From positions 62,001 through 126,000 of the forward strand of contig JAICTZ010000010.1 in NCBI GenBank assembly GCA_025936115.1: a stretch of 64,000 nucleotides of DNA, given 5' to 3'. Shown here piece after piece: positions 1 through 64,000 of this stretch; the first letter of the stretch is position 1, and every line of letters begins with the position of its first letter. The notes under the pieces were generated by a model. That model saw only the letters and a program-made list of their open reading frames with translations, did not search any database and had not been told where the DNA came from. This stretch comes from Polyangiaceae bacterium. GTDB taxonomy: Bacteria; Myxococcota_A; Polyangia; Polyangiales; Polyangiaceae. The position numbers and the translations under genes were made by a program.

Positions 1-437
1 TTCGTGCCCTGGTGCTCGAGCCAGTAATCTTGCAGCCGGCATTCGCCCGCTTGATCGCAGATCGGGCAGTCCACCGGGTGGTTTAGCAGCAGGAGCTCCT
101 GCACCGCCGAGCGAGCACGCGCCGCATGGGCACTCGATTGGTTTTTGACGACGAGGCCGTCCGCTGCGGCGAACTGGCACGCGGGCTGAAGCTTCGGTTT
201 TTTCTGTGGGACGTAGTCGTGCTTTTCGGCGTCCCACTCGAGCACGTCGAGCATCATCGCGGGCCGCCCGGGCGGCGGCTCGATCTCGACCAGGCACATG
301 CGGCAGTTGGCGGCCACGCTGAGGCCGGGGTGCCAGCAGTAATGCGGAATGTCCACGCCGACCCGCTCGGCCGCCCGAATGATGGTGTCACCGGGCTCGA
401 ACGGAATCTCGGCGTCGTCTAGTTTGAAGCTGGGCAT
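1..437 (-). CDS. nuoG: NADH-quinone oxidoreductase subunit G, N-terminal part (cut by window edge)
   Basis: Reading the minus strand from an ATG at 437 gives a protein beginning MPSFKLDDAEIPFEPGDTII, missing from the ORF track because it runs off the window. It has the [2Fe-2S] ferredoxin-like pattern of complex I subunit G (HYCWHPGLSVAANCRMCLVE) followed by the next cluster-binding stretch DCPICDQAGECRLQDY. NuoG carries several Fe-S clusters in the peripheral arm and passes electrons from the flavin subunit toward quinone. About 145 codons are visible. The start is supported by AGG 9 bases upstream and by the family N-terminus. It follows nuoD on the same strand after a 363 bp gap, with no nuoE or nuoF between. 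Confidence 0.93.
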   Translation of the reverse strand, partial: MPSFKLDDAEIPFEPGDTIIRAAERVGVDIPHYCWHPGLSVAANCRMCLVEIEPPPGRPAMMLDVLEWDAEKHDYVPQKKPKLQPACQFAAADGLVVKNQSSAHAARARSAVQELLLLNHPVDCPICDQAGECRLQDYWLEHQGT

Positions 438-539
438 CGCGAAATTACCTAAATCAGGCGTTAGGAAACGAACCGCGCATCGCGTTCGCTCGAACTAGTT
501 CCGTAGGCGCGAACGGCGCGCTCGCGTGAAATTGCATCG

Positions 540-568
540 TCCGAACGAACAGAGAGCTCCGAACGAAC
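540..568. repeat. Direct repeat of 11 bases upstream of nuoG
   Basis: The 11-mer TCCGAACGAAC occurs at 540-550 and again at 558-568, an 18 bp period. On the coding strand of nuoG this reads GTTCGTTCGGA twice, about 100-130 bases upstream of the nuoG start. A helical-phase direct repeat in a gap between two nuo gene blocks could be a regulator site, but no family is recognised. Confidence 0.4.
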
Positions 569-641
569 CCTGAGTGGAGACGCACCGAGCGCTTCTCCAG
601 AACTGACGAACCCCCGTGCACCAGTGAGCCAAACAGCGCGC

Positions 642-658
642 GCGGGGCGAAGCCCCGC
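642..658 (-). terminator. Perfect G+C hairpin after nuoD, possible terminator or attenuator
   Basis: GCGGGGC and GCCCCGC pair perfectly over 7 bp around a 3-base loop (the loop and closing pair read TTCG-like on the minus strand). It lies about 145 bases downstream of the nuoD stop in the nuo direction. No T-tract follows, so it would be a pause or stability hairpin rather than a classical intrinsic terminator. Confidence 0.35.
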
Positions 659-800
659 TGAGACGAGCTCACGGTCTTGGCAGAACAGATCACGATCGGA
701 TCGGAGGCCCCAAGCCAACGCGAGTAGCCGGCGAGACCGGCGCTGGGGCCTTGTCCGGATGGAACCGACGCCAGTCGGCCTACCGGTCACTCCCCCAAAA

Positions 801-2015
801 TCACCGATCACACTCGCCCCCGATCATATTCAAACTCCCGAAACTCGGCACCACGTCGGCCATCATGGCCCCCGTGATCACGCGCTCGAGACCGCCCGTG
901 ATGAAGAAGCAGGGCGGGCGAATGCGCACGCGGTACGGGGTGCCGCTGCCGTCGCTCACGAGGTAGAAGCCGAGCTCGCCGTTGCCGCCCTCCGTGTAGG
1001 AGTAGACCTCGCCCGCGGGGAGCTTCAGGCCCTCCATCACGATCTTGAAGTGCTGAATCGTGCCTTCGATCGTCGAGTACACGTCCGACTTCGGCGGCAG
1101 GATCACGCGCGGATCGGACACGTTGACGGGGCCGGAATCCGCGAGACGCTCGAGACACTGATCGATGATGCGCGCGCACTGCTTGAGCTCCGCGATGCGC
1201 ACCATGAAGCGGTCGAAGCAATCGCCGGTTTGACCGACGGGAACGTCGAACTCGACTTCGCCGTACTTCATGTACGGATGCGACTTGCGGACGTCGTAGG
1301 GCACGCCGCTCGCGCGCAGGCACGGGCCCGTCCAGCCGAGCGAAATCGCTTCGTCGGCAGGCACGATACCGACGCCCTCGAGCCGATCGAGAAAGATTCG
1401 GTTGCCGATCAAGAGGCGCTCGACCTCATCGATGATCCCGAGGATGTGCTTCGTGACGGCCTTCGCCTGCTCTTTGAAGCCCGGCGTCGGAGGCTGCGCC
1501 ATGCCGCCCACGCGGCCGAAGCTGTGCGTGAGACGCGCGCCCGTCTCCTCCTCCATCAGATCCCAGATCATCTCGCGACCTTTGATCATCCAGAGGAACG
1601 GCGTGAACGCTCCGAGCTCCATCGCCATCGCGCCGTCACACGTCAGGTGGTCGGACATGCGCGCGAGCTCGCCGAGCGCCATGCGGTACCACTGGCAGCG
1701 CTCCGGCACCTCGATGCCGAGGAGCTTTTCGCACGCGAGCGCGAACGCCACGTTGTTGAGCATGGGCGAGACGTAGTTGCAGCGGTCGACGTAGGGGAAG
1801 ACCTGCGACCAGTTGCCGCGCTCGCACATCTTCTCGAAACCGCGATGCAGGTAACCGACCTGCACGTCGCAGCGCTCGATCGACTCGCCCGAGAGCTCCA
1901 TCACGATGCGGACGGTGCCGTGCATCGCGGGATGCGCGGGCCCGACGTTCAGCAGCATCGGCTCGGCGGGCAGTTCGATCTCGCTCGGATCCAGCTCTTG
2001 ATCGATGGGTTCCAT
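801..2015 (-). CDS. nuoD: NADH-quinone oxidoreductase subunit D (49 kDa subunit)
   Basis: This 404-residue protein is the complex I quinone-site subunit, on the peripheral arm at the membrane interface. Family landmarks are clear: LNVGPAHPAMHGTVRIVMEL near residue 25, the GYLHRGFEK stretch, SHLTCDGAMAMELGAFTPF around residue 120, and a C-terminal GECDR ending like the usual GEVDR. It is of normal length. Its ATG shares one base with the nuoC stop (TGATG), so the two are translationally coupled. It is the last gene of the nuoABCD block before the 363 bp gap. Confidence 0.97.
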   Translation of the reverse strand: MEPIDQELDPSEIELPAEPMLLNVGPAHPAMHGTVRIVMELSGESIERCDVQVGYLHRGFEKMCERGNWSQVFPYVDRCNYVSPMLNNVAFALACEKLLGIEVPERCQWYRMALGELARMSDHLTCDGAMAMELGAFTPFLWMIKGREMIWDLMEEETGARLTHSFGRVGGMAQPPTPGFKEQAKAVTKHILGIIDEVERLLIGNRIFLDRLEGVGIVPADEAISLGWTGPCLRASGVPYDVRKSHPYMKYGEVEFDVPVGQTGDCFDRFMVRIAELKQCARIIDQCLERLADSGPVNVSDPRVILPPKSDVYSTIEGTIQHFKIVMEGLKLPAGEVYSYTEGGNGELGFYLVSDGSGTPYRVRIRPPCFFITGGLERVITGAMMADVVPSFGSLNMIGGECDR

Positions 2016-2608
2016 CAGTTCACGTCGTCGTCGTCGGTGGAGGGACCTTGCTGGAACGTTTGGCGGCCGAACGGCATGCCTTCGTCGGGGCCGAACGGCG
2101 GGAGCTTCTGCGTGTTCGGCACGTCGAGGTACGGCACGAGCGGCTGAATGCGGTCGGCGGGATAGTCCCTGCGCAGCGGGTGTCCCTCGAACTCAGGGTA
2201 AAGCAGGATGCGACGCAGATCGGGGTGGCCTTTGAAGCGCACGCCGAACATGTCCCAGCACTCGCGCTCGGCCCAGTTCGCGCTCGCCCACAGATCGCTC
2301 ACGGTGTCGATTTCGGCGTTCGTTCCCGCCGCGTCACCGACGCGCGCCTTCAGACGCAAGCGATGGCCCTTCGAAAGCGAATAAAGGTGCACGACCACCT
2401 CGAAGCGCGGAGTGCGATCGGGGAAATCGACGGCCGTCAGATCGGTCAACATGTTCATGTCGGCGCGCGGATCGTCGCGTAAGAAGCGCGCGATGTCCTT
2501 CCAGCGCGGGGCGTACACGACGACCGTGTCATCGCCGCGCTGCGAATGCGACTCGAGCACGTCGGCCGGAAACTTCTGGCGAATCAGATCGATGAGCGCC
2601 TTGGACAT
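2015..2608 (-). CDS. nuoC: NADH-quinone oxidoreductase subunit C (30 kDa subunit)
   Basis: The ORF track runs to 2719, but the family-like start is the ATG at 2608 (MSKALIDLIRQKFP), giving 197 residues; the extra 37 codons would overlap nuoB and look non-native. The C-terminal half carries the 30 kDa subunit signature ERECWDMFGVRFKGHPDLRR and LRRDYP. NuoC is a peripheral-arm subunit that supports NuoD and NuoB. It starts one base after the nuoB stop and overlaps nuoD by one base. C and D are separate here, not fused as in E. coli. Confidence 0.95.
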   Translation of the reverse strand: MSKALIDLIRQKFPADVLESHSQRGDDTVVVYAPRWKDIARFLRDDPRADMNMLTDLTAVDFPDRTPRFEVVVHLYSLSKGHRLRLKARVGDAAGTNAEIDTVSDLWASANWAERECWDMFGVRFKGHPDLRRILLYPEFEGHPLRRDYPADRIQPLVPYLDVPNTQKLPPFGPDEGMPFGRQTFQQGPSTDDDDVN

Positions 2609-2609
2609 C

Positions 2610-3200
2610 TCACACCGGAGTACGCGAGGAGCCGGAACGCCGCAGCTGTACCAGGCCGAGGCTCTGATCCTGCGCCGGATCGGCGCGCGGTTTGACGATG
2701 GCCGGGCGGCGATCGCCACGTTGGATCTTGTCCTGCAAGAGCATCAGGCCGTCGAGCACTGCTTCGGGCCGTGGCGGACAGCCCGGCACGTAGATGTCGC
2801 AAGGGATGATCTTGTCGATGCCGGCGACCGTGGCGTAGTTGTCGTAGAAACCGCCGCACGAGGCGCAGGTCCCGAACGCGAGCACCCACTTCGGCTCCGC
2901 GAGTTGCTCGTAGATGCGCCGGAGCACGGGCGCCTGGCGCTGCACGATCGTGCCGACGACCCAGAGCAAGTCCGACTGCCGGGGCGAAAAGCGCGGCGCT
3001 TCCGAGCCGAAGCGCGAAAAGTCGTAGCGCGGGCTCGAAACCGACATGAACTCCATGCCGCAGCAAGCGGTCACGAAGGGGTACATGAAGAGCGAGTACT
3101 TTTGCGCCCAAGCCAAGAGTGAGTTGAATTGGGTCGTGACGAACCCTTCACCCGCTCCGGACGTGAGCATATCGGGCGAGCCTTCTTTCAGCGCTCCCAT
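2610..3200 (-). CDS. nuoB: NADH-quinone oxidoreductase subunit B (N2 cluster subunit)
   Basis: This subunit holds the terminal [4Fe-4S] cluster N2 that reduces quinone. The tandem-Cys motif VTACCGMEFM, then GTCASCGGFYDNYA and VPGCPPRPEA supply the cluster ligands. The ORF track extends to 3419, but the ATG at 3200 (MGALKEGSPDMLTSG) fits the family, gives 196 residues, and leaves a 13-base overlap with nuoA, as expected in a tight operon. The C-terminal tail after DKIQRGDRRP is short and not recognisably conserved. Confidence 0.96.
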   Translation of the reverse strand: MGALKEGSPDMLTSGAGEGFVTTQFNSLLAWAQKYSLFMYPFVTACCGMEFMSVSSPRYDFSRFGSEAPRFSPRQSDLLWVVGTIVQRQAPVLRRIYEQLAEPKWVLAFGTCASCGGFYDNYATVAGIDKIIPCDIYVPGCPPRPEAVLDGLMLLQDKIQRGDRRPAIVKPRADPAQDQSLGLVQLRRSGSSRTPV

Positions 3201-3547
3201 TCGAGAGCTCCTTTCTTCCAGCAGTAGGCGAGCGCGATGATCAGGGCCGCGATGAAGCCCAGCATCGACGCGAAGCCCGCCCAGCCGAGCCCTTTGAAGA
3301 GCGCGGCCCACGGGTACATGAAGACGACTTCCACGTCGAAGACGACGAAGAGGATGGCCGTCAGGTAGAACTTGACGCTCATCTTGGTCTGGCCGGCACC
3401 GGGCGTGTCGTTGCCGCACTCGAACGGCATGAGCTTTTCAGGCGTCGGGTGCTTCGGACCGACGAACTGTCCGCCGATGAACATCACGCAGGCGATGAGC
3501 CCCACGATGGCGAACATCACGAACATCGGTAGGTAGGTGAAAAACAT
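3188..3547 (-). CDS. nuoA: NADH-quinone oxidoreductase subunit A
   Basis: A 119-residue protein with three predicted membrane spans (residues about 5-30, 60-80 and 88-110) and the family motif KHPTPEKLMPFECGNDTPG, where the Cys sits on the quinone-channel loop. NuoA joins the membrane arm to the peripheral arm. It is the first gene of the nuoABCD block, with a good promoter match 71-100 bases upstream, and overlaps nuoB by 13 bases. Confidence 0.96.
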   Translation of the reverse strand: MFFTYLPMFVMFAIVGLIACVMFIGGQFVGPKHPTPEKLMPFECGNDTPGAGQTKMSVKFYLTAILFVVFDVEVVFMYPWAALFKGLGWAGFASMLGFIAALIIALAYCWKKGALEWER

Positions 3548-3617
3548 CGCTTCCGATCAGCCGCGGCGGTGGCAAGTCCACGAAATTACAGCGGACCTTA
3601 GGACGCCGAGCGCCGCT

Positions 3618-3647
3618 TATCTAGTGCCTGGGGGGTAAGCCTGTCAA
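3618..3647 (-). promoter_or_regulatory. Sigma70-like promoter for nuoABCD
   Basis: On the minus strand a perfect -35 TTGACA (3647-3642) is followed after 18 bases by TAGATA (3623-3618), a moderate -10. It lies 71 bases upstream of the nuoA ATG in the only gap before the operon, so it is the best candidate for its promoter. Confidence 0.5.
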
Positions 3648-3685
3648 ATGCCGCGGCTGGAAGGCGCCCCTAGCGGCGCAGAGCC

Positions 3686-4831
3686 TCATTCGGCGGCAGC
3701 GCTCATGCCCTCTTCCCAGCGGGCGTAGGCTGGTCCGAGGGCTCCCTTGATCTGCTCGACGACGGCCTCGAGCTCGGCCTCGGGAGCCCCGGCGGCGCGC
3801 GCTTCGAGCACGGAGCCGAGGGCGGCGAGTGAGCGGCCGCGCGTCGCGAAGGCCTGCGCGAGCAGCGTCCAAACTCGAGCCGGGCTCGCGCCGAGGTTCG
3901 CACCCCGCCGCAAGGGCCCGATGGCCTCCCCTGCTCGACCATCGCCGAGCATGGCTTCTCCCAAGCGCAAGAAGAGGTCGGGCGCCGCCTCTCCTTCCCC
4001 GGCGTACTGGATGCCGAGCCGCAGGATTTCTTCGCCCTTGATGCCCTCCCCGAGCGCGATGCAAGCGCTGCCGAGCAGGCCGAGACCGCGGGCGATGGTC
4101 GCGCGAGCCTCGGGATTCAAGAGCTGTCCCTCCGGCGTGCGGAGGAAAATTGCGAGCGGAGCCGGCCACGCGCCGAGCAGTTCGAGCACGCGGATCTGGT
4201 CGCCCCGTGCCATGGCCGTCTGTGCCTCGTTCACGCGACTCAGGTCGATGGCGCTGCGCGCGGCGGGACGGCGAACGCGCTCGAGCTCTTCCCGCACGTG
4301 GGTGCGGATCCGTGCCCTAAACGCCGGGAGCGGATACGTTTCTTCGAGGCCGTCGTGGGCGAGCACGATGTTCGTGCCGTCGGCGCCGAGCTTGAGCTCG
4401 CGCAGGGCATAGCCGTAGAGCGGCGCGAGCAGGAGGTAGCGCACGCCGATGTGCAGCTGCACGGCTTCGAGATCGGTCGCGCGCTTGGGGGCGGGGCCGT
4501 GCGGCTCGTCGATCACGAGGGCGTTGACCAGACGATGCCGGAACTCCCCGAGCGTGAGCCGCTGGGGCTCCCCGGCGACCCCTGCCTCCTCGTCGGCGCC
4601 GACGGCAAACTCGACGAGCGTGTTTTCGGGCACGCGGCGGTCGACCGTGAGCGAGGTGATGCGCGCACCCGTGATCATCGCGAACGCGAAGAAACGGGAG
4701 CCGACGATTTCGCACAGCGCCTGGAAGCTGCCGATGCCCTCCCCCACACGCTCGAACCAACCGTCGGTACGAATGGCCTCCAGGGACACGACGAGGGGGC
4801 TCATCGGACGGGTGATGCTCTCATGCGGCAT
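3686..4831 (-). CDS. Hypothetical protein with TPR-like C-terminal half
   Basis: I do not recognise the family. The ORF track starts at 5194, but that would run under mutY; the ATG at 4831 (MPHESITRPMSPLVVSLEAI) gives 381 residues and leaves a 47 bp gap to the divergent mutY. Residues about 60-200 are mixed alpha/beta; from about 230 the sequence is helical with repeated A-x-x-x-L-G patterns (GLLGSACIALGEGIKGEEIL, RLGEAMLGDGRAGEAIGPL) that look like degenerate tetratricopeptide repeats. No signal peptide or membrane span is seen, so a cytoplasmic scaffold-like protein is likely. Confidence 0.7.
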   Translation of the reverse strand: MPHESITRPMSPLVVSLEAIRTDGWFERVGEGIGSFQALCEIVGSRFFAFAMITGARITSLTVDRRVPENTLVEFAVGADEEAGVAGEPQRLTLGEFRHRLVNALVIDEPHGPAPKRATDLEAVQLHIGVRYLLLAPLYGYALRELKLGADGTNIVLAHDGLEETYPLPAFRARIRTHVREELERVRRPAARSAIDLSRVNEAQTAMARGDQIRVLELLGAWPAPLAIFLRTPEGQLLNPEARATIARGLGLLGSACIALGEGIKGEEILRLGIQYAGEGEAAPDLFLRLGEAMLGDGRAGEAIGPLRRGANLGASPARVWTLLAQAFATRGRSLAALGSVLEARAAGAPEAELEAVVEQIKGALGPAYARWEEGMSAAAE

Positions 4832-4878
4832 GGCTTTCCGCCAGGGGTTAAGTTCTAAGGAGAGCGGAGCGTTTTTGT

Positions 4879-6021
4879 TTGGCGGGAAAGCCGAGGCCAG
4901 GCGCGGCACGGTCCGCGACACCGGAGCGGGTTTTGCGTGGGGTGCCTCGCGATCTCGGTTCACGGCTTCTCGTTTGGTACGATCGTAACCGGCGGGCCCT
5001 TCCTTGGCGCAGCACGCGCGATCCTTATGCGATTTGGGTGAGCGAGGTGATGCTGCAGCAAACGCAGGTCGCGACGGTGCTTCGCTATTTTCCGAATTGG
5101 ATGCGCCGCTTTCCGAGCGTGCGCGCCTTGGCGGACGCGCCGGAGGCGGACGTGCTCCACGCCTGGCAGGGGCTCGGCTACTACTCGCGCGCACGCCGGC
5201 TCCATGCCGGAGCCCGTTTTCTCCTCGAGCGACACGCCGGGGAGCTGCCGCGCACTCACGCCGCGTTGCTCGAGCTGCCGGGGATCGGCGCCTATTCGGC
5301 CGGCGCGATCGCCAGCATCGCGTTCGGTGAGAAGAAGCCCCTCGTCGACGGCAACGTCGTGCGCGTCCTCGCGCGCCATTTCGGGTTACGCGGCGATCCG
5401 GGCAAGGGCCCGCTCCGCCGAGCGCTTTGGCAGCTCGCCGGCGAGCTCGTGCCGGAGGACCGCCCGGGGGACTTCAACCAGGCACTGATGGAGCTCGGCG
5501 CGACGGTTTGCACGCCCCGCGCCGCGGCTTGCGGAGCGTGTCCACTGCGAGCGACGTGTGTCGCGCGGCGTGACGGACTCGTCGAAAAGCTGCCGGAGCT
5601 TCCCGCGCGACCGAAGCCGACGCGTGTTCGCGCGGTGGCGGTAGCGGTGCGCGATGGCAAGCGCGTGGTGCTCGTACGGCTACCCGCGTCAGCGCCGCGA
5701 TGGGCCGGGCTCTGGACGTTCCCGCACGTCGAGCTCGAGCCGAACGAAACGCGAGCCGCAGCTGCCGAACGCGCCGTACACGGGGCTCTGGGCGTCAAGG
5801 CGCACATCGGAGTCGAGCTCGCGCGCATCGAGCACACCATCACTCGCTTTCGTATCGCGCTCGAGCTCGTGGAGGCGACGCTGCCCGGCAACGTTCTTCG
5901 TGGGGCGCTACGGGCCGAGCACGTCGTGCGCGCGCTTCCGAGCGAGCTTTCGCGCCATGCGATGCCGGCACCACACCGTAAACTCGCCGTGTGGCTGCTC
6001 GCGAACGGCGGCGCTTCGTGA
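4879..6021 (+). CDS. mutY: A/G-specific adenine DNA glycosylase
   Basis: MutY removes adenine mispaired with 8-oxoguanine. Near residue 45 stands the [17 protein letters not shown] stretch that contains the catalytic Glu; the helix-hairpin-helix [18 protein letters not shown] follows, with the catalytic Asp in [12 protein letters not shown]. The [4Fe-4S] ligands are spaced C-x6-C-x2-C-x5-C ([17 protein letters not shown]). The C-terminal 130 residues form the MutT-like domain that reads 8-oxoG. At 380 residues it is full length; the first 20 residues look non-conserved, so a later start is possible. Its TGA overlaps the next gene, also of the oxidised-guanine pathway. Confidence 0.95.
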
Positions 6022-6425
6022 CCGAGCGAGCACGCCTCGAGGTGGCGATCGCGCTCGTGTTTCGCGAGGGGCGCCTGCTCGTGACGCGGCGGCGCGCTGA
6101 GACGCACCTTGGCGGCTCGTGGGAGCTACCGGGCGGCAAGCTGCGACCCGCCGAGAGCGCCGAAGCGTGCGCCGTGCGCGAAGTGCGAGAGGAGACGGGG
6201 GTCGTGGCCGTCGCGCGCGGGCGGCGCGAAACGATTGAGTGGGACTACCCGGAGCGGCGCGTTGCGCTGCATCCGGTGGAGTGCGATTGGCTCGAGGGTG
6301 ACGGCGAGCTCCTCGAGGTGAGCGACCTCGCGTGGGTGACGCGCTCCGAGCTCGTCGCGCGCCCATTTCCGCCGGCCAACGCCGCCCTCATTGCCGAGCT
6401 CGGTGCCGATAGGCGCTTGATCTAG
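6018..6425 (+). CDS. mutT: MutT-type Nudix hydrolase (probable 8-oxo-dGTP diphosphatase)
   Basis: A 135-residue Nudix protein with a perfect box, [20 protein letters not shown] followed by ETGV (G-x5-E-x7-REVREETGV). The rest resembles MutT, including [12 protein letters not shown] before the box and a C-terminal [12 protein letters not shown]. The chosen start is GTG at 6018, whose GTGA overlaps the mutY stop by four bases; the ORF track uses an earlier GTG at 5991. Coupling to mutY supports a role in cleaning 8-oxo-dGTP from the nucleotide pool, though Nudix substrates cannot be fixed from sequence alone. Confidence 0.85.
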
Positions 6426-6667
6426 GGCGGCGGTGCAGGCGCGCTGTGCGCCGCGTTCTCGGCCGGGTTTCTCGGCGGTAGGGTGTGAAGCAGCGAATTG
6501 CCGCAGCCGTCTGCCCAGTCGGCGCGGAATGACGCACCCTGTGAGCCGAGGCGACACGCGAGCTCGCCCCGCGGGGCGGAAGCGCACACTCGATGTCACT
6601 TATGGGCCGTTTCGCGCGCCGTTTGCCGCGGTTTGGCCTGGCGCAGCTCTTGCTCACCTTTTCCTAC

Positions 6668-8365
6668 ATGCCGGGCCTTGGCTCGATTCGTTATGCCGCG
6701 TTGGCGCTCCTCTTCGGGTGCGGTGGCATCGACGTAAGCGGCAACCGGGCTTCGGCGGCGCGCGTCCAGGGTGAACGAGCAAGCAGCGACTGCGCGGCGA
6801 TCGTCGAGAGCGGAGCGAACGACCCCGGAACCAATGAGAGCGGCTGCAGCGCACCGCCTGCGGAGGACCACTGCTGGCTCGCCGTGCCGGACGGCGGCTT
6901 CGGCGAACGCGCACTCACGACTCAGGCGAGCGCCTTCACGGCGTCCGTGTCGATCGTGCCTTCCGCTGACGGGATCGACGGCGTCATCGGTCTGTCCGCG
7001 CTGCCAGCGACGACTGCCGGCGATCTGGCGGTCGCCGTGCGCTTCAACGCGGACGGCTCCGTCGATGCTTCGAGCGGCGAGGCATACGCGAGCGTGAATC
7101 CGTTTCGCTATGCCGCAGGCAGCGCCTACCGCGTACTTTTCGTCGTCGACGCGGGCGGGCGCTCCTACTCGGCCTGGGTGAACGGACGGTTGCTCGCGCA
7201 AAACTATGCATTCCGCGGCGAGCCGAGCGCGGCGCTCGCTCGTTTCACGACCGCGGTCAATTCCGGCGCGGGCGCGCTCCGCGCGTGTGATTTCGCGGAC
7301 TCGAGCGACGACCGGCTGTCCTGGCTGCACCACGCCGAGCTCTACGCCGAACCCGGCGGCGACCACGCGCTCGTCGGCCGCGCCGACGGCGGCTTACTGA
7401 TCACGGGCGAAACTGGAACCCAGGTCGTGGACGCGACCGGAGCGGTCGTCACCACCTTCATGCACGGTGGACGCGGCGTTGCGCTGGACGCGGCGAGTGA
7501 CCTCTATCTATTCGGCGAATTCACCGGCAGCTATGACAGCGGTAGCGGCGCGCTCACGAGCGCGGGCGGTGCGGACGTCTTCGTCTCGAAGTACGACGCG
7601 CAGTTCACCCATCTCTATACGCGCAGCCTGGGCGGCGCCGGTGACGACCGGCTCGGCGCATTCGACGTGAACGAAGCAGGCGACTTCGTCGTCGTCGTCG
7701 GTTCGACGTTGATGCGCTTCGACGCCAACGGCGCGCTGCTCTGGACACGTGGCATGACGGACCCACACGGCGTCGTCGCCGTGGACGTAACCGGGACGGC
7801 ATACGTCGCTGAAAACTGCAACGGTGCCCCCGCCTTGACGCTGACGGCACTCGACACGCAGGGCGCAGTGCTTTGGACCGAGAGCGCAGTCGCCGGAAAC
7901 AACGGCACGGCGAGCGTGCTCGCGCTGCGGCCGGTGCCGGGCGGCGGTGTCGCACTGTCGGGCGCAATCTCCGGAACCCTCGAGCTCGGCGGCACACAGC
8001 TCCGCGCCACGCGCACCGACCGCGCGGAGACGTACGTCGTGTGGCTAGATCCGGGCGGCGTGTACCTCGACTCCACGGTGCTCGATCTGACGCCGAACTC
8101 CGGGCTCGGCGTTGACGACAGCGGCACGGCGACGATCGGCGGCTACCGGGCGAACCCCGACACGTACTTGCTCGAACGCATCGAATTCGACGGCAGCAGC
8201 GTGACAGGCGTCACGGAGCTCGGCGGCCACGAGCTCACGCGCGGGCTCTTTCACGGCACTGCGTCGGCGCCGGCCGTCGATCGCGCAGGAAACGCCTACT
8301 GGCCCGTCACGGCGCGCATGCTGCCCGAGCAGTCGGCGCAGTTCCTGCTGAAGGTGGCGCGCTGA
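6668..8365 (+). CDS. Lipoprotein with beta-propeller-like (SBBP-type) repeats
   Basis: The ATG at 6668 places a signal sequence (MPGLGSIRYAALALLFGCGG) just before the protein, with a lipobox-like LFGC; the ORF track starts 25 codons earlier. Residues about 90-210 form a beta-rich domain. After about 230 come repeated blocks of the type GDDRLGAFDVNEAGDFVVVV and YDAQFTHLYTRSLGGAGDD, which match the short propeller (SBBP/delta-60) repeats common in secreted myxobacterial proteins. A surface-anchored binding role is likely, with no enzyme motif. Length about 565 residues. It stands alone, 50 bp from the convergent aceE. Confidence 0.75.
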   Translation: MPGLGSIRYAALALLFGCGGIDVSGNRASAARVQGERASSDCAAIVESGANDPGTNESGCSAPPAEDHCWLAVPDGGFGERALTTQASAFTASVSIVPSADGIDGVIGLSALPATTAGDLAVAVRFNADGSVDASSGEAYASVNPFRYAAGSAYRVLFVVDAGGRSYSAWVNGRLLAQNYAFRGEPSAALARFTTAVNSGAGALRACDFADSSDDRLSWLHHAELYAEPGGDHALVGRADGGLLITGETGTQVVDATGAVVTTFMHGGRGVALDAASDLYLFGEFTGSYDSGSGALTSAGGADVFVSKYDAQFTHLYTRSLGGAGDDRLGAFDVNEAGDFVVVVGSTLMRFDANGALLWTRGMTDPHGVVAVDVTGTAYVAENCNGAPALTLTALDTQGAVLWTESAVAGNNGTASVLALRPVPGGGVALSGAISGTLELGGTQLRATRTDRAETYVVWLDPGGVYLDSTVLDLTPNSGLGVDDSGTATIGGYRANPDTYLLERIEFDGSSVTGVTELGGHELTRGLFHGTASAPAVDRAGNAYWPVTARMLPEQSAQFLLKVAR

Positions 8366-8416
8366 CGCGAGCCACCAAATCTCGACGAGCTCAGCGGGAA
8401 GAACGCGGCCCGGTGC

Positions 8417-11179
8417 TCAAATCGACAGCGGCGCCACTTTGTCGGCGTCCACGCCAAGCTCGCGGATTGCGTTTGCGAGCTCGGCGTTCGAGAGCTTGCC
8501 CTCGAGTCGCAGCGCATCGAGCGCGCCGATCACGACGGACTCGGCGTCGACCTCGAAGTGGCGACGCAGCGCCTCACGCGTGTCGCTCATGCCGAAGCCG
8601 TCGGTACCGAGCGGCACGAAACGACCCGGGATCCAGCGCGCGACCAAGTCGCCCATCGTCTTCATGTAGTCGGACGCCGAAATGAACGGACCTTCGACGC
8701 CTTTCAACACCTCGGTGAGGTACGGCACGCGCGGCGGCGCTTCTGGGTGGAGGCGGTTCTGGCGCTCGCACTCGAGCGCGTCCGAGCGCAGGCGCTGGTA
8801 GCTCGTGACGCCCCAGACGTCGGCCGACACTCCGAAGCGCTCGAGGAGCTCTTGCGCGCGTAGGACCTGCAGCATGATCGAGCCCGAGCCCCAGAGCTGC
8901 ACGTGCTTGCCGAGCTTCTTCTTCGCGGGACGGAAGCGATAGAGCCCGCGTAAAATGCCGTCTTTGGCGCCCTCGGGCATGGGCGGCATCGGGTAGTTCT
9001 CGTTCTGGAGCGTCAGGTAGTACCAGACGTTCTCCTCGTCCTCGAACATGCGCTTCATGCCGTCTTCGATGATGGCGGCGAGCTCGAAGGCGAACGACAC
9101 GTCGTACGCGCGTACGGCCGGTACGGTCGTCGCGTGCACGTGACTGTGGCCGTCCTCGTGCTGCAGGCCTTCGCCGTTCAGCGTCGTGCGACCCGCCGTG
9201 CCGCCCAGCACGAATCCGCGCGCCATGCTGTCGCCGGCCGCCCACATGAGGTCGCCCGTGCGCTGGAAGCCGAACATGGAGTAGAAAATGTAAAACGGGA
9301 TCATCGGCTGGCCGTGCACCGCGTACGACGTGGCCGCCGCGATGAAGGAAGCCATCGAGCCCGTCTCGGTGATGCCCTCTTCGAGCACCTGACCGTCCTT
9401 GGTCTCCTTGTAATAAAGGAGCTTGCCCTTATCGATCGGCTCGTACACTTGGCCGACGGCCGAGTAGATGCCGACCTGGCCGAACAAGGCTTCCATGCCG
9501 AAGGTGCGCGCTTCGTCCGGAACGATCGGCACGACGCGCCGGCCGATCTTCTTGTCGCGCAGGAGCTTGGCGAGCAGGCGCGAGAAGACCATCGTGGTCG
9601 ACGCCTCCCCCTTCTCCATGCCCTTGTAAAACTCCTCGTAAACGTCGGATTTGGGCAGCTCGAGCTTGACCTGGGCGTGGCCACGCTTCGGAATCAAACC
9701 GCCGAGCGCGCGACGGCGTTCGAGTAGGTACTCGACCTCGGGGCTCTTCGGGCCCGGGTGGAAGAGCGGAGGCCGTTCGAGCGCGTCGTCGGGGATCGGC
9801 AGCTCGAGGATGTCCCGGAAGTGCTGCAGATCCGAGCGGCCCATCTTCTTCTTCTGGTGCGTGACGTTCACGCCTTCGAAGCCTTCGCCGAGCATCCAGC
9901 CCTTCACGGTGTGCGCGAGGATGACGGTCGGGCGTCCGTCGCTGTTCTGCGTGGCCTGACGGTAGGCAGCGTACACCTTGCGCAAGCTGTGCCCGCCGCG
10001 CCGGAACCGCGCGAGCTCGTCGTCCGAGACGTGCGAGACGAGCTCGAGCATGCGGGGATCGAGCGCGAAAAATTCCTTGCGCACGACGTCGCCCGTCGCG
10101 GTCGTGAGGCGCTGCCACTGCCCGTCAACGACGGCGTTCAGATGCCGTCGCAAGACGCCGTCGGTGTCACGCGCGAAGATCGGATCCCACTCGGGGCCCC
10201 AGATCACCTTGATCACGTTCCAACCCGCGCCGCGGAAGATACCCTCGAGCTGCTGGATGATCTTGCCGTTGCCGTAGACCGGCCCGTCGAGGCGCTGGAG
10301 GTTACAATTGACGACCCACACGAGATTATCGAGCCGCTCGCGCGCCGCGATCTGGAGCGCGCCGAGCGTCTCCGGCTCGTCGCTCTCGCCGTCGCCGACG
10401 AAGCACCACACCTTGGAGGCGGAAGCGTCGGTGATGCCGCGGGCCGTCGCGTAGCGATTGAAGCGCGCTTGATAGATCGAGTTCACGGGCCCGAGGCCCA
10501 TGCTGACGGTGGGGAACTCCCAGAAGTCGCTCATCAAGCGCGGGTGCGGGTACGACGAGAGCCCGCGACCACGCTCCGTCTCGCGCCGGAAGCGCTCGAG
10601 CTGCTCGCTCGAGAGCCGGCCCTCGAGAAAGGCGCGCGAGTAAATGCCGGGAGCCGCGTGCCCCTGGTAGTAGATTTGATCGCCCGCGCTGCCTGCGTCC
10701 TTGCCGTGAAAGAAGTGGTTGAAGCCCACCTCGTACAGGATCGCGCTCGAGGCGTAGGTCGAGATGTGGCCGCCGATGCCGTCCCAGTCGTGATTGGCGT
10801 TGTTGACCATCACGGCGGCGTTCCAGCGAATGATCTGCTGGATGCGTCGTTCCATCTGCCGGTCGCCCGGGTACTCGGGCTCGTCGGCGACGGGGATGGT
10901 GTTGACGTAGTCGGTGACGACCGGCAACGGCGGTTCGGCGCCGAGACGCCGTGCAGCCTCGACGACGCGACCGAGCACGAAGCGCGCACGGTTCGCACCT
11001 TCGTGCGCGACGACGGACTCGAGCGACTCGACCCATTCCTGGGTCTCTTGCGGGTCTCGATCGGAGTCGGGCGTATAGCTATCCACGGCGAGCGAGGCGT
11101 ATCGCGAGACGGTCCGGTATTCAAGGACGGACACGGCCCCTTGGCAGACCGGGCCGCGCGGCCCATAGATGACCGACAT
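8417..11179 (-). CDS. aceE: Pyruvate dehydrogenase E1 component, homodimeric type
   Basis: The protein decarboxylates pyruvate with thiamine diphosphate and acetylates the lipoyl group of E2. The ThDP motif is clear: CFVGDGESDEPETLGALQIA leading to LVWVVNCNLQRLDGPV. Other AceE hallmarks are GIGGHISTYASSAILYEVGF, YYQGHAAPGIYSRAFLEGRL and EGLQHEDGHSHVHA. At up to 920 residues it is full length. The start is uncertain: the ATG at 11179 overlaps the divergent gene by 11 bases, and in-frame GTG codons downstream, still ahead of the conserved DPQETQEWVESLESV, are equally possible. No aceF or lpd lies next to it. Confidence 0.95.
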   Translation of the reverse strand: MSVIYGPRGPVCQGAVSVLEYRTVSRYASLAVDSYTPDSDRDPQETQEWVESLESVVAHEGANRARFVLGRVVEAARRLGAEPPLPVVTDYVNTIPVADEPEYPGDRQMERRIQQIIRWNAAVMVNNANHDWDGIGGHISTYASSAILYEVGFNHFFHGKDAGSAGDQIYYQGHAAPGIYSRAFLEGRLSSEQLERFRRETERGRGLSSYPHPRLMSDFWEFPTVSMGLGPVNSIYQARFNRYATARGITDASASKVWCFVGDGESDEPETLGALQIAARERLDNLVWVVNCNLQRLDGPVYGNGKIIQQLEGIFRGAGWNVIKVIWGPEWDPIFARDTDGVLRRHLNAVVDGQWQRLTTATGDVVRKEFFALDPRMLELVSHVSDDELARFRRGGHSLRKVYAAYRQATQNSDGRPTVILAHTVKGWMLGEGFEGVNVTHQKKKMGRSDLQHFRDILELPIPDDALERPPLFHPGPKSPEVEYLLERRRALGGLIPKRGHAQVKLELPKSDVYEEFYKGMEKGEASTTMVFSRLLAKLLRDKKIGRRVVPIVPDEARTFGMEALFGQVGIYSAVGQVYEPIDKGKLLYYKETKDGQVLEEGITETGSMASFIAAATSYAVHGQPMIPFYIFYSMFGFQRTGDLMWAAGDSMARGFVLGGTAGRTTLNGEGLQHEDGHSHVHATTVPAVRAYDVSFAFELAAIIEDGMKRMFEDEENVWYYLTLQNENYPMPPMPEGAKDGILRGLYRFRPAKKKLGKHVQLWGSGSIMLQVLRAQELLERFGVSADVWGVTSYQRLRSDALECERQNRLHPEAPPRVPYLTEVLKGVEGPFISASDYMKTMGDLVARWIPGRFVPLGTDGFGMSDTREALRRHFEVDAESVVIGALDALRLEGKLSNAELANAIRELGVDADKVAPLSI

Positions 11180-12350
11180 GCCGCGCCTGCTTTCGTTCGC
11201 GCTCTTCTTCTGCGTCGCGCTGACGCTCGTGGGGGCGGTCCACTACTACATTTGGGCGCGACTCGTGCGCGACACGATCTTGGCGCCGCCCTGGCAGCGG
11301 GTCGCGACGGCGGGCATCGTGGGCATGTACGTAGTCGTCCCACTATCTTTTTTTCTGCGGCGCGCCGGGGCAGGTTTTGCCGTTCCGCTCGTTTGGGTCG
11401 CGTCGGTGTGGATGGGGCTGCTGCTCCTGTTCCTGGTCGTGCTCGCGGCGGGTGACCTCGGGCGCGGCGGCCTTGCTCTGGTGGCGAAGCTCGGGTCGGC
11501 GCCGCCCCCGGATCCGGAGCGGCGACTGCTGCTCGCGCGCTGGTTCGGGCTCTTGGTCGTGGTCACGACGGGCGGCCTCGCCGCGGTCGCGGTGCGCTCC
11601 GGCCTCGCTCGCGTGGCGCTCCGTGAAGTCGCCGTGCGGCTGCGCCGCCTGCCGAAGTCGCTCGACGGCCTCACGATCGTGCAGCTCACGGACATTCACG
11701 TCGGGCCGACCATCGGACGCGCCTTCATCGAGGACATCGTGGCCCGCACGAACGCCGTGTCTCCCGACGTGATCGCGATCACGGGCGACCTCGTCGACGG
11801 CTCGGTCGAGGATTTGCGCGCCGCCGTCGCGCCGCTCGCGGGACTCAAGGCGCGCTACGGCGTGTACTTCGTGACCGGCAATCACGAGTATTACTCGGGC
11901 GCGCCCGCGTGGTGCGCCGAACTCGAACGGCTCGGCATCCGCGTGCTCCGCAACGAACGCGTGAGCATCGGCAACGGCGCGGAGAGCTTCGATCTCGCCG
12001 GCATCGACGACGCACACGCGCACCAATTCGGGGAAGGTCACGGCGCCGATCTCGGCCGCGCCGTCGCGGGCCGCGATCCCACGCGCGAGCTCGTGCTGCT
12101 CGCGCACCAGCCGCGGGCCGTGTTCGAGGCGGTGGAGCACGGCGTGGGCCTACAGCTGTCCGGTCACACGCACGGCGGGCAAATTTGGCCGTGGAACTAC
12201 GCGGTCCGCTTGCAGCAACCCGTGGTGCGCGGACTTGCCCGCTTCGGCGAAACGCAGGTGTACGTGAGCTCGGGCACCGGCTATTGGGGTCCGCCCATGC
12301 GGCTCGGGGCGCCCGCGGAGATCACGCGCGTGACGCTGCGCGCGGCGTAA
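11169..12350 (+). CDS. Membrane-bound metallophosphoesterase (YkuE/YaeI-like)
   Basis: The first 145 residues contain four likely membrane spans (about 5-25, 38-58, 70-95 and 110-135). They are followed by a calcineurin-like phosphoesterase domain with all metal motifs: QLTDIHVG, ITGDLVDG, VTGNHEYY and LSGHTHGGQ. Such proteins act on the periplasmic or membrane face, some on lipids, but the substrate cannot be read here. The first ATG is used; MPRLLSF three codons later is an alternative that would shorten the overlap with aceE. Its stop abuts the stop of the convergent transporter gene. Confidence 0.88.
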   Translation: MTDMPRLLSFALFFCVALTLVGAVHYYIWARLVRDTILAPPWQRVATAGIVGMYVVVPLSFFLRRAGAGFAVPLVWVASVWMGLLLLFLVVLAAGDLGRGGLALVAKLGSAPPPDPERRLLLARWFGLLVVVTTGGLAAVAVRSGLARVALREVAVRLRRLPKSLDGLTIVQLTDIHVGPTIGRAFIEDIVARTNAVSPDVIAITGDLVDGSVEDLRAAVAPLAGLKARYGVYFVTGNHEYYSGAPAWCAELERLGIRVLRNERVSIGNGAESFDLAGIDDAHAHQFGEGHGADLGRAVAGRDPTRELVLLAHQPRAVFEAVEHGVGLQLSGHTHGGQIWPWNYAVRLQQPVVRGLARFGETQVYVSSGTGYWGPPMRLGAPAEITRVTLRAA

Positions 12351-13424
12351 TCACGCGGCCGACGGCTCGGGCTCACGCTCGCGCGTCCGTTCGGGCGCCG
12401 AACGCTTGCGGAGCTCCTTGCCCGCCGAGATTGCGACCACGAGCAGCGGCGTCGAAAAGGTGAGGCCGAGCGACCCCACGAGCGCACCGAAGAGCGCCTG
12501 ACCGACGAGCGTACCGGCCGGCGGAATGCGCACGGCGTTGCGCGCGAGCAAGGGCGTGAGCACGTAGCCTTCGATGATGTGCAGGGCCGTATACGTGACG
12601 CCGACCCAGACCGCCGTCAGCGGTCCCTGACTGAACGCGAGCAGGATCGCGGGAATGGCCGAAGCGACCGCGCCGACGTACTCGACGAAGGTCAAAAGGC
12701 CCGCGAGCACGGCCAAGGGGATGGCGAGCGGCACACCGAGCAGGCTGAACGCGATGCCGCAGCTCACGCCCACGAACAGCATGGCGACCAGGCGCCCGAG
12801 TAACCAGCGCCGGAGCTCGCTCGTCGCTTCTTGCATGATGGCTGCCGCGACGGCTCGGTGGCGCGCCGGCAGGACGGCGAGCAGGGCGCGCGAGTAGGCG
12901 CCGGGGTCAGCCGCACCGTAAACCGCGACGAAGAAGCAGACGATCAGCCCGGCGAGCACGTCGAACGTCGTGCCCACCGTGGCGAGCGCGCCGCTCGCGG
13001 CTTTGTCGAAATGGAGATTTTGGAGCTTGTTGCCCAAGCCGTGCTCGAGCACGTCGCCGTAGCCCAGGGAGTCGGCAAAGCGGTGCGCCGCGGGCGGTAA
13101 GGTCGAGCGCAGCTTGTCGATCTGGTCGACGACGAGTGGCACCGAGAACACGACGGCGAGCACGGTTCCGCCGAGCAGCACGAGCACGAGCGACGTGAGG
13201 ACGAGGACGTACGGCGCGTGAAGGTGTTTCGCGATGAACGACGCGATCGCCCGCAGCACGATCGCAAAGAGGATACCCGCGAACACGGAGAGCAGGACGC
13301 GCACCGTGAACACGGTGACGGCGGCCCCGGCGAGCAGCGCGAGCGTGAAGAGCACGAGGCCGCGGCCTTTCGCCTGCTCTCCACGCTGGCGTCCGCTCGG
13401 GTGACGCGGAGTGGGGGCATTCAT
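12351..13424 (-). CDS. AI-2E family transporter (PerM-like membrane protein)
   Basis: A 357-residue protein with about seven or eight hydrophobic spans and the family layout: two N-terminal spans (LVLFTLALLAGAAVTVF, VFAGILFAIVLRAIASFIA), a third, a soluble loop, then a C-terminal bundle including GLLTFVEYVGAVASAIPAIL and VGQALFGALVGSLGLTFSTP. The family is named for autoinducer-2 export, but members have diverse roles (PerM, Na+/H+ antiport), so the substrate is open. The ATG at 13424 (MNAPTPRHPSG) is preferred over one six codons upstream. Its stop directly abuts the stop of the convergent phosphoesterase gene. Confidence 0.88.
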   Translation of the reverse strand: MNAPTPRHPSGRQRGEQAKGRGLVLFTLALLAGAAVTVFTVRVLLSVFAGILFAIVLRAIASFIAKHLHAPYVLVLTSLVLVLLGGTVLAVVFSVPLVVDQIDKLRSTLPPAAHRFADSLGYGDVLEHGLGNKLQNLHFDKAASGALATVGTTFDVLAGLIVCFFVAVYGAADPGAYSRALLAVLPARHRAVAAAIMQEATSELRRWLLGRLVAMLFVGVSCGIAFSLLGVPLAIPLAVLAGLLTFVEYVGAVASAIPAILLAFSQGPLTAVWVGVTYTALHIIEGYVLTPLLARNAVRIPPAGTLVGQALFGALVGSLGLTFSTPLLVVAISAGKELRKRSAPERTREREPEPSAA

Positions 13425-13558
13425 GCGTACGCGACAATGCACGTGGCGGGCCGCCCGCTAGCGACAGCGCAGCGCAATTTTTGCCCATTTTTGGTCGGGT
13501 CACACCCGGCAGCAGGCGCAAAGTGCCCCAGCCGGGAGCAAAATGGTGCCACCGAGGG

Positions 13559-15148
13559 TCAGCGCGCCTGCTCGAGCCGAGCCGCCACCCGCTCCGCGAC
13601 GCGCATGCCGTCGAGCGCCGCGCTCACGATGCCGCCTGCATACCCGGCGCCTTCCCCCGCGGGGTAAAGACCGAGCAGATCGGGCGACTCGAGCGTCTCC
13701 GGATCGCGAGGGACACGAACGGGCGAGCTGGTGCGCGACTCGACGCCGACGAGCGCCGCGTCGTTCGTGAGATACCCGCGCATGCTCTGGTTGAATTCGA
13801 CGAGCGCGCGGCGTACACGGGTGGCGAGCTCGAGCCCGGCGGCGTCGAGCACGGCCCGAATGTCGGCCGCCACCGTGCCTGGGATGTAGCTCGTCTCGGG
13901 AACGTCCGCGGATGCGCGCCCCTCGACGAAGTCGAGCGCGCGCACCGCCGGCGCGCGAAGCTCCCCTCCCCCCGCCTCGAAGGCCGCACGTTCGATGCGA
14001 CTTTGCACGTGAATGCCGCCGAGCGGACCCCGAAAACCGAGCGCTTCCCAGTCGTGCGGCTCGATCGCGACGACGAGCCCCGCGTTCGCGAAGGGCGAGT
14101 CCCGGCGCGAGAGACTCATGCCGTTGACGACCAGCGCGCCCGGTTCCGTCGCTGCCGGCACGATCCAGCCGCCCGGGCACATGCAGAAGGAAAACACGCC
14201 GCGGCCGTCCACCTGACAAGCCAAGCGGTAGGACGCGTTCGGCAGCTTCGGGTGGAGCTCGCTCCGGCCGTATTGAATGCGATTGATGAGAGGCTGCGGG
14301 TGCTCGATGCGCACGCCGAGCGCGAACGGCTTCGGCTCGAGCCGCACACCGGCTTCGAGCAAGAGCTCGAACACGTCGCGCGCGGAGTGGCCGGTGGCGA
14401 GCACCACGGCGTCGGCGCCGATTTCGCTGCCGTCCGCGAGCCGCACGCCGGCGACGCGCCGAGCGTCACCGTGCGGACGCATGACGAGGCCGGTCACGCG
14501 CGCGCCGAAGCGAAACACTTGTCCCACGCCGGCGAGTCGTTCGCGCAGCGCCGTCACGACTTTGGGCAGGCGATTCGAGCCGATGTGCGGGCGGGCTTCG
14601 ACGAGCACGGCGGGCGGCGCTCCGTGAAGAGCGAGGAGCTCGAGCACGTCGCGCACCGGGCCGCGCTTGTGTGCTCGCGTGTAGAGCTTGCCGTCACTGT
14701 ACGTGCCGGCGCCGCCCTCCCCGAAGCAGTAGTTGCTATCGGGATCGACCTTGCCGTAGCGGTTCAGACCCTTGAGGTCGTGCCGTCGAGGCTGCACGAG
14801 CTTGCCGCGATCGACCACGATGCAGGCGATGCCGCGCCGCGCGAGCTCGTAAGCGCAAAAGAGACCGGCCGGCCCCTCTCCCACCACGACGACGCGCGGC
14901 TCGCCCGTGACTTCGCGCGGCGGCGCGCCCCCGAGCGCCTCGTCGCGCGCGCCGATCTCGATCAGCAAGTGGAACCTGAGTCGCCCGCGCCGCGCGTCGA
15001 GCGAGCGCTTGCGTACGACGATCGGCGGCAGCTCGCTTTCGGCGACACGCAGCGTTTCCGCGACGCGGCGCCGGATCGCGGCGTCGTCTTCGGCGTCGTC
15101 GAGCGCGAGCTCGAGGGTGAGCTCGCCGGGTAGGGCTTTCGAGGCCAT
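13559..15148 (-). CDS. FAD-dependent oxidoreductase of the COG2509 type
   Basis: A 529-residue flavoprotein. Residues about 1-80 form a small alpha/beta N-terminal domain; the dinucleotide fold follows with VVVVGEGPAGLFCAYELARR, then YCFGEGGAGTYSDGKLYTR and the second flavin motif VVLATGHSARDVFELLLEAG. The order and motifs match uncharacterised FAD dehydrogenases of COG2509, whose physiological substrate is unknown to me. Its ATG shares a base with the stop of the upstream Ser/Thr kinase gene (TGATG), so the two are coupled. Confidence 0.88.
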   Translation of the reverse strand: MASKALPGELTLELALDDAEDDAAIRRRVAETLRVAESELPPIVVRKRSLDARRGRLRFHLLIEIGARDEALGGAPPREVTGEPRVVVVGEGPAGLFCAYELARRGIACIVVDRGKLVQPRRHDLKGLNRYGKVDPDSNYCFGEGGAGTYSDGKLYTRAHKRGPVRDVLELLALHGAPPAVLVEARPHIGSNRLPKVVTALRERLAGVGQVFRFGARVTGLVMRPHGDARRVAGVRLADGSEIGADAVVLATGHSARDVFELLLEAGVRLEPKPFALGVRIEHPQPLINRIQYGRSELHPKLPNASYRLACQVDGRGVFSFCMCPGGWIVPAATEPGALVVNGMSLSRRDSPFANAGLVVAIEPHDWEALGFRGPLGGIHVQSRIERAAFEAGGGELRAPAVRALDFVEGRASADVPETSYIPGTVAADIRAVLDAAGLELATRVRRALVEFNQSMRGYLTNDAALVGVESRTSSPVRVPRDPETLESPDLLGLYPAGEGAGYAGGIVSAALDGMRVAERVAARLEQAR

Positions 15149-16440
15149 CAGCGCGGGACGATGTCGCTAGTGCGCGGAACCACCGAAGCGGGCGCGTGCT
15201 CCGTGTGCGCGCGTTTTGCGGACGGCTCGACGAGCAGCGACGTCGCCGTGAGCACCGCCGAGGGCAAGACGGCTGCGGCCGCGGACCCGAGCTCCGCCCG
15301 GCGCAAGGCGCGCGCGCCGCCGCCGAACGCGAACGCGGCGACGCCCACCAGGATCAGCGCGGCGACACCGAGTAGCAAGAATAGCCCCGCGTTGCCGCCG
15401 CGCGCTGGCTCTCCCGGCGCGGCGCGAGTGATGGCCGCGCGCTGGCCGGTGGTGAGCTGCAAATCGTTACCTTCGCTGCGCGGCGGAAAACTCCGGGCCG
15501 GAGTGGGCGCGACGCTCGCGCCGATGCCCGGCATACGGCCGCTCACGCGCTTGGTGGGCCCGGGGGCGAGCACGGTCGTGAGCTCTTCGATCATTTCGCG
15601 CGCCGTCTGAAAGCGGCGAGCGCGGTCACGCTGCGTCGCTCGGACGAACCATTCGTCGAAACCAGCCGGCACGGCTCCGAAGCGGGACGGGATCGGCGTA
15701 GGAGCCGTGCAAATCGCAATCACGAGATCGCCGAACGTCTCGGCGACGAACGGACGCTGCCCGAGCAAGGCTTCGAACGTGACCACGGCGATGGACCAGA
15801 GGTCGGTGCGTTGATCGATGGGTCTTGCCTGCGTTTGCTCGGGGCTCATGTAGTACGGCGTGCCGAGCATGAGGCCCGTCTGCGTGCCCGTACCCGTGCC
15901 GGTCCAGAGCGCGCCTTTCTTCACCTTCGCCACGCCGAAGTCGAGCACCTTGGCCACTTCCGGCTCACCGCGACAGATGAACACGTTGTCCGGCTTGAGA
16001 TCGCGGTGAATGATGCCAGCCGAGTGCGCGGGTTCGATCGCGCGCACGATGTCCGAGACGAAGCGCAGGACTTCTTCGGGCGCGAGCCGGCCGACGCGCG
16101 TGATGCGCTCGCTCAAGGGCTCGCCGTCGAGCAGCTCCATCGCGATGAATGCCTGATCGTGATCGACGCCGTAGTCGTGAATGCGCACGACGTTCGGACT
16201 TTCGAGCAGCTGGGCCGCCTGGGCTTCGCGCAGGAAACGCTGCACCATGACGCGATCCCGAGCGATCTCGGGCTCCAGGCCCTTGAGCGCGACGGGCGCG
16301 TCGGTGACGAGATCGCGGGCCTTCCACACCGAACCCATGCCGCCGCGGCGCAGCAGCACTTCGAGCCGATAGCGCTCCTTGACGACCGTTCCTGGTTGCC
16401 AAGCCGGCGGCGCAAAGGGTGATCGAAGCGCGTCAGCCAC
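15148..16440 (-). CDS. Eukaryote-type Ser/Thr protein kinase with C-terminal membrane anchor
   Basis: A Hanks-type kinase of 430 residues starting at GTG 16440. The glycine loop LLRRGGMGSVWKARD, the VALK lysine, the catalytic loop HRDLKPDN and the DFGVAK metal motif are intact, so it should be active. After the kinase domain (to about residue 280) comes a Pro/Ser-rich linker, one membrane span (LFLLLGVAALILVGVAAFAF, about 355-375), and a short outer tail. It lies 48 bp downstream of yhaN and is coupled by a 1-base overlap to the FAD oxidoreductase, a candidate target or partner by location only. Confidence 0.95.
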   Translation of the reverse strand: MADALRSPFAPPAWQPGTVVKERYRLEVLLRRGGMGSVWKARDLVTDAPVALKGLEPEIARDRVMVQRFLREAQAAQLLESPNVVRIHDYGVDHDQAFIAMELLDGEPLSERITRVGRLAPEEVLRFVSDIVRAIEPAHSAGIIHRDLKPDNVFICRGEPEVAKVLDFGVAKVKKGALWTGTGTGTQTGLMLGTPYYMSPEQTQARPIDQRTDLWSIAVVTFEALLGQRPFVAETFGDLVIAICTAPTPIPSRFGAVPAGFDEWFVRATQRDRARRFQTAREMIEELTTVLAPGPTKRVSGRMPGIGASVAPTPARSFPPRSEGNDLQLTTGQRAAITRAAPGEPARGGNAGLFLLLGVAALILVGVAAFAFGGGARALRRAELGSAAAAVLPSAVLTATSLLVEPSAKRAHTEHAPASVVPRTSDIVPR

Positions 16441-16488
16441 GATCCACCGAGCGTACCGACCCGCGCCGGCGGCCGCAAGCCCGCGAGC

Positions 16489-19400
16489 CTACACCGCCCT
16501 ACCTCGGACGCTCTCCCAAGCCGTCACCGCGCTTTGCGCCGCGGGCGAGAGCTCGTGCACGCGAGCGCGCGCGCCGGCGGCGGCGCACGCGAGCTCCGCG
16601 TCGAGCGCGTGGTGCGTGAAAAACAAGATCTGCACGCGCGCCGCGATGTCCCCGAGGACCGCGAACGTGCGGCGCTTGCGCGCGTCGTCCACGTGTACGG
16701 TCACGTCGTCGAGCACGAGCGGTAACGGTTCACTGCCCGCGATCACGCGCTCCACGCTCGCGAGCCGGAGCGCCAGGTACAGCTGATACCGAGTGCCCGT
16801 ACTGAGCTCGTGCGGTGCGAGCTCGGAGCCGTCGGCCCGCACCGCCACGATACCGCGCCCCTCGCGACCCACACGCAAAGTCGAGTAGCCCTCGTCGGTG
16901 AGCCGCGGAAAGAGCTCGCCGGCGCGCTTGAGGATCGGCGCCTGGTTTTCGATGCGATAGCGCTCGATCGCGCGCTCGAGCAGCGCCGTCGCCACGCGCA
17001 GAGTCGCGTAACGCCCGACGCGGTCGGCGAGGGCCGCCCCGAGCGTCTGCTCTTCTTGGGCCGCCTCGGCGCCGAGCGCGTCCGCTTGCTTGCGCTGTCC
17101 GGCTTGCAACGACGCCGCGCGATCGTGCGCGCGGTTCCGCTCTTCTTCGAGCTCCTCGAGCTCGCGCGTGAGGGCGTCGATGCGCGCGGCGAGCCGCGGC
17201 GCGTCCTCACCGGCCGCCTCGGCGACGAGCGCCGCGACCGAGCGGCCGCCTGAGTCGTCGACCAGCGTGGTCTCGAGCAGCGCAAGCTGGGCTTCGAGCT
17301 CGCGCGCCCGCCGGCTCTTGCCCTCGAACGCGGGCAGCTCCGCCGGATCCGCCGCACCCACCGCCCGCGCGAGCGCCCAGAGCTCCCGCTCCGCTTCGGC
17401 GAGCGCCGCGCGTTCGGCTCCGAGCAGCGCGCCACGTTCGACGTTTTCACTCGCGAGCCGAGCCCGCTCCTCGCGCGCCGCTTCGCCGCGCCGAAACCGC
17501 CGCACGATCTCCTCGGCGGCCGAGTCGGGCGCCGCGCGCTCGAACGGCACGCCGTGCTCGCGCGCGAGCTCACTCACCTCGCCCGCGAGCTCCGCTTCGT
17601 CCCGCCGAATACCGTTCACGCGCCGCTCGAGCCCCTCGCGCCGCTCGACGAGCGCGGCGAGCGCGGCGAGCTCGTCCAAGAGCTCGAGGGCCGCCACCGG
17701 TAAAATCTCGGCACCGGCTCCGAGCGGCTCGACGGCGAGCGCCCAAGCGGCGCGCCACGCCGCGAGGCTCCGCTCGGCGCCTTCGAGCTCTCGCGTCTCG
17801 TGAGCGAGACGCGCCGTCAGCGCGTCGAGCGCGCGTTCGGTTTCATGGCGCTCGTTATCGATGCGCGCCGCTTCGGCTTGCAGCGCCGCCGCGCGTTCGA
17901 CGGCGAGCCCGAGCGTGCCCGCGAGCGCGTCGGGACCGAGCGCGGCGACCACCGCTTTTTCGACGAGCGCCCGCGCGGCCTCGGCTTTTTCGAGCTCGGA
18001 TTCGACCACGCGCGCTTGCTCGACGAGCTCGAGCGCACGCGCGCGGCGTTCCACCCAGGCGCGCATCTCGAGCGGAGGGAGCGGCGTGAGGTCCGAAGCG
18101 CGGAAGGCCTCGCTGTACTCGGCGTTCAGGACTTCACGCCCCGCCGCGAGCTCGGCTTGCTCGACGACGAGGCGCGCCGCTTGCGTGCGGACGAGCTCCT
18201 GGTCGACGAGCGCGTGGCCGAGCGCCGCGACGCGGTCGGCTTCGCGGCGCAAACGATCGGAGAGGGCGTCGGCCCGCGCGCTCTCCTCACTCAGCCGCGC
18301 CGCTCTACCTGCGTCGAAGGGCGCGCCGTCACGCCAGCCGCCGAGCACGACGCCGAGCAGCGCGTCACGTTCCCTGCGGGCGCGCTCGAGCTCGGCCTCG
18401 CTCGGCACGCTGCCCGTCGCGTGCACACGTTTGAGCGCCGCTTCCACTTCGGCATGACGCTCGGCCAGCTTTCGGCTCGCGTCCGCGAGAGCGCGGCCCC
18501 GCGTGTCGAGCTCCGCATACGCTTCGGCAAAGCGGCCGAGCGTCTCGGGGCTCGGCAGAATGAGCGCCGCGAGCGCGTCGAGCGTCGCGCAAGGCGGAAC
18601 GAGCTCGCCGAGCACCTGGCGTGCTTGCCTGAGCAGCGTGTCTCGGCGCGCCGTCAGGGCTGCGACGGGCGCCTCGACGTCGCCGAACGAGCGCGACAGC
18701 GCCGCCACGCGCTCGAGCGCCGCGCGCGGCTCCGGTTCCGGCAGGCGCGCGAGCCGGGCACGCCGCTCGTCGATTTCACGTTCGATTTGCGCGCGCCGCC
18801 GCTCGGCGCCCGCCCGCAGCTCGTCGAGCCGCTGCCGCTCGGTCGAGAGCTCCCGCACGCGGCTGCGCGCGGAGGTCGAGACCCGCAGCTCTTCGGCGCT
18901 CGCCCGCTCGTCGTGGCGCCCGAGCCGGCGCAAACTCGTCAGCACCTCGGCGCGCAACGCCTGGAGGTTCGCCTCGAGCCGCGGCAAATCCTCGCGCGCC
19001 TTGCGCGTGCGCCCCGTCGCGTCGGCGAGGCGCGTCATGCGCGCGGGACCTATGGCGAGCAGCGCTTCCGGCACCTCGATTTCGGCGAGCTGCTTGACCG
19101 CCCGCGCGCTTTCGTCCTCGAGGCGCGCCACCTTGGCGCGTGCAATGGCCGCCCGGGATTCGGCCTGCTCGCGCTCGAGCGCCGCCGCCTCCGGGACGTG
19201 CACCACCGGCCCGAGCGCACGAATTTCCGCCAAACACTCCGCGCGTCGCTGCAGCGCCGGCAGCGCTTTTCTCACGTCGCGCAGCCGGTACAATTCGGTG
19301 CGCGCGGCCTCGACACGCCCCGAAACCGCCGAGAGCTCAGCGCGCGCGCGCTCGAGCTCCTCGACCTGCTTCTGGAAACTCTCGGGCAAGAGCCAGACTT

Positions 19401-19989
19401 CCTGAGAGCGGCGGCGCGCCTCCGCCTGTTCTTCGAGCAGTCGGTTGATTTCCTGCTTGCCGCGCGACCGATAGAGCTTTTCCTGCTCGGCCTGGAGCTT
19501 TTCGAGCAGACGTCGCACGTCGAGCCCGCCTGCGCCGGCGTCGAACAGCGTCTCACCGACGCTCGCCTCGCCCTTCAGCATGCGCTCGCCGTAAAGCTCG
19601 AGCTCGGCGTGGTCGAGGCCGAAGCTGCGCGTGAAGGTGTCGCGATCGACGCCGCCCAAAAGCTTTCTGAGCCGAGCTTCGTCGAAGGGCGCGCCCTTCT
19701 CGTCGAGGAGCGAGTCTTTGCGTCGCTTGAGCCGTTCGACGTAGACGACGCCGTCCGGGCCCTCGAGCAAGCCGCCGACGCGCAGATCCTCGCTGCGGTG
19801 CCGGTGCGCGTCGGGCGTGCGGTGCTCGAATCCGAACAGCAAATCGCGAACGGCGCGGAGCGCGGTCGATTTTCCCGCTTCGTTCGGACCGTAGATGACG
19901 TGGAGCCCGCCGGGCGCGCCGGCCGACAAGTCGAGGGAGGTGCCCGAGAACGAGCCGAACGCCTTGAGATCCAGCCGCCGGATCCTCAT
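16489..19989 (-). CDS. SbcC/YhaN-like ATPase with long coiled coil
   Basis: A 1166-residue SMC-like ATPase. The Walker A is VIYGPNEAGKSTALRAVRDL near residue 35; the Walker B LPLVLDDVTVHVDDARK lies in the last 100 residues, with FFTHHALD after it. In between are about 900 residues of Ala/Glu/Arg/Leu-rich heptads, a long coiled coil. YhaN homologues pair with a SbcD/Mre11-like nuclease and are linked to DNA end processing. Here it overlaps the nuclease gene by four bases (ATGA), the usual pairing. A Ser/Thr kinase gene follows after 48 bp. Confidence 0.9.
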   Translation of the reverse strand: MRIRRLDLKAFGSFSGTSLDLSAGAPGGLHVIYGPNEAGKSTALRAVRDLLFGFEHRTPDAHRHRSEDLRVGGLLEGPDGVVYVERLKRRKDSLLDEKGAPFDEARLRKLLGGVDRDTFTRSFGLDHAELELYGERMLKGEASVGETLFDAGAGGLDVRRLLEKLQAEQEKLYRSRGKQEINRLLEEQAEARRRSQEVWLLPESFQKQVEELERARAELSAVSGRVEAARTELYRLRDVRKALPALQRRAECLAEIRALGPVVHVPEAAALEREQAESRAAIARAKVARLEDESARAVKQLAEIEVPEALLAIGPARMTRLADATGRTRKAREDLPRLEANLQALRAEVLTSLRRLGRHDERASAEELRVSTSARSRVRELSTERQRLDELRAGAERRRAQIEREIDERRARLARLPEPEPRAALERVAALSRSFGDVEAPVAALTARRDTLLRQARQVLGELVPPCATLDALAALILPSPETLGRFAEAYAELDTRGRALADASRKLAERHAEVEAALKRVHATGSVPSEAELERARRERDALLGVVLGGWRDGAPFDAGRAARLSEESARADALSDRLRREADRVAALGHALVDQELVRTQAARLVVEQAELAAGREVLNAEYSEAFRASDLTPLPPLEMRAWVERRARALELVEQARVVESELEKAEAARALVEKAVVAALGPDALAGTLGLAVERAAALQAEAARIDNERHETERALDALTARLAHETRELEGAERSLAAWRAAWALAVEPLGAGAEILPVAALELLDELAALAALVERREGLERRVNGIRRDEAELAGEVSELAREHGVPFERAAPDSAAEEIVRRFRRGEAAREERARLASENVERGALLGAERAALAEAERELWALARAVGAADPAELPAFEGKSRRARELEAQLALLETTLVDDSGGRSVAALVAEAAGEDAPRLAARIDALTRELEELEEERNRAHDRAASLQAGQRKQADALGAEAAQEEQTLGAALADRVGRYATLRVATALLERAIERYRIENQAPILKRAGELFPRLTDEGYSTLRVGREGRGIVAVRADGSELAPHELSTGTRYQLYLALRLASVERVIAGSEPLPLVLDDVTVHVDDARKRRTFAVLGDIAARVQILFFTHHALDAELACAAAGARARVHELSPAAQSAVTAWESVRGRAV

Positions 19990-21239
19990 CCGCTTTCGAG
20001 CTCCGCGAGCCGGGCGAGCAAGAGCTCACGCGCGTCCTCGAGCAGCGCGCCGGGCTCCGCCACCGGCTCCGAGCCCGCGGCGGGCCGGTACTTGCGAAAC
20101 AGCTCGGCAAGAGCCGGCAGCTCCGCGAGGAACGTCGCGAGGGTCGAGGGATCGGCTTTGAGCGCCGTGATCTCGCGTGCGAGCTCGCCGAGCGGCCCCG
20201 CGGCGCTGACGCCGTCACCGAAATCCAGACGCTCCGCGCGCGTGGCCACGACCGCCCGCTCGATCCACACCGGGCCGGCGTCGACGTCGAGCGCCGCGGC
20301 GCGCACCGTTTGCGTCACGCGCTCCGGATCCGCCCTGAGCGCCGCATGCAGCGCGCTCGGCCCCACGAGCTCGACACGTGCGGCGAGCAGCCGCTCCGAC
20401 GCGAGCGCGCTCTCGCGCACGAGCGCGCGCTGCACGGCGTCACCGACGTCGTCGAGCGTCCCGGCATCGCCCACCTCGACCCTGACCTTGGCCCAACGCA
20501 CGACATCGAGGGCGCGGTGTTCGACGCCGGTCACCTTGGCGCTGTCGAACGTGACGACCACGGCGCCCTTCGGGCCGGATTCGCGCACTTGCCGCCCCTG
20601 TAAGTTCCCGGGATACACGACGAACGGCGCGCGATGCACGATTTCATGCGCGTGGACGTGACCGAGCGCCCAATAGTCGTACCCGCGGTCGACGAGCGCC
20701 GAGAGCGTGCAAGGCGCGTACGGATCATGCCCCGGACGACCTTCGAGCGCCGTGTGCAAGAGGCCCACGTTCACCGCACCGGAGACGGCAGCCGGATAGC
20801 GGCGCGTGAGATCCTCGAGCACGGCTTGTTCGGGGAAGCCCTGCCCGTGCACGACGAGGTTCAAATCTTCGAAGCACACGCTCTCGGGACGCGCGTGCGA
20901 AAGCTCGCGCACATTTTCGGGCAGTCTGAGGTGCTTGCGCAGTCGGCTCGCCGCGTCGTGATTGCCGCGCAGCCACACGACGCGCACGCCGGCCTCCCGC
21001 AGGCGTGCCATGCGCTCGCACAAAAATAACCCCGTCGAATAGTCACGCCAGTTGCCGTCGAACAGATCGCCGGCGATGAGGAGCAGCTCGGCCCCTTCGT
21101 TCACGCAGAGCTCGACCAGGCGATCGAGTGCACCGCGCGTCGCTCGGCGGAGCTCGCCGACGGGAGCCCCTTCGTAACGCTCGAGCCCGACCAGGGGGCT
21201 ATCGAGGTGCAGATCGGCCGCGTGAACGAGTTTTGGCAC
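19986..21239 (-). CDS. SbcD/Mre11/YhaO-like metallophosphoesterase (DNA repair exonuclease)
   Basis: A 417-residue protein with the Mre11/SbcD metal sites: HAADLHLDS at the N-terminus, LLIAGDLFDGNWRDYSTG, WLRGNHDAASRL and the GHVHAHEIVH pair. It is the nuclease partner of the YhaN-like ATPase that it overlaps by four bases. Together they would process DNA ends, as do SbcCD and Rad50-Mre11. The C-terminal 130 residues are variable and probably bind the ATPase coiled coil. Confidence 0.9.
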   Translation of the reverse strand: MPKLVHAADLHLDSPLVGLERYEGAPVGELRRATRGALDRLVELCVNEGAELLLIAGDLFDGNWRDYSTGLFLCERMARLREAGVRVVWLRGNHDAASRLRKHLRLPENVRELSHARPESVCFEDLNLVVHGQGFPEQAVLEDLTRRYPAAVSGAVNVGLLHTALEGRPGHDPYAPCTLSALVDRGYDYWALGHVHAHEIVHRAPFVVYPGNLQGRQVRESGPKGAVVVTFDSAKVTGVEHRALDVVRWAKVRVEVGDAGTLDDVGDAVQRALVRESALASERLLAARVELVGPSALHAALRADPERVTQTVRAAALDVDAGPVWIERAVVATRAERLDFGDGVSAAGPLGELAREITALKADPSTLATFLAELPALAELFRKYRPAAGSEPVAEPGALLEDARELLLARLAELESG

Positions 21240-21352
21240 GCGGAGAGCCGTGTATCACCGCTCGCGCGGCGCCGCAGCGCCCGGAGCCGCGTTGCACGGA
21301 CATTGTTCGTCCGCCGGAGCGTACCGCGACGAAAATCGCGGTGCTACGGCGC

Positions 21353-22042
21353 TCAGCGGCGGCGGCCGTCGAAGTGATATTCGAGATGGAATTCGAGGGT
21401 ATCCCCGTCGTCGTCTTCGTCGTTTTCGACGACCTTGCCGTTGAAGTCGAGCACGAGCCGGTCGGCGCTGAGGCTCACGCGGCCGTCGGTGACCGTCGCC
21501 GTCGAGCCTTCGTCGCCGAAGCAGGATTGCCCCGGCTCGAGCGAAGCGCTCGAACCTTGAGCCGACGCGCGCACGCTGCAGATCACGTCGTTGCTCGCGC
21601 TATTGACGATGGAGATGACGAGGCTCGACGTTCCGGATTGTTCGATGCGTGTGTGCGCTTTGTCATCGAGCTCGACGTCGTCCGCCTCGCCGTCGAAGTG
21701 GCGCACGAGCCGATCGCTACCGAAGTAGTCCCCCGCCCAGGTGACGGTACCGCTGCCAGCGTCACTCGCGCCGACGCCGCCGTCCGGCACACCCGCGTCG
21801 AGCGGCGCTTCGACCGCGACGGGCGGCGGGCCGTGCGCCGGTGACGGCAGGCTCGGTTTCGGCTCCTTTTGGAGCGCCGGCGCGTCCACATGCGCGAGCG
21901 GCCGGCGGTCGCGTTCGGTTCCCGTGTCCTCCATCACGCCGCCGGCGTTCGCGAGCGGGATCCCGCTCGGCAGCTCGTGGCACGCCGCGAGGAACAAGAG
22001 CGCCGCGCTCGAGCCGACCGCGATGCGCGCGCGCACGCTCAA
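21353..22042 (-). CDS. Putative lipoprotein, function unknown
   Basis: The ORF track starts at 22690, inside another gene. A TTG at 22042 (TTGA overlap with the upstream stop) or GTG at 22036 gives a short signal sequence with lipobox LFLAAC. The 229-residue product has a Pro/Asp-rich linker (about 30-95), then a beta-rich domain with TWAGDYFGSDRLVRHFDGEA and an acidic end (ENDEDDDGDTLEFHLEYHF). I do not recognise the family. It closes a galE-hydrolase-lipoprotein run in which each gene overlaps the next by four bases. Confidence 0.72.
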   Translation of the reverse strand: MSVRARIAVGSSAALLFLAACHELPSGIPLANAGGVMEDTGTERDRRPLAHVDAPALQKEPKPSLPSPAHGPPPVAVEAPLDAGVPDGGVGASDAGSGTVTWAGDYFGSDRLVRHFDGEADDVELDDKAHTRIEQSGTSSLVISIVNSASNDVICSVRASAQGSSASLEPGQSCFGDEGSTATVTDGRVSLSADRLVLDFNGKVVENDEDDDGDTLEFHLEYHFDGRRR

Positions 22043-22893
22043 AGACGCTCCCAGGCCGCGACGCGCTGCCGAGCGCTGCCGAGTCCGCTCGCGCCGAACT
22101 CGACGAGATCGCCTTGCTGCAAAAAAACCGGCGGCTTCTGGCCTGACCCCACGCCCTCGGGCGTACCCGTCGCGATCACGTCTCCGGGCAACAGCGTCAT
22201 GAATTCGCTCACGTACGCGACGAGCGTCGGCACGTCGAAAATCATCTGGCTCGTGACAGCGCGCTGCCGCTCGACCCCGTTGACCGCGAGCCACAGCTCG
22301 ACGCTCGCCGGATCCACCCCGTCCGTCACGAGGTACGGCCCGATCGGCGCGAACGAGTCGGCGCTCTTGCCCTTCGTCCATTGACCGCCGCGTTCGCGCT
22401 GAAACGAGCGCTCGCTGTAATCGTTGAAGAGCGCATAACCCGCCACGTGCTCGCGCGCGTGCGCCACCGCGACGTGGCGCGCGACTCGTCCGATCACGAC
22501 CGCGAGCTCGACCTCCCAATCCGTCTGGGTCGAGCCCGGCGGTAAGAGCACGTCGTCGTACGGACCCGAGACGGCGCTCGGCGCCTTCATGAATAGGATC
22601 GGCTCGGGGGGCACCTCGGCTCCGACCTCGGCGGCGTGGGCGCGGTAGTTCCGTCCCACCCCGACGAGCTTGCACGGCCGCATCACGCACGGCCCGAGCC
22701 GCTCGCCCGGCAAGACCGCTGGGCAGCTACGCGCGTGCTCGCCGAGCCACTCCGTCAGGCGCCGGATGCCGTCGGAGCCGAAGAAACGTTCGCCGTAATC
22801 TTCTCCGAAACCGGACACGTCGAGATGCGACCCGTCGGGCAGCGCCACGCCTGGTCGCTCGGCCCCGGGCGGACCGAAGCGACACAGCCTCAC
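22039..22893 (-). CDS. Fumarylacetoacetate hydrolase-fold protein
   Basis: The reading frame opens at 23238, but that lies under galE; GTG at 22893 (VRLCRFGPPGAERPGVALPD) overlaps the galE stop as GTGA and gives 284 residues. The fold signature is intact: LVGVGRNYRAHAAE, then PILFMKAPSAVSGPYDDVLL, the metal-binding DWEVELAVVIG and GYALFNDYSERSFQ, and DVIATGTPEGVGSG. Members hydrolyse C-C bonds or decarboxylate/isomerise acyl-pyruvates; the exact reaction is not defined by these motifs. Translation is probably coupled to galE upstream and to the lipoprotein downstream. Confidence 0.88.
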   Translation of the reverse strand: MRLCRFGPPGAERPGVALPDGSHLDVSGFGEDYGERFFGSDGIRRLTEWLGEHARSCPAVLPGERLGPCVMRPCKLVGVGRNYRAHAAEVGAEVPPEPILFMKAPSAVSGPYDDVLLPPGSTQTDWEVELAVVIGRVARHVAVAHAREHVAGYALFNDYSERSFQRERGGQWTKGKSADSFAPIGPYLVTDGVDPASVELWLAVNGVERQRAVTSQMIFDVPTLVAYVSEFMTLLPGDVIATGTPEGVGSGQKPPVFLQQGDLVEFGASGLGSARQRVAAWERL

Positions 22894-23894
22894 GGACGGT
22901 CCTTGGCGGCGCCCGCGTAGCCGCGCGGCCGGCGCTCGAACCAAGCCCAGGCGTTCCGAATCGCTTCGCGAATGTCGGTGCGCGTTGCCCGCCAGCCGAG
23001 CTCGCGCTGGATCTTCGACGCGTCGGCGTAGAGCGTGGGCGGATCGCCCGGCCGGCGCGGCCCGATTTCGTAGGGCGGCGCACGACCGACCACGGCTTCC
23101 GCGGCGGCGAGGATCTCCTTGACGCTGTGACCGCGGCCGATGCCGACGTTGTAGTACGCAAAGCCCGGCTTCAGCCGCTCCATCGCGACCACGTGCGCGT
23201 CGGCGAGATCTTCCACGTGCACGTAGTCGCGAATGCACGTGCCGTCCGGCGTCGGGTAGTCGTCGCCGTGCACCGAGATTTTTTCGCGCACACCCGCGAA
23301 GGCCTGCAAAATCACCGGGATGAGGTGCGTCTCCGGTTCGTGATCTTCACCGATGCTCGCGTCCTCGGCCGAGCCCGCGACGTTGAAGTAACGGAGCGCC
23401 ACGCACGAGAAATCCGCCGCGGCCCCGCATAGATCCCGCATCATGCGCTCGGAGAAGAGCTTCGACCAACCGTACGGATTGATGGGCGACTGCGGCAGCT
23501 CTTCGTGAATCGGCATGGAAGCAGGCTCACCGTACGTCGCGCAGGTCGAGCTGAAGACGAGCCGCTTGACGCCCGCGGCTTGCATCGCTTCGAGCAGCCC
23601 GAGCGTGCCCGCGGTGTTGTTCCGATAATAGAGCAGCGGCTGTCCGACGGACTCGCCCACGTACGCGAACGCGGCAAAGTGCATCACACATTCGATCTGG
23701 TGCTGGACGAGGGCCGCGCGCACGCGTTCGCGATCGGCCACGTCGCACTCGACGAACGGCACGTCGGCCGGGAGCGCCTGCCGGTGGCCGCGGCTCAAGT
23801 TGTCGAGCGCCACGACGTGATGTCCGGCGCGGCGCACGCGCCTGATGGCATGCGACCCGATGTAACCAGCTGCCCCGGTAACGAGAACGTTCAT
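22890..23894 (-). CDS. galE: UDP-glucose 4-epimerase
   Basis: A 334-residue extended short-chain dehydrogenase. The NAD fold begins MNVLVTGAAGYIGSHAIRR, followed by ALDNLSRGHRQAL and CDVADRERV; the catalytic SSTCATYG and YGWSK (the Tyr and Lys of YxxxK) are present. It interconverts UDP-glucose and UDP-galactose for surface sugars or galactose use. It lies 76 bp downstream of an inositol-phosphatase-like gene on the same strand and overlaps the next gene by four bases. Confidence 0.94.
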   Translation of the reverse strand: MNVLVTGAAGYIGSHAIRRVRRAGHHVVALDNLSRGHRQALPADVPFVECDVADRERVRAALVQHQIECVMHFAAFAYVGESVGQPLLYYRNNTAGTLGLLEAMQAAGVKRLVFSSTCATYGEPASMPIHEELPQSPINPYGWSKLFSERMMRDLCGAAADFSCVALRYFNVAGSAEDASIGEDHEPETHLIPVILQAFAGVREKISVHGDDYPTPDGTCIRDYVHVEDLADAHVVAMERLKPGFAYYNVGIGRGHSVKEILAAAEAVVGRAPPYEIGPRRPGDPPTLYADASKIQRELGWRATRTDIREAIRNAWAWFERRPRGYAGAAKDRP

Positions 23895-23970
23895 GGTTCG
23901 ACTCGAAGTGTCCTCCCCCCGTCGCGCGCGAAAAGCAAGCCGGCGCGCGCGCAGCGCGCGTTTCCACCGC

Positions 23971-25002
23971 TCATTTCAGGCCGCGGCGTTCGAGCGCTGC
24001 TCGCAGCGCCGGTTCGACGGCTGCCCGGATTTTTTCGTTGGCGTAGCCGACCCACGCGACGGGCGTGTCGACGTCGAGCGGCGCGTCGAGCGCCCCGCCG
24101 TCGGGCGCCGTCACGATGACGCCCGCTTCCTCGGCAATGATGAGCGTGCACACGTCGTACGGGTGGCACGAAAGCGCCTTCGGCTCCCCGCGTTCAGCCA
24201 GCAAGCGATCGAAGAGCGGCCGCAAATCGGCGGTGAAGCGGTCGTGCCCCGCCATGAGCTCGTAGAGCTGGCCGCCGCTCGAGAGGTACTGGTCCTCGAA
24301 GCAGAGTGCACGGCCGGCCGGCGGCGGCCCGAGCACGGCGCGCACGATCTCTTCGTCGAGCGCGGCGATGGCGTCGCGCGCGCCGGGAAAAAAGCGGCTC
24401 AACATGGCAAACCCGTGGGCGATGCCGTCGGCGCGCGAGGGCCCGAGCGTGATGGGCGCGCTCGTGCCGCGGAGGACGTCGACGCGCGTCGCCGAAAAGC
24501 CGCGGCCGCGCGCCGCCCAGAGCTCGTCGGCGAGGTATTGCTTCACCGTCGGGATTTCCGTCTGCACCGCGAGCACGATGTCGGAGAGCTTCGGCGCGGG
24601 GCCGTTCGGCGCGATGCCCGTGAGCACCCACGCGCTGCGCTTCTGGTACATGAGACCGCGCGTGCCATCGATGGGATCGACGATGACGACGTAGCGCGCG
24701 CTCGCGGCGTCGCGCCCCCGCGGCAACACCACGCGTCCGCCCGGCAAGCCTTCGGCGACGAGCACGAGCCCGCCGAGCGCCGCCGCGTGTGCACCGAGCT
24801 CCTCGAGCAGCACTTCCTCGCTCACGCGATCGATGCCGTAAATGGTGTCGCCACCGTCGTCCCCGGCGACGCCCGCGAGCTCGTCGCTCGTGCGCTCGCG
24901 AAATGCCTTTACGACCGCATCCCGGATCCGCCGGTGCAGACGCTGCACTAGCGGTAGAAGCTCGCGCTCGGCCGCCTCGACGAACGCTCGATCGCCGCTC
25001 AT
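23971..25002 (-). CDS. Inositol monophosphatase-family phosphatase
   Basis: A 343-residue protein with the Mg-dependent phosphatase motif VVIVDPIDGTRGLMYQKRSA near residue 115 and an upstream GDDGGDTIYGIDRVSEEVLL that takes the place of the usual first metal motif. A second Asp motif near the C-terminus (CHPYDVCTLIIAEEAGVIVT) is typical of the family. It is longer than standard inositol monophosphatases (about 260 residues), so fructose-1,6-bisphosphatase-like or another sugar-phosphate specificity is possible. It is the first gene of the minus-strand run that continues with galE. Confidence 0.85.
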   Translation of the reverse strand: MSGDRAFVEAAERELLPLVQRLHRRIRDAVVKAFRERTSDELAGVAGDDGGDTIYGIDRVSEEVLLEELGAHAAALGGLVLVAEGLPGGRVVLPRGRDAASARYVVIVDPIDGTRGLMYQKRSAWVLTGIAPNGPAPKLSDIVLAVQTEIPTVKQYLADELWAARGRGFSATRVDVLRGTSAPITLGPSRADGIAHGFAMLSRFFPGARDAIAALDEEIVRAVLGPPPAGRALCFEDQYLSSGGQLYELMAGHDRFTADLRPLFDRLLAERGEPKALSCHPYDVCTLIIAEEAGVIVTAPDGGALDAPLDVDTPVAWVGYANEKIRAAVEPALRAALERRGLK

Positions 25003-25217
25003 GCCGGCCTTTTACCATGGTGAGGCGCACCCTGGCCTGAGCTCGTGCAGAGCGCCGCAGGCAAGATGACGAGGCTTTCCGACGCCGCCCGAACCCGTTA
25101 GGGTGCGCGGCGTATGCACGCCCGGCTGGAGGCCGCACTCTCGAATACACGCGGACGTTGGCCGCTCGTTGCCGCTCGGCTCAAGCCGGCCCTGCGCGCG
25201 AGGCCGGCTTCGTCGGC

Positions 25218-26936
25218 GTGAACGCGCCCTCGCTCGCTTGTCCGCACCGGCCGCGCTGCCCCGGTTGCCCCTTGCTCGAGCTCTCCTACCCGGCGCAGCT
25301 CGAGCAAAAGAGCTCAACGCTCGCCCGCGCGCTCGCGCTCTATCCGGTGCTCGCGGGGCACACGCTCGAGGCTGCCGTCGCTGCCGAGCCGGTCACGGCG
25401 TTTCGCGTGCGCACGAAGCTCGTCGTCGCCGGGAGCGCGCTCGGGCTCTTTGCGCGCGCTACGCACGACGTGGTCGATATTCCCGGCTGCCTCGTGCAAC
25501 GACCGCGACTCAAGGCGGTACTCGACGCGCTCAGAGCGGCGCTGCCCCTGCCCGGCCCCGTTTCGTCGCTCGATTTGCGGGAAGCGGACGAAGGGGTGCT
25601 CGTCACGGCCGCCGTGCCGCCGAGCTTCCCGCCGCGTGAGCGTCAGGCGCTGGCGGAGCGCATTGCCGCGCTCGCGCCGCACGTCGCGAGCGTCGCCGTG
25701 AGCACGCGCGAGAGTGACGCCCCACAGCTGCTCGGTGGCGGCCTGGAAGTGCTCGTCGGTCCGGCCGAGCTCCGTCACCGCCCCGATCCGGACGCTCCCT
25801 GGCACTACGCGGCGCATGGCGCTTTCGTTCAAGCCCACGCCGGGCAGCTCGTTCGCTTGCACGCGGCCGTCGAAGCCGCGCTCACGCAGCACGGCGCGCC
25901 GGCGCGTTCGCTCGCGGGCCTCGGCGTACTCGAGCTCTATGCCGGCTCCGGCGCGCTCGCGCTGCGGCTGGCTGCACACGGCGCGCGCGTGACGCTCGTC
26001 GAGAGCTTCGCCCCTGCCGTGCAGCGCGCAGAGAGCGCCGCTCGCGAGCAAGGACTCGAGCTCGAGACGCTCACCGCCGACGCCGGCGACGCACTCGCGC
26101 TTCTCGCGCGCGAAGGAGCGCGCTTCGATGCCGTCATCGTCGACCCGCCGCGCCGCGGCCTCACTCCCGACGTTCGACGGTTGATCGCGGCGCTCGCGCC
26201 CGAGCGCTTGATTTACGTGTCGTGCGCGCCCGAGACGCTCGCACGCGACGCCGCGGATTTTGCCCGGCTCGGCTACGCGCTCGCCCATGCCACGCCGTTC
26301 GACATGATTCCGCAGACGGACGCGGTCGAAACGCTCGCCCGCTTCGTGCGGCGGGAGCCGCCCGCTCCGAGCGTGCTCGCCGAGGACGCGACGTTCATCG
26401 CCATCGACAAGCCGCCGCACGCACGCGCCGGCGCGCCTGGCGGCGCGGAACACGCCGTCCCGCTCGCCGTACTCGACACGCCGGCGAGCGGCGTCTGCAT
26501 TTTCGCGAAAACGCCGGATTCGGCGCGTTCCCTCGAGGCCGCGCTGCGCAACGCGACCGCGGAGTACGTCCTGCTCGCGCGCGGCATCGTCCACGCGCGC
26601 GGCACGTTGTTGCTCGGGGGACGTAAATCCAACACCCGCGTTCGTTACGAGCGCACGCGCATCGTCGCCGGACACTCCTTGCTCAGCGTCCGGGCGGCCC
26701 CGAGTGACGCCCCGATGCTCACACGCGCGCTCGCGCGTATCGGCCACCCCGTGCTCGGCGACGCCCGTCACGGCGACCCTCGCTCGAACGCCCATTTTTC
26801 GCACCGTTACGGCCTCGATCGCGCATTTTTTCACCTGAGCACGCTCGAGCTCACGCTCCCGGTCGGCAAAAGATCGCGAGTCGAGTCGCCGTTAGCGCCG
26901 GATCTACGAGCCGTGCTCGGGATGATGGAGCACTAG
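25218..26936 (+). CDS. Fusion of TrmA/RlmD-type m5U methyltransferase and RluA-like pseudouridine synthase domain
   Basis: The track opens at a TTG (25158); GTG at 25218 (VNAPSLACPHRPRC) is preferred, giving 572 residues. The N-terminal two-thirds are an Fe-S uridine-C5 methyltransferase: CPHRPRCPGC plus a later IPGC supply four Cys, AHGAFVQAHAGQ matches the FFQ-N region, LELYAGSGALALRLAAHGA is the SAM motif, and DPPRRGL with VSCAPETLARD carries the catalytic Cys. Residues about 395-572 look like RluA: DATFIAIDKPPHARAG, AVLDTPASGVCIFAKT (catalytic Asp kept, HR of HRLD lost) and RIGHPVLGDARHGD. The TGRTHQIR motif is missing, so activity of this half is uncertain. Confidence 0.88.
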   Translation: MNAPSLACPHRPRCPGCPLLELSYPAQLEQKSSTLARALALYPVLAGHTLEAAVAAEPVTAFRVRTKLVVAGSALGLFARATHDVVDIPGCLVQRPRLKAVLDALRAALPLPGPVSSLDLREADEGVLVTAAVPPSFPPRERQALAERIAALAPHVASVAVSTRESDAPQLLGGGLEVLVGPAELRHRPDPDAPWHYAAHGAFVQAHAGQLVRLHAAVEAALTQHGAPARSLAGLGVLELYAGSGALALRLAAHGARVTLVESFAPAVQRAESAAREQGLELETLTADAGDALALLAREGARFDAVIVDPPRRGLTPDVRRLIAALAPERLIYVSCAPETLARDAADFARLGYALAHATPFDMIPQTDAVETLARFVRREPPAPSVLAEDATFIAIDKPPHARAGAPGGAEHAVPLAVLDTPASGVCIFAKTPDSARSLEAALRNATAEYVLLARGIVHARGTLLLGGRKSNTRVRYERTRIVAGHSLLSVRAAPSDAPMLTRALARIGHPVLGDARHGDPRSNAHFSHRYGLDRAFFHLSTLELTLPVGKRSRVESPLAPDLRAVLGMMEH

Positions 26937-26970
26937 AACGTCGCGCCGACGACGCGCGCGGCCTGCCCTG

Positions 26971-27531
26971 TTACAACGTCACGAGACCACGCTGCGCAGC
27001 CAGCAAAATCGCGCCAACGTGCACGCCGTGCGTGATTTCGCCGCTCTCGATCAGACCGAGGACGCGCCGGCACGGCACGCGCACGACGTCGATGTCTTCG
27101 CTCTCGTCGAGCGCACGCGTGCCCGTGGGCTCGGCGCCGAGCGCGCAGAAAAAGTGGGCGCGCACCGTCTGGCGCGACGGCTCGGTGGCAAAAGCCGCAA
27201 TCGCCTGCCAGTGCGCCGCAAGATAGCCGGTCTCCTCGCAGAGCTCGCGCCGCGCCGCGAGGAGCGGCTCCTCGCCCGGCTCCATCACGCCCGCGGGGAG
27301 CTCGAGACTATCGCCGCCGATGCCGTGGCGGTACTGCCGGACGAGCACCATTTCGTCTTCGCCCGTCACGCACACGACGCCGGCCCAATTCGGGGCTTCG
27401 ACCAGGTGAAATTCGCCCATCTCGCGGCCGTTGGCGAGTCGCACGCGATCTTCGTGCAGCGTGAGCCAGCGCCGCTCGACGAGCGTTCGGCGCTCGAGAA
27501 CTTGCCAAGGGGTGAGCGGGCGGTAGGTCAC
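26971..27531 (-). CDS. Nudix hydrolase, ADP-ribose pyrophosphatase-like
   Basis: GTG at 27531 ([20 protein letters not shown]) gives 186 residues; the ORF track begins earlier, inside the divergent gene. The Nudix box is complete, [20 protein letters not shown] plus TGY, and the N-terminal beta strands with [20 protein letters not shown] are typical of ADP-sugar pyrophosphatases. It sits between the two RNA-modification genes, convergent with the first (34 bp apart) and divergent from the second with only 15 bp between starts. Confidence 0.87.
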
Positions 27532-27546
27532 GGCCCGAGCGATAGC

Positions 27547-29118
27547 ATGCCGACGACCCCACGCGCGCCGAACCTCGACGATCCGGGCTTTACGCCGGGC
27601 GCCGCTCACTTCGAGGCGCTCTTCAGCGAGCTTCGCGCAGCGAGCCGCGAGGACGCACCGCGCATCGAACGCGTGCTCGCGCGCGGCGGCGAAGCGGCGC
27701 TCCGCGCCGTGCTCGCGCGGCTACCCCACGGCGCGTCGAGCGAGCGCGCGCGACTCGTCAGCATCCTCGGCCGCATCGGCGACGCCCGGGCGAGCGAGGC
27801 GCTGCGCGAGGCGCTTGCCGACGGCGACGAACGCGTGGCCCGTCGCGCCGCGAACGCGCTCGGCAAGCTCGATTTCGACCCGAAGAACGACGCCGCGCTC
27901 CGCGCCGCCTGGCGCGACGCCGGCACGCCGTTCCGCCGCTCGCTCGCCGAGGCGCTCGGCAAGGTGGGAAGCGCCGAAGCACGCGCGCTGCTCGAGGCCG
28001 AGCTCGCTCCTGATCCGGAGCTCGAGCGCATCGCGCGCCAAGCGCTCTTGGTGCTCGAACGCCGCCACAGCCGAGGGGGCGCGGGTGGGATCCGCATGAC
28101 GGCGCCGCTCGGCATCGCGTTGCCCATCGTGGCCGAGTGCCGCGCGGGCCTCGCCGAGATGCTCGCCGAGGAGCTCTGCGCGGTGGGCGCTGCACGCGCC
28201 GTTTCGCCCGCTTCCGTCCGAGTTCCATTCGCAGGCGCCCTCACCGAGCTCTTCGTCGCGCGCACGGCGCTCCGTTTCAGCGTGCGCGTCGAGCTGCCGA
28301 GGACGGACGATGCGGCGTTGCCCGAAGCGCTCGCGTTCGCGCTCTCGAGTGAACCCGCGAAGGCCGCCTTCGGCGCGTGGACGCAGGGTGCGGCGCGTTT
28401 TCGGCTGGGGTTCGCCGAGGGCGGCCACCAGCGTGCGCTCGTGTTTCGCAGCGTCGTGGCGCTGCGTACCCGCTGTCCGGAGCTCGTGAACGATCCGCGC
28501 GGCCCGAGCTGGGACGTGACGATCGCGCGGCGCACGAGCTCGCCGCACGTTCTGCTCACGCCGGTCGCCTTCGTCGATCCGAGGTTCGCCTACCGAAAGC
28601 GCGACGTCCGCGCGGCATCTCATCCAACGATCGCGGCCGCCCTTGCGCGTGCCGCCGGCGTGCAGCCGGACGACATCGTGTGGGATCCGTTCGTCGGCAG
28701 CGGGCTCGAGCTGATCGAGCGCGCGTTGCTCGGACCCTACCGCGCCCTCATCGGCAGCGACCTCGAGCCGGGAGCGCTCGAAGCCGCCCGCGAAAACCTG
28801 ACGGCCGCCGGCCTCCGCGCCGAGCTCCTCCGCGGCAACGCCACGACCCTCGAGCCCCCTCGCGTTTCACTCATTCTCACCAATCCCCCGATGGGACGGC
28901 GCCTCGTCCGCGATCGCACGCTCGCAGACCTGCTCGACGAGTTCGTGGCGCACGCGGCGCGCGTGCTCGCGCGCGGCGGGCGGCTGGTCTGGCTTTCACC
29001 CGGAGCGGAGCGGAGCGCCGCCACGGCGACCCGGGCAGGTTTTCGCGTCCTGCGCGGCCCGCGCGTCGACCTCGGCGGGTTCGAGGTCGAGCTGCAGACG
29101 TGCCGGCTCCCGGCGTAA
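27547..29118 (+). CDS. HEAT-repeat protein fused to RNA guanine-N2-methyltransferase-like domain
   Basis: The track starts at 27019, but ATG 27547 ([20 protein letters not shown]) clears the divergent Nudix gene and gives 523 residues. Residues about 25-180 are HEAT-type helical pairs ([40 protein letters not shown]). The middle part looks THUMP-like. The C-terminal 180 residues are a class I methyltransferase with [20 protein letters not shown], a [14 protein letters not shown] strand and [10 protein letters not shown], the NPPx of Trm14/RlmL-type N2-guanine enzymes with Met in place of the common Tyr. A tRNA or rRNA target is likely but unproven. Confidence 0.82.
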
Positions 29119-29145
29119 ACCCTACAAAAACCCACCTGCGACCGC

Positions 29146-29173
29146 TTGACGCTGACCGGGCGCGCGTTATTGA
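29146..29173 (+). promoter_or_regulatory. Candidate promoter of the TetR-RND operon
   Basis: TTGACG (29146-29151) and TATTGA (29168-29173) are separated by 16 bases, a fair sigma70 match 37 bases upstream of the regulator ATG. The twin palindromes listed next lie immediately downstream, where a bound repressor would block transcription. Confidence 0.4.
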
Positions 29174-29180
29174 CTGACTG

Positions 29181-29204
29181 GTCACTGACCCATCGGTCAC
29201 TGAC
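29181..29204 (+). promoter_or_regulatory. Two GTCACTGAC palindromes, probable TetR operator
   Basis: GTCACTGAC (GTCA-C-TGAC, an inverted repeat about a central base) occurs at 29181-29189 and 29196-29204, 15 bp apart, immediately before the start of the TetR gene. Extra TGAC half-sites precede the first copy. Spacing and position suit a TetR dimer pair repressing its own efflux operon. Confidence 0.6.
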
Positions 29205-29209
29205 TCCCC

Positions 29210-29890
29210 ATGGCCCGCCCGAGTGACCCGAGTGCCCGCACGCGTCTGCTGGAAGCAGCGCGACACGTCTTCATCGAGCATGGGCTCGACCGCGCCAAGG
29301 TCGAAGACATCACGCGCGCAGCAGGGCTCTCGAAGGGCGCCTTCTATCTTCACTTCAAGACCAAAGACGACGCGTTCAAGGAGATCCTCGGCAGCGCGCT
29401 CGCCGAGCTCGGAACGATCTTGGGCGAGGTCGAGGGCTCGCGCGCCGAGTGGAGCGCCAAGCCCTATCCCGAGCTCATCGAGCAATGGTTCTACAAGGAC
29501 CTGCGGCTCTTCGAATGCCTCTGGAAACATCGGTCCATCATGCGGCTCGTGCTCGAGGGCGGCGGCTCACCGAGCTACGGCCACCTCATCGATCTGTTCG
29601 CCGCGAGCGCGCAGGAGACGAGCGAGCGGCTCATCCGGTACGGCCTCGAGTGCGGGTACTACCGTGCCGACCTGGATCCGAAACAAGCCGCCGCCTTCGT
29701 CGCGGGCGGTTACGACCGGTTGGCCCGCCGGCTCGTCCATGAGCGGCGTAAGCCGAACCTCGAACGCTGGCTGCTCGGCGCGCAGGCGCTGTGCGTGCGT
29801 GCGCTCGGGACACCGGAATTCATCGACGCCTGCGTGAACGTTCACGCCGCGCGGCTGTCGGAGTCTTCGCGACGCCGCGCCACGGCGTGA
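29210..29890 (+). CDS. TetR-family transcriptional repressor of the efflux operon
   Basis: A 226-residue regulator. The N-terminal helix-turn-helix reads ARTRLLEAARHVFIEHGLDR then KVEDITRAAGLSKGAFYLHF, the standard TetR pattern. The C-terminal two-thirds are the helical ligand-binding domain, which has no recognisable inducer signature. It is the first gene before the adaptor, pump and channel genes, 37 bp apart, and has twin palindromes just ahead of its start, so autoregulation is likely. Confidence 0.92.
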   Translation: MARPSDPSARTRLLEAARHVFIEHGLDRAKVEDITRAAGLSKGAFYLHFKTKDDAFKEILGSALAELGTILGEVEGSRAEWSAKPYPELIEQWFYKDLRLFECLWKHRSIMRLVLEGGGSPSYGHLIDLFAASAQETSERLIRYGLECGYYRADLDPKQAAAFVAGGYDRLARRLVHERRKPNLERWLLGAQALCVRALGTPEFIDACVNVHAARLSESSRRRATA

Positions 29891-29927
29891 CCACCCGCGC
29901 CCTTTTCACCCTCCCCGAAACGCTCCG

Positions 29928-31133
29928 ATGACTCAACGCCTGCCCGCCACCGCCGCCCCTGATCCTGATCCCGATCCCTCCCACTTGCCCGGGGGAGCGC
30001 GGCCCCGCGCGCCACTCGTCGGCGTCATCGCCGGAGTCGTGACCTTCGCGGCCTTCGCCGGCTGGGCGGGGGTCCGCATCCAGGCGGCGACGCGAAACAA
30101 GACCGAGGTCGCCGCCCAGCGCAACGGCGACCAAAAGCGCGCCGCCGAGCTCGCGCACGCGCCTCAAAGCGTGAACGTCGTGACGCCCACTCCGGCCGCC
30201 TGGGAGCCGGTGGTGGAGATCGACGGCACCGTAGCGGCCGGACAGCACGCCGAGCTCGGGTTCAAGACGGGCGGACGGATCGCGCAAATCAGCGTCAAGG
30301 TCGGCGACACGGTCAAGGCCGGGCAGCTGCTCGCCACACTCGACGCGGGCGAAGCGGCTGCGCAAGTCCGCGCGACGCAGGCGCAGGTGCGCGCGGCAGA
30401 AGCAGAGCTCGCGCTCGCGAGCGACAGCGACCGCCGCACGCAGACGATGGTGCAGAGCGGGTCCGCTGCCGAGGGCATGGGCGTGCAAAGCGCGCAGCAG
30501 CGTGCGTTCGCCACCGCACAGCTCGAGGCGGCGCAGGCGCAGCTCTCGCTCAATCAGGTCGCGCTCGCCAATCACCGCTTGTCGGCGCCTTTCGCCGGCA
30601 GCGTCACGCGGGCGCCCGAGGGGATCGGCGCCGTGGTGAGCACGGGGAGCGCGCTGTTCGAGATCGACGATCTGTCGCGTCTCAAGCTCAAGGGGACGCT
30701 CGGCGAGCAGGACGCCGCGCTCGTGGCGCCCGGCGCAGTGCTCGCCATCGACACCGAGCACGGCGCCGTCAGCGGCACCGTGACGGCCGTGCTCGGCACC
30801 GTCGACCCCTCGACCCGCCGCGTGCGCGTGGAGGCGACGATCGAGAACGCGGGCGGCCGGCTCCGCGCCGGCAGCTTCGTGCGCGCGACCGTCAAGGGCA
30901 AAGAGAGCCTGCAAGTGCTCAAGCTGCCGCACGACGCGCTCCGCCCCGGCGCGCAGGACGAAGTGTTCGTCGTCGAAAATGACGCGCTCGTTTCCCGTCA
31001 CCTCGCCTTCTCGATCGCGCCCGACGGCACGCTGCTCGTCCGTCGCGGCCTTGCGGCGACTGATCGAGTCGTGCTCGCGCCGCGCTCGGACGCCGAGGCA
31101 GGCGATCGCGTCACGCCGAGGAGTCAGCCGTGA
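29928..31133 (+). CDS. RND efflux periplasmic adaptor (membrane fusion protein)
   Basis: A 401-residue adaptor linking pump and outer-membrane channel. After a Pro/Asp-rich cytoplasmic start comes one membrane span (PLVGVIAGVVTFAAFAGWAG, about 24-43) with no lipobox. Next is the lipoyl-like half GGRIAQISVKVGDTVKAGQL, a coiled-coil hairpin (residues about 140-200), the second lipoyl half NHRLSAPFAGSVTRAPEGIG and a beta-barrel domain. Its stop overlaps the pump gene as GTGA, giving coupled translation. Confidence 0.93.
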   Translation: MTQRLPATAAPDPDPDPSHLPGGARPRAPLVGVIAGVVTFAAFAGWAGVRIQAATRNKTEVAAQRNGDQKRAAELAHAPQSVNVVTPTPAAWEPVVEIDGTVAAGQHAELGFKTGGRIAQISVKVGDTVKAGQLLATLDAGEAAAQVRATQAQVRAAEAELALASDSDRRTQTMVQSGSAAEGMGVQSAQQRAFATAQLEAAQAQLSLNQVALANHRLSAPFAGSVTRAPEGIGAVVSTGSALFEIDDLSRLKLKGTLGEQDAALVAPGAVLAIDTEHGAVSGTVTAVLGTVDPSTRRVRVEATIENAGGRLRAGSFVRATVKGKESLQVLKLPHDALRPGAQDEVFVVENDALVSRHLAFSIAPDGTLLVRRGLAATDRVVLAPRSDAEAGDRVTPRSQP

Positions 31134-34100
31134 ATCTCTCCGCCGTCGCCATCAAGCGGCCCGTCTTCACCGTCATGATCATGGCGGCGATGGCGGTGCT
31201 CGGCATCGTCGCTTTCAAGCGGCTGGGCTCCGACCTATTCCCGGACGTGTCGTTCCCCGCCGTGGTCGTCACGGTGCCCTACCCTGGCGCGAGCCCGAAG
31301 GAAGTCGAGACCCTCGTCGCGAAACCGCTCGAGGACGCCGTCATCGGCATCAACGGCATCGACCGCGTGCGCTCGTTCTCGCGCGAGGGTTCGGCGCTCG
31401 TCTTCGTGCTGTTCAATCTGGGCGTCGACGTGACCGACGCCGCCACGGAAGTGCGCGAGCGCGTCTCGCAAGTGCGCTACAAGCTGCCGGACGAGACGAA
31501 AGAGCCGATCATCAACCGTTTCGACGTGTCGGCCTCGCCGGTGCTCACGTACACGGTACGCGGCCAAGGCTCGCTCGCCGAGCTCCGCGACTACACGGAT
31601 CACACGCTCCGCCCCGCGCTCGAGCAGGTGGACGGCGTCGCCGCCGTCGACATCAAGGGCGGTCAAACGCGCGAGGTGCGCGTGCTGCTCGATCGGCCGA
31701 AGCTCGACGCGCTCGGCGTGGGGCTCGGCCAAGTCGTCGCCCGGCTACGCGCCGAGAACCTGAACGTGCCCGCCGGTCATTACGACGAGGGCGCGCGGGA
31801 AGTCTCCGTGCGCACGGTCGGCGAGTTCAAGAACGTCGAGCAAATTCGCGACGTGATCGTGGCGACGGCCAAGGACGGCTCGGTCGTGCGCCTGCGCGAC
31901 GTAGCGAACGTCCTCGACGGCTTCGCCGACGAGACGACGCTCGTGCGCGTGAACGGCACCGAGGCGGTGACGTTCGAAGTGCGCAAACAAACGGGCAAAA
32001 ACACGGTCGAAATCGCGCACGCCGTCAAAGCTCGGCTCGCGGAGCTCGAAAAATCGTTCCCCGCCGGGATGTCGACCTCGCTCCTCATCGATCAGTCGCG
32101 GTTCATCGAGGTCGAGCTTCATTCAGTGCAGCATCACATCGTGATCGGCGGCTTGATGGCGGTGCTGATCATCCTCGTCTTCATGATGGATCTGCGCTCG
32201 ACGCTCATCAGCGCCGTCGCGCTGCCGACGAGCGTCATCGGCACGTTCTTCGTGATGTACGTGCTCGGCTTCACGCTGAACATGATGACGCTGCTCGCGC
32301 TCTCGCTCGCGATCGGCCTCTTGATCGACGACGCCGTCGTCGTGCGCGAGAACATCTTCAAGCACATCGAGCGCGGCAAGCCGCCGATGCAAGCGGCGCT
32401 CGACGGCACGAAGGAAGTCGCGCTCAGCGTGTTCGCGACCACCCTCACCATCATCGCGGTGTTCTTGCCGGTCGCGTTCGTCAAAGGCATGGTGGGGCAA
32501 TTTTTCCGCCAGTTCGGCATCACGATTTCCGCCGCGGTCGCGATTTCGCTGTTCGTCGCCTTCACGCTCGATCCGATGCTTTCGTCGCGCTTCTCCAAGC
32601 AGAAGACGCACGAAGCCGGCGCGTTCGAGTGGCTCAAGGCGCCGTTCGAATGGGTGTTCCGCACCGTCGAGCAAACCTACGCCGCCATGCTCGGCTGGGC
32701 CGTGCGACACAAGCTCGCCGTCGGCGCCTTGGCCCTCCTGAGTCTCGTGTTCATGGGCTGGGTCACCTCCCTCATGGGCTCCGAGTTCGTGAACTCCGAA
32801 GACAGAAGCCAGTTCGTCGTCGAAGCGGAGCTGCCGGCCGGAACCGCGCTCGCCGAGACCTCGCGCCTGTCGGCCGTGGCCGAGGACGAGCTCCTGAAGA
32901 CGCCCGAAATACAGGTGCTCGCCTCGACGCTCGGCGTGGACGGTGAGCCGAACAAGATCCGCTGGCGTATCGCCACCACCCCGAAGGACCAGCGAACCAA
33001 GGGCCTCGCCGCGTTGAAAGAGGCCGGCCGGCGCGCCGCCCAGCTGATCCCGGGTGCCAAGGTGACGGCGACCGACCCCCCCTTCGTCGAGGGCGCGGCG
33101 ACCGAAGCGCCCATCATGATCAACGTGCGCGGCGACGAGTTTCCGCGAATTGAAGCAGCAGCGAACAAGATCGAGAAAATCCTGAAGGCCACGCCGGGCG
33201 TCTCCGATATCCAGGTCCGCTACTCACCCGGCCGGCCCGAGCTCGAGGTCGAGCTCGACCGCCAGCGGGCAGCCGATCATGGCCTGAGTGTGACCGAGGT
33301 CGCCCTCGCCCTGCGCACCGCCATGGAAGGCGACGAGAGCGGCAACCTGCGCTCCGGCACCGACGAGATCCCGATCCGCGTTCGACTGAGCGAGGACTAC
33401 CGGCAGAACGCGGAAGCACTAAGGAACCTGACGCTCCAGACGAGCCATGGTCCCGTGAAGCTCTCCGACGTCGCGAATTTCCACCGCAGTGAAGGCCCGC
33501 AGGTGATCGAGCGTGAAAACCGCCAGCGCCAAATCACCCTCTGGGCTACTCCCATCGGCCGTCCGCTCGGCGACGTGGCCAAGGAGTTTCAGCCCGCGAT
33601 CGCCAAGGCGTCGCTCGGCTCGGGTATCTCCGTCGCGTACGACGGACAGCTCCGTCTCATGAACGAAACGAACGAGAACATGGCGCTCGCGCTCCTGCTC
33701 GGCGTGGTGTTCATCTACATCGTGCTCGCGTCGCAGTTCGAGAGCTTCATCCACCCGCTCACGATCATGCTCACGCTGCCGCTCGCGCTCGTCGGCGGCA
33801 TCGTCGGCCTGTTTCTCACGAACAACACCATGGCGATGGGCGCGCTCATCGGCATCGTCCTCCTCATGGGTCTCGTGACGAAGAATGCGATTTTGCTGAT
33901 CGATCGAGCGATCGTGCACGTGCGCGACCAGGGCATGACGCCGTTTCGCGCCATCGTGACGGCCGGCCCCGAACGCCTGCGCCCGATCCTCATGACGAGC
34001 GCCGCCATGGTGCTCGGCATGCTGCCGACGGCGGTGAGTCACGGCGAAGGCAGCGAATTTCGCGCTCCGATGGCGATCGCCGTCATCGGCGGCGTCGTGA

Positions 34101-34264
34101 GCTCGACGCTGCTGTCGCTGATCGTCGTCCCCGTCTTCTATCTCGCCATCGAGAACTTCAAACGCTGGCTCCCGCTCGCCTCGGCCAAGGTGCGCGGGTT
34201 GCTGCCTCTTGGCCGTAGCCGAGCTCCGGTCGCGCCGGACGGAGCGGCATCGTCCGCCGAATAG
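31130..34264 (+). CDS. RND multidrug efflux pump (AcrB/HAE1 family)
   Basis: A full-length 1044-residue inner-membrane pump, started by GTG overlapping the adaptor stop. The N-terminus MNLSAVAIKRPVFTVMIMAA is typical, and the proton-relay Asp pair is in SLAIGLLIDDAVVVRENIFK near residue 400. Twelve spans are spaced around two large periplasmic loops; GIVLLMGLVTKNAILLIDRA near residue 915 is the matching span of the second half. AcrB-type pumps export drugs, detergents or secondary metabolites; the substrate is not predictable from sequence. Confidence 0.95.
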   Translation: MNLSAVAIKRPVFTVMIMAAMAVLGIVAFKRLGSDLFPDVSFPAVVVTVPYPGASPKEVETLVAKPLEDAVIGINGIDRVRSFSREGSALVFVLFNLGVDVTDAATEVRERVSQVRYKLPDETKEPIINRFDVSASPVLTYTVRGQGSLAELRDYTDHTLRPALEQVDGVAAVDIKGGQTREVRVLLDRPKLDALGVGLGQVVARLRAENLNVPAGHYDEGAREVSVRTVGEFKNVEQIRDVIVATAKDGSVVRLRDVANVLDGFADETTLVRVNGTEAVTFEVRKQTGKNTVEIAHAVKARLAELEKSFPAGMSTSLLIDQSRFIEVELHSVQHHIVIGGLMAVLIILVFMMDLRSTLISAVALPTSVIGTFFVMYVLGFTLNMMTLLALSLAIGLLIDDAVVVRENIFKHIERGKPPMQAALDGTKEVALSVFATTLTIIAVFLPVAFVKGMVGQFFRQFGITISAAVAISLFVAFTLDPMLSSRFSKQKTHEAGAFEWLKAPFEWVFRTVEQTYAAMLGWAVRHKLAVGALALLSLVFMGWVTSLMGSEFVNSEDRSQFVVEAELPAGTALAETSRLSAVAEDELLKTPEIQVLASTLGVDGEPNKIRWRIATTPKDQRTKGLAALKEAGRRAAQLIPGAKVTATDPPFVEGAATEAPIMINVRGDEFPRIEAAANKIEKILKATPGVSDIQVRYSPGRPELEVELDRQRAADHGLSVTEVALALRTAMEGDESGNLRSGTDEIPIRVRLSEDYRQNAEALRNLTLQTSHGPVKLSDVANFHRSEGPQVIERENRQRQITLWATPIGRPLGDVAKEFQPAIAKASLGSGISVAYDGQLRLMNETNENMALALLLGVVFIYIVLASQFESFIHPLTIMLTLPLALVGGIVGLFLTNNTMAMGALIGIVLLMGLVTKNAILLIDRAIVHVRDQGMTPFRAIVTAGPERLRPILMTSAAMVLGMLPTAVSHGEGSEFRAPMAIAVIGGVVSSTLLSLIVVPVFYLAIENFKRWLPLASAKVRGLLPLGRSRAPVAPDGAASSAE

Positions 34265-34320
34265 AGACCGTCACCCGCCGAATAGAGACTGCCGCTCACC
34301 GATTAGAGATTGCGGCGGCA
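34258..34320 (+). repeat. 21 bp tandem repeat, three imperfect copies
   Basis: Units beginning CGAATAGAGAC, CGAATAGAGAC and CGATTAGAGAT start at 34258, 34279 and 34300, an exact 21 bp period. The first copy carries the pump stop codon (TAG) and the other two fill the gap ahead of the outer-membrane channel gene. Two helical turns per unit suits a DNA-binding site, or it may act on mRNA stability; no factor is recognised. Confidence 0.75.
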
Positions 34321-34346
34321 GAGTGCCCAGCCCTAGGAATCCGCAC

Positions 34347-36029
34347 ATGTTGTCAAAAGGCTTTCGAGTCCTGCCAGGCGGGGGTCTGACCTCGCTCGCC
34401 CTCCTGCTCGCGTCGTCGGGCGCGGTCGCGCAAACCGCGCCGACGCCGGTCAAAACGCCCGCACCGCAGCCGCGCGCGACCACGCCGCTGCGCGCGCCGA
34501 CCCCGAGCCCCTCGGCTGCGCCTGGGGCCACTGCGCCGGCGACGACCGGCGCGACCATGACGCCTGGCGCGACCGCGCCCGCGGGGGTGCCCGTCGCGGA
34601 CGCCAGCGCGAAGAACGAATGGACCACGCCGGACGACGACGACACCGCCAAGACGCCCGAAGAGCTCGAGATCGAGCGGCGGTTCGCTCAACTCCGCGCC
34701 GGGCAGGGCATCACCCCGGACGAGGTGGCCCAGCGGACGGTCAAGAACAGCGCGAACGTCGAAGCAAAACGCCGCGCCATCGAAACGGCGGATTACGGCG
34801 TCGCCTCCGCCAAGGCCGGCTACTGGCCGCAGTTGAAGCTGAGCGCGAGCTACACGCGGCTGTCGGGCGTGCCGTCGATCCGCTTCATTCCACCTGACGT
34901 TGCGCAGGCCGCGAATTTGCCGCCGAGCCTCTCGCAGCCCATCCACATCCCGGTGAATTCTTATTCGCTCGATGCGGGGCTGAGCGTTCCGATCTCCGAC
35001 TTCGTTTTCAAGGTCTCGCACTCGGTGGCTTCCGCCTCGCACGCGAGCGACGCCGCCACGTTCGACGGCTACGCCGCTTCCGCGTCGGTCGCCCGCGACG
35101 CGCGCATCAACTATTACCAGTGGGTTCGTGCCAAAGCTCAGGAGCTCGTCGTGGCGCAGGCGCTGATCCAGGCTCAGGGCCAGAGCCGCGACGCCGAGAA
35201 CGGCTTTCAGGCGGGACTCAACTCGAAAGCAGACGTTCTCCGTACCCAGGCCGGCGTGACGGCCGCGGAGCTTGCCGTGGAACAGGCCAAGAACGCGAGC
35301 GAGCTCGCGCGTCTCGCCCTGCAAGTCGGGATGGGCGACGCCTCCCGTCAAGACTACGGCGTGGGAGAGGATGTCTTGAAGGAGTCGCCGGAGCTCGAGA
35401 ACCTCCCGACGCTCGAAGGCGCTTACCAGGAGGCGACCGAGCACCGCGCAGAAATCAAGAGCCTCATGGCCGCGCAAAAGAGCAACCGCGAGCAGGCGAC
35501 GGCCACGCGCGTCGCCGAATACCCCCGGCTCGACGCTCAAGGTGCGGCGGCCTACGCGAACCCGAACCAGCGTTACTTTTTCCCCGACGGGAAATTCCAC
35601 GCGAGCTGGTCTGCCGGCGTGGTGTTGAGCTGGACCCCCACCGCGATCCCTGCCGCCTCGGCTGCGGCGGGCAGCTCGGAGTCGAGGGCCGCGGAGCTCA
35701 GCGCACAAGAGCGCGCCATCCGCGACAGCCTCCGCATTGAAGTCGAACAAGCCATCAAGTCGGCGCAGATCTCCAAGCTTGCGATCGAATCGAACCTCGT
35801 GACGCTGAAATCCGTGCGCGAGGCGTACCGCGTGCGGCGCGAGCTCTTCCGCGCCGGCCGGGCGACGCTCGTCGATGTCACCAACGCAGCGACCGATTTG
35901 AACGTGACGCGCAACGCGCTCGTCGATGCCTACGTCGATTCGCGCATCGCGCTCGTGCAGCTGAACCACGCGCTCGGGCGCGACGTGCAGCCTTACAAAG
36001 ACAGCATGAAGAACGGACAGCAGCGCTGA
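34347..36029 (+). CDS. TolC-like outer-membrane efflux protein
   Basis: The chosen ATG at 34347 (MLSKGFRVLPGGGLTSLALL) starts a clear signal peptide ending ASSGAVAQ; the track begins 46 codons earlier in the repeat region. Residues about 30-110 are a Pro/Thr/Ala-rich, Asp-containing linker of unusual length, then the TolC domain begins: YWPQLKLSASYTRLSG and later YPRLDAQGAAAYANPNQRYF are the two strand-helix halves. About 560 residues. It completes the efflux operon as the outer-membrane exit duct. Confidence 0.9.
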   Translation: MLSKGFRVLPGGGLTSLALLLASSGAVAQTAPTPVKTPAPQPRATTPLRAPTPSPSAAPGATAPATTGATMTPGATAPAGVPVADASAKNEWTTPDDDDTAKTPEELEIERRFAQLRAGQGITPDEVAQRTVKNSANVEAKRRAIETADYGVASAKAGYWPQLKLSASYTRLSGVPSIRFIPPDVAQAANLPPSLSQPIHIPVNSYSLDAGLSVPISDFVFKVSHSVASASHASDAATFDGYAASASVARDARINYYQWVRAKAQELVVAQALIQAQGQSRDAENGFQAGLNSKADVLRTQAGVTAAELAVEQAKNASELARLALQVGMGDASRQDYGVGEDVLKESPELENLPTLEGAYQEATEHRAEIKSLMAAQKSNREQATATRVAEYPRLDAQGAAAYANPNQRYFFPDGKFHASWSAGVVLSWTPTAIPAASAAAGSSESRAAELSAQERAIRDSLRIEVEQAIKSAQISKLAIESNLVTLKSVREAYRVRRELFRAGRATLVDVTNAATDLNVTRNALVDAYVDSRIALVQLNHALGRDVQPYKDSMKNGQQR

Positions 36030-36040
36030 GCCGACGGACG

Positions 36041-36070
36041 ACCGCACGCGGCGCAACGGCTTCGTGCGGT
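36041..36070 (+). terminator. Possible terminator after the efflux operon
   Basis: ACCGCACG (36041-36048) and CGTGCGGT (36063-36070) form an 8 bp perfect stem around a 14-base loop, 12 bases past the channel gene stop. No T-tract follows. It lies in the only gap before hemW, so it may end the efflux transcript. Confidence 0.35.
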
Positions 36071-36121
36071 GCGCCAGGGAACGCGAGTGCGTGGCTCGAG
36101 CCGCGTGGTAGCGTCCCCGGG

Positions 36122-37321
36122 GTGACGGACGCTGCCGTATCGGCCGCTTCGACGCGCCGAGCGTTGAGCGTCTACGTACATTTTCCGTGGTGTCTCGCGA
36201 AGTGCCCGTACTGCGACTTTTTCAGCCTGGCGGCGCAGCGCGACGCGATTCCGCACGGGGCGTACGCGGACGCCATGTTGCGCGAGCTCGAGCGGCGCGC
36301 GGCCGACGTGGGACCGCACGAGCTCGCGAGCGTCTTTTTCGGTGGCGGCACGCCGTCGCTCTGGGAGCCGAAGGAGCTCGGGCGCGTGCTCGCGGCGATT
36401 TCGGGGGCTTTCGGGGGCAAGGACGTCGAAGTAACGGCGGAGTGTAACCCCTCGAGCTTCGACGAGCGGCGCGCGGAGGAGCTACTGCGCGTGGGCGTGA
36501 ACCGCGTGAGTCTCGGCGTGCAGGGCCTCGAACGCGAGCGGCTCGCGTTTCTCGGGCGGCTCCACGATGCCGACGGAGCGCTCGGAGCGCTGCGGACGGC
36601 GCTCGGAGCGGGATTTCGGCGCGTGTCGGCGGATTTGATCTTCGGGGTGGCCGGCGAGTCACCGGACGTGGCGCGGCGCGAGGCGCTGACGATCGCCGAG
36701 CTCGGACCGACGCATGTCTCGGCGTACGCGCTGACGATCGAGCCCGGCACGCGCTTCGGCGCGCTCGCCAAAGCCAACAAGCTGCCGCTGCTCGAAGAGG
36801 ACCTCGTCGCGCGCTCGTTCGAGGCGGTGGCGACGGCGCTCGAGGGCGCGGGCTTCGAGCACTACGAGATCAGTAATTTTGCGCGGGGCGGACACTACGC
36901 GGAGCATAACCTCGCGATTTGGCGGGGCGGCACGTACCTCGGGCTCGGGACGGGCGCTTGGGGTACGGTGCGGCGCGCGGGCGGGCTCTTGCGGTATCGC
37001 AACGCGCCGGCGCCGGAGCGCTACCTCAGCGCGACGGCCACGGCGCCGCTTTGGGAAATCTCCGAGCTCGTGAGCGACGCCGAACACGTCGATGCTGCGA
37101 CCGCGCTCAGCGAACGGCTGATGCTCGGCCTGCGTCTCGCCGAGGGCGTCGATCTCGCGCGCGCCGCGGCGGAGACCGGTGCGCCCGGATGGACGCGCGA
37201 GCGGGAGCGCGCGGCGGAACGGCTCGTGAGGAGCGGGCGGCTCGTGCGCGACGGCGCTCGGTTGCGCATTCCTGAGAGCGCGTGGCTCTTCGCGGACGCG
37301 GTCGTGCGCGAGCTGATGTGA
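36122..37321 (+). CDS. hemW: Heme chaperone HemW (radical SAM, HemN-like)
   Basis: A 399-residue radical SAM protein started by GTG. The cluster motif CLAKCPYCDF (C-x3-C-x2-C) is at about residues 27-34, preceded by LSVYVHFPW. FFGGGTPSLWEPKELGRVLA and VTAECNPSSFDE follow, with NRVSLGVQG. The Phe/Tyr-rich C-terminal half (HYEISNFARGGHYAEHNLAI) matches HemW, which delivers heme to respiratory enzymes, rather than true HemN, which has an extra N-terminal Cys. The gene is monocistronic. Confidence 0.9.
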   Translation: MTDAAVSAASTRRALSVYVHFPWCLAKCPYCDFFSLAAQRDAIPHGAYADAMLRELERRAADVGPHELASVFFGGGTPSLWEPKELGRVLAAISGAFGGKDVEVTAECNPSSFDERRAEELLRVGVNRVSLGVQGLERERLAFLGRLHDADGALGALRTALGAGFRRVSADLIFGVAGESPDVARREALTIAELGPTHVSAYALTIEPGTRFGALAKANKLPLLEEDLVARSFEAVATALEGAGFEHYEISNFARGGHYAEHNLAIWRGGTYLGLGTGAWGTVRRAGGLLRYRNAPAPERYLSATATAPLWEISELVSDAEHVDAATALSERLMLGLRLAEGVDLARAAAETGAPGWTRERERAAERLVRSGRLVRDGARLRIPESAWLFADAVVRELM

Positions 37322-37451
37322 CGGTCGTGTGAAGGCGCGGCGCGCTGGCGTCGGCGGAGCCGTACGGCGCAGCCGAGGGGTGCACCGGCGGGCGCGGGTC
37401 ATGGGCGCTACCACGACGTGTGGCTGCGCCAATCGGAAGCCGCGCGAAGCG

Positions 37452-38000
37452 CTAGTTGCCGGTGACGCTGCGCAAGAATTCGCGCAGGGCGTCGATGCTG
37501 CGCTCCATGGGGGGCTGGCCGCCCATGCCTTGGAGCCACAGGGTGTCCGAAGTCATGCCGTGCACCGTTTCGACGCTGATGCGCGAGGGGAAGAGTCCGA
37601 GCGCCGCCAAGCGTTCGAGGAGTGTGGCGAGAAAGCCCCGACGGTCGGTGCCGCGCAGCGTGAGCTCGACGGGCGCCCCCCGACGAGGCAGCGTGAGCAC
37701 GAAGCTTTCGAGCTGGAGCGAGCCGTTGGGCTCGGGGCTCGCTTCCGCCGCGAGTGCCGTGAAGTCGAGCTCGCGCGTGTTGGTCCCGTCTTCGGCCAGG
37801 ACCTCGAGCACGACGTGCCAACCGGTACCTTCCCGGTGGGCGCTGCCGCGCAAAATAGATACCCCCCGCCGCGATAACGCTCCCGCCAGGTTGCCGCACC
37901 AACCGAGCGGAAGGTCGCCCTTGAGCTCCACGCGGGCGACCCCCGGCGAAAGCTCCTCCACTTGGGAGGCTTGCCCTGTCACCCGCGCCGCGTCGAGCAT
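37452..38000 (-). CDS. ACT-domain-like protein
   Basis: A 182-residue protein with two regulatory-type folds: a beta-alpha-beta N-terminal part (VARVELKGDLPLGWCGNLAG, LSRRGVSILRGSAH) and a C-terminal ELTLRGTDRRGFLATLLERL followed by LFPSRISVETVHGMTSDTLW, very like ACT domains of GlnD or amino-acid enzymes. No catalytic domain is attached. It is a small ACT-like ligand-sensing or protein-contact module of unknown partner, convergent with hemW. Confidence 0.65.
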   Translation of the reverse strand: MLDAARVTGQASQVEELSPGVARVELKGDLPLGWCGNLAGALSRRGVSILRGSAHREGTGWHVVLEVLAEDGTNTRELDFTALAAEASPEPNGSLQLESFVLTLPRRGAPVELTLRGTDRRGFLATLLERLAALGLFPSRISVETVHGMTSDTLWLQGMGGQPPMERSIDALREFLRSVTGN

Positions 38001-38110
38001 GGCGGGATAGAAACGCGGCGCATGCTTCTAGCGTGTTTCCTGCAGTTTGCAGGCGCTTTTGCTAGGTCAAGTTGCTCCCACCTTCGCGCACCCCGTAAAG
38101 TCCCGCCGAG

Positions 38111-40888
38111 GTGTCCAGCGCATCCCTGAGGGTCATCGCCCTCGGCAACCTAGCCGGCGAGCTCAAGTCCTCCCTCGAGGCTGCCGTCCGAACCGTCGGG
38201 CTCGAGCTCTTGCTCACCCGCGAGCCCGCACGCGCCTTCGTCGAGCTCGAGCGCGACGGTGCGCTCGCCGTGCTCGTCGACATGGCGACGCTCGGGGCGG
38301 AGCAATTTTGCAAACGCGCCCGCGGCACGGAGCGGCTCCGCAGCGTGCCGGTCATCGGCATGTCGCGTCATCCGAACGAGCTCGGGTTCGCGCGTGTGTT
38401 CGCCTGGGGCGCCGACGACCTAGTGCCGCTCGGCGCGCGGCTGCCGCTCGAGCGCCGCTTGCAGGTGCTTCGCGATACGCCGCCGTCGGCAAAGACGGGT
38501 TTCGGGCAGGCCGTGGTCGCGGAAGCGACGACGCAGCGGCGCGCGCTCGTCGGACGCGTGCTCGCGCATGCCGGCTACGACGTGAAGTTCGCCGTCGACC
38601 GCGGCGCGGTCGAGCTTTACGCGTCGCAGAGCGAGACGCGCCTCGTCGTGATCAGCGCCGCGCTCGGCGATCCAAGGCGCATCATCGAAGCGGCCGCGCG
38701 CGCCGGCGCGCTGCCGACCTGGATCGTGACGGTGGAGGCGCGCAGCACGCAGCGGCTCGCAGCGTCACTCGCGGGGCTCGAGCGCGTCGCGGTGACGAGC
38801 ACGGCGGGCGCGCCGGAGGACGTGCTGTTTCTCGCCAACGAGCTCGTGTTCTCCAAGGGCCACAAGCGTCGCGAATGGCGCGCGCTCTACGCGACGCCCG
38901 TCGCGTTCCGCGCCCAGGGCGGCGACAGTGACGAGTACGGTTTCAGCTACGACGCGAGCCCGAGCGGACTCTACGTGCGCAGTCTCTTGCCGTGCGCGAC
39001 GGAGCACGTCGATGTCGAGCTCCGTTTACCCAATCGCGACGAGCGCGTGCGTTTGCACGGCAAAGTGGCGCGCCGCTTCGCGTTCGGCTCGGGCGCGATC
39101 GCGAGCGCGCCGCCCGGCTTCAGCGTGAAATTCGACGGCCCCGAGGCGGCGCTCGCGCGCTGGACCGAGTCGTGCACCGCGCTGATCAACGCCGCCAGCA
39201 CGAGCGAATCGATGTCCCCGCCGCGCCCGCGCAGCGCGAGCCAGCCCGTGCTCGCGAGTCCCGCGCTCGGCGGCAAAGAGGTGCCCCTCGCCGTGCCGGC
39301 CACCGTCAGCATCGAGTCGGTGGTCGCGCCGCTGCCCGTCGCCGTGGAAAAGGCCGTGGACGCCGGCAGCGACGTGGGCGAGCTGCTCGCCGCGACGCTC
39401 GACGAGCAGACGCTGACGCAGGTCGGGACGCGGCCCGTCACAATCGATCCGGACACGCTCGGCGTGCGTGAAGAGCGACCGAGTGAGTTCGGCGCGAGCC
39501 CGGCCGCGCTCGCGGACTCGCCTCCCGCGTCTTTGCCGGCGCCGCTCGAGCCGACCATCAGCCTGCCCCCCGTCCCGGTGCCGGCGCTCGTCCTACCCCG
39601 GCCGGAGCCCGCCGACCCACTCGCCTCGAGGGTGACGGCAGAAGCGAAAGTCTCCGCAGCGCCGAACGACGCCGAAACGCCCGGCCAGGTGCGCACGCTG
39701 CTGCTCGAGCCGTCGGCGCTAGCGCGGCCGTCGAGCGCGGAGGAGCCGAAGGCGCTTGGCGGCACCGTGATCATGAAGCGCGCGGACGAAGAGCCGTCGA
39801 CGCCGCGCGCCGTGGACTGGGAAGCGGACGCCAAGACGACCGTGCGGGCATCGCAGCCGAGCCTCGAGTTGCCGCCGGCAACTCCGCCCACGCCACCGCC
39901 CAACGCGCTGCGGGAGCCGGCTGCACCGGACCTCGAAGCCGTCCCTTCCCCACCGACTCGCCCGTTGCAGGACGACGACAGTTCCCTTGCGCCCACGGAG
40001 CCGCCGCCGGCCATGCCCGAAGCGCAAGCCGGCGGAGCGCTCGTTGCCGCGCGCGACTGGCGGAACGCAGCGCCTGCGCCCGTCGTGCCGGCGCGACTGG
40101 AGCTTCAAAGCGTCAAGCAGACGTTGCCGATGGGTCTACCGAAGCAGGCGGTACCCGCGACGCCCGAGATCGCGCGCACGCTGCAATCAACGCCGCCCGC
40201 GCCCGCGGCCGCGAAGGCGCGCCGCCGTTCCAATCCGCCGCGCCAACTGACGGCCGGGCGCGTGATCCTGTTCATTGCCGCAGCCATCGGCGCCACGGCG
40301 TTCGGCATGGTCGTGGCGCTGCTCACGCACCGGAGACCAAGTGCCGCCGAGGCGCTGCAAGCAGACCCGAATCAAGCCGCGGTGCCGCCAGCTCGAGCCC
40401 TACCCGCGCCGAGAGCCTCCGAAAGCAACACGACCGCACTGGCCACGGCATCATCCCCAGGACTGACGGCGCCGAGCGCCACGGCTCCGTCGCCGGCAAC
40501 GGCGAGCGCCAGCGTGACGCCGAGCTCAGCCGCAGCGACGGCGAGCGCCACGGAGCCGACACCCGCAACGCCGAATGTGGCACCAAGCGCCGAGCCCGGA
40601 GCGCCCGCCGCCTCGGCTCGGCCGGAAACTTCCCTACCCTTCCCGCCGCCGAGCTTCGACCTCCGGAAACTGCCGCGCGACCGCGCCGCTCTCGTCGTGC
40701 ACTCGTCCGCGGATACGCACGTCTTCGTGCACGGCATCGACTACGGCCCCACGAACCGAGCGCTCATGACGTCCTGCGGGATCCGCTTCGTAAGGCTCGG
40801 ACGCGCGCTCGGCGATTTTCTCGAACCGGGTCAGTCGTACGTCATCAAGTGCGGCAAGCTGAACGAGCTCACCATCGAGCCGCCGTAG
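38111..40888 (+). CDS. Degenerate receiver/PilZ membrane protein with low-complexity linker
   Basis: Residues 1-115 and 125-240 resemble response-regulator receivers (LAVLVDMATLGAEQFCKRAR has a candidate phospho-Asp) but lack the N-terminal acidic pair, and the second has Ser at the Asp position, so phosphorylation is doubtful. A PilZ-like domain follows (about 250-350; RREWRALYATPVAFR, SPSGLYVRSLLP), a possible c-di-GMP binder. Then about 350 residues of Pro/Ala/Ser-rich linker, one membrane span (VILFIAAAIGATAFGMVVAL, about 716-736), a second linker, and a folded end (LVVHSSADTHVFVHGIDYGP) resembling the C-terminus of myxobacterial kinases. Start is GTG. 925 residues. Confidence 0.75.
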   Translation: MSSASLRVIALGNLAGELKSSLEAAVRTVGLELLLTREPARAFVELERDGALAVLVDMATLGAEQFCKRARGTERLRSVPVIGMSRHPNELGFARVFAWGADDLVPLGARLPLERRLQVLRDTPPSAKTGFGQAVVAEATTQRRALVGRVLAHAGYDVKFAVDRGAVELYASQSETRLVVISAALGDPRRIIEAAARAGALPTWIVTVEARSTQRLAASLAGLERVAVTSTAGAPEDVLFLANELVFSKGHKRREWRALYATPVAFRAQGGDSDEYGFSYDASPSGLYVRSLLPCATEHVDVELRLPNRDERVRLHGKVARRFAFGSGAIASAPPGFSVKFDGPEAALARWTESCTALINAASTSESMSPPRPRSASQPVLASPALGGKEVPLAVPATVSIESVVAPLPVAVEKAVDAGSDVGELLAATLDEQTLTQVGTRPVTIDPDTLGVREERPSEFGASPAALADSPPASLPAPLEPTISLPPVPVPALVLPRPEPADPLASRVTAEAKVSAAPNDAETPGQVRTLLLEPSALARPSSAEEPKALGGTVIMKRADEEPSTPRAVDWEADAKTTVRASQPSLELPPATPPTPPPNALREPAAPDLEAVPSPPTRPLQDDDSSLAPTEPPPAMPEAQAGGALVAARDWRNAAPAPVVPARLELQSVKQTLPMGLPKQAVPATPEIARTLQSTPPAPAAAKARRRSNPPRQLTAGRVILFIAAAIGATAFGMVVALLTHRRPSAAEALQADPNQAAVPPARALPAPRASESNTTALATASSPGLTAPSATAPSPATASASVTPSSAAATASATEPTPATPNVAPSAEPGAPAASARPETSLPFPPPSFDLRKLPRDRAALVVHSSADTHVFVHGIDYGPTNRALMTSCGIRFVRLGRALGDFLEPGQSYVIKCGKLNELTIEPP

Positions 40889-40958
40889 TTTACCGGCCGT
40901 CGACAGCAACGCATGGCGCGAAGACCACGTCGCACGGCTCTCGTGTATCTTGGAGTGC

Positions 40959-41999
40959 GTGAGCGCGTCGCCGATCGCACGCGGTAGCTGGTTCGCACTC
41001 GGAGCGGCAGTCTTGTTCGGCGCGACGGCTCCGCTCGTGAAAGAGCTCGGCGCGGGGGTCGGCTCATTCGCGACCGCCGCCGCGCTGTATGCCGGTGCGG
41101 CGCTCGGCGCGGGAGCATTCGGTAGCGGCGCCGAGCGTCGCCTCGGCCGGCGCGAGCTCGGCCGCATCACGCTCGTCGCGGTGTGCGGCGCTGCGCTCGC
41201 ACCAGCCGCGCTCGTCTGGGGTCTCCAGCATACGAGCGCCGTGGCGGCGTCGTTGCTCTTGAATCTCGAGGCGCTGTTCACGGTGATCCTGGCGCGCGTC
41301 GTGTATCGAGAGCCGACGGGCGCGCGCGTGAAGCTCGCCGTGCTCTCCATGCTCGCGGGCGGCGCGTTGCTCGCACTCAGGGCAGGCTCGCTCGCTCGCT
41401 CCGACGCGCTCGGGCTCGGGGCCGTGGCGCTCGCGACGCTGCTCTGGGCCCTGGACAATACGCTGAGCCGTCCACTCGCCGACTTCGATCCGCGCGCCGT
41501 GGTGTTCTGCAAGGCGACCCTCGGTGCGGCCCTCGCGTCCGCCGTGGGACTTTTGCTCGCGGAGCGCTGGCCAGAAGGCGCTTCCCTCCTCGGGCTGCTC
41601 GCGTGCGGCGCAGCCGGTTACGGCCTGAGCTTGCGGCTCTACTTGCGCGCACAACGCGCAATCGGCGCGGCGCGCACCGGGTCGCTCTTTTCCGTCGCGC
41701 CCTTCGTGGGCGCCGCGCTCGGCCTCGGCTTCGGCGACCGCAGCGGGCTCACCCTCGTCGCCGTGTCAGCAGCGCTCTTCGGGCTCGCCGTGTACCTCCA
41801 CCTGACCGAGAAGCATCGGCACTTTCACTTGCATGACCCGCTCGAACACGAGCACGCGCACCGCCACGACGACGGCCACCACGATCACGTCCACGTACCG
41901 CCGGTCCGGGGCTCGCACACTCATCCCCACCGCCACGGCGGGCACGCCCACGATCATCCGCACGGCGCGGACCTACACCACCGCCACGGCCATCGCTGA
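40959..41999 (+). CDS. EamA/DMT-family transporter with His-rich C-terminal tail
   Basis: About 346 residues from GTG 40959 (the track uses TTG three codons earlier); GGAG lies three bases upstream, closer than ideal. Two EamA repeats of about five membrane spans are seen, starting SWFALGAAVLFGATAPLVKE and DALGLGAVALATLLWALDNT. The last 66 residues hold 25 His, as in HEHAHRHDDGHHDHVHVP. EamA proteins export metabolites; a His tail is usual in metal (Zn, Ni, Co) transporters, so metal binding or efflux is an inference. It is transcribed in the same direction as the PilZ protein and the diguanylate cyclase. Confidence 0.8.
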   Translation: MSASPIARGSWFALGAAVLFGATAPLVKELGAGVGSFATAAALYAGAALGAGAFGSGAERRLGRRELGRITLVAVCGAALAPAALVWGLQHTSAVAASLLLNLEALFTVILARVVYREPTGARVKLAVLSMLAGGALLALRAGSLARSDALGLGAVALATLLWALDNTLSRPLADFDPRAVVFCKATLGAALASAVGLLLAERWPEGASLLGLLACGAAGYGLSLRLYLRAQRAIGAARTGSLFSVAPFVGAALGLGFGDRSGLTLVAVSAALFGLAVYLHLTEKHRHFHLHDPLEHEHAHRHDDGHHDHVHVPPVRGSHTHPHRHGGHAHDHPHGADLHHRHGHR

Positions 42000-42097
42000 G
42001 CGTAGGCATCGGTGTTCGTTGATATTTCCAGAATTTCAGCCGTAGCGGAGAGCACGCCTCGGCCAGCGCGCCGGGCGGGACTCAAGGCGCGGGCGGA

Positions 42098-43249
42098 GTG
42101 AGCCGTTCGGTATATTCGATGTTCAGTGTTCGAGCTCGGAGCCCGAGCGGCCAGATGTCCGCCGTAGACACCGAGGCCGATCTCGATCGCGCGCTCGACG
42201 CGCTGGCCGGCGTCATTCGCGCGTACGGTGAGCTCGCCTTCGACCTCGATCAGGTGAAGGCAGCCGAGACCCGGGCCGAGTGCCTCGCGCTCGTCCAGCG
42301 ACTCGTGATGGGACCGGCGCGCTCCGAAGGCAACTCGCCGTCTGCGCCTCCCGCGAGCCAGCGCGACTTCGGCTCGGCGCGGCGCTTCTTCGAGCAGCGC
42401 CGGCGGGAGGAGCGCGACTACGTGGTGCGCAGCTCGAGCAACATGCGGCAGGCGCTGCAGGCCTTCGCGCAGTGCCTGAGCGCGACGATGACCGAGGACC
42501 AGCGTGACGATTCGCGCGTCGAGATCGAGCTCGAACGCTTGGTCGACGTGGTCGGCAAGAAGAGCCCCGACGTGCTCGAGCAACAGCTCGGCGTGCTGGT
42601 TTCTCTCGTACAAACGGCGATTTCCAAGCGCCGCGAGCGCGAGCGCCGCCAGGTCCAAGATCTCGGGCGGCGCCTGGTCGAGCTCAAGGCGGAGCTCGAG
42701 GTGGCGCGGACGCAGGCGATTCAAGATCCGCTCACCGAGCTCTACAACCGAGCCGCGCTCTCCGAGGAGCTCGAGCGCGTCGCCTCCCTGGCGGCGTTCC
42801 TCTCGGCCGAGCCGTGCCTTTTGTTGCTCGACATCGATCACTTCAAGCTGGTCAACGACAAGCACGGGCACCCCGCAGGCGATGCGGTGCTCAAAGGCGT
42901 CGCCGACAACATCGCGCGCCACTTCATGCGGCGAGAGGATTTCGTCGCGCGCTACGGCGGCGAGGAGTTCGCCGTGCTCGCGCGCGAGAGCACGCTCGAA
43001 CGCGTGCTCCAACGCTCCGAGCGGCTACGGGAAACACAGGGGCGGCTCGAAATCCCCACGGGCACGGGTCCCGTCGCCGTGACCATCTCGATCGGCATCG
43101 CGCGGCACGAACCGGGCGAAGCCGCGGCAATCTGGCTCGAACGCGCCGATCGGGCGCTCTACTCCGCCAAGCACGCCGGGCGCGATCGCGTCGAAGTCGC
43201 ACCCGCGCTGCCGCTCGCCTCGCTCATCCCGGCGCGGCAGCTGCGCTAG
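42098..43249 (+). CDS. Diguanylate cyclase (GGDEF) with N-terminal helical region
   Basis: The C-terminal 180 residues are a GGDEF domain: LLLLDIDHFKLVNDKHGHPA, FVARYGGEEFAVLARES (catalytic GGEEF) and ISIGIARHE. The inhibitory site is present as RRED exactly five residues before GGEEF, so product inhibition is likely. The first 215 residues are helical, ending in a coiled coil (SKRRERERRQVQDLGRRL), of unknown signal. Start is uncertain: GTG 42098 is shown, ATG 42119 or 42155 is possible. With the PilZ-like gene two genes upstream, c-di-GMP signalling is plausible here. The 3' end overlaps the convergent HTTM gene by 26 bp. Confidence 0.93.
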   Translation: MSRSVYSMFSVRARSPSGQMSAVDTEADLDRALDALAGVIRAYGELAFDLDQVKAAETRAECLALVQRLVMGPARSEGNSPSAPPASQRDFGSARRFFEQRRREERDYVVRSSSNMRQALQAFAQCLSATMTEDQRDDSRVEIELERLVDVVGKKSPDVLEQQLGVLVSLVQTAISKRRERERRQVQDLGRRLVELKAELEVARTQAIQDPLTELYNRAALSEELERVASLAAFLSAEPCLLLLDIDHFKLVNDKHGHPAGDAVLKGVADNIARHFMRREDFVARYGGEEFAVLARESTLERVLQRSERLRETQGRLEIPTGTGPVAVTISIGIARHEPGEAAAIWLERADRALYSAKHAGRDRVEVAPALPLASLIPARQLR

Positions 43250-44210
43250 AGCGCCCGGTCGCACGGCGTAGCCGTGTGAGCGCGGCGCGGAGCTCTTCCG
43301 GGGCAATGAGGAGCGGATAGAGCGCGAGCATGCCGTAGGGAAAGATGCCGAGGCGCATCGTGAGCGCGATGCCGAGGTGCAGACTCGCGCCGAGCCCGAG
43401 CCAGACCCAACGCAAGCCGAGGCGCCGCACGACGCGACCGAACGCGCCGAGCCGCTCGGGCTGTCGGTGAGCGAACGTGAAGACGACGAGGAGCGGGGAA
43501 CCGAGCTCGAACACCATGGTGAGCACCGTCGCGACGCGCGGCAGTGGGTCGAGCGCCGCCGTCCAGCCCGGCGAAAAGCGCGCAAAATGCGGGTCGGAGA
43601 GCACGCGAGCGAGCGCCACCGAGCCGCCCGCGGGCCACCATTCCACGCCGCCGCGGTTTTGCGCCGCCGACGAGTAGACCCACACGAGCTGCCCGAAAAG
43701 GAGCAGGCGTGGCCACGCGGGAATCGACGTGACGGGCGCCCGTCCGAGACGGCTCTCGCGTACGCTCGCGAACGACCACGTCGCGTCGGCGCGGGACAGC
43801 GCGAGCACGATGAGCACGATCCGCAAGAGCACGTCGATGGCGCGCTCGCCGTCGGGCGCGAGCCGGCCGAGCAGCGCCGTCGCCGCGACGCACGCGAGCG
43901 CGGCGGGGCGGAGCCACAGTCCGACGGCGACGCCGCACGAGCCCGCGAGCGCGAGCGCCCACAGCGCCGTCACCGCGCCCGGCGAAGTGCCGAGGGTGCG
44001 CACGAAATCCGCCTGGTCGACGGCGGCGCCCCAGCCGAGTCCACGCGCCGGCGCGAGCCAAAAATCCGGCGCCAGGCCTCCACTCGCCATGCCCGCAAAG
44101 TCGAAGAAGAGCACGCTGCCCACCAAGATCCGAGCGAGCGCGAGGCTCTCGGGGCCCTCGCGCCGATCCCAGAACGCGACCCAGCGGCGCCAGAGTTGCC
44201 GGGCGTTCAT
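43224..44210 (-). CDS. HTTM-domain membrane protein (vitamin K gamma-carboxylase-like)
   Basis: A 328-residue protein with about six to eight spans and the HTTM-type layout: LALARILVGSVLFFDFAGMA near residue 25, LLRIVLIVLALSRADATW, and PRLLLFGQLVWVYSSAAQNR. The family holds vitamin K-dependent gamma-glutamyl carboxylase and many bacterial proteins of unknown role, so no reaction is assigned. It overlaps the preceding membrane-protein gene by four bases (ATGA) and forms the end of the purL run. Confidence 0.78.
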   Translation of the reverse strand: MNARQLWRRWVAFWDRREGPESLALARILVGSVLFFDFAGMASGGLAPDFWLAPARGLGWGAAVDQADFVRTLGTSPGAVTALWALALAGSCGVAVGLWLRPAALACVAATALLGRLAPDGERAIDVLLRIVLIVLALSRADATWSFASVRESRLGRAPVTSIPAWPRLLLFGQLVWVYSSAAQNRGGVEWWPAGGSVALARVLSDPHFARFSPGWTAALDPLPRVATVLTMVFELGSPLLVVFTFAHRQPERLGAFGRVVRRLGLRWVWLGLGASLHLGIALTMRLGIFPYGMLALYPLLIAPEELRAALTRLRRATGRSSAAAAPG

Positions 44211-44767
44211 GGCAGCACGTCCTCACGGCGCTTCACGCGCTCGTGCGCGTACACACCGGTGCGAGTGTAGCCGCCCGCGTCGTCGATGCGGATACGCTCC
44301 ATGCGCACGCGCACGTCACGGAGCTCGGGACGCTCGCTCAAGACGCGGCGCGCGATGAACGCGACGAACGCATCGTAGCCGGGCGGTGGCTCCTGGGTGC
44401 GCGGGTTGAACGCGCCGCGCACGCGCCGATACTCGATGAGCTCGGCGAGGAAACGGTGCCGCTCGTCGTCGGCGCGGTAGAGCAGCTGCCAGGCCTGGCT
44501 GGAGTTGCCGCGCGCCGCGATTTCCAGGCGAAATCGCCGAGTGCTCGCGCCCGCGAACAGCACCCAGCGCTCGGTGAGGCGCAGCCAATCGAAGACGAAG
44601 CCGAACGGCGAGAGTACGGCGGCTTGCACGCGGCTCGCCACTTCGGCCGGAGCGGCGAGCCACGGCGCGAAACCGGCGGCGCGCTCGGCGGAGGGCAGCG
44701 GCAAGCCGTCTACGAGCCCCACGGCGAGCACGAGCGCGATGAGCGCCGCCCGCGCCTCGGCGCGCAT
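44207..44767 (-). CDS. Single-span membrane protein paired with the HTTM protein
   Basis: The track starts at 45022, but ATG 44767 (MRAEARAALIALVLAVGLVD) shares a base with the purL stop and gives 186 residues. One membrane span at about residues 6-22 is followed by a soluble domain with a Trp/Arg/Phe-rich core (LLYRADDERHRFLAELIEYR, GYDAFVAFIARRVL). I do not know the family. It is translationally coupled to purL upstream and to the HTTM gene downstream, so it is a probable partner of the HTTM protein. Confidence 0.75.
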   Translation of the reverse strand: MRAEARAALIALVLAVGLVDGLPLPSAERAAGFAPWLAAPAEVASRVQAAVLSPFGFVFDWLRLTERWVLFAGASTRRFRLEIAARGNSSQAWQLLYRADDERHRFLAELIEYRRVRGAFNPRTQEPPPGYDAFVAFIARRVLSERPELRDVRVRMERIRIDDAGGYTRTGVYAHERVKRREDVLP

Positions 44768-47700
44768 CAGCCGACCCAGGCGCGTGCGTTTCGGAACAAA
44801 CGGAAGAGCGGAGACGCCTCGCCCCACTCGGGCGGATGCCAGGACTGCTGCACGGTGCGGAAGGCGCGTTCGGGGTGAGGCATCAAGACGGTGACGCGAC
44901 CGTCTGGCGTCGTCAGACCCGTGATCCCTGCGGGCGAACCGTTCGGGTTTTGTGGGTAGCGCGCGGCGGGCGCGCCCTTGCCGTCGACGTAGCGGAGCGA
45001 GATCAGCCCCTGCGCTTCGCACGCTTCACGCGTGCCGGGCTCGAAGACGGCCCGGCCCTCGCCGTGAGCAACGGGGATGGGCACAATCGACCCTTCCATC
45101 CCTGCAAACAAGATCGAGGGCGATTTCTCGACGGCGACCTGCACGAGGCGTCCCTCGAATTGTTCGGACAAGTTGCGCTGAAAGCTCGGCCAGCTCTCGG
45201 CGCCCGGAATCAGCTGCTTGAGCGCGGAGAACACTTGGCAGCCGTTACACACGCCGAGCGCAAACGCGTCCTCACGTCGAAAGAACGTGCCGAGCTCTTC
45301 GCGAGCTCGCGCGTGGAGCAGGATCGAGCGCGCCCAGCCGAGGCCGGCGCCGAGCACGTCACCGTAGGAGAAGCCACCGCACGCGACGAGACCGCGGTAG
45401 CGCTCGAGCGAAGCCCGTTCGCGCAGGAGATCGCTCATGTGCACGTCGACGGCTTCGAAGCCCGCCGCCGTGAACGCCGCCGCCATTTCGATTTGGCCGT
45501 TGACGCCCTGCTCGCGCAGGATCGCGACGCGCGGGCGCTCGCTCGAGGAGACGACGGCGCGCGCCGGATCCGCCTCGAGCTCGAAGCGCAGGGAGGGCGA
45601 AAGCACGAGCGTCTCGGGCTCGGCGAGCGCTTCGTAGGCTTCACGGGCGCACTCCGAGTTGTCGCGCAGGGCCTGCATGCGGTACGTCGTTTCCGACCAG
45701 GCGAGGCGGAGCGCTTTGAGCTCTTCGCTGAACACGACCTCGCCGCCGTATTCGAACGTGACACGGCCGTCCTTCGCAGGCGCGCCGAGCACCGAGAGCT
45801 CTCCGCCTTTGCCGCGCTTGAGGCCATGGCGTTCGAGCACGCCGAGCACGCGCTCCCTGTCCGAACTGCGGACCTGTAGGACGGCGCCGAGCTCTTCGTT
45901 GAACAGCGACGAAAGCACGCCCGGCGCCGTGCCGTCGAGCCGCGCGCGCAGGCCCGCTCCCGACGCGAATGCCATCTCGGCGAGCGTCACGAAGAGCCCT
46001 CCGTCCGAGCGATCGTGGTACGCGAGGACGAGCCCCTCGGCGTGCAGCTCGCACATCGCCTCGAACAAGCCGCGCAGCGTCTCGGGAGCGTCGAGGTCGG
46101 GCGGCTCGCTGCCGAGCGCGCCGTACACCTGCGCCACCGCCGATCCGCCCAGGCGCCCGCGGCCCGCGCCGAGATCCACGAGCAAGAGCTCCGTTTCGCC
46201 TTGGTCGAGCACGAGCGCGGGCGTGAGCGCTCGGCGGACGTCGGCGACGCGCGAAAACGCCGTGACGACGAGCGAGACGGGCGAAGTGATCGAGCGCTTT
46301 CCCTCGTCCCAGACGACGCGCATGCTGAGCGAGTCTTTGCCGACGGGAATGGCAACGCCGAGCGCGGGGCAGAGCTCCATCCCGACGGCGTGCACCGCGT
46401 CGAACAGCGCGGCGTCTTCGCCCGGGTGGCCCGCCGCGGCCATCCAATTCGCGGAAAGCTTCACGTCGGCGAGGGCCGCGACCGGAGCGGAAACCAGGTT
46501 GAGCAGCGCCTCACCCACGGCGAGCCGCGCCGAAGCTGCGGCGTCGAGCACGGCGACGGGACTCCGTTCGCCGAGGGCAATGGCCTCGCCCGTGTAGCCG
46601 TGAAAGCCCGCGAGCGTGACGGCGCTGTCGGCGACGGGCACCTGATAGGGGCCGACCATGGCGTCGCGCGCGATGAGTCCACCGACGGTGCGGTCGCCGA
46701 TCGTCACCAAGAAATCCTTGGCGGCGACGCAGGGCAGCCGGAGCACGCGCAGAGCGGCTTCGCTCACGTTGATGCGGCTCGCGTCGAACGGCGCCGTGGT
46801 CACCGAGCGGCGAGACACCCTGCGCGTGAGCTTCGGCGCGTTACCGAAGAGCAACGACAGCGGGAGCTCGATGGGCGTGTCGCCGAGCTCGCGATCGGTG
46901 ACGACGAGCGTGCCGTCATCGGTGGCGCGGCCGAGCACGGCGTACGGGCAGCGCTCGCGCTCGCAGAGCTCACGCAGCACGTCGAGCCGCTCGGGCGCCA
47001 CGGCGAGCACGTAGCGCTCCTGCGCCTCGTTGCACCAGATTTCGAGCGGGCTCATGCCGTGCTCGGCGTTCGGGATGTCGCGCAGCTCGAGGCGGCCACC
47101 GCAGCCGGCGTCGTTCAAGAGCTCTGGAATGGCATTCGAGAGGCCGCCGGCGCCCACGTCGTGGATCGAGAGGATCGGCGTCGCTTCGCCGAGCGCCGAG
47201 CAGCGGTCGATCACTTCCTGACAGCGCCGCTGCATCTCCGGGTTGTCGCGCTGCACGCTCGCGAAGTCCAAATCCGCACTGCTCGAGCCCGCCGCCATCG
47301 ACGAGGCCGCGCCGCCGCCGAGACCGATGAGCAGCGCGGGCCCGCCGAGCACGACGACGATCGTGTCGGGACCGAAGCGGCGCTTGTCGACGTGCATCGG
47401 CCGCACGTTGCCGATACCGCCCGCGAGCATGATCGGCTTGTGATAGCCGCGCCATTCCTTGCCGTCGGACGTTTCGACCTGCTGCTCGAAGGTCCGGAAG
47501 TAGCCCATCACGCCCGGACGACCGAACTCGTTGTTGAACGCGGCGCCGCCAAGCGGGCCCTCGAGCATGATATCGAGCGCCGAGACGATCCGGTCCGGCT
47601 TGCCGACGCCAGGCGTCTCCCAAGGCTGCACGAAGCCCGGGATCCGCAGGTGCGACACGCTGAAGCCCGTGACGCCCGCTTTCGGCTTGGCGCCGCGACC

Positions 47701-48651
47701 GGTCGCTCCTTCGTCGCGGATCTCGCCGCCGCTGCCCGTCGACGCGCCGGGGCGCGGCGAGATCGCCGTCGGGTGGTTGTGCGTCTCGCACTTGGCGACG
47801 AACGCGGTCTCTTCCTCGACCGCCGTGTAACGCCCGCTCGCCGGATCGGGAAAAAAGCGCTGCGCGACGTGTCCGCGCACGACGGCCGCATTGTCCTTGT
47901 AGGCCGAGAGCGTGCCCGCGGGCGAACGCTCGTGCGTGTTTTGGATCATGCCGAAGAGCGAACGCGGCTGTGCTTCACCGTCGACGACGAAATCGGCCTT
48001 GAAGATCTTGTGGCGGCAGTGCTCGCTGTTCGCTTGCGCGAACATCATGAGCTCCACGTCCGTCGGATCACGACGCAGCGCCGAGAAGCTTGCGACGAGG
48101 TAGTCGATTTCTTCCGGATCGAGCGCGAGGCCGAGCTTGACGTTCGCGCGCACGAGGGCGTCGCGCCCGTCGTCGAGCACGGGCACGCGCTCGAGCTTAC
48201 GCGGTTTCTCGCGCCGAAACAGGCGCGCGGCGTCTTCCAAACGCTCGAGCACAGTCTCCGTCATGCGGTCGTGGAGGAGCGGCCGGACGCGCGCGAGGTC
48301 GTCCGGAGCGAGCGTCCCCTCGAGCCGGTACGCGATGCCGCGCTCGATGCAGCGCACGTCGTCGAAGCCGCAGCTCCGCGCGATGTCGGTCGCCTTCGAC
48401 GCCCACGGCGACAGCGTCCCGACGCGCGGCACCACGAGCACGAGCTTGCCCGCCGGCTGCGGCGCCTCCGGTGCGAGCGGCAAGAGCTCGGCGAGTTTTT
48501 GCTCGAGAGCCGGCGTCGCGCGCGGCACGTCGACGAAGTAAGCGTAGGTGGCGCTGACGCCGCGCACGTTCGGAGCGAGCTTGGCGAGCTTGGCGAGCAG
48601 CTGCTCGGTTCGAAAGGGGGTGAGCGCGGAGCGGCCGGAGAGCCTCAGCAT
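44767..48651 (-). CDS. purL: Phosphoribosylformylglycinamidine synthase (single-chain PurL with glutaminase)
   Basis: A 1294-residue, single-chain enzyme of the E. coli kind, which makes formylglycinamidine ribotide from FGAR, glutamine and ATP in purine synthesis. Evidence: MMFAQANSEHCRHKIFKADF near residue 205, the ATP site GAGGLSNAIPELLNDAGCGG, NVRPMHVDKRRFGPDTIVVV, and a C-terminal class I glutaminase with the catalytic Cys in LGVCNGCQVFSALKQLIPG. Two membrane-protein genes follow by overlap. The 101 bp gap before the divergent reductase gene should hold its promoter. Confidence 0.96.
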   Translation of the reverse strand: MLRLSGRSALTPFRTEQLLAKLAKLAPNVRGVSATYAYFVDVPRATPALEQKLAELLPLAPEAPQPAGKLVLVVPRVGTLSPWASKATDIARSCGFDDVRCIERGIAYRLEGTLAPDDLARVRPLLHDRMTETVLERLEDAARLFRREKPRKLERVPVLDDGRDALVRANVKLGLALDPEEIDYLVASFSALRRDPTDVELMMFAQANSEHCRHKIFKADFVVDGEAQPRSLFGMIQNTHERSPAGTLSAYKDNAAVVRGHVAQRFFPDPASGRYTAVEEETAFVAKCETHNHPTAISPRPGASTGSGGEIRDEGATGRGAKPKAGVTGFSVSHLRIPGFVQPWETPGVGKPDRIVSALDIMLEGPLGGAAFNNEFGRPGVMGYFRTFEQQVETSDGKEWRGYHKPIMLAGGIGNVRPMHVDKRRFGPDTIVVVLGGPALLIGLGGGAASSMAAGSSSADLDFASVQRDNPEMQRRCQEVIDRCSALGEATPILSIHDVGAGGLSNAIPELLNDAGCGGRLELRDIPNAEHGMSPLEIWCNEAQERYVLAVAPERLDVLRELCERERCPYAVLGRATDDGTLVVTDRELGDTPIELPLSLLFGNAPKLTRRVSRRSVTTAPFDASRINVSEAALRVLRLPCVAAKDFLVTIGDRTVGGLIARDAMVGPYQVPVADSAVTLAGFHGYTGEAIALGERSPVAVLDAAASARLAVGEALLNLVSAPVAALADVKLSANWMAAAGHPGEDAALFDAVHAVGMELCPALGVAIPVGKDSLSMRVVWDEGKRSITSPVSLVVTAFSRVADVRRALTPALVLDQGETELLLVDLGAGRGRLGGSAVAQVYGALGSEPPDLDAPETLRGLFEAMCELHAEGLVLAYHDRSDGGLFVTLAEMAFASGAGLRARLDGTAPGVLSSLFNEELGAVLQVRSSDRERVLGVLERHGLKRGKGGELSVLGAPAKDGRVTFEYGGEVVFSEELKALRLAWSETTYRMQALRDNSECAREAYEALAEPETLVLSPSLRFELEADPARAVVSSSERPRVAILREQGVNGQIEMAAAFTAAGFEAVDVHMSDLLRERASLERYRGLVACGGFSYGDVLGAGLGWARSILLHARAREELGTFFRREDAFALGVCNGCQVFSALKQLIPGAESWPSFQRNLSEQFEGRLVQVAVEKSPSILFAGMEGSIVPIPVAHGEGRAVFEPGTREACEAQGLISLRYVDGKGAPAARYPQNPNGSPAGITGLTTPDGRVTVLMPHPERAFRTVQQSWHPPEWGEASPLFRLFRNARAWVG

Positions 48652-48751
48652 GCGTGCCGCCCCTACCTACCATCTCCGGCGCTCTCTATGGCGTCCCGCA
48701 AAAAGCAGGCCAAATTTGGCTCCGCCCGGCGCTCTCACCTACGAACCGACC

Positions 48752-49786
48752 ATGAACAACGTGCTGATTTACGGCGCCTCTGGCTACACGGGTGCGTTGA
48801 TCGCCGAGCGCGCTGCGGCGCGTGGTGCAAGACCAATTCTCGGCGGCCGCTCCCGGACGAAGCTCGAGCCGTTCGCGGAACGTCTACGCTGCCCGTTTCG
48901 GATCGTCGGACTCGAGGACGCCAAGCAGCTCGCTGCAGCACTCGAGGGAGTCGATGTCGTGCTGAACTGCGCCGGGCCGTTCTCGCGGACGGCCGCACCG
49001 CTGGTCGACGCGTGCCTGCGCGCGAAGACGCACTACCTGGACATCACCGGCGAGATTGACGTCTTCGAAGCGCTCGCGGCTAGGAACGAAGCCGCGGAAA
49101 GGGCCGGCGTCATGCTCTTGCCCGGCGTCGGCTTCGACGTGGTCCCGAGCGATTGCCTCGCCGTTCACCTGGCTCAGCGGATCCCGGATCCGACGCGGCT
49201 GACCCTCGCCTTTGCGGGCTCCGGCAAGCTCTCACACGGCACGACCGTGACCTCCATCGAGCACCTTGCCGCCGGTGCGGTCCGCAAGGACGGCAAGATC
49301 GTCAGCGTCCCCGCCGCCTGGAAGACGATGGACGTCGACTTCGCCGGGCTGACGCGGACCTGCGTGACGATCCCGTGGGGCGACGTGTCGACGGCCTTCT
49401 ACAGCACCGGCATCGGCAACATCGAAGTCTTCATGGCCGTCCCGGCCGCCCTCCGGTACTTCCTGAAGGCGAGTCGCTACCTTGGCCGTCTACTGCGCGC
49501 GGAGCCCGTGCAACGCTTCCTCAAGAGCCGCGTTCCTGCGGGAGGACCCGACCAGGCGGCGCGCGCCACGGGCGAGACGAGGCTATGGGGCCAGGTCGAA
49601 AACGCCCGAGGTGGCAGGCTCGAAGCTCAGCTGCGAACGCCGGACGGCTATCAAGTGACCGTGCTCACCGCCCTCCTCATCGCCGAGCGAGCCGCCCGCG
49701 GCGATGCTCCGGTCGGCTTCCAAACACCGGCCAAGGCGTACGGGCCCGATCTGATCCTCGAGGTCGAGGGGACATCGCGGTCGTGA
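48752..49786 (+). CDS. Saccharopine dehydrogenase-like NAD(P)-binding reductase
   Basis: The ATG at 48752 (MNNVLIYGASGYTGALIAER) begins a clean Rossmann fold; the track starts earlier inside the divergent purL. The 344-residue protein has DVVLNCAGPFSRTAAPLVDA and AGVMLLPGVGFDVVPSDCLA, features of saccharopine-dehydrogenase-like and trans-acting enoyl-reductase families. The substrate is unknown. It stands alone between purL and a convergent HNH gene. Confidence 0.83.
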   Translation: MNNVLIYGASGYTGALIAERAAARGARPILGGRSRTKLEPFAERLRCPFRIVGLEDAKQLAAALEGVDVVLNCAGPFSRTAAPLVDACLRAKTHYLDITGEIDVFEALAARNEAAERAGVMLLPGVGFDVVPSDCLAVHLAQRIPDPTRLTLAFAGSGKLSHGTTVTSIEHLAAGAVRKDGKIVSVPAAWKTMDVDFAGLTRTCVTIPWGDVSTAFYSTGIGNIEVFMAVPAALRYFLKASRYLGRLLRAEPVQRFLKSRVPAGGPDQAARATGETRLWGQVENARGGRLEAQLRTPDGYQVTVLTALLIAERAARGDAPVGFQTPAKAYGPDLILEVEGTSRS

Positions 49787-49821
49787 GCGTCGGAGGATCG
49801 CTCGTCCGTCGCACGCAGCAA

Positions 49822-51090
49822 TCAGCCCGCTGGCTCGCGCCCCTTCGCGGACTCGATCCTGTGGCGGCCAAAGTCTTGCTCGGCAGCGAGCGCGTTGTGC
49901 GCCGCGCAACGTAACGTGAGGTTCTCGGGCGTGTGCTCCCCTCCGAGGGCGAACGGCTGCACGTGATGAAATTCGAGCCGACGCGTTGCCGCGCAGCGCC
50001 GGCCTGCAGCGTCGACGTAGGTGCAGCGCTGGCCATCTCGCTCGAAGACAGCGCGCCGCACACCGGCTGGGATGTGCCGCCCGCGCAGGCGCGGGTGCGA
50101 AGACGGTGCCGCCGGTGACGGTGCGCGCGATGACGGCGCAGTCGCCGGCAAGCCCGACTCGGGTTGCGGATGGGTCGTAGAGAGAGGTGCGTAGGTCATG
50201 TCGACGGTGCCGGAAGCTTTCCGCGCGCCATATTTTTGCTTCTTCAGCGAGGCCACGAATGCACGCATCGCGCGCAGGTGTATTTCCTCTAGGCTCGCGC
50301 GTGGTGCCGTGTGTGACAGCAGCGCCTGCACTTCGTCGATGAGGCGCACGTACTCTTCGCTCGTGGTAAATTGCACTTTGAAGAGCTCCGGCTCGAGTGG
50401 CGGCACGGGCTTGGCGTCAGCGGTCGCCGGCACCGCCGGCACCGCGAGCGCAGACCCAGGATCGTCTGCGTTGCCAGGCGAGGTGTCGTTTGCGTTCTCC
50501 GACCAGTCGCGCGGCCTGTTGCCGGGCTCGAGCTCTCGGACAGGGCAGAACGACTGCATGAACTCTGACCAGGTAGGCGTGCTCGGTACGACACGCGCCG
50601 GCGCGGGTCCGAGCGGCTCGATCCGCGCAGGCACCGCGGGCAGCGGATCGAGAGCTCGAACCAGTCGGGCAAGCTCGCGCTTCGTCCGATGCTTGGCCCG
50701 CGCGAGGACGTCCGCGATGTTTTCCTCGGTGAGGTGCGGCCCCAGCATCAGGAGCCCGGTGAGATGTAGCTCGCCGGCTGCCAAGCTCGCCATCAAGTCA
50801 GGAAACCGCTTGACGAGACGCGCCGCCGCAACGCGTCGGAACGCCTCGTCCTCGGAGAATCGGAGCTCGTAGATGCAATAGGCGTAGAGGCTCGAGCATG
50901 CGCAGATCCGATGAATGCCGCGCGCCTCCACCTCCGCGAGGTGGCCGAGGAGCTCGGCGAGAAGAACGTTCGTACGGCCTACCAGGCGGCGAGTGCTAGC
51001 GAGGAGCTCGCCGTCCGATAGGAGCTCGAGGGAGGGGCCGGGAGTCGACGAAGAGCAGGCGACATTCGTATTCGCTTCCATGATCGGCAC
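49822..51090 (-). CDS. HNH endonuclease-domain protein
   Basis: A 422-residue protein. Residues about 25-170 are helical (LSDGELLASTRRLVGRTNVL, RVAAARLVKRFPDLMASLAA), resembling the DUF222-type region found before HNH domains. A variable Pro/Ser-rich stretch follows. The C-terminal HNH domain reads RRAVFERDGQRCTYVDAAGR, RRLEFHHVQPFALGGEHTPE and LRCAAHNALA, with the zinc-type Cys and His residues retained. Such genes are repeated in myxobacterial and actinobacterial genomes; their role is unclear. GTG 51090 is used; ATG 51081 is possible. Confidence 0.87.
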   Translation of the reverse strand: MPIMEANTNVACSSSTPGPSLELLSDGELLASTRRLVGRTNVLLAELLGHLAEVEARGIHRICACSSLYAYCIYELRFSEDEAFRRVAAARLVKRFPDLMASLAAGELHLTGLLMLGPHLTEENIADVLARAKHRTKRELARLVRALDPLPAVPARIEPLGPAPARVVPSTPTWSEFMQSFCPVRELEPGNRPRDWSENANDTSPGNADDPGSALAVPAVPATADAKPVPPLEPELFKVQFTTSEEYVRLIDEVQALLSHTAPRASLEEIHLRAMRAFVASLKKQKYGARKASGTVDMTYAPLSTTHPQPESGLPATAPSSRAPSPAAPSSHPRLRGRHIPAGVRRAVFERDGQRCTYVDAAGRRCAATRRLEFHHVQPFALGGEHTPENLTLRCAAHNALAAEQDFGRHRIESAKGREPAG

Positions 51091-51380
51091 GATACGCCCC
51101 TATTTTTTGCTTCACTCAATGACCGCCTCGCGAGCGAATGGGTGCACGAATGCGGGTCGAGTCGTCCGACGGGCGCGAAGACGCTCACTGCGAACAACAG
51201 GCCACGAGACGCGACTCTTTTCAGCGAGCAGCGCTCAGTTGGGCGAGTTATTCGCGAAACGCGTCAAGACAAATCGGAGGTTGATTCTGGTCGTCAGCGA
51301 GAAAGCTGCACTCGAACGCATGCGCGGCCTCGACGGCTCGTGCTCACGGACCCAATAGGAGCGTGGCGCGCGCTGGAACT
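51091..51380. other. 290 bp gap between the HNH and dihydrouridine synthase genes
   Basis: No coding ORF is convincing and base composition is lower in G+C than around it. It should contain the HNH promoter. I see no repeat, tRNA or hairpin strong enough to name. Confidence 0.5.
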
Positions 51381-52427
51381 TCACGGCCCGTCGTAGAGTG
51401 GCGTTGCTTCGGCCCGCGGCTCCAGCCGACGGTGTCCGAAAGCGTCTAGATCCAGGGCCTCCGGCGGGAGCGTGCTGAACGCTTCTTCGACGGCTTCAAG
51501 CAGGAGTTCGAGCGTGCCGAGCCGCAACAGGCGGCGCGCTAGGTCGGTGCCGTTCGGCGCTGCACGGCAGAGAAAGACGAGGTGCTCTTTGAGCGCGCCG
51601 ACGAGGTGGGCCGGCGTGCCGTGCAGAGCAGGAGCCATGCTGGCGTGCAGCCGGCGTAGGTGCGCGACCACGTCGGCGCCCGACGGAGCGAAGACGCTGC
51701 GCCCAGCGTTGAGCTCGGCGATCTGGCGAAAAATCCAGGGATTTCTAAGCGCCGGGCGTCCGATCATGACTCCCGCGCACCCCGTTTCCTCCAGCATGCG
51801 CAGAGCATCCGCCGCATACCAGACGTCACCATTGCCGATCACGGGAATCGATAGCTCGCGACGTAACAAGGCAATGATGCGCCAATCGGCGACTCCGCGA
51901 TAGAAATCGACACGACGCCGCGGATGCACGGCGATGAAATCGGCGCCGGCCGCCTCGACGGCGCGCGCATTGTCGAGAGCGTCTTCGCTGCGCTCGAAGC
52001 CTGCCCTGAGCTTGGCGGAAAAGAGCCCCGGCACGGCCGCGCGCATCGTCGTGAGTAGCGCGCGCAGCTGGGCGCGGTCCTTCAATAGCGCGGCGCCGAC
52101 GCCCTTGCGCGCCGCCGTTTTGGAGGGGCAGCCGAGGTTCACGTCCACTACGTCCGCGCCGTTGGCCGAAACGACGGAAGCCGCCTCGGCCATGAGCCGC
52201 GCGTCGTTGCCCATGATCTGAACGCTCAACGCCACGCCCGCTGCCCTTTGCACCTGACGTTTCAGAAAGCGCGGCGAGACGTGCTCGCCTGCAACGCGCA
52301 CGAATTCCGTGCATACGAGGCCGAGCCCACCGTAGGAGGCGATCAGCTCTCGCGTGGTCGCAGTCGTGACACCCTCCATCGGGGCGAGCACGAACGCGGG
52401 AACGAATGGGAAGGGGCGCACCGGCAA
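51381..52427 (-). CDS. dus: tRNA-dihydrouridine synthase
   Basis: A 348-residue FMN enzyme that reduces uridines of tRNA. The N-terminus FVLAPMEGVTTATTRELIAS and the active-site VVDVNLGCPSKTAARKGVGA (catalytic Cys in GCPS) are diagnostic, as are IAVHPRRRVDFYRGVADW, PVIGNGDVWYAADALRML and VMIGRPALRNPWIF. The track start is TTG 52427; GTG 52421 is as good. The exact uridine position (DusA, B or C type) is not resolved by sequence alone. Its promoter should be in the 175 bp divergent gap. Confidence 0.92.
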   Translation of the reverse strand: MPVRPFPFVPAFVLAPMEGVTTATTRELIASYGGLGLVCTEFVRVAGEHVSPRFLKRQVQRAAGVALSVQIMGNDARLMAEAASVVSANGADVVDVNLGCPSKTAARKGVGAALLKDRAQLRALLTTMRAAVPGLFSAKLRAGFERSEDALDNARAVEAAGADFIAVHPRRRVDFYRGVADWRIIALLRRELSIPVIGNGDVWYAADALRMLEETGCAGVMIGRPALRNPWIFRQIAELNAGRSVFAPSGADVVAHLRRLHASMAPALHGTPAHLVGALKEHLVFLCRAAPNGTDLARRLLRLGTLELLLEAVEEAFSTLPPEALDLDAFGHRRLEPRAEATPLYDGP

Positions 52428-52602
52428 CGCTTTTCAGCCTTCGACGCACCTCGCGTGCGGCGGCAAAACGGCTGCTCGAACGTCGGAGTTCACCGAGCGA
52501 CCATAATCTCAGGGCAGCGACGTGGCGATACTCTCTTCGGCGCGACGATCAGAGCCGGAAGGCGCTCGTCTTTTCGGCGCGGGGGCTGATACGCTGCTCA
52601 GC

Positions 52603-55600
52603 ATGAGCCGATTTTGGGGATGGGCCTTGGTGCTGCTGCCCGTCAGCTGGTTCCTGCTCCTGTCCTTCGACGCGCGGGCGGAGCGGCTCGACCCGAAGGA
52701 GGCGCCCGAGCCGCTAAAACCCTGGACGTCTTGGGTGCTCGCCGACAAAGCGGAGGCGCTCTGTCCCTTCATTCAAGGCTCGGCGGAGGTCGTGCACTGC
52801 GCTTGGCCCACGGCGCTTTCCCTCGGCTTGGGCGAAACAGGCGGTCGTTTCGAACAACAGTGGCATCTGGATGCCCGTGCTTGGGTACCGCTGCCCGGCG
52901 ATGCCGTGCGCTGGCCCTTGGACGTGACCGAGGGCACGAAGAAGCTGGTCGTGGTGGAGCAGTCAGGCGTGCCGAGGGTCGAGCTCGCGCCCGGCGAGCA
53001 CACCCTCGTCGGGGCGTTCGTGTGGGACTCGTTGCCGGACTCGCTGCAGGTGCCGCCCGAAACCGGCATCGTCTCGCTCTTGCTCGAAGGGGCGCGCGTC
53101 GGGGAGCCGCGTCGCGACCAGGCGGGCCGAGTCTTTCTGCAGAAGACGAGCGTCGAAGCCGAGGGCGAGCGGCTCGAAATCGTCGTTCATCGCCGAGTCA
53201 TCGACGACGTGCCGCTCTTGCTCACGACGCGCGTGGTGCTCAATGTCTCCGGCAAAAGCCGCGAAGTCGTGCTGGGTAAGGCCTTGCCGCCGGGCTTTAC
53301 GCCCATGTCGATCACGAGCGAGCTGCCGGCGCGCATCGAGCCCGATACACGCCTGCGGGTGCAAGCTCGCCCGGGCACTTGGACCATCGAAGTCACCGCT
53401 CGCAGTGACGGCCCCGTCGCGGAACTCGCGCGCCCGGTCCCCGACGGCCCGTGGCGCGACGGCGAAGAGGTCTGGGTCTTCGAGGCCAGGAGCGCGCTCC
53501 GTTCGACGTCGGTGGAAGGCGTGCGCGCGATCGATCCCCAGCAAACGTCGCTGCCCGACGCCTGGAAGTCGCTACCGAGCTACGCGATGGGCTTGGGCGA
53601 CACGATGCGGCTCGTCGAGAAGCGCCGTGGAGACGTCGAAGCCGAGCCCGATCGCTTGTCGCTCGCGCGCGTCTTGTGGCTCGACTTCGACGGTGGAGGC
53701 TACACGGCGAATGACACGATCACCGGCACGCTACATCGCGCGACCCGACTCGAGATGCAGCCGCCGACGGTGCTCGGTCGCGTCTCGATCGAGGGCAAAG
53801 ATCAGTTCATCACGCACCTGGACAAGGATCCGAACAAATCCGGCGTCGAGGTCCGGCAAGGGCAGCTCTCCGTATCGGCTGACAGTCGCATCAGCGGCGA
53901 TGCGAGCAACATCCCCGCGGTCGGCTACGATCACGACTTCCACGAAGTCTCGGCCACGCTGCACATTCCGCCGGGCTATCGGCTGCTCTACGCGTCCGGT
54001 GCCGATGAGGTGCCCGGTACCTGGGTTCGGCACTGGACCTTGCTCGAGCTGTTCCTGGTGCTCGTGCTCTCGCTCGCTTTCGCGAAGTTGTTCGGCCGCG
54101 CTTGGGGCGCCCTCGCCTGCTTGACGTTCACGCTCGTGTTCCCCGAAACCGACGCGGCACGTTGGCTCTGGGCGGCTGCGCTCGTGACCGAAGCCTTGGC
54201 GCGCGTGATCCCGGCCGGCAAGGCGCGAGCCGCGTGCACCGTAGTGCGCCTGGGCACGCTCGTGATCCTGCTGCTCAATACGTTGCCGTTCGTCGTGCAG
54301 CACGTGCGTGAGGGCATTTATCCGGCGCTCGCCGACAACGAAGCGGGCCGCTTCGTGGGACAGGCTGACGACCTCCTCGTCGCCAAGCGCGAAGAGAAAG
54401 CAACGCTCCGGCGTGCAGCGGAACCCGCGGCTGCTCCGGTCCCTGCGGAGGCTCAGGTGCCAACGGGCGCTACTGACAAAGCGGCGCGTGGCGGCGGAAG
54501 CCTCGCGCCGCTCAGCGCGTTGTCGTCGCCGGCTCGCGCGGACTACAAGCAGTTCAACCAAGCGTACGACCCGAACGCGATGGTCCAGACCGGACCAGGC
54601 CTGCCCCAATGGCATTGGTCGACCACGAGCATCACGTTCAGCGGGCCGGTCGAGCGCTCGCAGCGCCTGCATTTCTTCTACCTTTCGCCGCCCGTCAACC
54701 TACTGCTCGCCCTCTTGCGTGCCGCGTTACTCACGTTGCTCTTTGCTCGCCTGCTCCCCTTCGGCACCCGACGACTGCCGGGCTTCGGACGACCCGCCGC
54801 GGCGCTGGCCGCGCTGTGCTTGGTTTGGTTACAGGCACCGTCTGCGCACGCGCAGATCCCCGACGAATCCGTGCTCGATCAGTACCGAGAGCGGCTGCTC
54901 GCCAAGCCGGATTGTACGCCGAGCTGCGCGTCGAGCTCGCGCATGCTGCTCGATGTTCACGCCAACGTACTGCGCGCGCGACTCGCTATCGAGGTGAGCG
55001 CCACGAGCGCCGTGCCGCTCCCGGGCGACGCCGCACAGTGGTCGCCCGAGCGCGTGCTCGTCGACGGCAACCCGGCTCGAGGCTTGTTGCGTTCGGAGGA
55101 CGGTCAACTCTGGCTTCGGCTCGAACCGGGCGTGCACGACGTGAGCGTCGAAGGAGCGCTCCCCAGCCGCGAATCGTTGCAAATTGCGCTGCCGCTCAAG
55201 CCTCATCACGTGACCGTCAGCGTCGACGGCTGGTCGCTCGAGGGCGTGCACGAAGACGGCTTGGCCGACGACCACCTGCAGCTCACGCGCGCGGTGAGCG
55301 AAGGCGGCAAAGGTGCGGCACTCGCGGCCGGCACCTTGCCGCCTTTCGTACGCGTCGAACGCACCTTGTTGATCGGGCTCAACTGGCAGGTGAGCACGCG
55401 CGTCGTGCGGGTCACGCCGGTCGGCAGCGCGGTCGTGCTCGAGGTGCCGCTCCTGCGCGGTGAGTCCGTCACGACGCCCGATGTCCGCACCGCCGCAGGC
55501 AAAGTGCTGGTGAACATGCCACCCGACGCGACCGAAGCGAGCTGGCAATCGGTGCTCGAAGAGCATTCTCCGGTCACGCTGGTCGCTCCGAAAGCGAGCG

Positions 55601-56745
55601 GGTGGATCGAGGTTTGGCGCCTCGACTTGAGCCCGATTTGGCATGCCACCCTCGAGGGCGTGCCCATGGTTCACGGGGATGCGTCAGTGCGCGTCCCCGA
55701 GTTTCGTCCTTGGCCGAATGAAACCGTGGTCATCCAGCTGCTGCGGCCCGCGGGGATCAGCGGACAGACGCTGACCATCGACAATAGCACTTACGAGATA
55801 CGCCCAGGGCTCCGCGCCACGGACGCCACCCTGTCCTTTGCGCTGCGCTCGAGCCGCGGCGGCGAGCACGTGCTCCGCCTACCCGAGGCGGCGGCGCTCG
55901 AATCCGTGGTCGTCAACGGCACTCCTCAGCCGCTCCGCCAACAAGGTCGCAACGTCACGCTCTCGATCGTTCCGGGGCTGCAAAGCGTGTCGCTCGGCTT
56001 TCGTTTGCCGCGGGGGATCTCCTCGTGGTTCAGCCCGCCGGCCTTCGACTTCGGCACCAAAACGGTGAACGCCACGACCAGCATTCGTCTCTCGGATTCG
56101 CGCTGGGTGCTGTATGTCCACGGTCCGCGGCTCGGACCGGCAGTGCTGTTTTGGAGCCTGCTCTTGGTGCTCGTGCTCGTCGCCTTCGGCCTCGGACGAA
56201 TCCCTTGGGTGCCACTCAAGCGCTATGAGTGGATGCTCCTCGCCATCGGGCTTTCGCAAATCCCGCTGCCGGCCGCCGCCCTGGTCATCGGCTGGCTCGT
56301 GGCGCTCGGTTTTCGGCGGGTCCACCCAGCGGAGCGTCCGTACCTGTTCGACCTCGGGCAGCTCCTGCTCGTCGGTTGGACGCTCACCGCGCTCGTGATC
56401 CTCGTGTACGCGGTGCAGCAGGGCCTCATGGGCACACCGGACATGCAGATCCAGGGCAATGGCTCGTCGAGCCAGCTCCTGCAATGGTTCGATGACCGTA
56501 CGGGGCCGAGCCCCGAACAGCCCTACGTGCTTTCGGTTCCGATGCTTGCCTATCGAGCCGTCATGTTGGCGTGGGCACTTTGGCTTGCCGTCTCGCTCTT
56601 GCGCTGGCTGCGCTGGGGCTGGCAGAGCTTCTCGAGCGACGCGCTTTGGAAGCGGCGCCCCAAGCGCCAAATCGGTGTGCCCGCCGCGATGCCGCCAGTC
56701 GAGCCGCTCGCGCCGCCCGAAACGCCCGCGCCGCGTGAGGCGTGA
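52603..56745 (+). CDS. Large membrane protein built of two copies of one module
   Basis: ATG 52603 (MSRFWGWALVLLPVSWFLLL) supplies a signal peptide ending DARAE; the track begins 27 codons earlier. The 1380-residue protein reads as two tandem modules, each with a beta-rich periplasmic domain, a membrane-span cluster (about 477-570; about 1176-1300), a short outer stretch and a last span. Matching blocks include VPLPGDAVRWPLDV/VPLPGDAAQWSPER, VELAPGEHTLVGAF/LRLEPGVHDVSVEG and VQTGPGLPQWHW/IQGNGSSSQLLQWF. Between them (about 720-747) lies a second signal-like stretch, LAALCLVWLQAPSAHAQ. I know no function; an envelope sensor or scaffold is plausible. Confidence 0.8.
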   Translation: MSRFWGWALVLLPVSWFLLLSFDARAERLDPKEAPEPLKPWTSWVLADKAEALCPFIQGSAEVVHCAWPTALSLGLGETGGRFEQQWHLDARAWVPLPGDAVRWPLDVTEGTKKLVVVEQSGVPRVELAPGEHTLVGAFVWDSLPDSLQVPPETGIVSLLLEGARVGEPRRDQAGRVFLQKTSVEAEGERLEIVVHRRVIDDVPLLLTTRVVLNVSGKSREVVLGKALPPGFTPMSITSELPARIEPDTRLRVQARPGTWTIEVTARSDGPVAELARPVPDGPWRDGEEVWVFEARSALRSTSVEGVRAIDPQQTSLPDAWKSLPSYAMGLGDTMRLVEKRRGDVEAEPDRLSLARVLWLDFDGGGYTANDTITGTLHRATRLEMQPPTVLGRVSIEGKDQFITHLDKDPNKSGVEVRQGQLSVSADSRISGDASNIPAVGYDHDFHEVSATLHIPPGYRLLYASGADEVPGTWVRHWTLLELFLVLVLSLAFAKLFGRAWGALACLTFTLVFPETDAARWLWAAALVTEALARVIPAGKARAACTVVRLGTLVILLLNTLPFVVQHVREGIYPALADNEAGRFVGQADDLLVAKREEKATLRRAAEPAAAPVPAEAQVPTGATDKAARGGGSLAPLSALSSPARADYKQFNQAYDPNAMVQTGPGLPQWHWSTTSITFSGPVERSQRLHFFYLSPPVNLLLALLRAALLTLLFARLLPFGTRRLPGFGRPAAALAALCLVWLQAPSAHAQIPDESVLDQYRERLLAKPDCTPSCASSSRMLLDVHANVLRARLAIEVSATSAVPLPGDAAQWSPERVLVDGNPARGLLRSEDGQLWLRLEPGVHDVSVEGALPSRESLQIALPLKPHHVTVSVDGWSLEGVHEDGLADDHLQLTRAVSEGGKGAALAAGTLPPFVRVERTLLIGLNWQVSTRVVRVTPVGSAVVLEVPLLRGESVTTPDVRTAAGKVLVNMPPDATEASWQSVLEEHSPVTLVAPKASGWIEVWRLDLSPIWHATLEGVPMVHGDASVRVPEFRPWPNETVVIQLLRPAGISGQTLTIDNSTYEIRPGLRATDATLSFALRSSRGGEHVLRLPEAAALESVVVNGTPQPLRQQGRNVTLSIVPGLQSVSLGFRLPRGISSWFSPPAFDFGTKTVNATTSIRLSDSRWVLYVHGPRLGPAVLFWSLLLVLVLVAFGLGRIPWVPLKRYEWMLLAIGLSQIPLPAAALVIGWLVALGFRRVHPAERPYLFDLGQLLLVGWTLTALVILVYAVQQGLMGTPDMQIQGNGSSSQLLQWFDDRTGPSPEQPYVLSVPMLAYRAVMLAWALWLAVSLLRWLRWGWQSFSSDALWKRRPKRQIGVPAAMPPVEPLAPPETPAPREA

Positions 56746-56776
56746 CGATGCAGGGCGTGCCGCGGCCGCCCGACAC

Positions 56777-57367
56777 TCAGCGCAGGCGCTCGGAGATCGG
56801 GGGCTCGAGGATGTTCACGGCCGAGCTAGGCGTTGCACCGCCGTTCTTCGCGCGCTCCATGCTCTCGAGGATGACACGGCGTGCTTCGTTGGCGTCACCC
56901 CAGCCGAGCGCCTTGACCCACTTGTTCGGCTCGAGATCCTTGTAGTGCGAAAAAAAATGCTCGATCTGCTCGAGCGTGATCGGAGGCAGGTGCTTGAAGT
57001 CCTGAACCTGATCGTAGCGGCGCGTCAGGCGCGATACGGGCACGGCGATGATCTTTTCGTCGACCCCCTTTTCGTCCTGCATGAAAAAGATGGCGACGGG
57101 TCGCACCGCCACGACGGCGCCCGGCACGATGGCGCGTTGGTTCGCCACCAGAACGTCGATGGGATCGCCGTCGCCCGAGAGGGTGTGGGGCACGAACCCG
57201 TAGTTCCCTGGGTAGCGCATCGACGTGTAGAGGAAGCGATCGACGACCAGGGTGCCCGAGTGTTTGTCGAGCTCGTACTTGATGGGCTCGCCTCCGACGG
57301 GTACTTCGATGATGACGTTGACTTCGTTGGGTGGATCGGCTCCGACGGAGACTGCTTCTAAGCGCAC
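56777..57367 (-). CDS. ppa: Inorganic pyrophosphatase (family I, soluble)
   Basis: A 196-residue family I enzyme that splits pyrophosphate from biosynthesis. The signature [20 protein letters not shown] contains the metal Asps, preceded by [38 protein letters not shown] and a Tyr-rich [15 protein letters not shown] complete the family pattern. It is alone, convergent with the large membrane protein gene (31 bp gap) and 66 bp from the next minus-strand gene. Confidence 0.95.
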
Positions 57368-57433
57368 GGGGCGAACTATAGTCGGGAACCCCGCGCACGA
57401 GGAGCCTTCGTGCGTCTTTCGGGGCGGAGCCGC

Positions 57434-58015
57434 TCACGGTAGCGACGTGGCGAGCTCCTTCGGCGTCTTGGGCTTGTACTCAGCGTCCGCCACTGCTCGC
57501 CCGATGGCGCGCGCCGCGGCCGCGGCTGCGCCGTGCGTGCTCTCGTTGGACGCGAATTCCGCGCCCTCGACTCTTCCCTCGAGCGTGACACGGCCGTCCT
57601 CGGCGCGCGCCTTGACGACGATCGCGATGAAGGCCTCCTTGCGCACGGATTCGGTGAGATGAGTGACGGCACCGTGTCCGGGCTGCCAGCTGACGAATTC
57701 GAGCTCGAGGCGCGACGCCTGCGGGTGTTCGCCGGCGCCACCGACGATGCCCTCGACACCGCGCGCGCGCAATTCGTCCTGGACGGCTCGCACCGTCGCG
57801 TCGACGAAGCCTGCTTCATCGGCTGCCTGCACGGTGCTGCTGCGCGAAACGACGATCGAAATCGAGCAGGGCGTCCGGTAGTTCGGGCTACGGACGAAGT
57901 CGTGCCACGTCGCGTAGTGCGCGCAGCCGAGGAGCGAGCAGCCGGCGAACGAGAGCACCAGGCGGAGACGGAGCTCAGTGCGTACCAACCAGAAAGCACT
58001 CCCAGCGGTTTGCAC
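57434..58015 (-). CDS. Putative lipoprotein, function unknown
   Basis: The start is uncertain: GTG 58015 or TTG 57988 (LVRTELRLRLVLSFAG), the latter giving a short signal sequence with lipobox SLLGC. The product (184-193 residues) is Cys-anchored, then has DELRARGVEGIVGGAGEHPQ, a beta strand LEFVSWQPGHGAVTHL and an Ala-rich end. I do not recognise it. The 5' end overlaps the 3' end of a Cys-rich, frameshifted gene on the same strand. Confidence 0.65.
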   Translation of the reverse strand: MQTAGSAFWLVRTELRLRLVLSFAGCSLLGCAHYATWHDFVRSPNYRTPCSISIVVSRSSTVQAADEAGFVDATVRAVQDELRARGVEGIVGGAGEHPQASRLELEFVSWQPGHGAVTHLTESVRKEAFIAIVVKARAEDGRVTLEGRVEGAEFASNESTHGAAAAAARAIGRAVADAEYKPKTPKELATSLP

Positions 58016-58315
58016 TGCTGTACCCGCAGGCCAGCCAAGCGCAGCCTTCCTCGAGCCGGCAAGTGGACATGTCGCAGTCGCTGTCGTTCACGCAAAGATC
58101 CTCGAGCGTATACCCGCTACGCAGATGTTCGGAGTATTGAGTGTCGCGGACTCGCGGCAGCTGTATGGCTCGTTGTCAGAACAAGCCGAATCATTGAAGC
58201 AGCCGTCGGCGCAGTCCGCGTCCTGACTGCACTCCCCTGCGATGGTCGGCTTACCGGGACCCCGCTGCTCGGGGCACGCGACATCGCTCAAGAGCGGTAC
58301 GGTCCACGCTTTCAT
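57975..58315 (-). pseudogene. Cys-rich small protein gene with an apparent one-base deletion
   Basis: From ATG 58315 (GAGGAG 9 bases upstream) the frame reads MKAWTVPLLSDVACPEQRG, then GECSQDADCADGCFNDSACS, SCRESATLNTPNICVAG, and hits TGA after only 75 codons. One base off, the frame continues without break as YTLEDLCVNDSDCDMSTC and CAWLACGYSSANRWECF to a stop at 57975. Adding one G to the GGG at the join restores a single 113-residue frame. Cys density suggests a disulfide-rich secreted protein. It follows the ABC importer binding-protein gene by 13 bases. Confidence 0.65.
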
Positions 58316-58328
58316 GCGAAGAGACTCC

Positions 58329-59333
58329 TCAGCGCAAGTTGACGAAGAGCTCGTCGACGCTCGGTTTCTGGTCGATGAGCTTGATCGCGGCGAGCTCGTT
58401 CACGAGCGTCTCCCAGCGGGCGCGTTGCATGCTGCCGAGCCCGGCGGTTCTGGTCTCGGCCGTCTCGATTAGCGGCTTCTGCGCTTCGGCGGACGCGGCG
58501 AGGGCCTCGGCGTCCATGGCGGGGTTCAGCTTCCCGAGCACGGCGTTCGTGGGGCGCGGGTCCGTGAGGTAGCTACGCCAGCCTTCGGCGGTGGCCGCCA
58601 CGAACGCGCGCACGAGGTCGGGGTTCTTCTGCAGGAGCTCGCGACGCGTGATGACGAGCGTGGCATAGGGATTGTAGCCGGCGTCCGCGATCAAAAAGAC
58701 CTGTGGATCGCCGCCCCGCTTCTTGGCGGAAAGCGGCTCGCTCGTCAGGTAGCACTGTTGTCCGAACGTCGGGTCGGCCAGAAAGTGCGCGACGCCTCCG
58801 TCGTACGGCACGATTTTCACACCGGCCCACGAGAACTTTTGCTTCAAGTACGCCGCGTAGGGTTGTCCCGTCTCGAGTGCGAGGGTACCGCTGCGGAACG
58901 CTTGCTCGATGCTCGTGAGCTTGCGTGCCGCGTGCACCATGATCCCTTGCGGGTTCGTCTGAAAGGTGGCGAACACGCCGACGACGTCGGCGCCCCGTGC
59001 TTTGCCGATCACGACGTCGTCGGCGCCCACCGTGCCGAAGTCGGCGCGTCCCGTCGCGACCATTTGCAGGACGGGAGAACCCGCGCCGCCGCCCAGGATT
59101 TCGAGCTCGATGCCGTGCTTCGCGTAGCTGCCGCCTTCACGACCCGCGTAGAAGCCGCCGAATTCCGGCTCGGGCAGCCAGTTCAAGGCGAGCTTGACCT
59201 TGACCGGTTGCGAAGCGCTGCCGGAAGCAGCGGGCGGCGTGCCGGAGCTCGGCTGCTTCGAGCAGGCGCCGAGGCCGAACGAGAAAAGAGCGACGAACCA
59301 GCCCAAACGACGGCGGGCGAAGATGCGGTTCAC
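58329..59333 (-). CDS. ABC importer substrate-binding lipoprotein, NMT1/THI5-like
   Basis: A 334-residue protein with signal sequence and lipobox FGLGACSKQ. The mature domain begins VKLALNWLPEPEFGGFYAGR and continues LEILGGGAGSPVLQMVATGR and DFGTVGADDVVIGKARGADV, typical of NMT1/THI5-like binding proteins for pyrimidine, riboflavin or related precursors. No TPP-riboswitch-like sequence was found upstream of the operon, so a thiamine-precursor role is not supported. It is the third gene of the set ATPase, permease, binding protein. Confidence 0.85.
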   Translation of the reverse strand: MNRIFARRRLGWFVALFSFGLGACSKQPSSGTPPAASGSASQPVKVKLALNWLPEPEFGGFYAGREGGSYAKHGIELEILGGGAGSPVLQMVATGRADFGTVGADDVVIGKARGADVVGVFATFQTNPQGIMVHAARKLTSIEQAFRSGTLALETGQPYAAYLKQKFSWAGVKIVPYDGGVAHFLADPTFGQQCYLTSEPLSAKKRGGDPQVFLIADAGYNPYATLVITRRELLQKNPDLVRAFVAATAEGWRSYLTDPRPTNAVLGKLNPAMDAEALAASAEAQKPLIETAETRTAGLGSMQRARWETLVNELAAIKLIDQKPSVDELFVNLR

Positions 59334-59409
59334 CGAGACCTCCTACCACTACTCGTTCGAGGTTCGTGTGAACTCGGAAAAGTCATTTGTTTGGTCGAGT
59401 GAGTTCCCG

Positions 59410-60180
59410 TCAGCCGCGGGCGCGCAGCCGGCGCAAAAGCAGGCGCGCGGCCAGGCTCACGCCGGCGAACAGGGCGAGGCCGAGCAGCGAAGCGAGCAGC
59501 ACCGCGCCGAAGAGCAGGTCGGTGCGAAGCTGGCGATAGGCCGCGAGGATCGTGATGCCGAGCCCGGCGCTCCCCTCCGAAAAGCCGGCCACGAACTCAC
59601 CGACGATCGCGCCGATCACCGAGAGACCCGACGCCACGCGCCAGCCCGTCGTCATGCTGCCGACGGCGGAGGGCAGGCGCAACTTGAGCAGCGCAGCGAG
59701 CTCACTCGCGCCGTAGAGGCGAAACAGATCCGTCAGTCGCGGATCGACGCTCTTCAACCCCGACAACGTGTTGGCGACGACGGGGAACACCGACACGATG
59801 AACGCCGAGACCGCCACAGCACGCAGCCCTACGCCGAACCACAGCACGAGGAGCGGAGCGATCGCCACGATGGGGACGGTTTGAAGGAAGATGGTGTACG
59901 GATACACGCCACGTTCGAGGCGGCGCGAGAGGGACAGCACGATCCCCGCCAGCGTTCCGAGGCACAAGCTCAAGGCGAATCCTGAAAGCGCGCCCTCGCT
60001 CGTCGTCGCCAGCGCCGACAGCAGGAGCGTACGTTCTTTCATGATGCTGCTCGCGACGGCGGACGGCGGAGGCACCAAGAACGCGGGCACGCCGAGCAGG
60101 CGCACGCCGCCCTCCCACAAGCCCACCACCAGGACCAGCGTGACGACGGGAGGCAGCGCCTGCTCAAGCGCGCGCTTCAT
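59410..60180 (-). CDS. ABC transporter permease (SsuC/TauC/ThiX type)
   Basis: A 256-residue permease with about six spans; ATG 60180 (MKRALEQALPPVVTLVLVVG) is used instead of the longer track start and overlaps the ATPase gene by 17 bases. The family EAA-like loop reads FRLYGASELAALLKLRLPSA, and GLSVIGAIVGEFVAGFSEGS follows. It forms the channel of the importer with the adjacent ATPase and binding protein. Confidence 0.88.
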   Translation of the reverse strand: MKRALEQALPPVVTLVLVVGLWEGGVRLLGVPAFLVPPPSAVASSIMKERTLLLSALATTSEGALSGFALSLCLGTLAGIVLSLSRRLERGVYPYTIFLQTVPIVAIAPLLVLWFGVGLRAVAVSAFIVSVFPVVANTLSGLKSVDPRLTDLFRLYGASELAALLKLRLPSAVGSMTTGWRVASGLSVIGAIVGEFVAGFSEGSAGLGITILAAYRQLRTDLLFGAVLLASLLGLALFAGVSLAARLLLRRLRARG

Positions 60181-60958
60181 CGAGACCTCCGTGCGCTTCG
60201 AGCGCGCGGTAGAGCAGCGCGGACTGCTCGACGAAGGCGAGCTCCGAGCGTAACGCAAGCGGACGTGCGGCGGGCAGCTCTACGGCGTGATCGAGCACGA
60301 TGCGCGCGGGGCGCTTGGACAGCACGAGCACGCGCTCGGAGAGGAACAGGGCTTCGGACAGCGCGTGCGTGACGAACAGCACCGTCATGCGACGTCGCGC
60401 CCAAAGCGCGCGCAGTCGCTCGTCGAGGCGTTGCCGGCTGAGCTCGTCCAGCGCCGCAAAGGGCTCGTCGAGCAGCAAGAGATCCGGCTCGGTCACGAGC
60501 GCTCGCGCGATGGACACGCGCATGCGCATGCCCCCCGAGAGTTGATCGGGATAGCGCTCGAGCGCGTCGTCGAGCTCGACGTCGCCGAGCGGCGCGCGTG
60601 CTCGACGGCGTGCCTCTTCACGCGCGACGCCCTGGAGCTCGAGCGGCAAGGCGACGTTGTCGAGCGCCGTCCGCCAGGGCAGAAGGTGCGCGTCTTGAAA
60701 GACGAAGGCGATACGCTTGCCGTCGCTTTCGGACCTCGTCGCGGGAGAGGAAACTTCCGCGGGGACTACGGAGACCGTGCCGGCGGTCGGCGCTTCGAGT
60801 CCGGAGACGAGCCGGAGCAGCGTCGATTTGCCACAGCCCGAAGGCCCCACGAGCGCGACGAAAGAACCGGCTTCGACGCTGAGATCCATCGCGTCGATGA
60901 CACGCGTCCCGCCGTCGAACTCGTGACGGACACCGGAGAGAGTGACTCTGCTGGCTAT
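60164..60958 (-). CDS. ABC transporter ATP-binding protein, probable ATA start
   Basis: A 241-residue ATPase from ATG 60889 has Walker A GPSGCGKST, the Q loop FVFQDAHLLPWRTALDNVAL, signature LSGGMRMRVSIARAL and Walker B LLLLDEPFAAL. However, the ABC fold normally begins about 20 residues earlier, and these residues are present in frame: ASRVTLSGVRHEFDGGTRV. No ATG, GTG, TTG or CTG opens that stretch; after the preceding in-frame TGA the only candidate is ATA at 60958, eight bases after GGAGG. The feature is drawn from ATA (264 residues); a non-standard start or a sequence error are both possible. Confidence 0.82.
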   Translation of the reverse strand: MASRVTLSGVRHEFDGGTRVIDAMDLSVEAGSFVALVGPSGCGKSTLLRLVSGLEAPTAGTVSVVPAEVSSPATRSESDGKRIAFVFQDAHLLPWRTALDNVALPLELQGVAREEARRRARAPLGDVELDDALERYPDQLSGGMRMRVSIARALVTEPDLLLLDEPFAALDELSRQRLDERLRALWARRRMTVLFVTHALSEALFLSERVLVLSKRPARIVLDHAVELPAARPLALRSELAFVEQSALLYRALEAHGGLDEARA

Positions 60959-60973
60959 GGGAGGTTCCTCCGT

Positions 60974-61072
60974 TCAGTCCAGCACGAAGACGTAATCCCC
61001 GGCGCCGGGGGTCGCCGTGTAGCCGACGACGTCGCCGTCGTGGCACGCGGCAGCAAGCCGAACCAAGCCCAT
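60974..61072 (-). CDS. Small ORF (32 residues) ahead of the ABC importer
   Basis: ATG 61072 opens MGLVRLAAACHDGDVVGYTA and ends GDYVFVLD before a TGA 15 bases upstream of the ATA start. The last 25 codons have the strong third-position G/C typical of real genes here, and the ORF lies in frame with the ATPase. It could be a leader peptide, or the missing start of a broken gene, or a chance ORF; there is no family evidence. Confidence 0.4.
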   Translation of the reverse strand: MGLVRLAAACHDGDVVGYTATPGAGDYVFVLD

Positions 61073-61193
61073 CGCGCGCGAGTCTAGCGGTGCGGAGCAA
61101 GTCTCGGCGAGTAGAATCCGCCCGGCCCGCCGCCGGGAGCAGGTGCGTGCCGTCGCTACTGGCGCAAATAAGGCGCGAGCGTATTCTGCCGCG

Positions 61194-62591
61194 ATGCGCG
61201 AGGCACGCTCGAGTGGCGAGCGGGGCGGAATCCTGATCCGCACGCTCGGTCTCGTCCTACTCGCGCTCGTCACGCTCGCACGCCCGAGTCTCGCAGCGCC
61301 CGCCGGTTTCGGATTACCGGAGATCGAGCGCTTTCGGCTCTCCAACGGGCTCGACGTCGTGCTCGAGCGCAACCACGGGCAACCACGTGTCGCGGTCGCG
61401 ATGTCCTACGACGTAGGTCGGCGCGACGATCCGCCCGGTTACGCCGGGCTCGCCCACCTCGTCGAGCACCTCACCTATCGCGGATCGCGACACCTCCGTT
61501 CTTATCAGGGCCCCGAGCTGCTCGAAGCCGCCGGTGTCGCCGAAACGAACGGAGTAACCCAGCCGGATCGCACGGTTTACTACGCCGTCGTCCCCACGGG
61601 AGCACTCGAGCTCGCGCTTTTCATCGAGAGTGAACGCATGGCCTTCACGCTCGAGGCGTTCAACGAGAGCTCGTTCGGGCTCGAACGCTCGATTGTCGCG
61701 AACGAGCTCAGATTGAGAGATCAGGTCCGGGAACGGTTCGAAGGGTACGTGAGGCAGTGCCTCTACGGGGAGGATCACCCGTACTCGAGGTTTGCCTCCG
61801 CGCCAGAGGACCTCGACCGCATCGGGCTCTCCGACGCCAGGTGGTTTTTCCAGGCAAGCTATCGTCCGGATCGTGCTCACCTAGTCGTCGTCGGTAACTT
61901 CGAGCCGAGCGTCGTCAAGGCACTCATCGCGCGCTACTTCGGCCCGGTGCAGAGCCCCGGCATGCCGGCGCTGCCCCGGCCCGTGCTCAGGCCGGCGACG
62001 GTCGTCACTCGGCGGGTCGAGTTCTTGGTCAGGGGCTTCTTCGACCGCTTGGTGGAGGCCCGTCCCGCGCCGCCGCCCGGCGCGAGCGCTCACGTCGCTG
62101 CCGAGATCTTCTCACGCATTCTGGGCCATCGCTTGCGCGCCGCGCTCGGGGAGCGCTTGGGGCTTACGTCGGCGGTCTCGACCAGCCTCGTGGATCTAGC
62201 CGCGGGCTCGGAGCTTTGGATCTGGGCCGCGCCCCGCAGCGGTGTTGCGACCGAAGTGCTCGAGCAAGCAGTCGACCGGGAGCTCCGCGCCGTATCCGAG
62301 TCGCCGCTTCGCGAGAGCCTACGGGAAACCAAAGCCGAGCTTCGCCAGGCTGAGCTCGAGGGTCTCGAGGATCCTTTGGGCAGAGCATGGGCGCAGCTCG
62401 AAGCGGTTGCAACGAACGGGGCGCCGTTCGATACATCCGAGCGCTTGCGTGCCCTGCAGGCAGTGACCGAAAGTGAGCTTCGGGCGGTCGCCGTACAGCT
62501 TGCGAGCGGTCCTCACGTGGTCGGAACGCTCGTGCGCGCGTCGCCGAAGCGTGTGCTTTCACCGGAGGGGGAGGTCACTTTCACGCCATGA
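61194..62591 (+). CDS. M16 peptidase, catalytic subunit
   Basis: ATG 61194 gives a signal peptide (IRTLGLVLLALVTLARPSLA, residues about 12-32) and 465 residues. The inverted zinc motif HLVEH in GLAHLVEHLTYRG sits near residue 90 and the third ligand Glu in IVANELRLRD follows 70-80 residues later. The C-terminal half is the second M16 module. M16B enzymes act as heterodimers in the envelope with an inactive partner; here the next gene overlaps by ATGA and encodes such a partner. A start 17 codons earlier is possible. Confidence 0.9.
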   Translation: MREARSSGERGGILIRTLGLVLLALVTLARPSLAAPAGFGLPEIERFRLSNGLDVVLERNHGQPRVAVAMSYDVGRRDDPPGYAGLAHLVEHLTYRGSRHLRSYQGPELLEAAGVAETNGVTQPDRTVYYAVVPTGALELALFIESERMAFTLEAFNESSFGLERSIVANELRLRDQVRERFEGYVRQCLYGEDHPYSRFASAPEDLDRIGLSDARWFFQASYRPDRAHLVVVGNFEPSVVKALIARYFGPVQSPGMPALPRPVLRPATVVTRRVEFLVRGFFDRLVEARPAPPPGASAHVAAEIFSRILGHRLRAALGERLGLTSAVSTSLVDLAAGSELWIWAAPRSGVATEVLEQAVDRELRAVSESPLRESLRETKAELRQAELEGLEDPLGRAWAQLEAVATNGAPFDTSERLRALQAVTESELRAVAVQLASGPHVVGTLVRASPKRVLSPEGEVTFTP

Positions 62592-64000
62592 GAGCGAGCG
62601 TCGGATGCGCCTGCGTGCTTCTGGCCTGCGCGGCTCCCGCGCCGCTGCCAAAACCGGTACTGCCGTTCACGCCGACGCCGGATGCGCCTTTTCGCGCGCA
62701 TCCGCCGGTGGTCGAGGCGTCCGAGCCGTCAGTACCGCTCGTGCGTGCCACCGAGCTCGACAATGGCATGAGCGTGATCGTCGTCGAGCGGCCCGATCTG
62801 CCCACCGTCTCGCTCGAGCTCGTGAACCGCGATGCGCACGACGGCGCCGAACGGACCGAGCGCGGGCTCGCGGCGTTCACGGCGCGCCTGCTGAACGAAG
62901 GCACCGTGTTCGCGAACGGCGAGGTGCTGCGACACCTGCGCATCAACGGCGTACTGCCGTGGCGCTGGCCGACGACCGAAGCCACGAGCATCGGTATCAA
63001 CGTGCCGGCCGCCGGCCTCCAGCAGGGCATCGGGCTTCTTTCCGATATCGTGCGACGACCCGTGTTCGACGCGCAAGCCCTCGAGTTTGCGCAGCTCGAC
63101 ATGGGTACCGCTATTTTCAATCAGGTCGTGGGCGGCTCGCACGAGCTCAGGGATTTGGCGCTCACGGCGCTCGCCGGCCCCGAGCACCCACCGGTCGACA
63201 CGCCGCTCGGCTCCGGGGAAAACCTGGTGCACTTTTCGACGGCCGAGGTGCGGCGTTTTCACGAGCGGCACTACGCGCCGGAAAAAGCCGCGCTCGTGGT
63301 CGTCGGCGACGTGGAGACGACGCGCGTGTTCGAGCTTGCACGCCGCTTATTCGGCGATTGGCCGGCACGCAATCGCAGCGCGGGCGTCCCGCCTCCCGCG
63401 CTCGAATACGTGAAGGAGCGCGCGCCGGTTCAAGGTCTACAAGGCAATGAAGACGAGGCGTATTTCGTGCTGGCGCTGCCTTGCCCGGGGGCTTCGGATC
63501 CCGAGAACGTCAATGCCGACCTGCTCGGGATGGTGCTCGCCAACCTGACCCTGTCGCGGTCGATGCGGACGCTCCGGCACGACCAGGGCATCACGTACGG
63601 CGTGCATGCGTACTGTGAGTCGCACCCGGGCTACGGCGTGTTCTGGATCGAATTCGGGGTCGAGACGGAGCACGCCGACACGGCGCTCAAGGCCGTGCTC
63701 GCCGAAGTCGAGCGCCTGCGCGAGACGCCGGTCTCGCCGAGTGAGCTCGCTAGTGCCAAGAGCCGTTACCTCGCGGGCCTCGCCGAGCGCCTGGCGACCA
63801 ACCGCGGCACCGCACAGCTATTCGGCTACCTTTACGCGCTGGGCTTGCCCCCCGACGAGCTCACCCGCCTCGCCGAGCGCGTGCACGCGGTGACAGCCGA
63901 AAACCTGCGCGCCACGGCCACCCTGTTCTTCAACGGGCGCACGGGGATCGCCGTTGCGGGATCCCACCGCTTGCTCGAACCGCAGCTTCTGCGGTTCGGG
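62588..64000 (+). CDS. M16 peptidase-like lipoprotein lacking the zinc motif (cut by window end)
   Basis: Missing from the ORF track because it runs off the end. ATG 62588 overlaps the previous stop (ATGA). The protein has a signal sequence with lipobox VLLACAAP, then an M16 module: ELDNGMSVIVVERPDLPTVS, where the zinc motif is replaced by GLAAFTARLLNEG without His or the EH pair. Later MRTLRHDQGITYGVHAYCES matches the R-Y region of M16 C-modules. 471 codons are visible with no stop. It is the inactive partner of the upstream enzyme. Confidence 0.85.
   Translation, partial: MRASVGCACVLLACAAPAPLPKPVLPFTPTPDAPFRAHPPVVEASEPSVPLVRATELDNGMSVIVVERPDLPTVSLELVNRDAHDGAERTERGLAAFTARLLNEGTVFANGEVLRHLRINGVLPWRWPTTEATSIGINVPAAGLQQGIGLLSDIVRRPVFDAQALEFAQLDMGTAIFNQVVGGSHELRDLALTALAGPEHPPVDTPLGSGENLVHFSTAEVRRFHERHYAPEKAALVVVGDVETTRVFELARRLFGDWPARNRSAGVPPPALEYVKERAPVQGLQGNEDEAYFVLALPCPGASDPENVNADLLGMVLANLTLSRSMRTLRHDQGITYGVHAYCESHPGYGVFWIEFGVETEHADTALKAVLAEVERLRETPVSPSELASAKSRYLAGLAERLATNRGTAQLFGYLYALGLPPDELTRLAERVHAVTAENLRATATLFFNGRTGIAVAGSHRLLEPQLLRFG

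Follow-up and report, generated by a model that had tools for sequence, protein, structure and literature searches.

A Fe-S uridine-C5 methyltransferase fused to an RluA-type pseudouridine synthase domain with a decayed active site in a Polyangiaceae bacterium

Introduction

Pseudouridine synthases (PUS) of the RluA family employ three catalytic residues, Asp64, Tyr96 and Arg165 in RluA numbering. In Escherichia coli, RluA is annotated as acting on U746 of 23S rRNA and the uridine-C5 methyltransferase RlmC on U747, so that these two uridines are served by two separate enzymes. The E. coli RlmC lacks the TRAM domain (PMC5614603). It is an open question why bacteria retain enzymes of rRNA modification that can be deleted with hardly any effect; one of the proposed answers is that the proteins, not the marks alone, assist the folding of RNA. 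TruB and TrmA fold tRNA as chaperones independently of their catalysis (PMC11301382), and inactive variants of RlmB and RlmKL help the growth of an E. coli strain deprived of ten 23S rRNA modification enzymes, inactive RluC having given no such help in that strain (PMC11194073).

Here we analyze a gene in which a methyltransferase and a PUS domain are joined in one frame, found in a 64,000-nucleotide stretch of Polyangiaceae DNA (hereafter, the window). A first-pass annotation of the window, made from the sequence, had proposed such a fusion, suspected its second half of being degenerate, and offered two readings of the protein: an enzyme making both 5-methyluridine (m5U) and pseudouridine, or a methyltransferase whose RluA-like part only binds RNA.

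Results

The fused gene and its surroundings

The gene occupies positions 25218..26936 of the forward strand and encodes 572 amino acids plus a stop codon. Its start codon is GTG, with a TTG in frame at 25158 as the alternative. The product is a Fe-S uridine-C5 methyltransferase joined to a PUS fold of the RluA type. Judging from the orientation of its neighbors, the gene stands alone between an Inositol_P gene (23971-25002, reverse strand), from which it diverges, and a NUDIX gene (26971-27609, reverse strand), with which it converges. Coding periodicity is unbroken through both halves of the frame, with GC contents at the three codon positions of 0.82/0.54/0.83 in the methyltransferase half and 0.72/0.55/0.82 in the C-terminal half. 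All the motifs quoted in the first-pass annotation were located in the translation, namely, the four cysteines (8, 14, 17 and 91), DPPRRGL (309-315), VSCAPETLARD (334-344), AVLDTPASG (417-425) and IGHPVLGD (508-515), and alignments showed that the HR of HRLD and the TGRTHQIR motif are indeed absent, as it had stated.

Other composite genes for RNA modification are found in this genome. Two genes downstream of the fusion, the forward-strand frame 27019-29118 combines a HEAT-repeat domain with an RlmKL-like (UPF0020) methyltransferase. A further fusion, unrelated to the first and located outside the window (G000:C60:79693-81030; L048, L076), consists of one 578-residue frame in which an intact RluA-type PUS (PF00849, 85 bits) is followed by an RNA methyltransferase of the RlmI/PF10672 type (110 bits).

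The methyltransferase half

Residues 5-380 (25230..26357, forward strand) constitute a TRAM-less Fe-S uridine-C5 methyltransferase, as delineated with NCBIfam models, phmmer and Foldseek. This half matches the NCBIfam models of RlmD and RlmC with E-values of 2e-41 to 9e-38, the top score of the protein being 142 bits for TIGR00479 (RlmD/rumA), below the cut-off of 183.55; the RlmC model NF002910 scores 130.3 bits, with a cut-off of 558. PF05958 is detected at 42.9 bits, above its Pfam cut-off of 23, RumA is matched by phmmer at 2e-23, and the top Foldseek matches of the predicted structure are SpRlmCD (several entries with U747 RNA), RumA and TrmA. A Pfam match to the TRAM domain was not found in the fused protein. 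None of the NCBIfam equivalog cut-offs for RlmC, RlmD and TrmA is reached, so the target of the methyltransferase is not fixed by homology.

The residues implicated in catalysis align one by one with those of RlmD. Cys8, Cys14 and Cys17 (25239..25268, forward strand) correspond to RlmD Cys81, Cys87 and Cys90, and the fourth Fe-S cysteine, Cys91 (codon 25488-25490, forward strand), to Cys162, which gives the protein the four cysteines of the Fe-S RlmC/RlmD group and a predicted 4Fe-4S cluster; the Fe-S cysteines are kept in at least 92 of the 94 fused proteins that have an N-terminus. The catalytic Cys336 (26223..26225, forward strand; RlmD Cys389) and the general base Glu371 (26328..26330, forward strand; RlmD Glu424) are invariant in all 102 fused proteins collected, and the glutamine of the FVQ motif aligns with E. 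coli RlmD Gln265. By its catalytic Cys and Glu, its PF05958 score and its fold, the window protein is a member of the m5U methyltransferases (RlmC/RlmD/TrmA). Every catalytic residue tested is present in this half, an apparently intact enzyme predicted to methylate uridine in rRNA.

The genome encodes a second, TRAM-bearing methyltransferase (G000:C26) that scores 229-230 bits, above the RlmD cut-off, and a TrmFO that scores 505 bits, also above its cut-off. With the RlmD and TrmFO roles thus filled, the vacant role is that of RlmC at U747, an argument by elimination and not a proof. The TRAM-less architecture and this elimination point to U747 in helix 35 of 23S rRNA as probably the most likely substrate. 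For two of four fused relatives scanned, L006 and L062, the top-scoring model is one of RlmC.

The pseudouridine synthase half

Residues 385-572 (26370..26933, forward strand) form a domain of the RluA/TruC type, assigned from an AlphaFold2 model, Foldseek and the PF00849 scores of intact relatives. The window copy itself matches PF00849 at 21.1 bits, below the curated cut-off of 26.8, and the intact fused relatives at 57-85 bits, well above it. The AlphaFold2 model of this half (mean pLDDT 92.3, pTM 0.88), built from an alignment that includes ordinary RluA relatives from viral contigs, retrieves RluC (E-value 1e-14), RluD and RluA as the best Foldseek matches; in a full-length model, for which the alignment held only three fused sequences, the methyltransferase half is confident and the C-terminal half low-confidence. 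A profile of the intact fused PUS halves matches RluC, RluD and RluA in the PDB at 5e-37 to 2e-26. As modeled, the C-terminal half has the fold of the RluA catalytic domain, in agreement with the first-pass annotation, which had called it RluA-like and asked for a structure prediction.

Alignment of the active site shows what has been lost. Asp420 (26475..26477, forward strand; RluA Asp64) is retained within VLD, which stands in place of HRLD, the preceding His-Arg being gone, and Tyr450 (26565..26567, forward strand; RluA Tyr96) is retained as well. The GRTHQIR motif is replaced by SDAPMLT (residues 496-502; 26703..26723, forward strand), with Thr502 at the position of RluA Arg165. The Asp and Tyr of an active PUS are therefore present in the window copy but the Arg of GRTHQIR is absent, which bears out the earlier suspicion that the second half is degenerate. 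In the nearest relative, L100, which is 67% identical to the window protein, the Asp segment has also been lost. On these alignments, the PUS half of the window copy is probably non-catalytic, although residual pseudouridine activity is conceivable with Asp420 and Tyr450 kept.

Within the RluA family, models of TruC and RluC give the fused PUS halves higher scores than the RluA model does. On the TruC model, the window protein attains 49 bits and the intact fused relatives 65-99 bits, with a cut-off of 328. The genome additionally encodes a protein of the TruC type that is distinct from the fusion. In a tree of 62 triad-intact fused halves with the RluA-family proteins of E. coli and of the window's own genome, the fused halves are monophyletic (SH-aLRT 97) and lie toward TruC; this grouping suggests one fusion event.

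Distribution of the fusion

Searches of the phylum and the family yielded 102 distinct fused proteins, and a strong match (best E < 1e-50) is present in 89 of the 108 family genomes. The search for the same fusion in related genomes, called for in the first-pass annotation since the lack of fused homologues would have implied misassembly or chance, thus came out in favor of a genuine fusion, with both halves recognized by models or by fold. One further fused protein, L176 (G488:C97:27557-29239), with a decayed PUS half, lies outside the window's phylum; it comes from a phylum reached via a Geobacteraceae locus and is the one clear case in 247 genomes sampled. A search of plasmids recovered no fused methyltransferase/PUS protein. 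The architecture was also looked for in Pfam, NCBIfam and the PDB among domain databases, and no description of a fused m5U methyltransferase/PUS was found in the literature searched, the coverage of which was incomplete and included few subscription journals. On these comparisons the fusion is old, and it probably stems from a single event.

Recurrent decay of the PUS half

The PUS triad (Asp, Tyr and Arg) is intact in 66 of the 102 fused proteins and partly lost in 36, by a crude definition under which L059 and L104 pass and yet look decayed elsewhere. Mapped on the methyltransferase tree, triad loss requires about 15 changes, at least 8 of which are forced by well-supported branches. Among the 19 copies that are strongly decayed, the consensus residue of the intact proteins is retained at frequencies of 21% for Asp420, 5% for Tyr450, 5% for His499, 16% for Arg502 and 5% for His504, the low values for Asp, Tyr and Arg following partly from the way the set was defined, just as the Arg found at position 502 in 66 of 66 triad-intact relatives follows from the definition of that set. 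The same 19 copies keep Gly462, Gly514, Leu533, Arg535 and His539 without exception (100%) and Ser424, Gly425, Gly456, His486, His510 and Pro511 at 95%. In the window protein, the core that survives decay comprises IGHPVLGD (508-515) and LDRAFFH (533-539), at 26739..26834 of the forward strand.

Rates of evolution were compared between the two halves in hand-chosen pairs of sequences. In each of the 14 intact pairs the PUS half is the slower, with a ratio of PUS to methyltransferase dN of 0.13-0.77, and in 7 of the 10 decayed pairs it is the faster, with a ratio of 1.44-2.07; in the remaining three (L135/L136, L168/L169 and L018/L123), in which the changes are mostly from Asp to Glu, the PUS half is slow. 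The difference between decayed and intact pairs is significant with all ten decayed pairs included (Mann-Whitney, p = 0.006); the seven fast pairs, picked after the fact, give p = 0.0003. For the pair that includes the window protein (L001/L100), the ratio is 1.93 and the dN/dS of the PUS half is 0.52. In every pair, dN/dS is below 1 in both halves, these values being rough given the high dS of several pairs and possible errors in sequences from metagenome-assembled genomes. Together with the conserved core, dN/dS below 1 indicates that the decayed PUS domain has lost its catalytic constraint but not all constraint, evolving under relaxed yet purifying selection. Across the family, the alignments depict a PUS half that repeatedly loses its catalytic residues and yet is seldom, if ever, discarded.

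One clade of 11 proteins (L021, L022, L025, L133, L135, L136, L138, L140, L141, L168 and L169; support 100) has both active sites altered: Gln205 of the methyltransferase is changed to His, Asn or Arg in all 11, and in 8 the PUS Asp is replaced by Glu or Gly. A second fused copy is present in most of the respective genomes, an arrangement that suggests specialized paralogues.

Helix 35 in fusion-bearing genomes

The sequence of helix 35 of 23S rRNA was read in twelve genomes, of which nine carry the fusion. The nine genomes with the fusion and a readable 23S rRNA all have U at position 746 and at position 747, whether the PUS half is intact or decayed. A 23S rRNA match was not found in the window's own genome. 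In L095 (G112:C129), which belongs to the family but gave no strong match to the fused protein, position 746 is C (GCTGCAAAA loop), which sets it apart from the other eleven genomes; this is a single case, possibly mis-binned.

Discussion

The reading we favor, with fair though incomplete confidence, is that the window gene encodes an m5U methyltransferase of the RlmC type, with U747 of 23S rRNA as the probable target, derived from a bifunctional ancestor and carrying a PUS half that here serves as a non-catalytic RNA-binding or scaffold domain. The protein would be a SAM-dependent Fe-S uridine-C5 methyltransferase of the RlmC/RlmD/TrmA family, behind which a single ancient fusion would have placed a PUS of the TruC/RluA type, producing an ancestor with a pair of active sites for uridine. 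Neither site seems to have been lost in most relatives, whose copies would probably form m5U as well as pseudouridine. The site for pseudouridine has decayed in the window lineage, as it has repeatedly in others: here Arg and GRTHQIR are gone, and the nearest relative has lost Asp besides. What remains is the fold, probably retained as a putative domain without catalysis that serves the methyltransferase in RNA binding, in orienting or as a chaperone, a role that may be likened to RNA binding by TRAM in RlmD. The fusion, the intact methyltransferase residues, the RluA fold, the loss of PUS residues, its recurrence and the selection pattern (relaxed but still purifying) are computed results, whereas the U747 target, RNA binding by the dead domain and the activity of either half are inferences.

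Several other explanations deserve consideration. That the fusion results from an error of assembly or gene calling, or that its C-terminal half is untranslated read-through, could be imagined for a draft genome in 83 contigs; the 102 fused frames in many genomes, several of them complete and single-contig (e.g. G178 and G444), along with the continuous codon periodicity and a dN/dS below 1 in both halves, leave this with a negligible probability, and we rejected it in view of the numerous fused homologues. It is also rather improbable that the window protein is still bifunctional, its PUS half acting through a rearranged site with the retained Asp420 and Tyr450: a relative reported from the same genus, L006, is fully intact, but the window copy has lost all of GRTHQIR, including the RluA Arg165 equivalent, as well as the HR of HRLD, its nearest relative L100 lacks the Asp segment, and the rate of evolution of its PUS half is 1.93 times that of the methyltransferase half. 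Of the two readings in the first-pass annotation, one protein for m5U and pseudouridine is thus plausible for the family, where the triad persists in 66 of 102 members, but does not suit the window copy, whose PUS is probably dead. Thr502 in place of Arg, the loss of GRTHQIR, the loss of Asp in L100 and the roughly twofold faster PUS half make the other reading, in which the RluA part is degenerate and serves only to bind RNA, the better one for this gene, RNA binding itself being putative.

The substrates leave more room for alternatives. The methyltransferase half might have a different target, U1939 or U54 of tRNA, where it may be redundant with RlmD or TrmFO, and the highest-scoring NCBIfam model of the protein is indeed RlmD/rumA; its 142 bits are nevertheless short of the cut-off, whereas the other gene of the genome passes it and carries TRAM, and TrmFO is already present, so that we regard another site as unlikely. 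A proposal that extends the favored explanation, and is compatible with it, is that intact members modify neighboring uridines in helix 35, the RlmC-like half forming m5U747 and the RluA-like half pseudouridine 746. The E. coli annotations of RluA and RlmC, the elimination by RlmD and TrmFO, and the two uridines conserved in nine of nine fusion-bearing genomes (a permissive observation) speak for this; the position of the fused PUS half nearer to TruC than to RluA, on the tree and by model scores, speaks against it, as does U746 that is still U in G042 with its decayed PUS half, so that covariation lends no support. We consider this pairing of neighbors a doubtful one. Production of both m5U and pseudouridine by intact fused proteins, possibly on 23S rRNA positions 747 and 746, would likewise be a tentative suggestion. 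Given that the tree places the PUS half nearer to TruC, U746 was not adopted as a plain claim for the PUS target.

Under the favored reading of a methyltransferase with a dead PUS domain, evolution appears to have repeated the test of whether proteins, and not marks alone, assist RNA: lineage by lineage, PUS chemistry has been lost and the domain kept under purifying selection, in contrast to the Cys and Glu of the attached methyltransferase, which never change. If true, the repeated loss of the site with the fold retained would provide natural experiments that separate modification from a role of the PUS in RNA binding or assembly. Should the functional inferences hold, intact and decayed sisters could be compared in vitro and in culturable myxobacteria.

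Compared with known systems, the fusion is a variant of known enzymes, and a double enzyme for m5U and pseudouridine is without a described example in the literature searched. RlmC (RumB), the m5U747 enzyme of E. coli 23S rRNA, shares with the window protein the lack of TRAM, the Fe-S cysteines, the Cys nucleophile and the Glu base, but the window protein adds a C-terminal PUS domain and, at 130 of 558 bits, is far under the RlmC equivalog cut-offs. RlmD (RumA) and RlmCD, the best structural matches, align with it one to one in catalytic and Fe-S residues; in contrast to them, it has no N-terminal TRAM and a different C-terminal domain, and its genome encodes a separate RlmD. The C-terminal half has its fold and sequence in common with the TruC/RluA family, the fused halves falling on the TruC side; unlike members of that family, they sit behind a methyltransferase and are decayed in about a third of cases, including that of the window. 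The bifunctional 23S rRNA methyltransferase RlmKL likewise unites two catalytic domains for RNA modification in a single chain (PMC11194073), but both of its domains are methyltransferases, whereas one of the two in the fused protein is a PUS.
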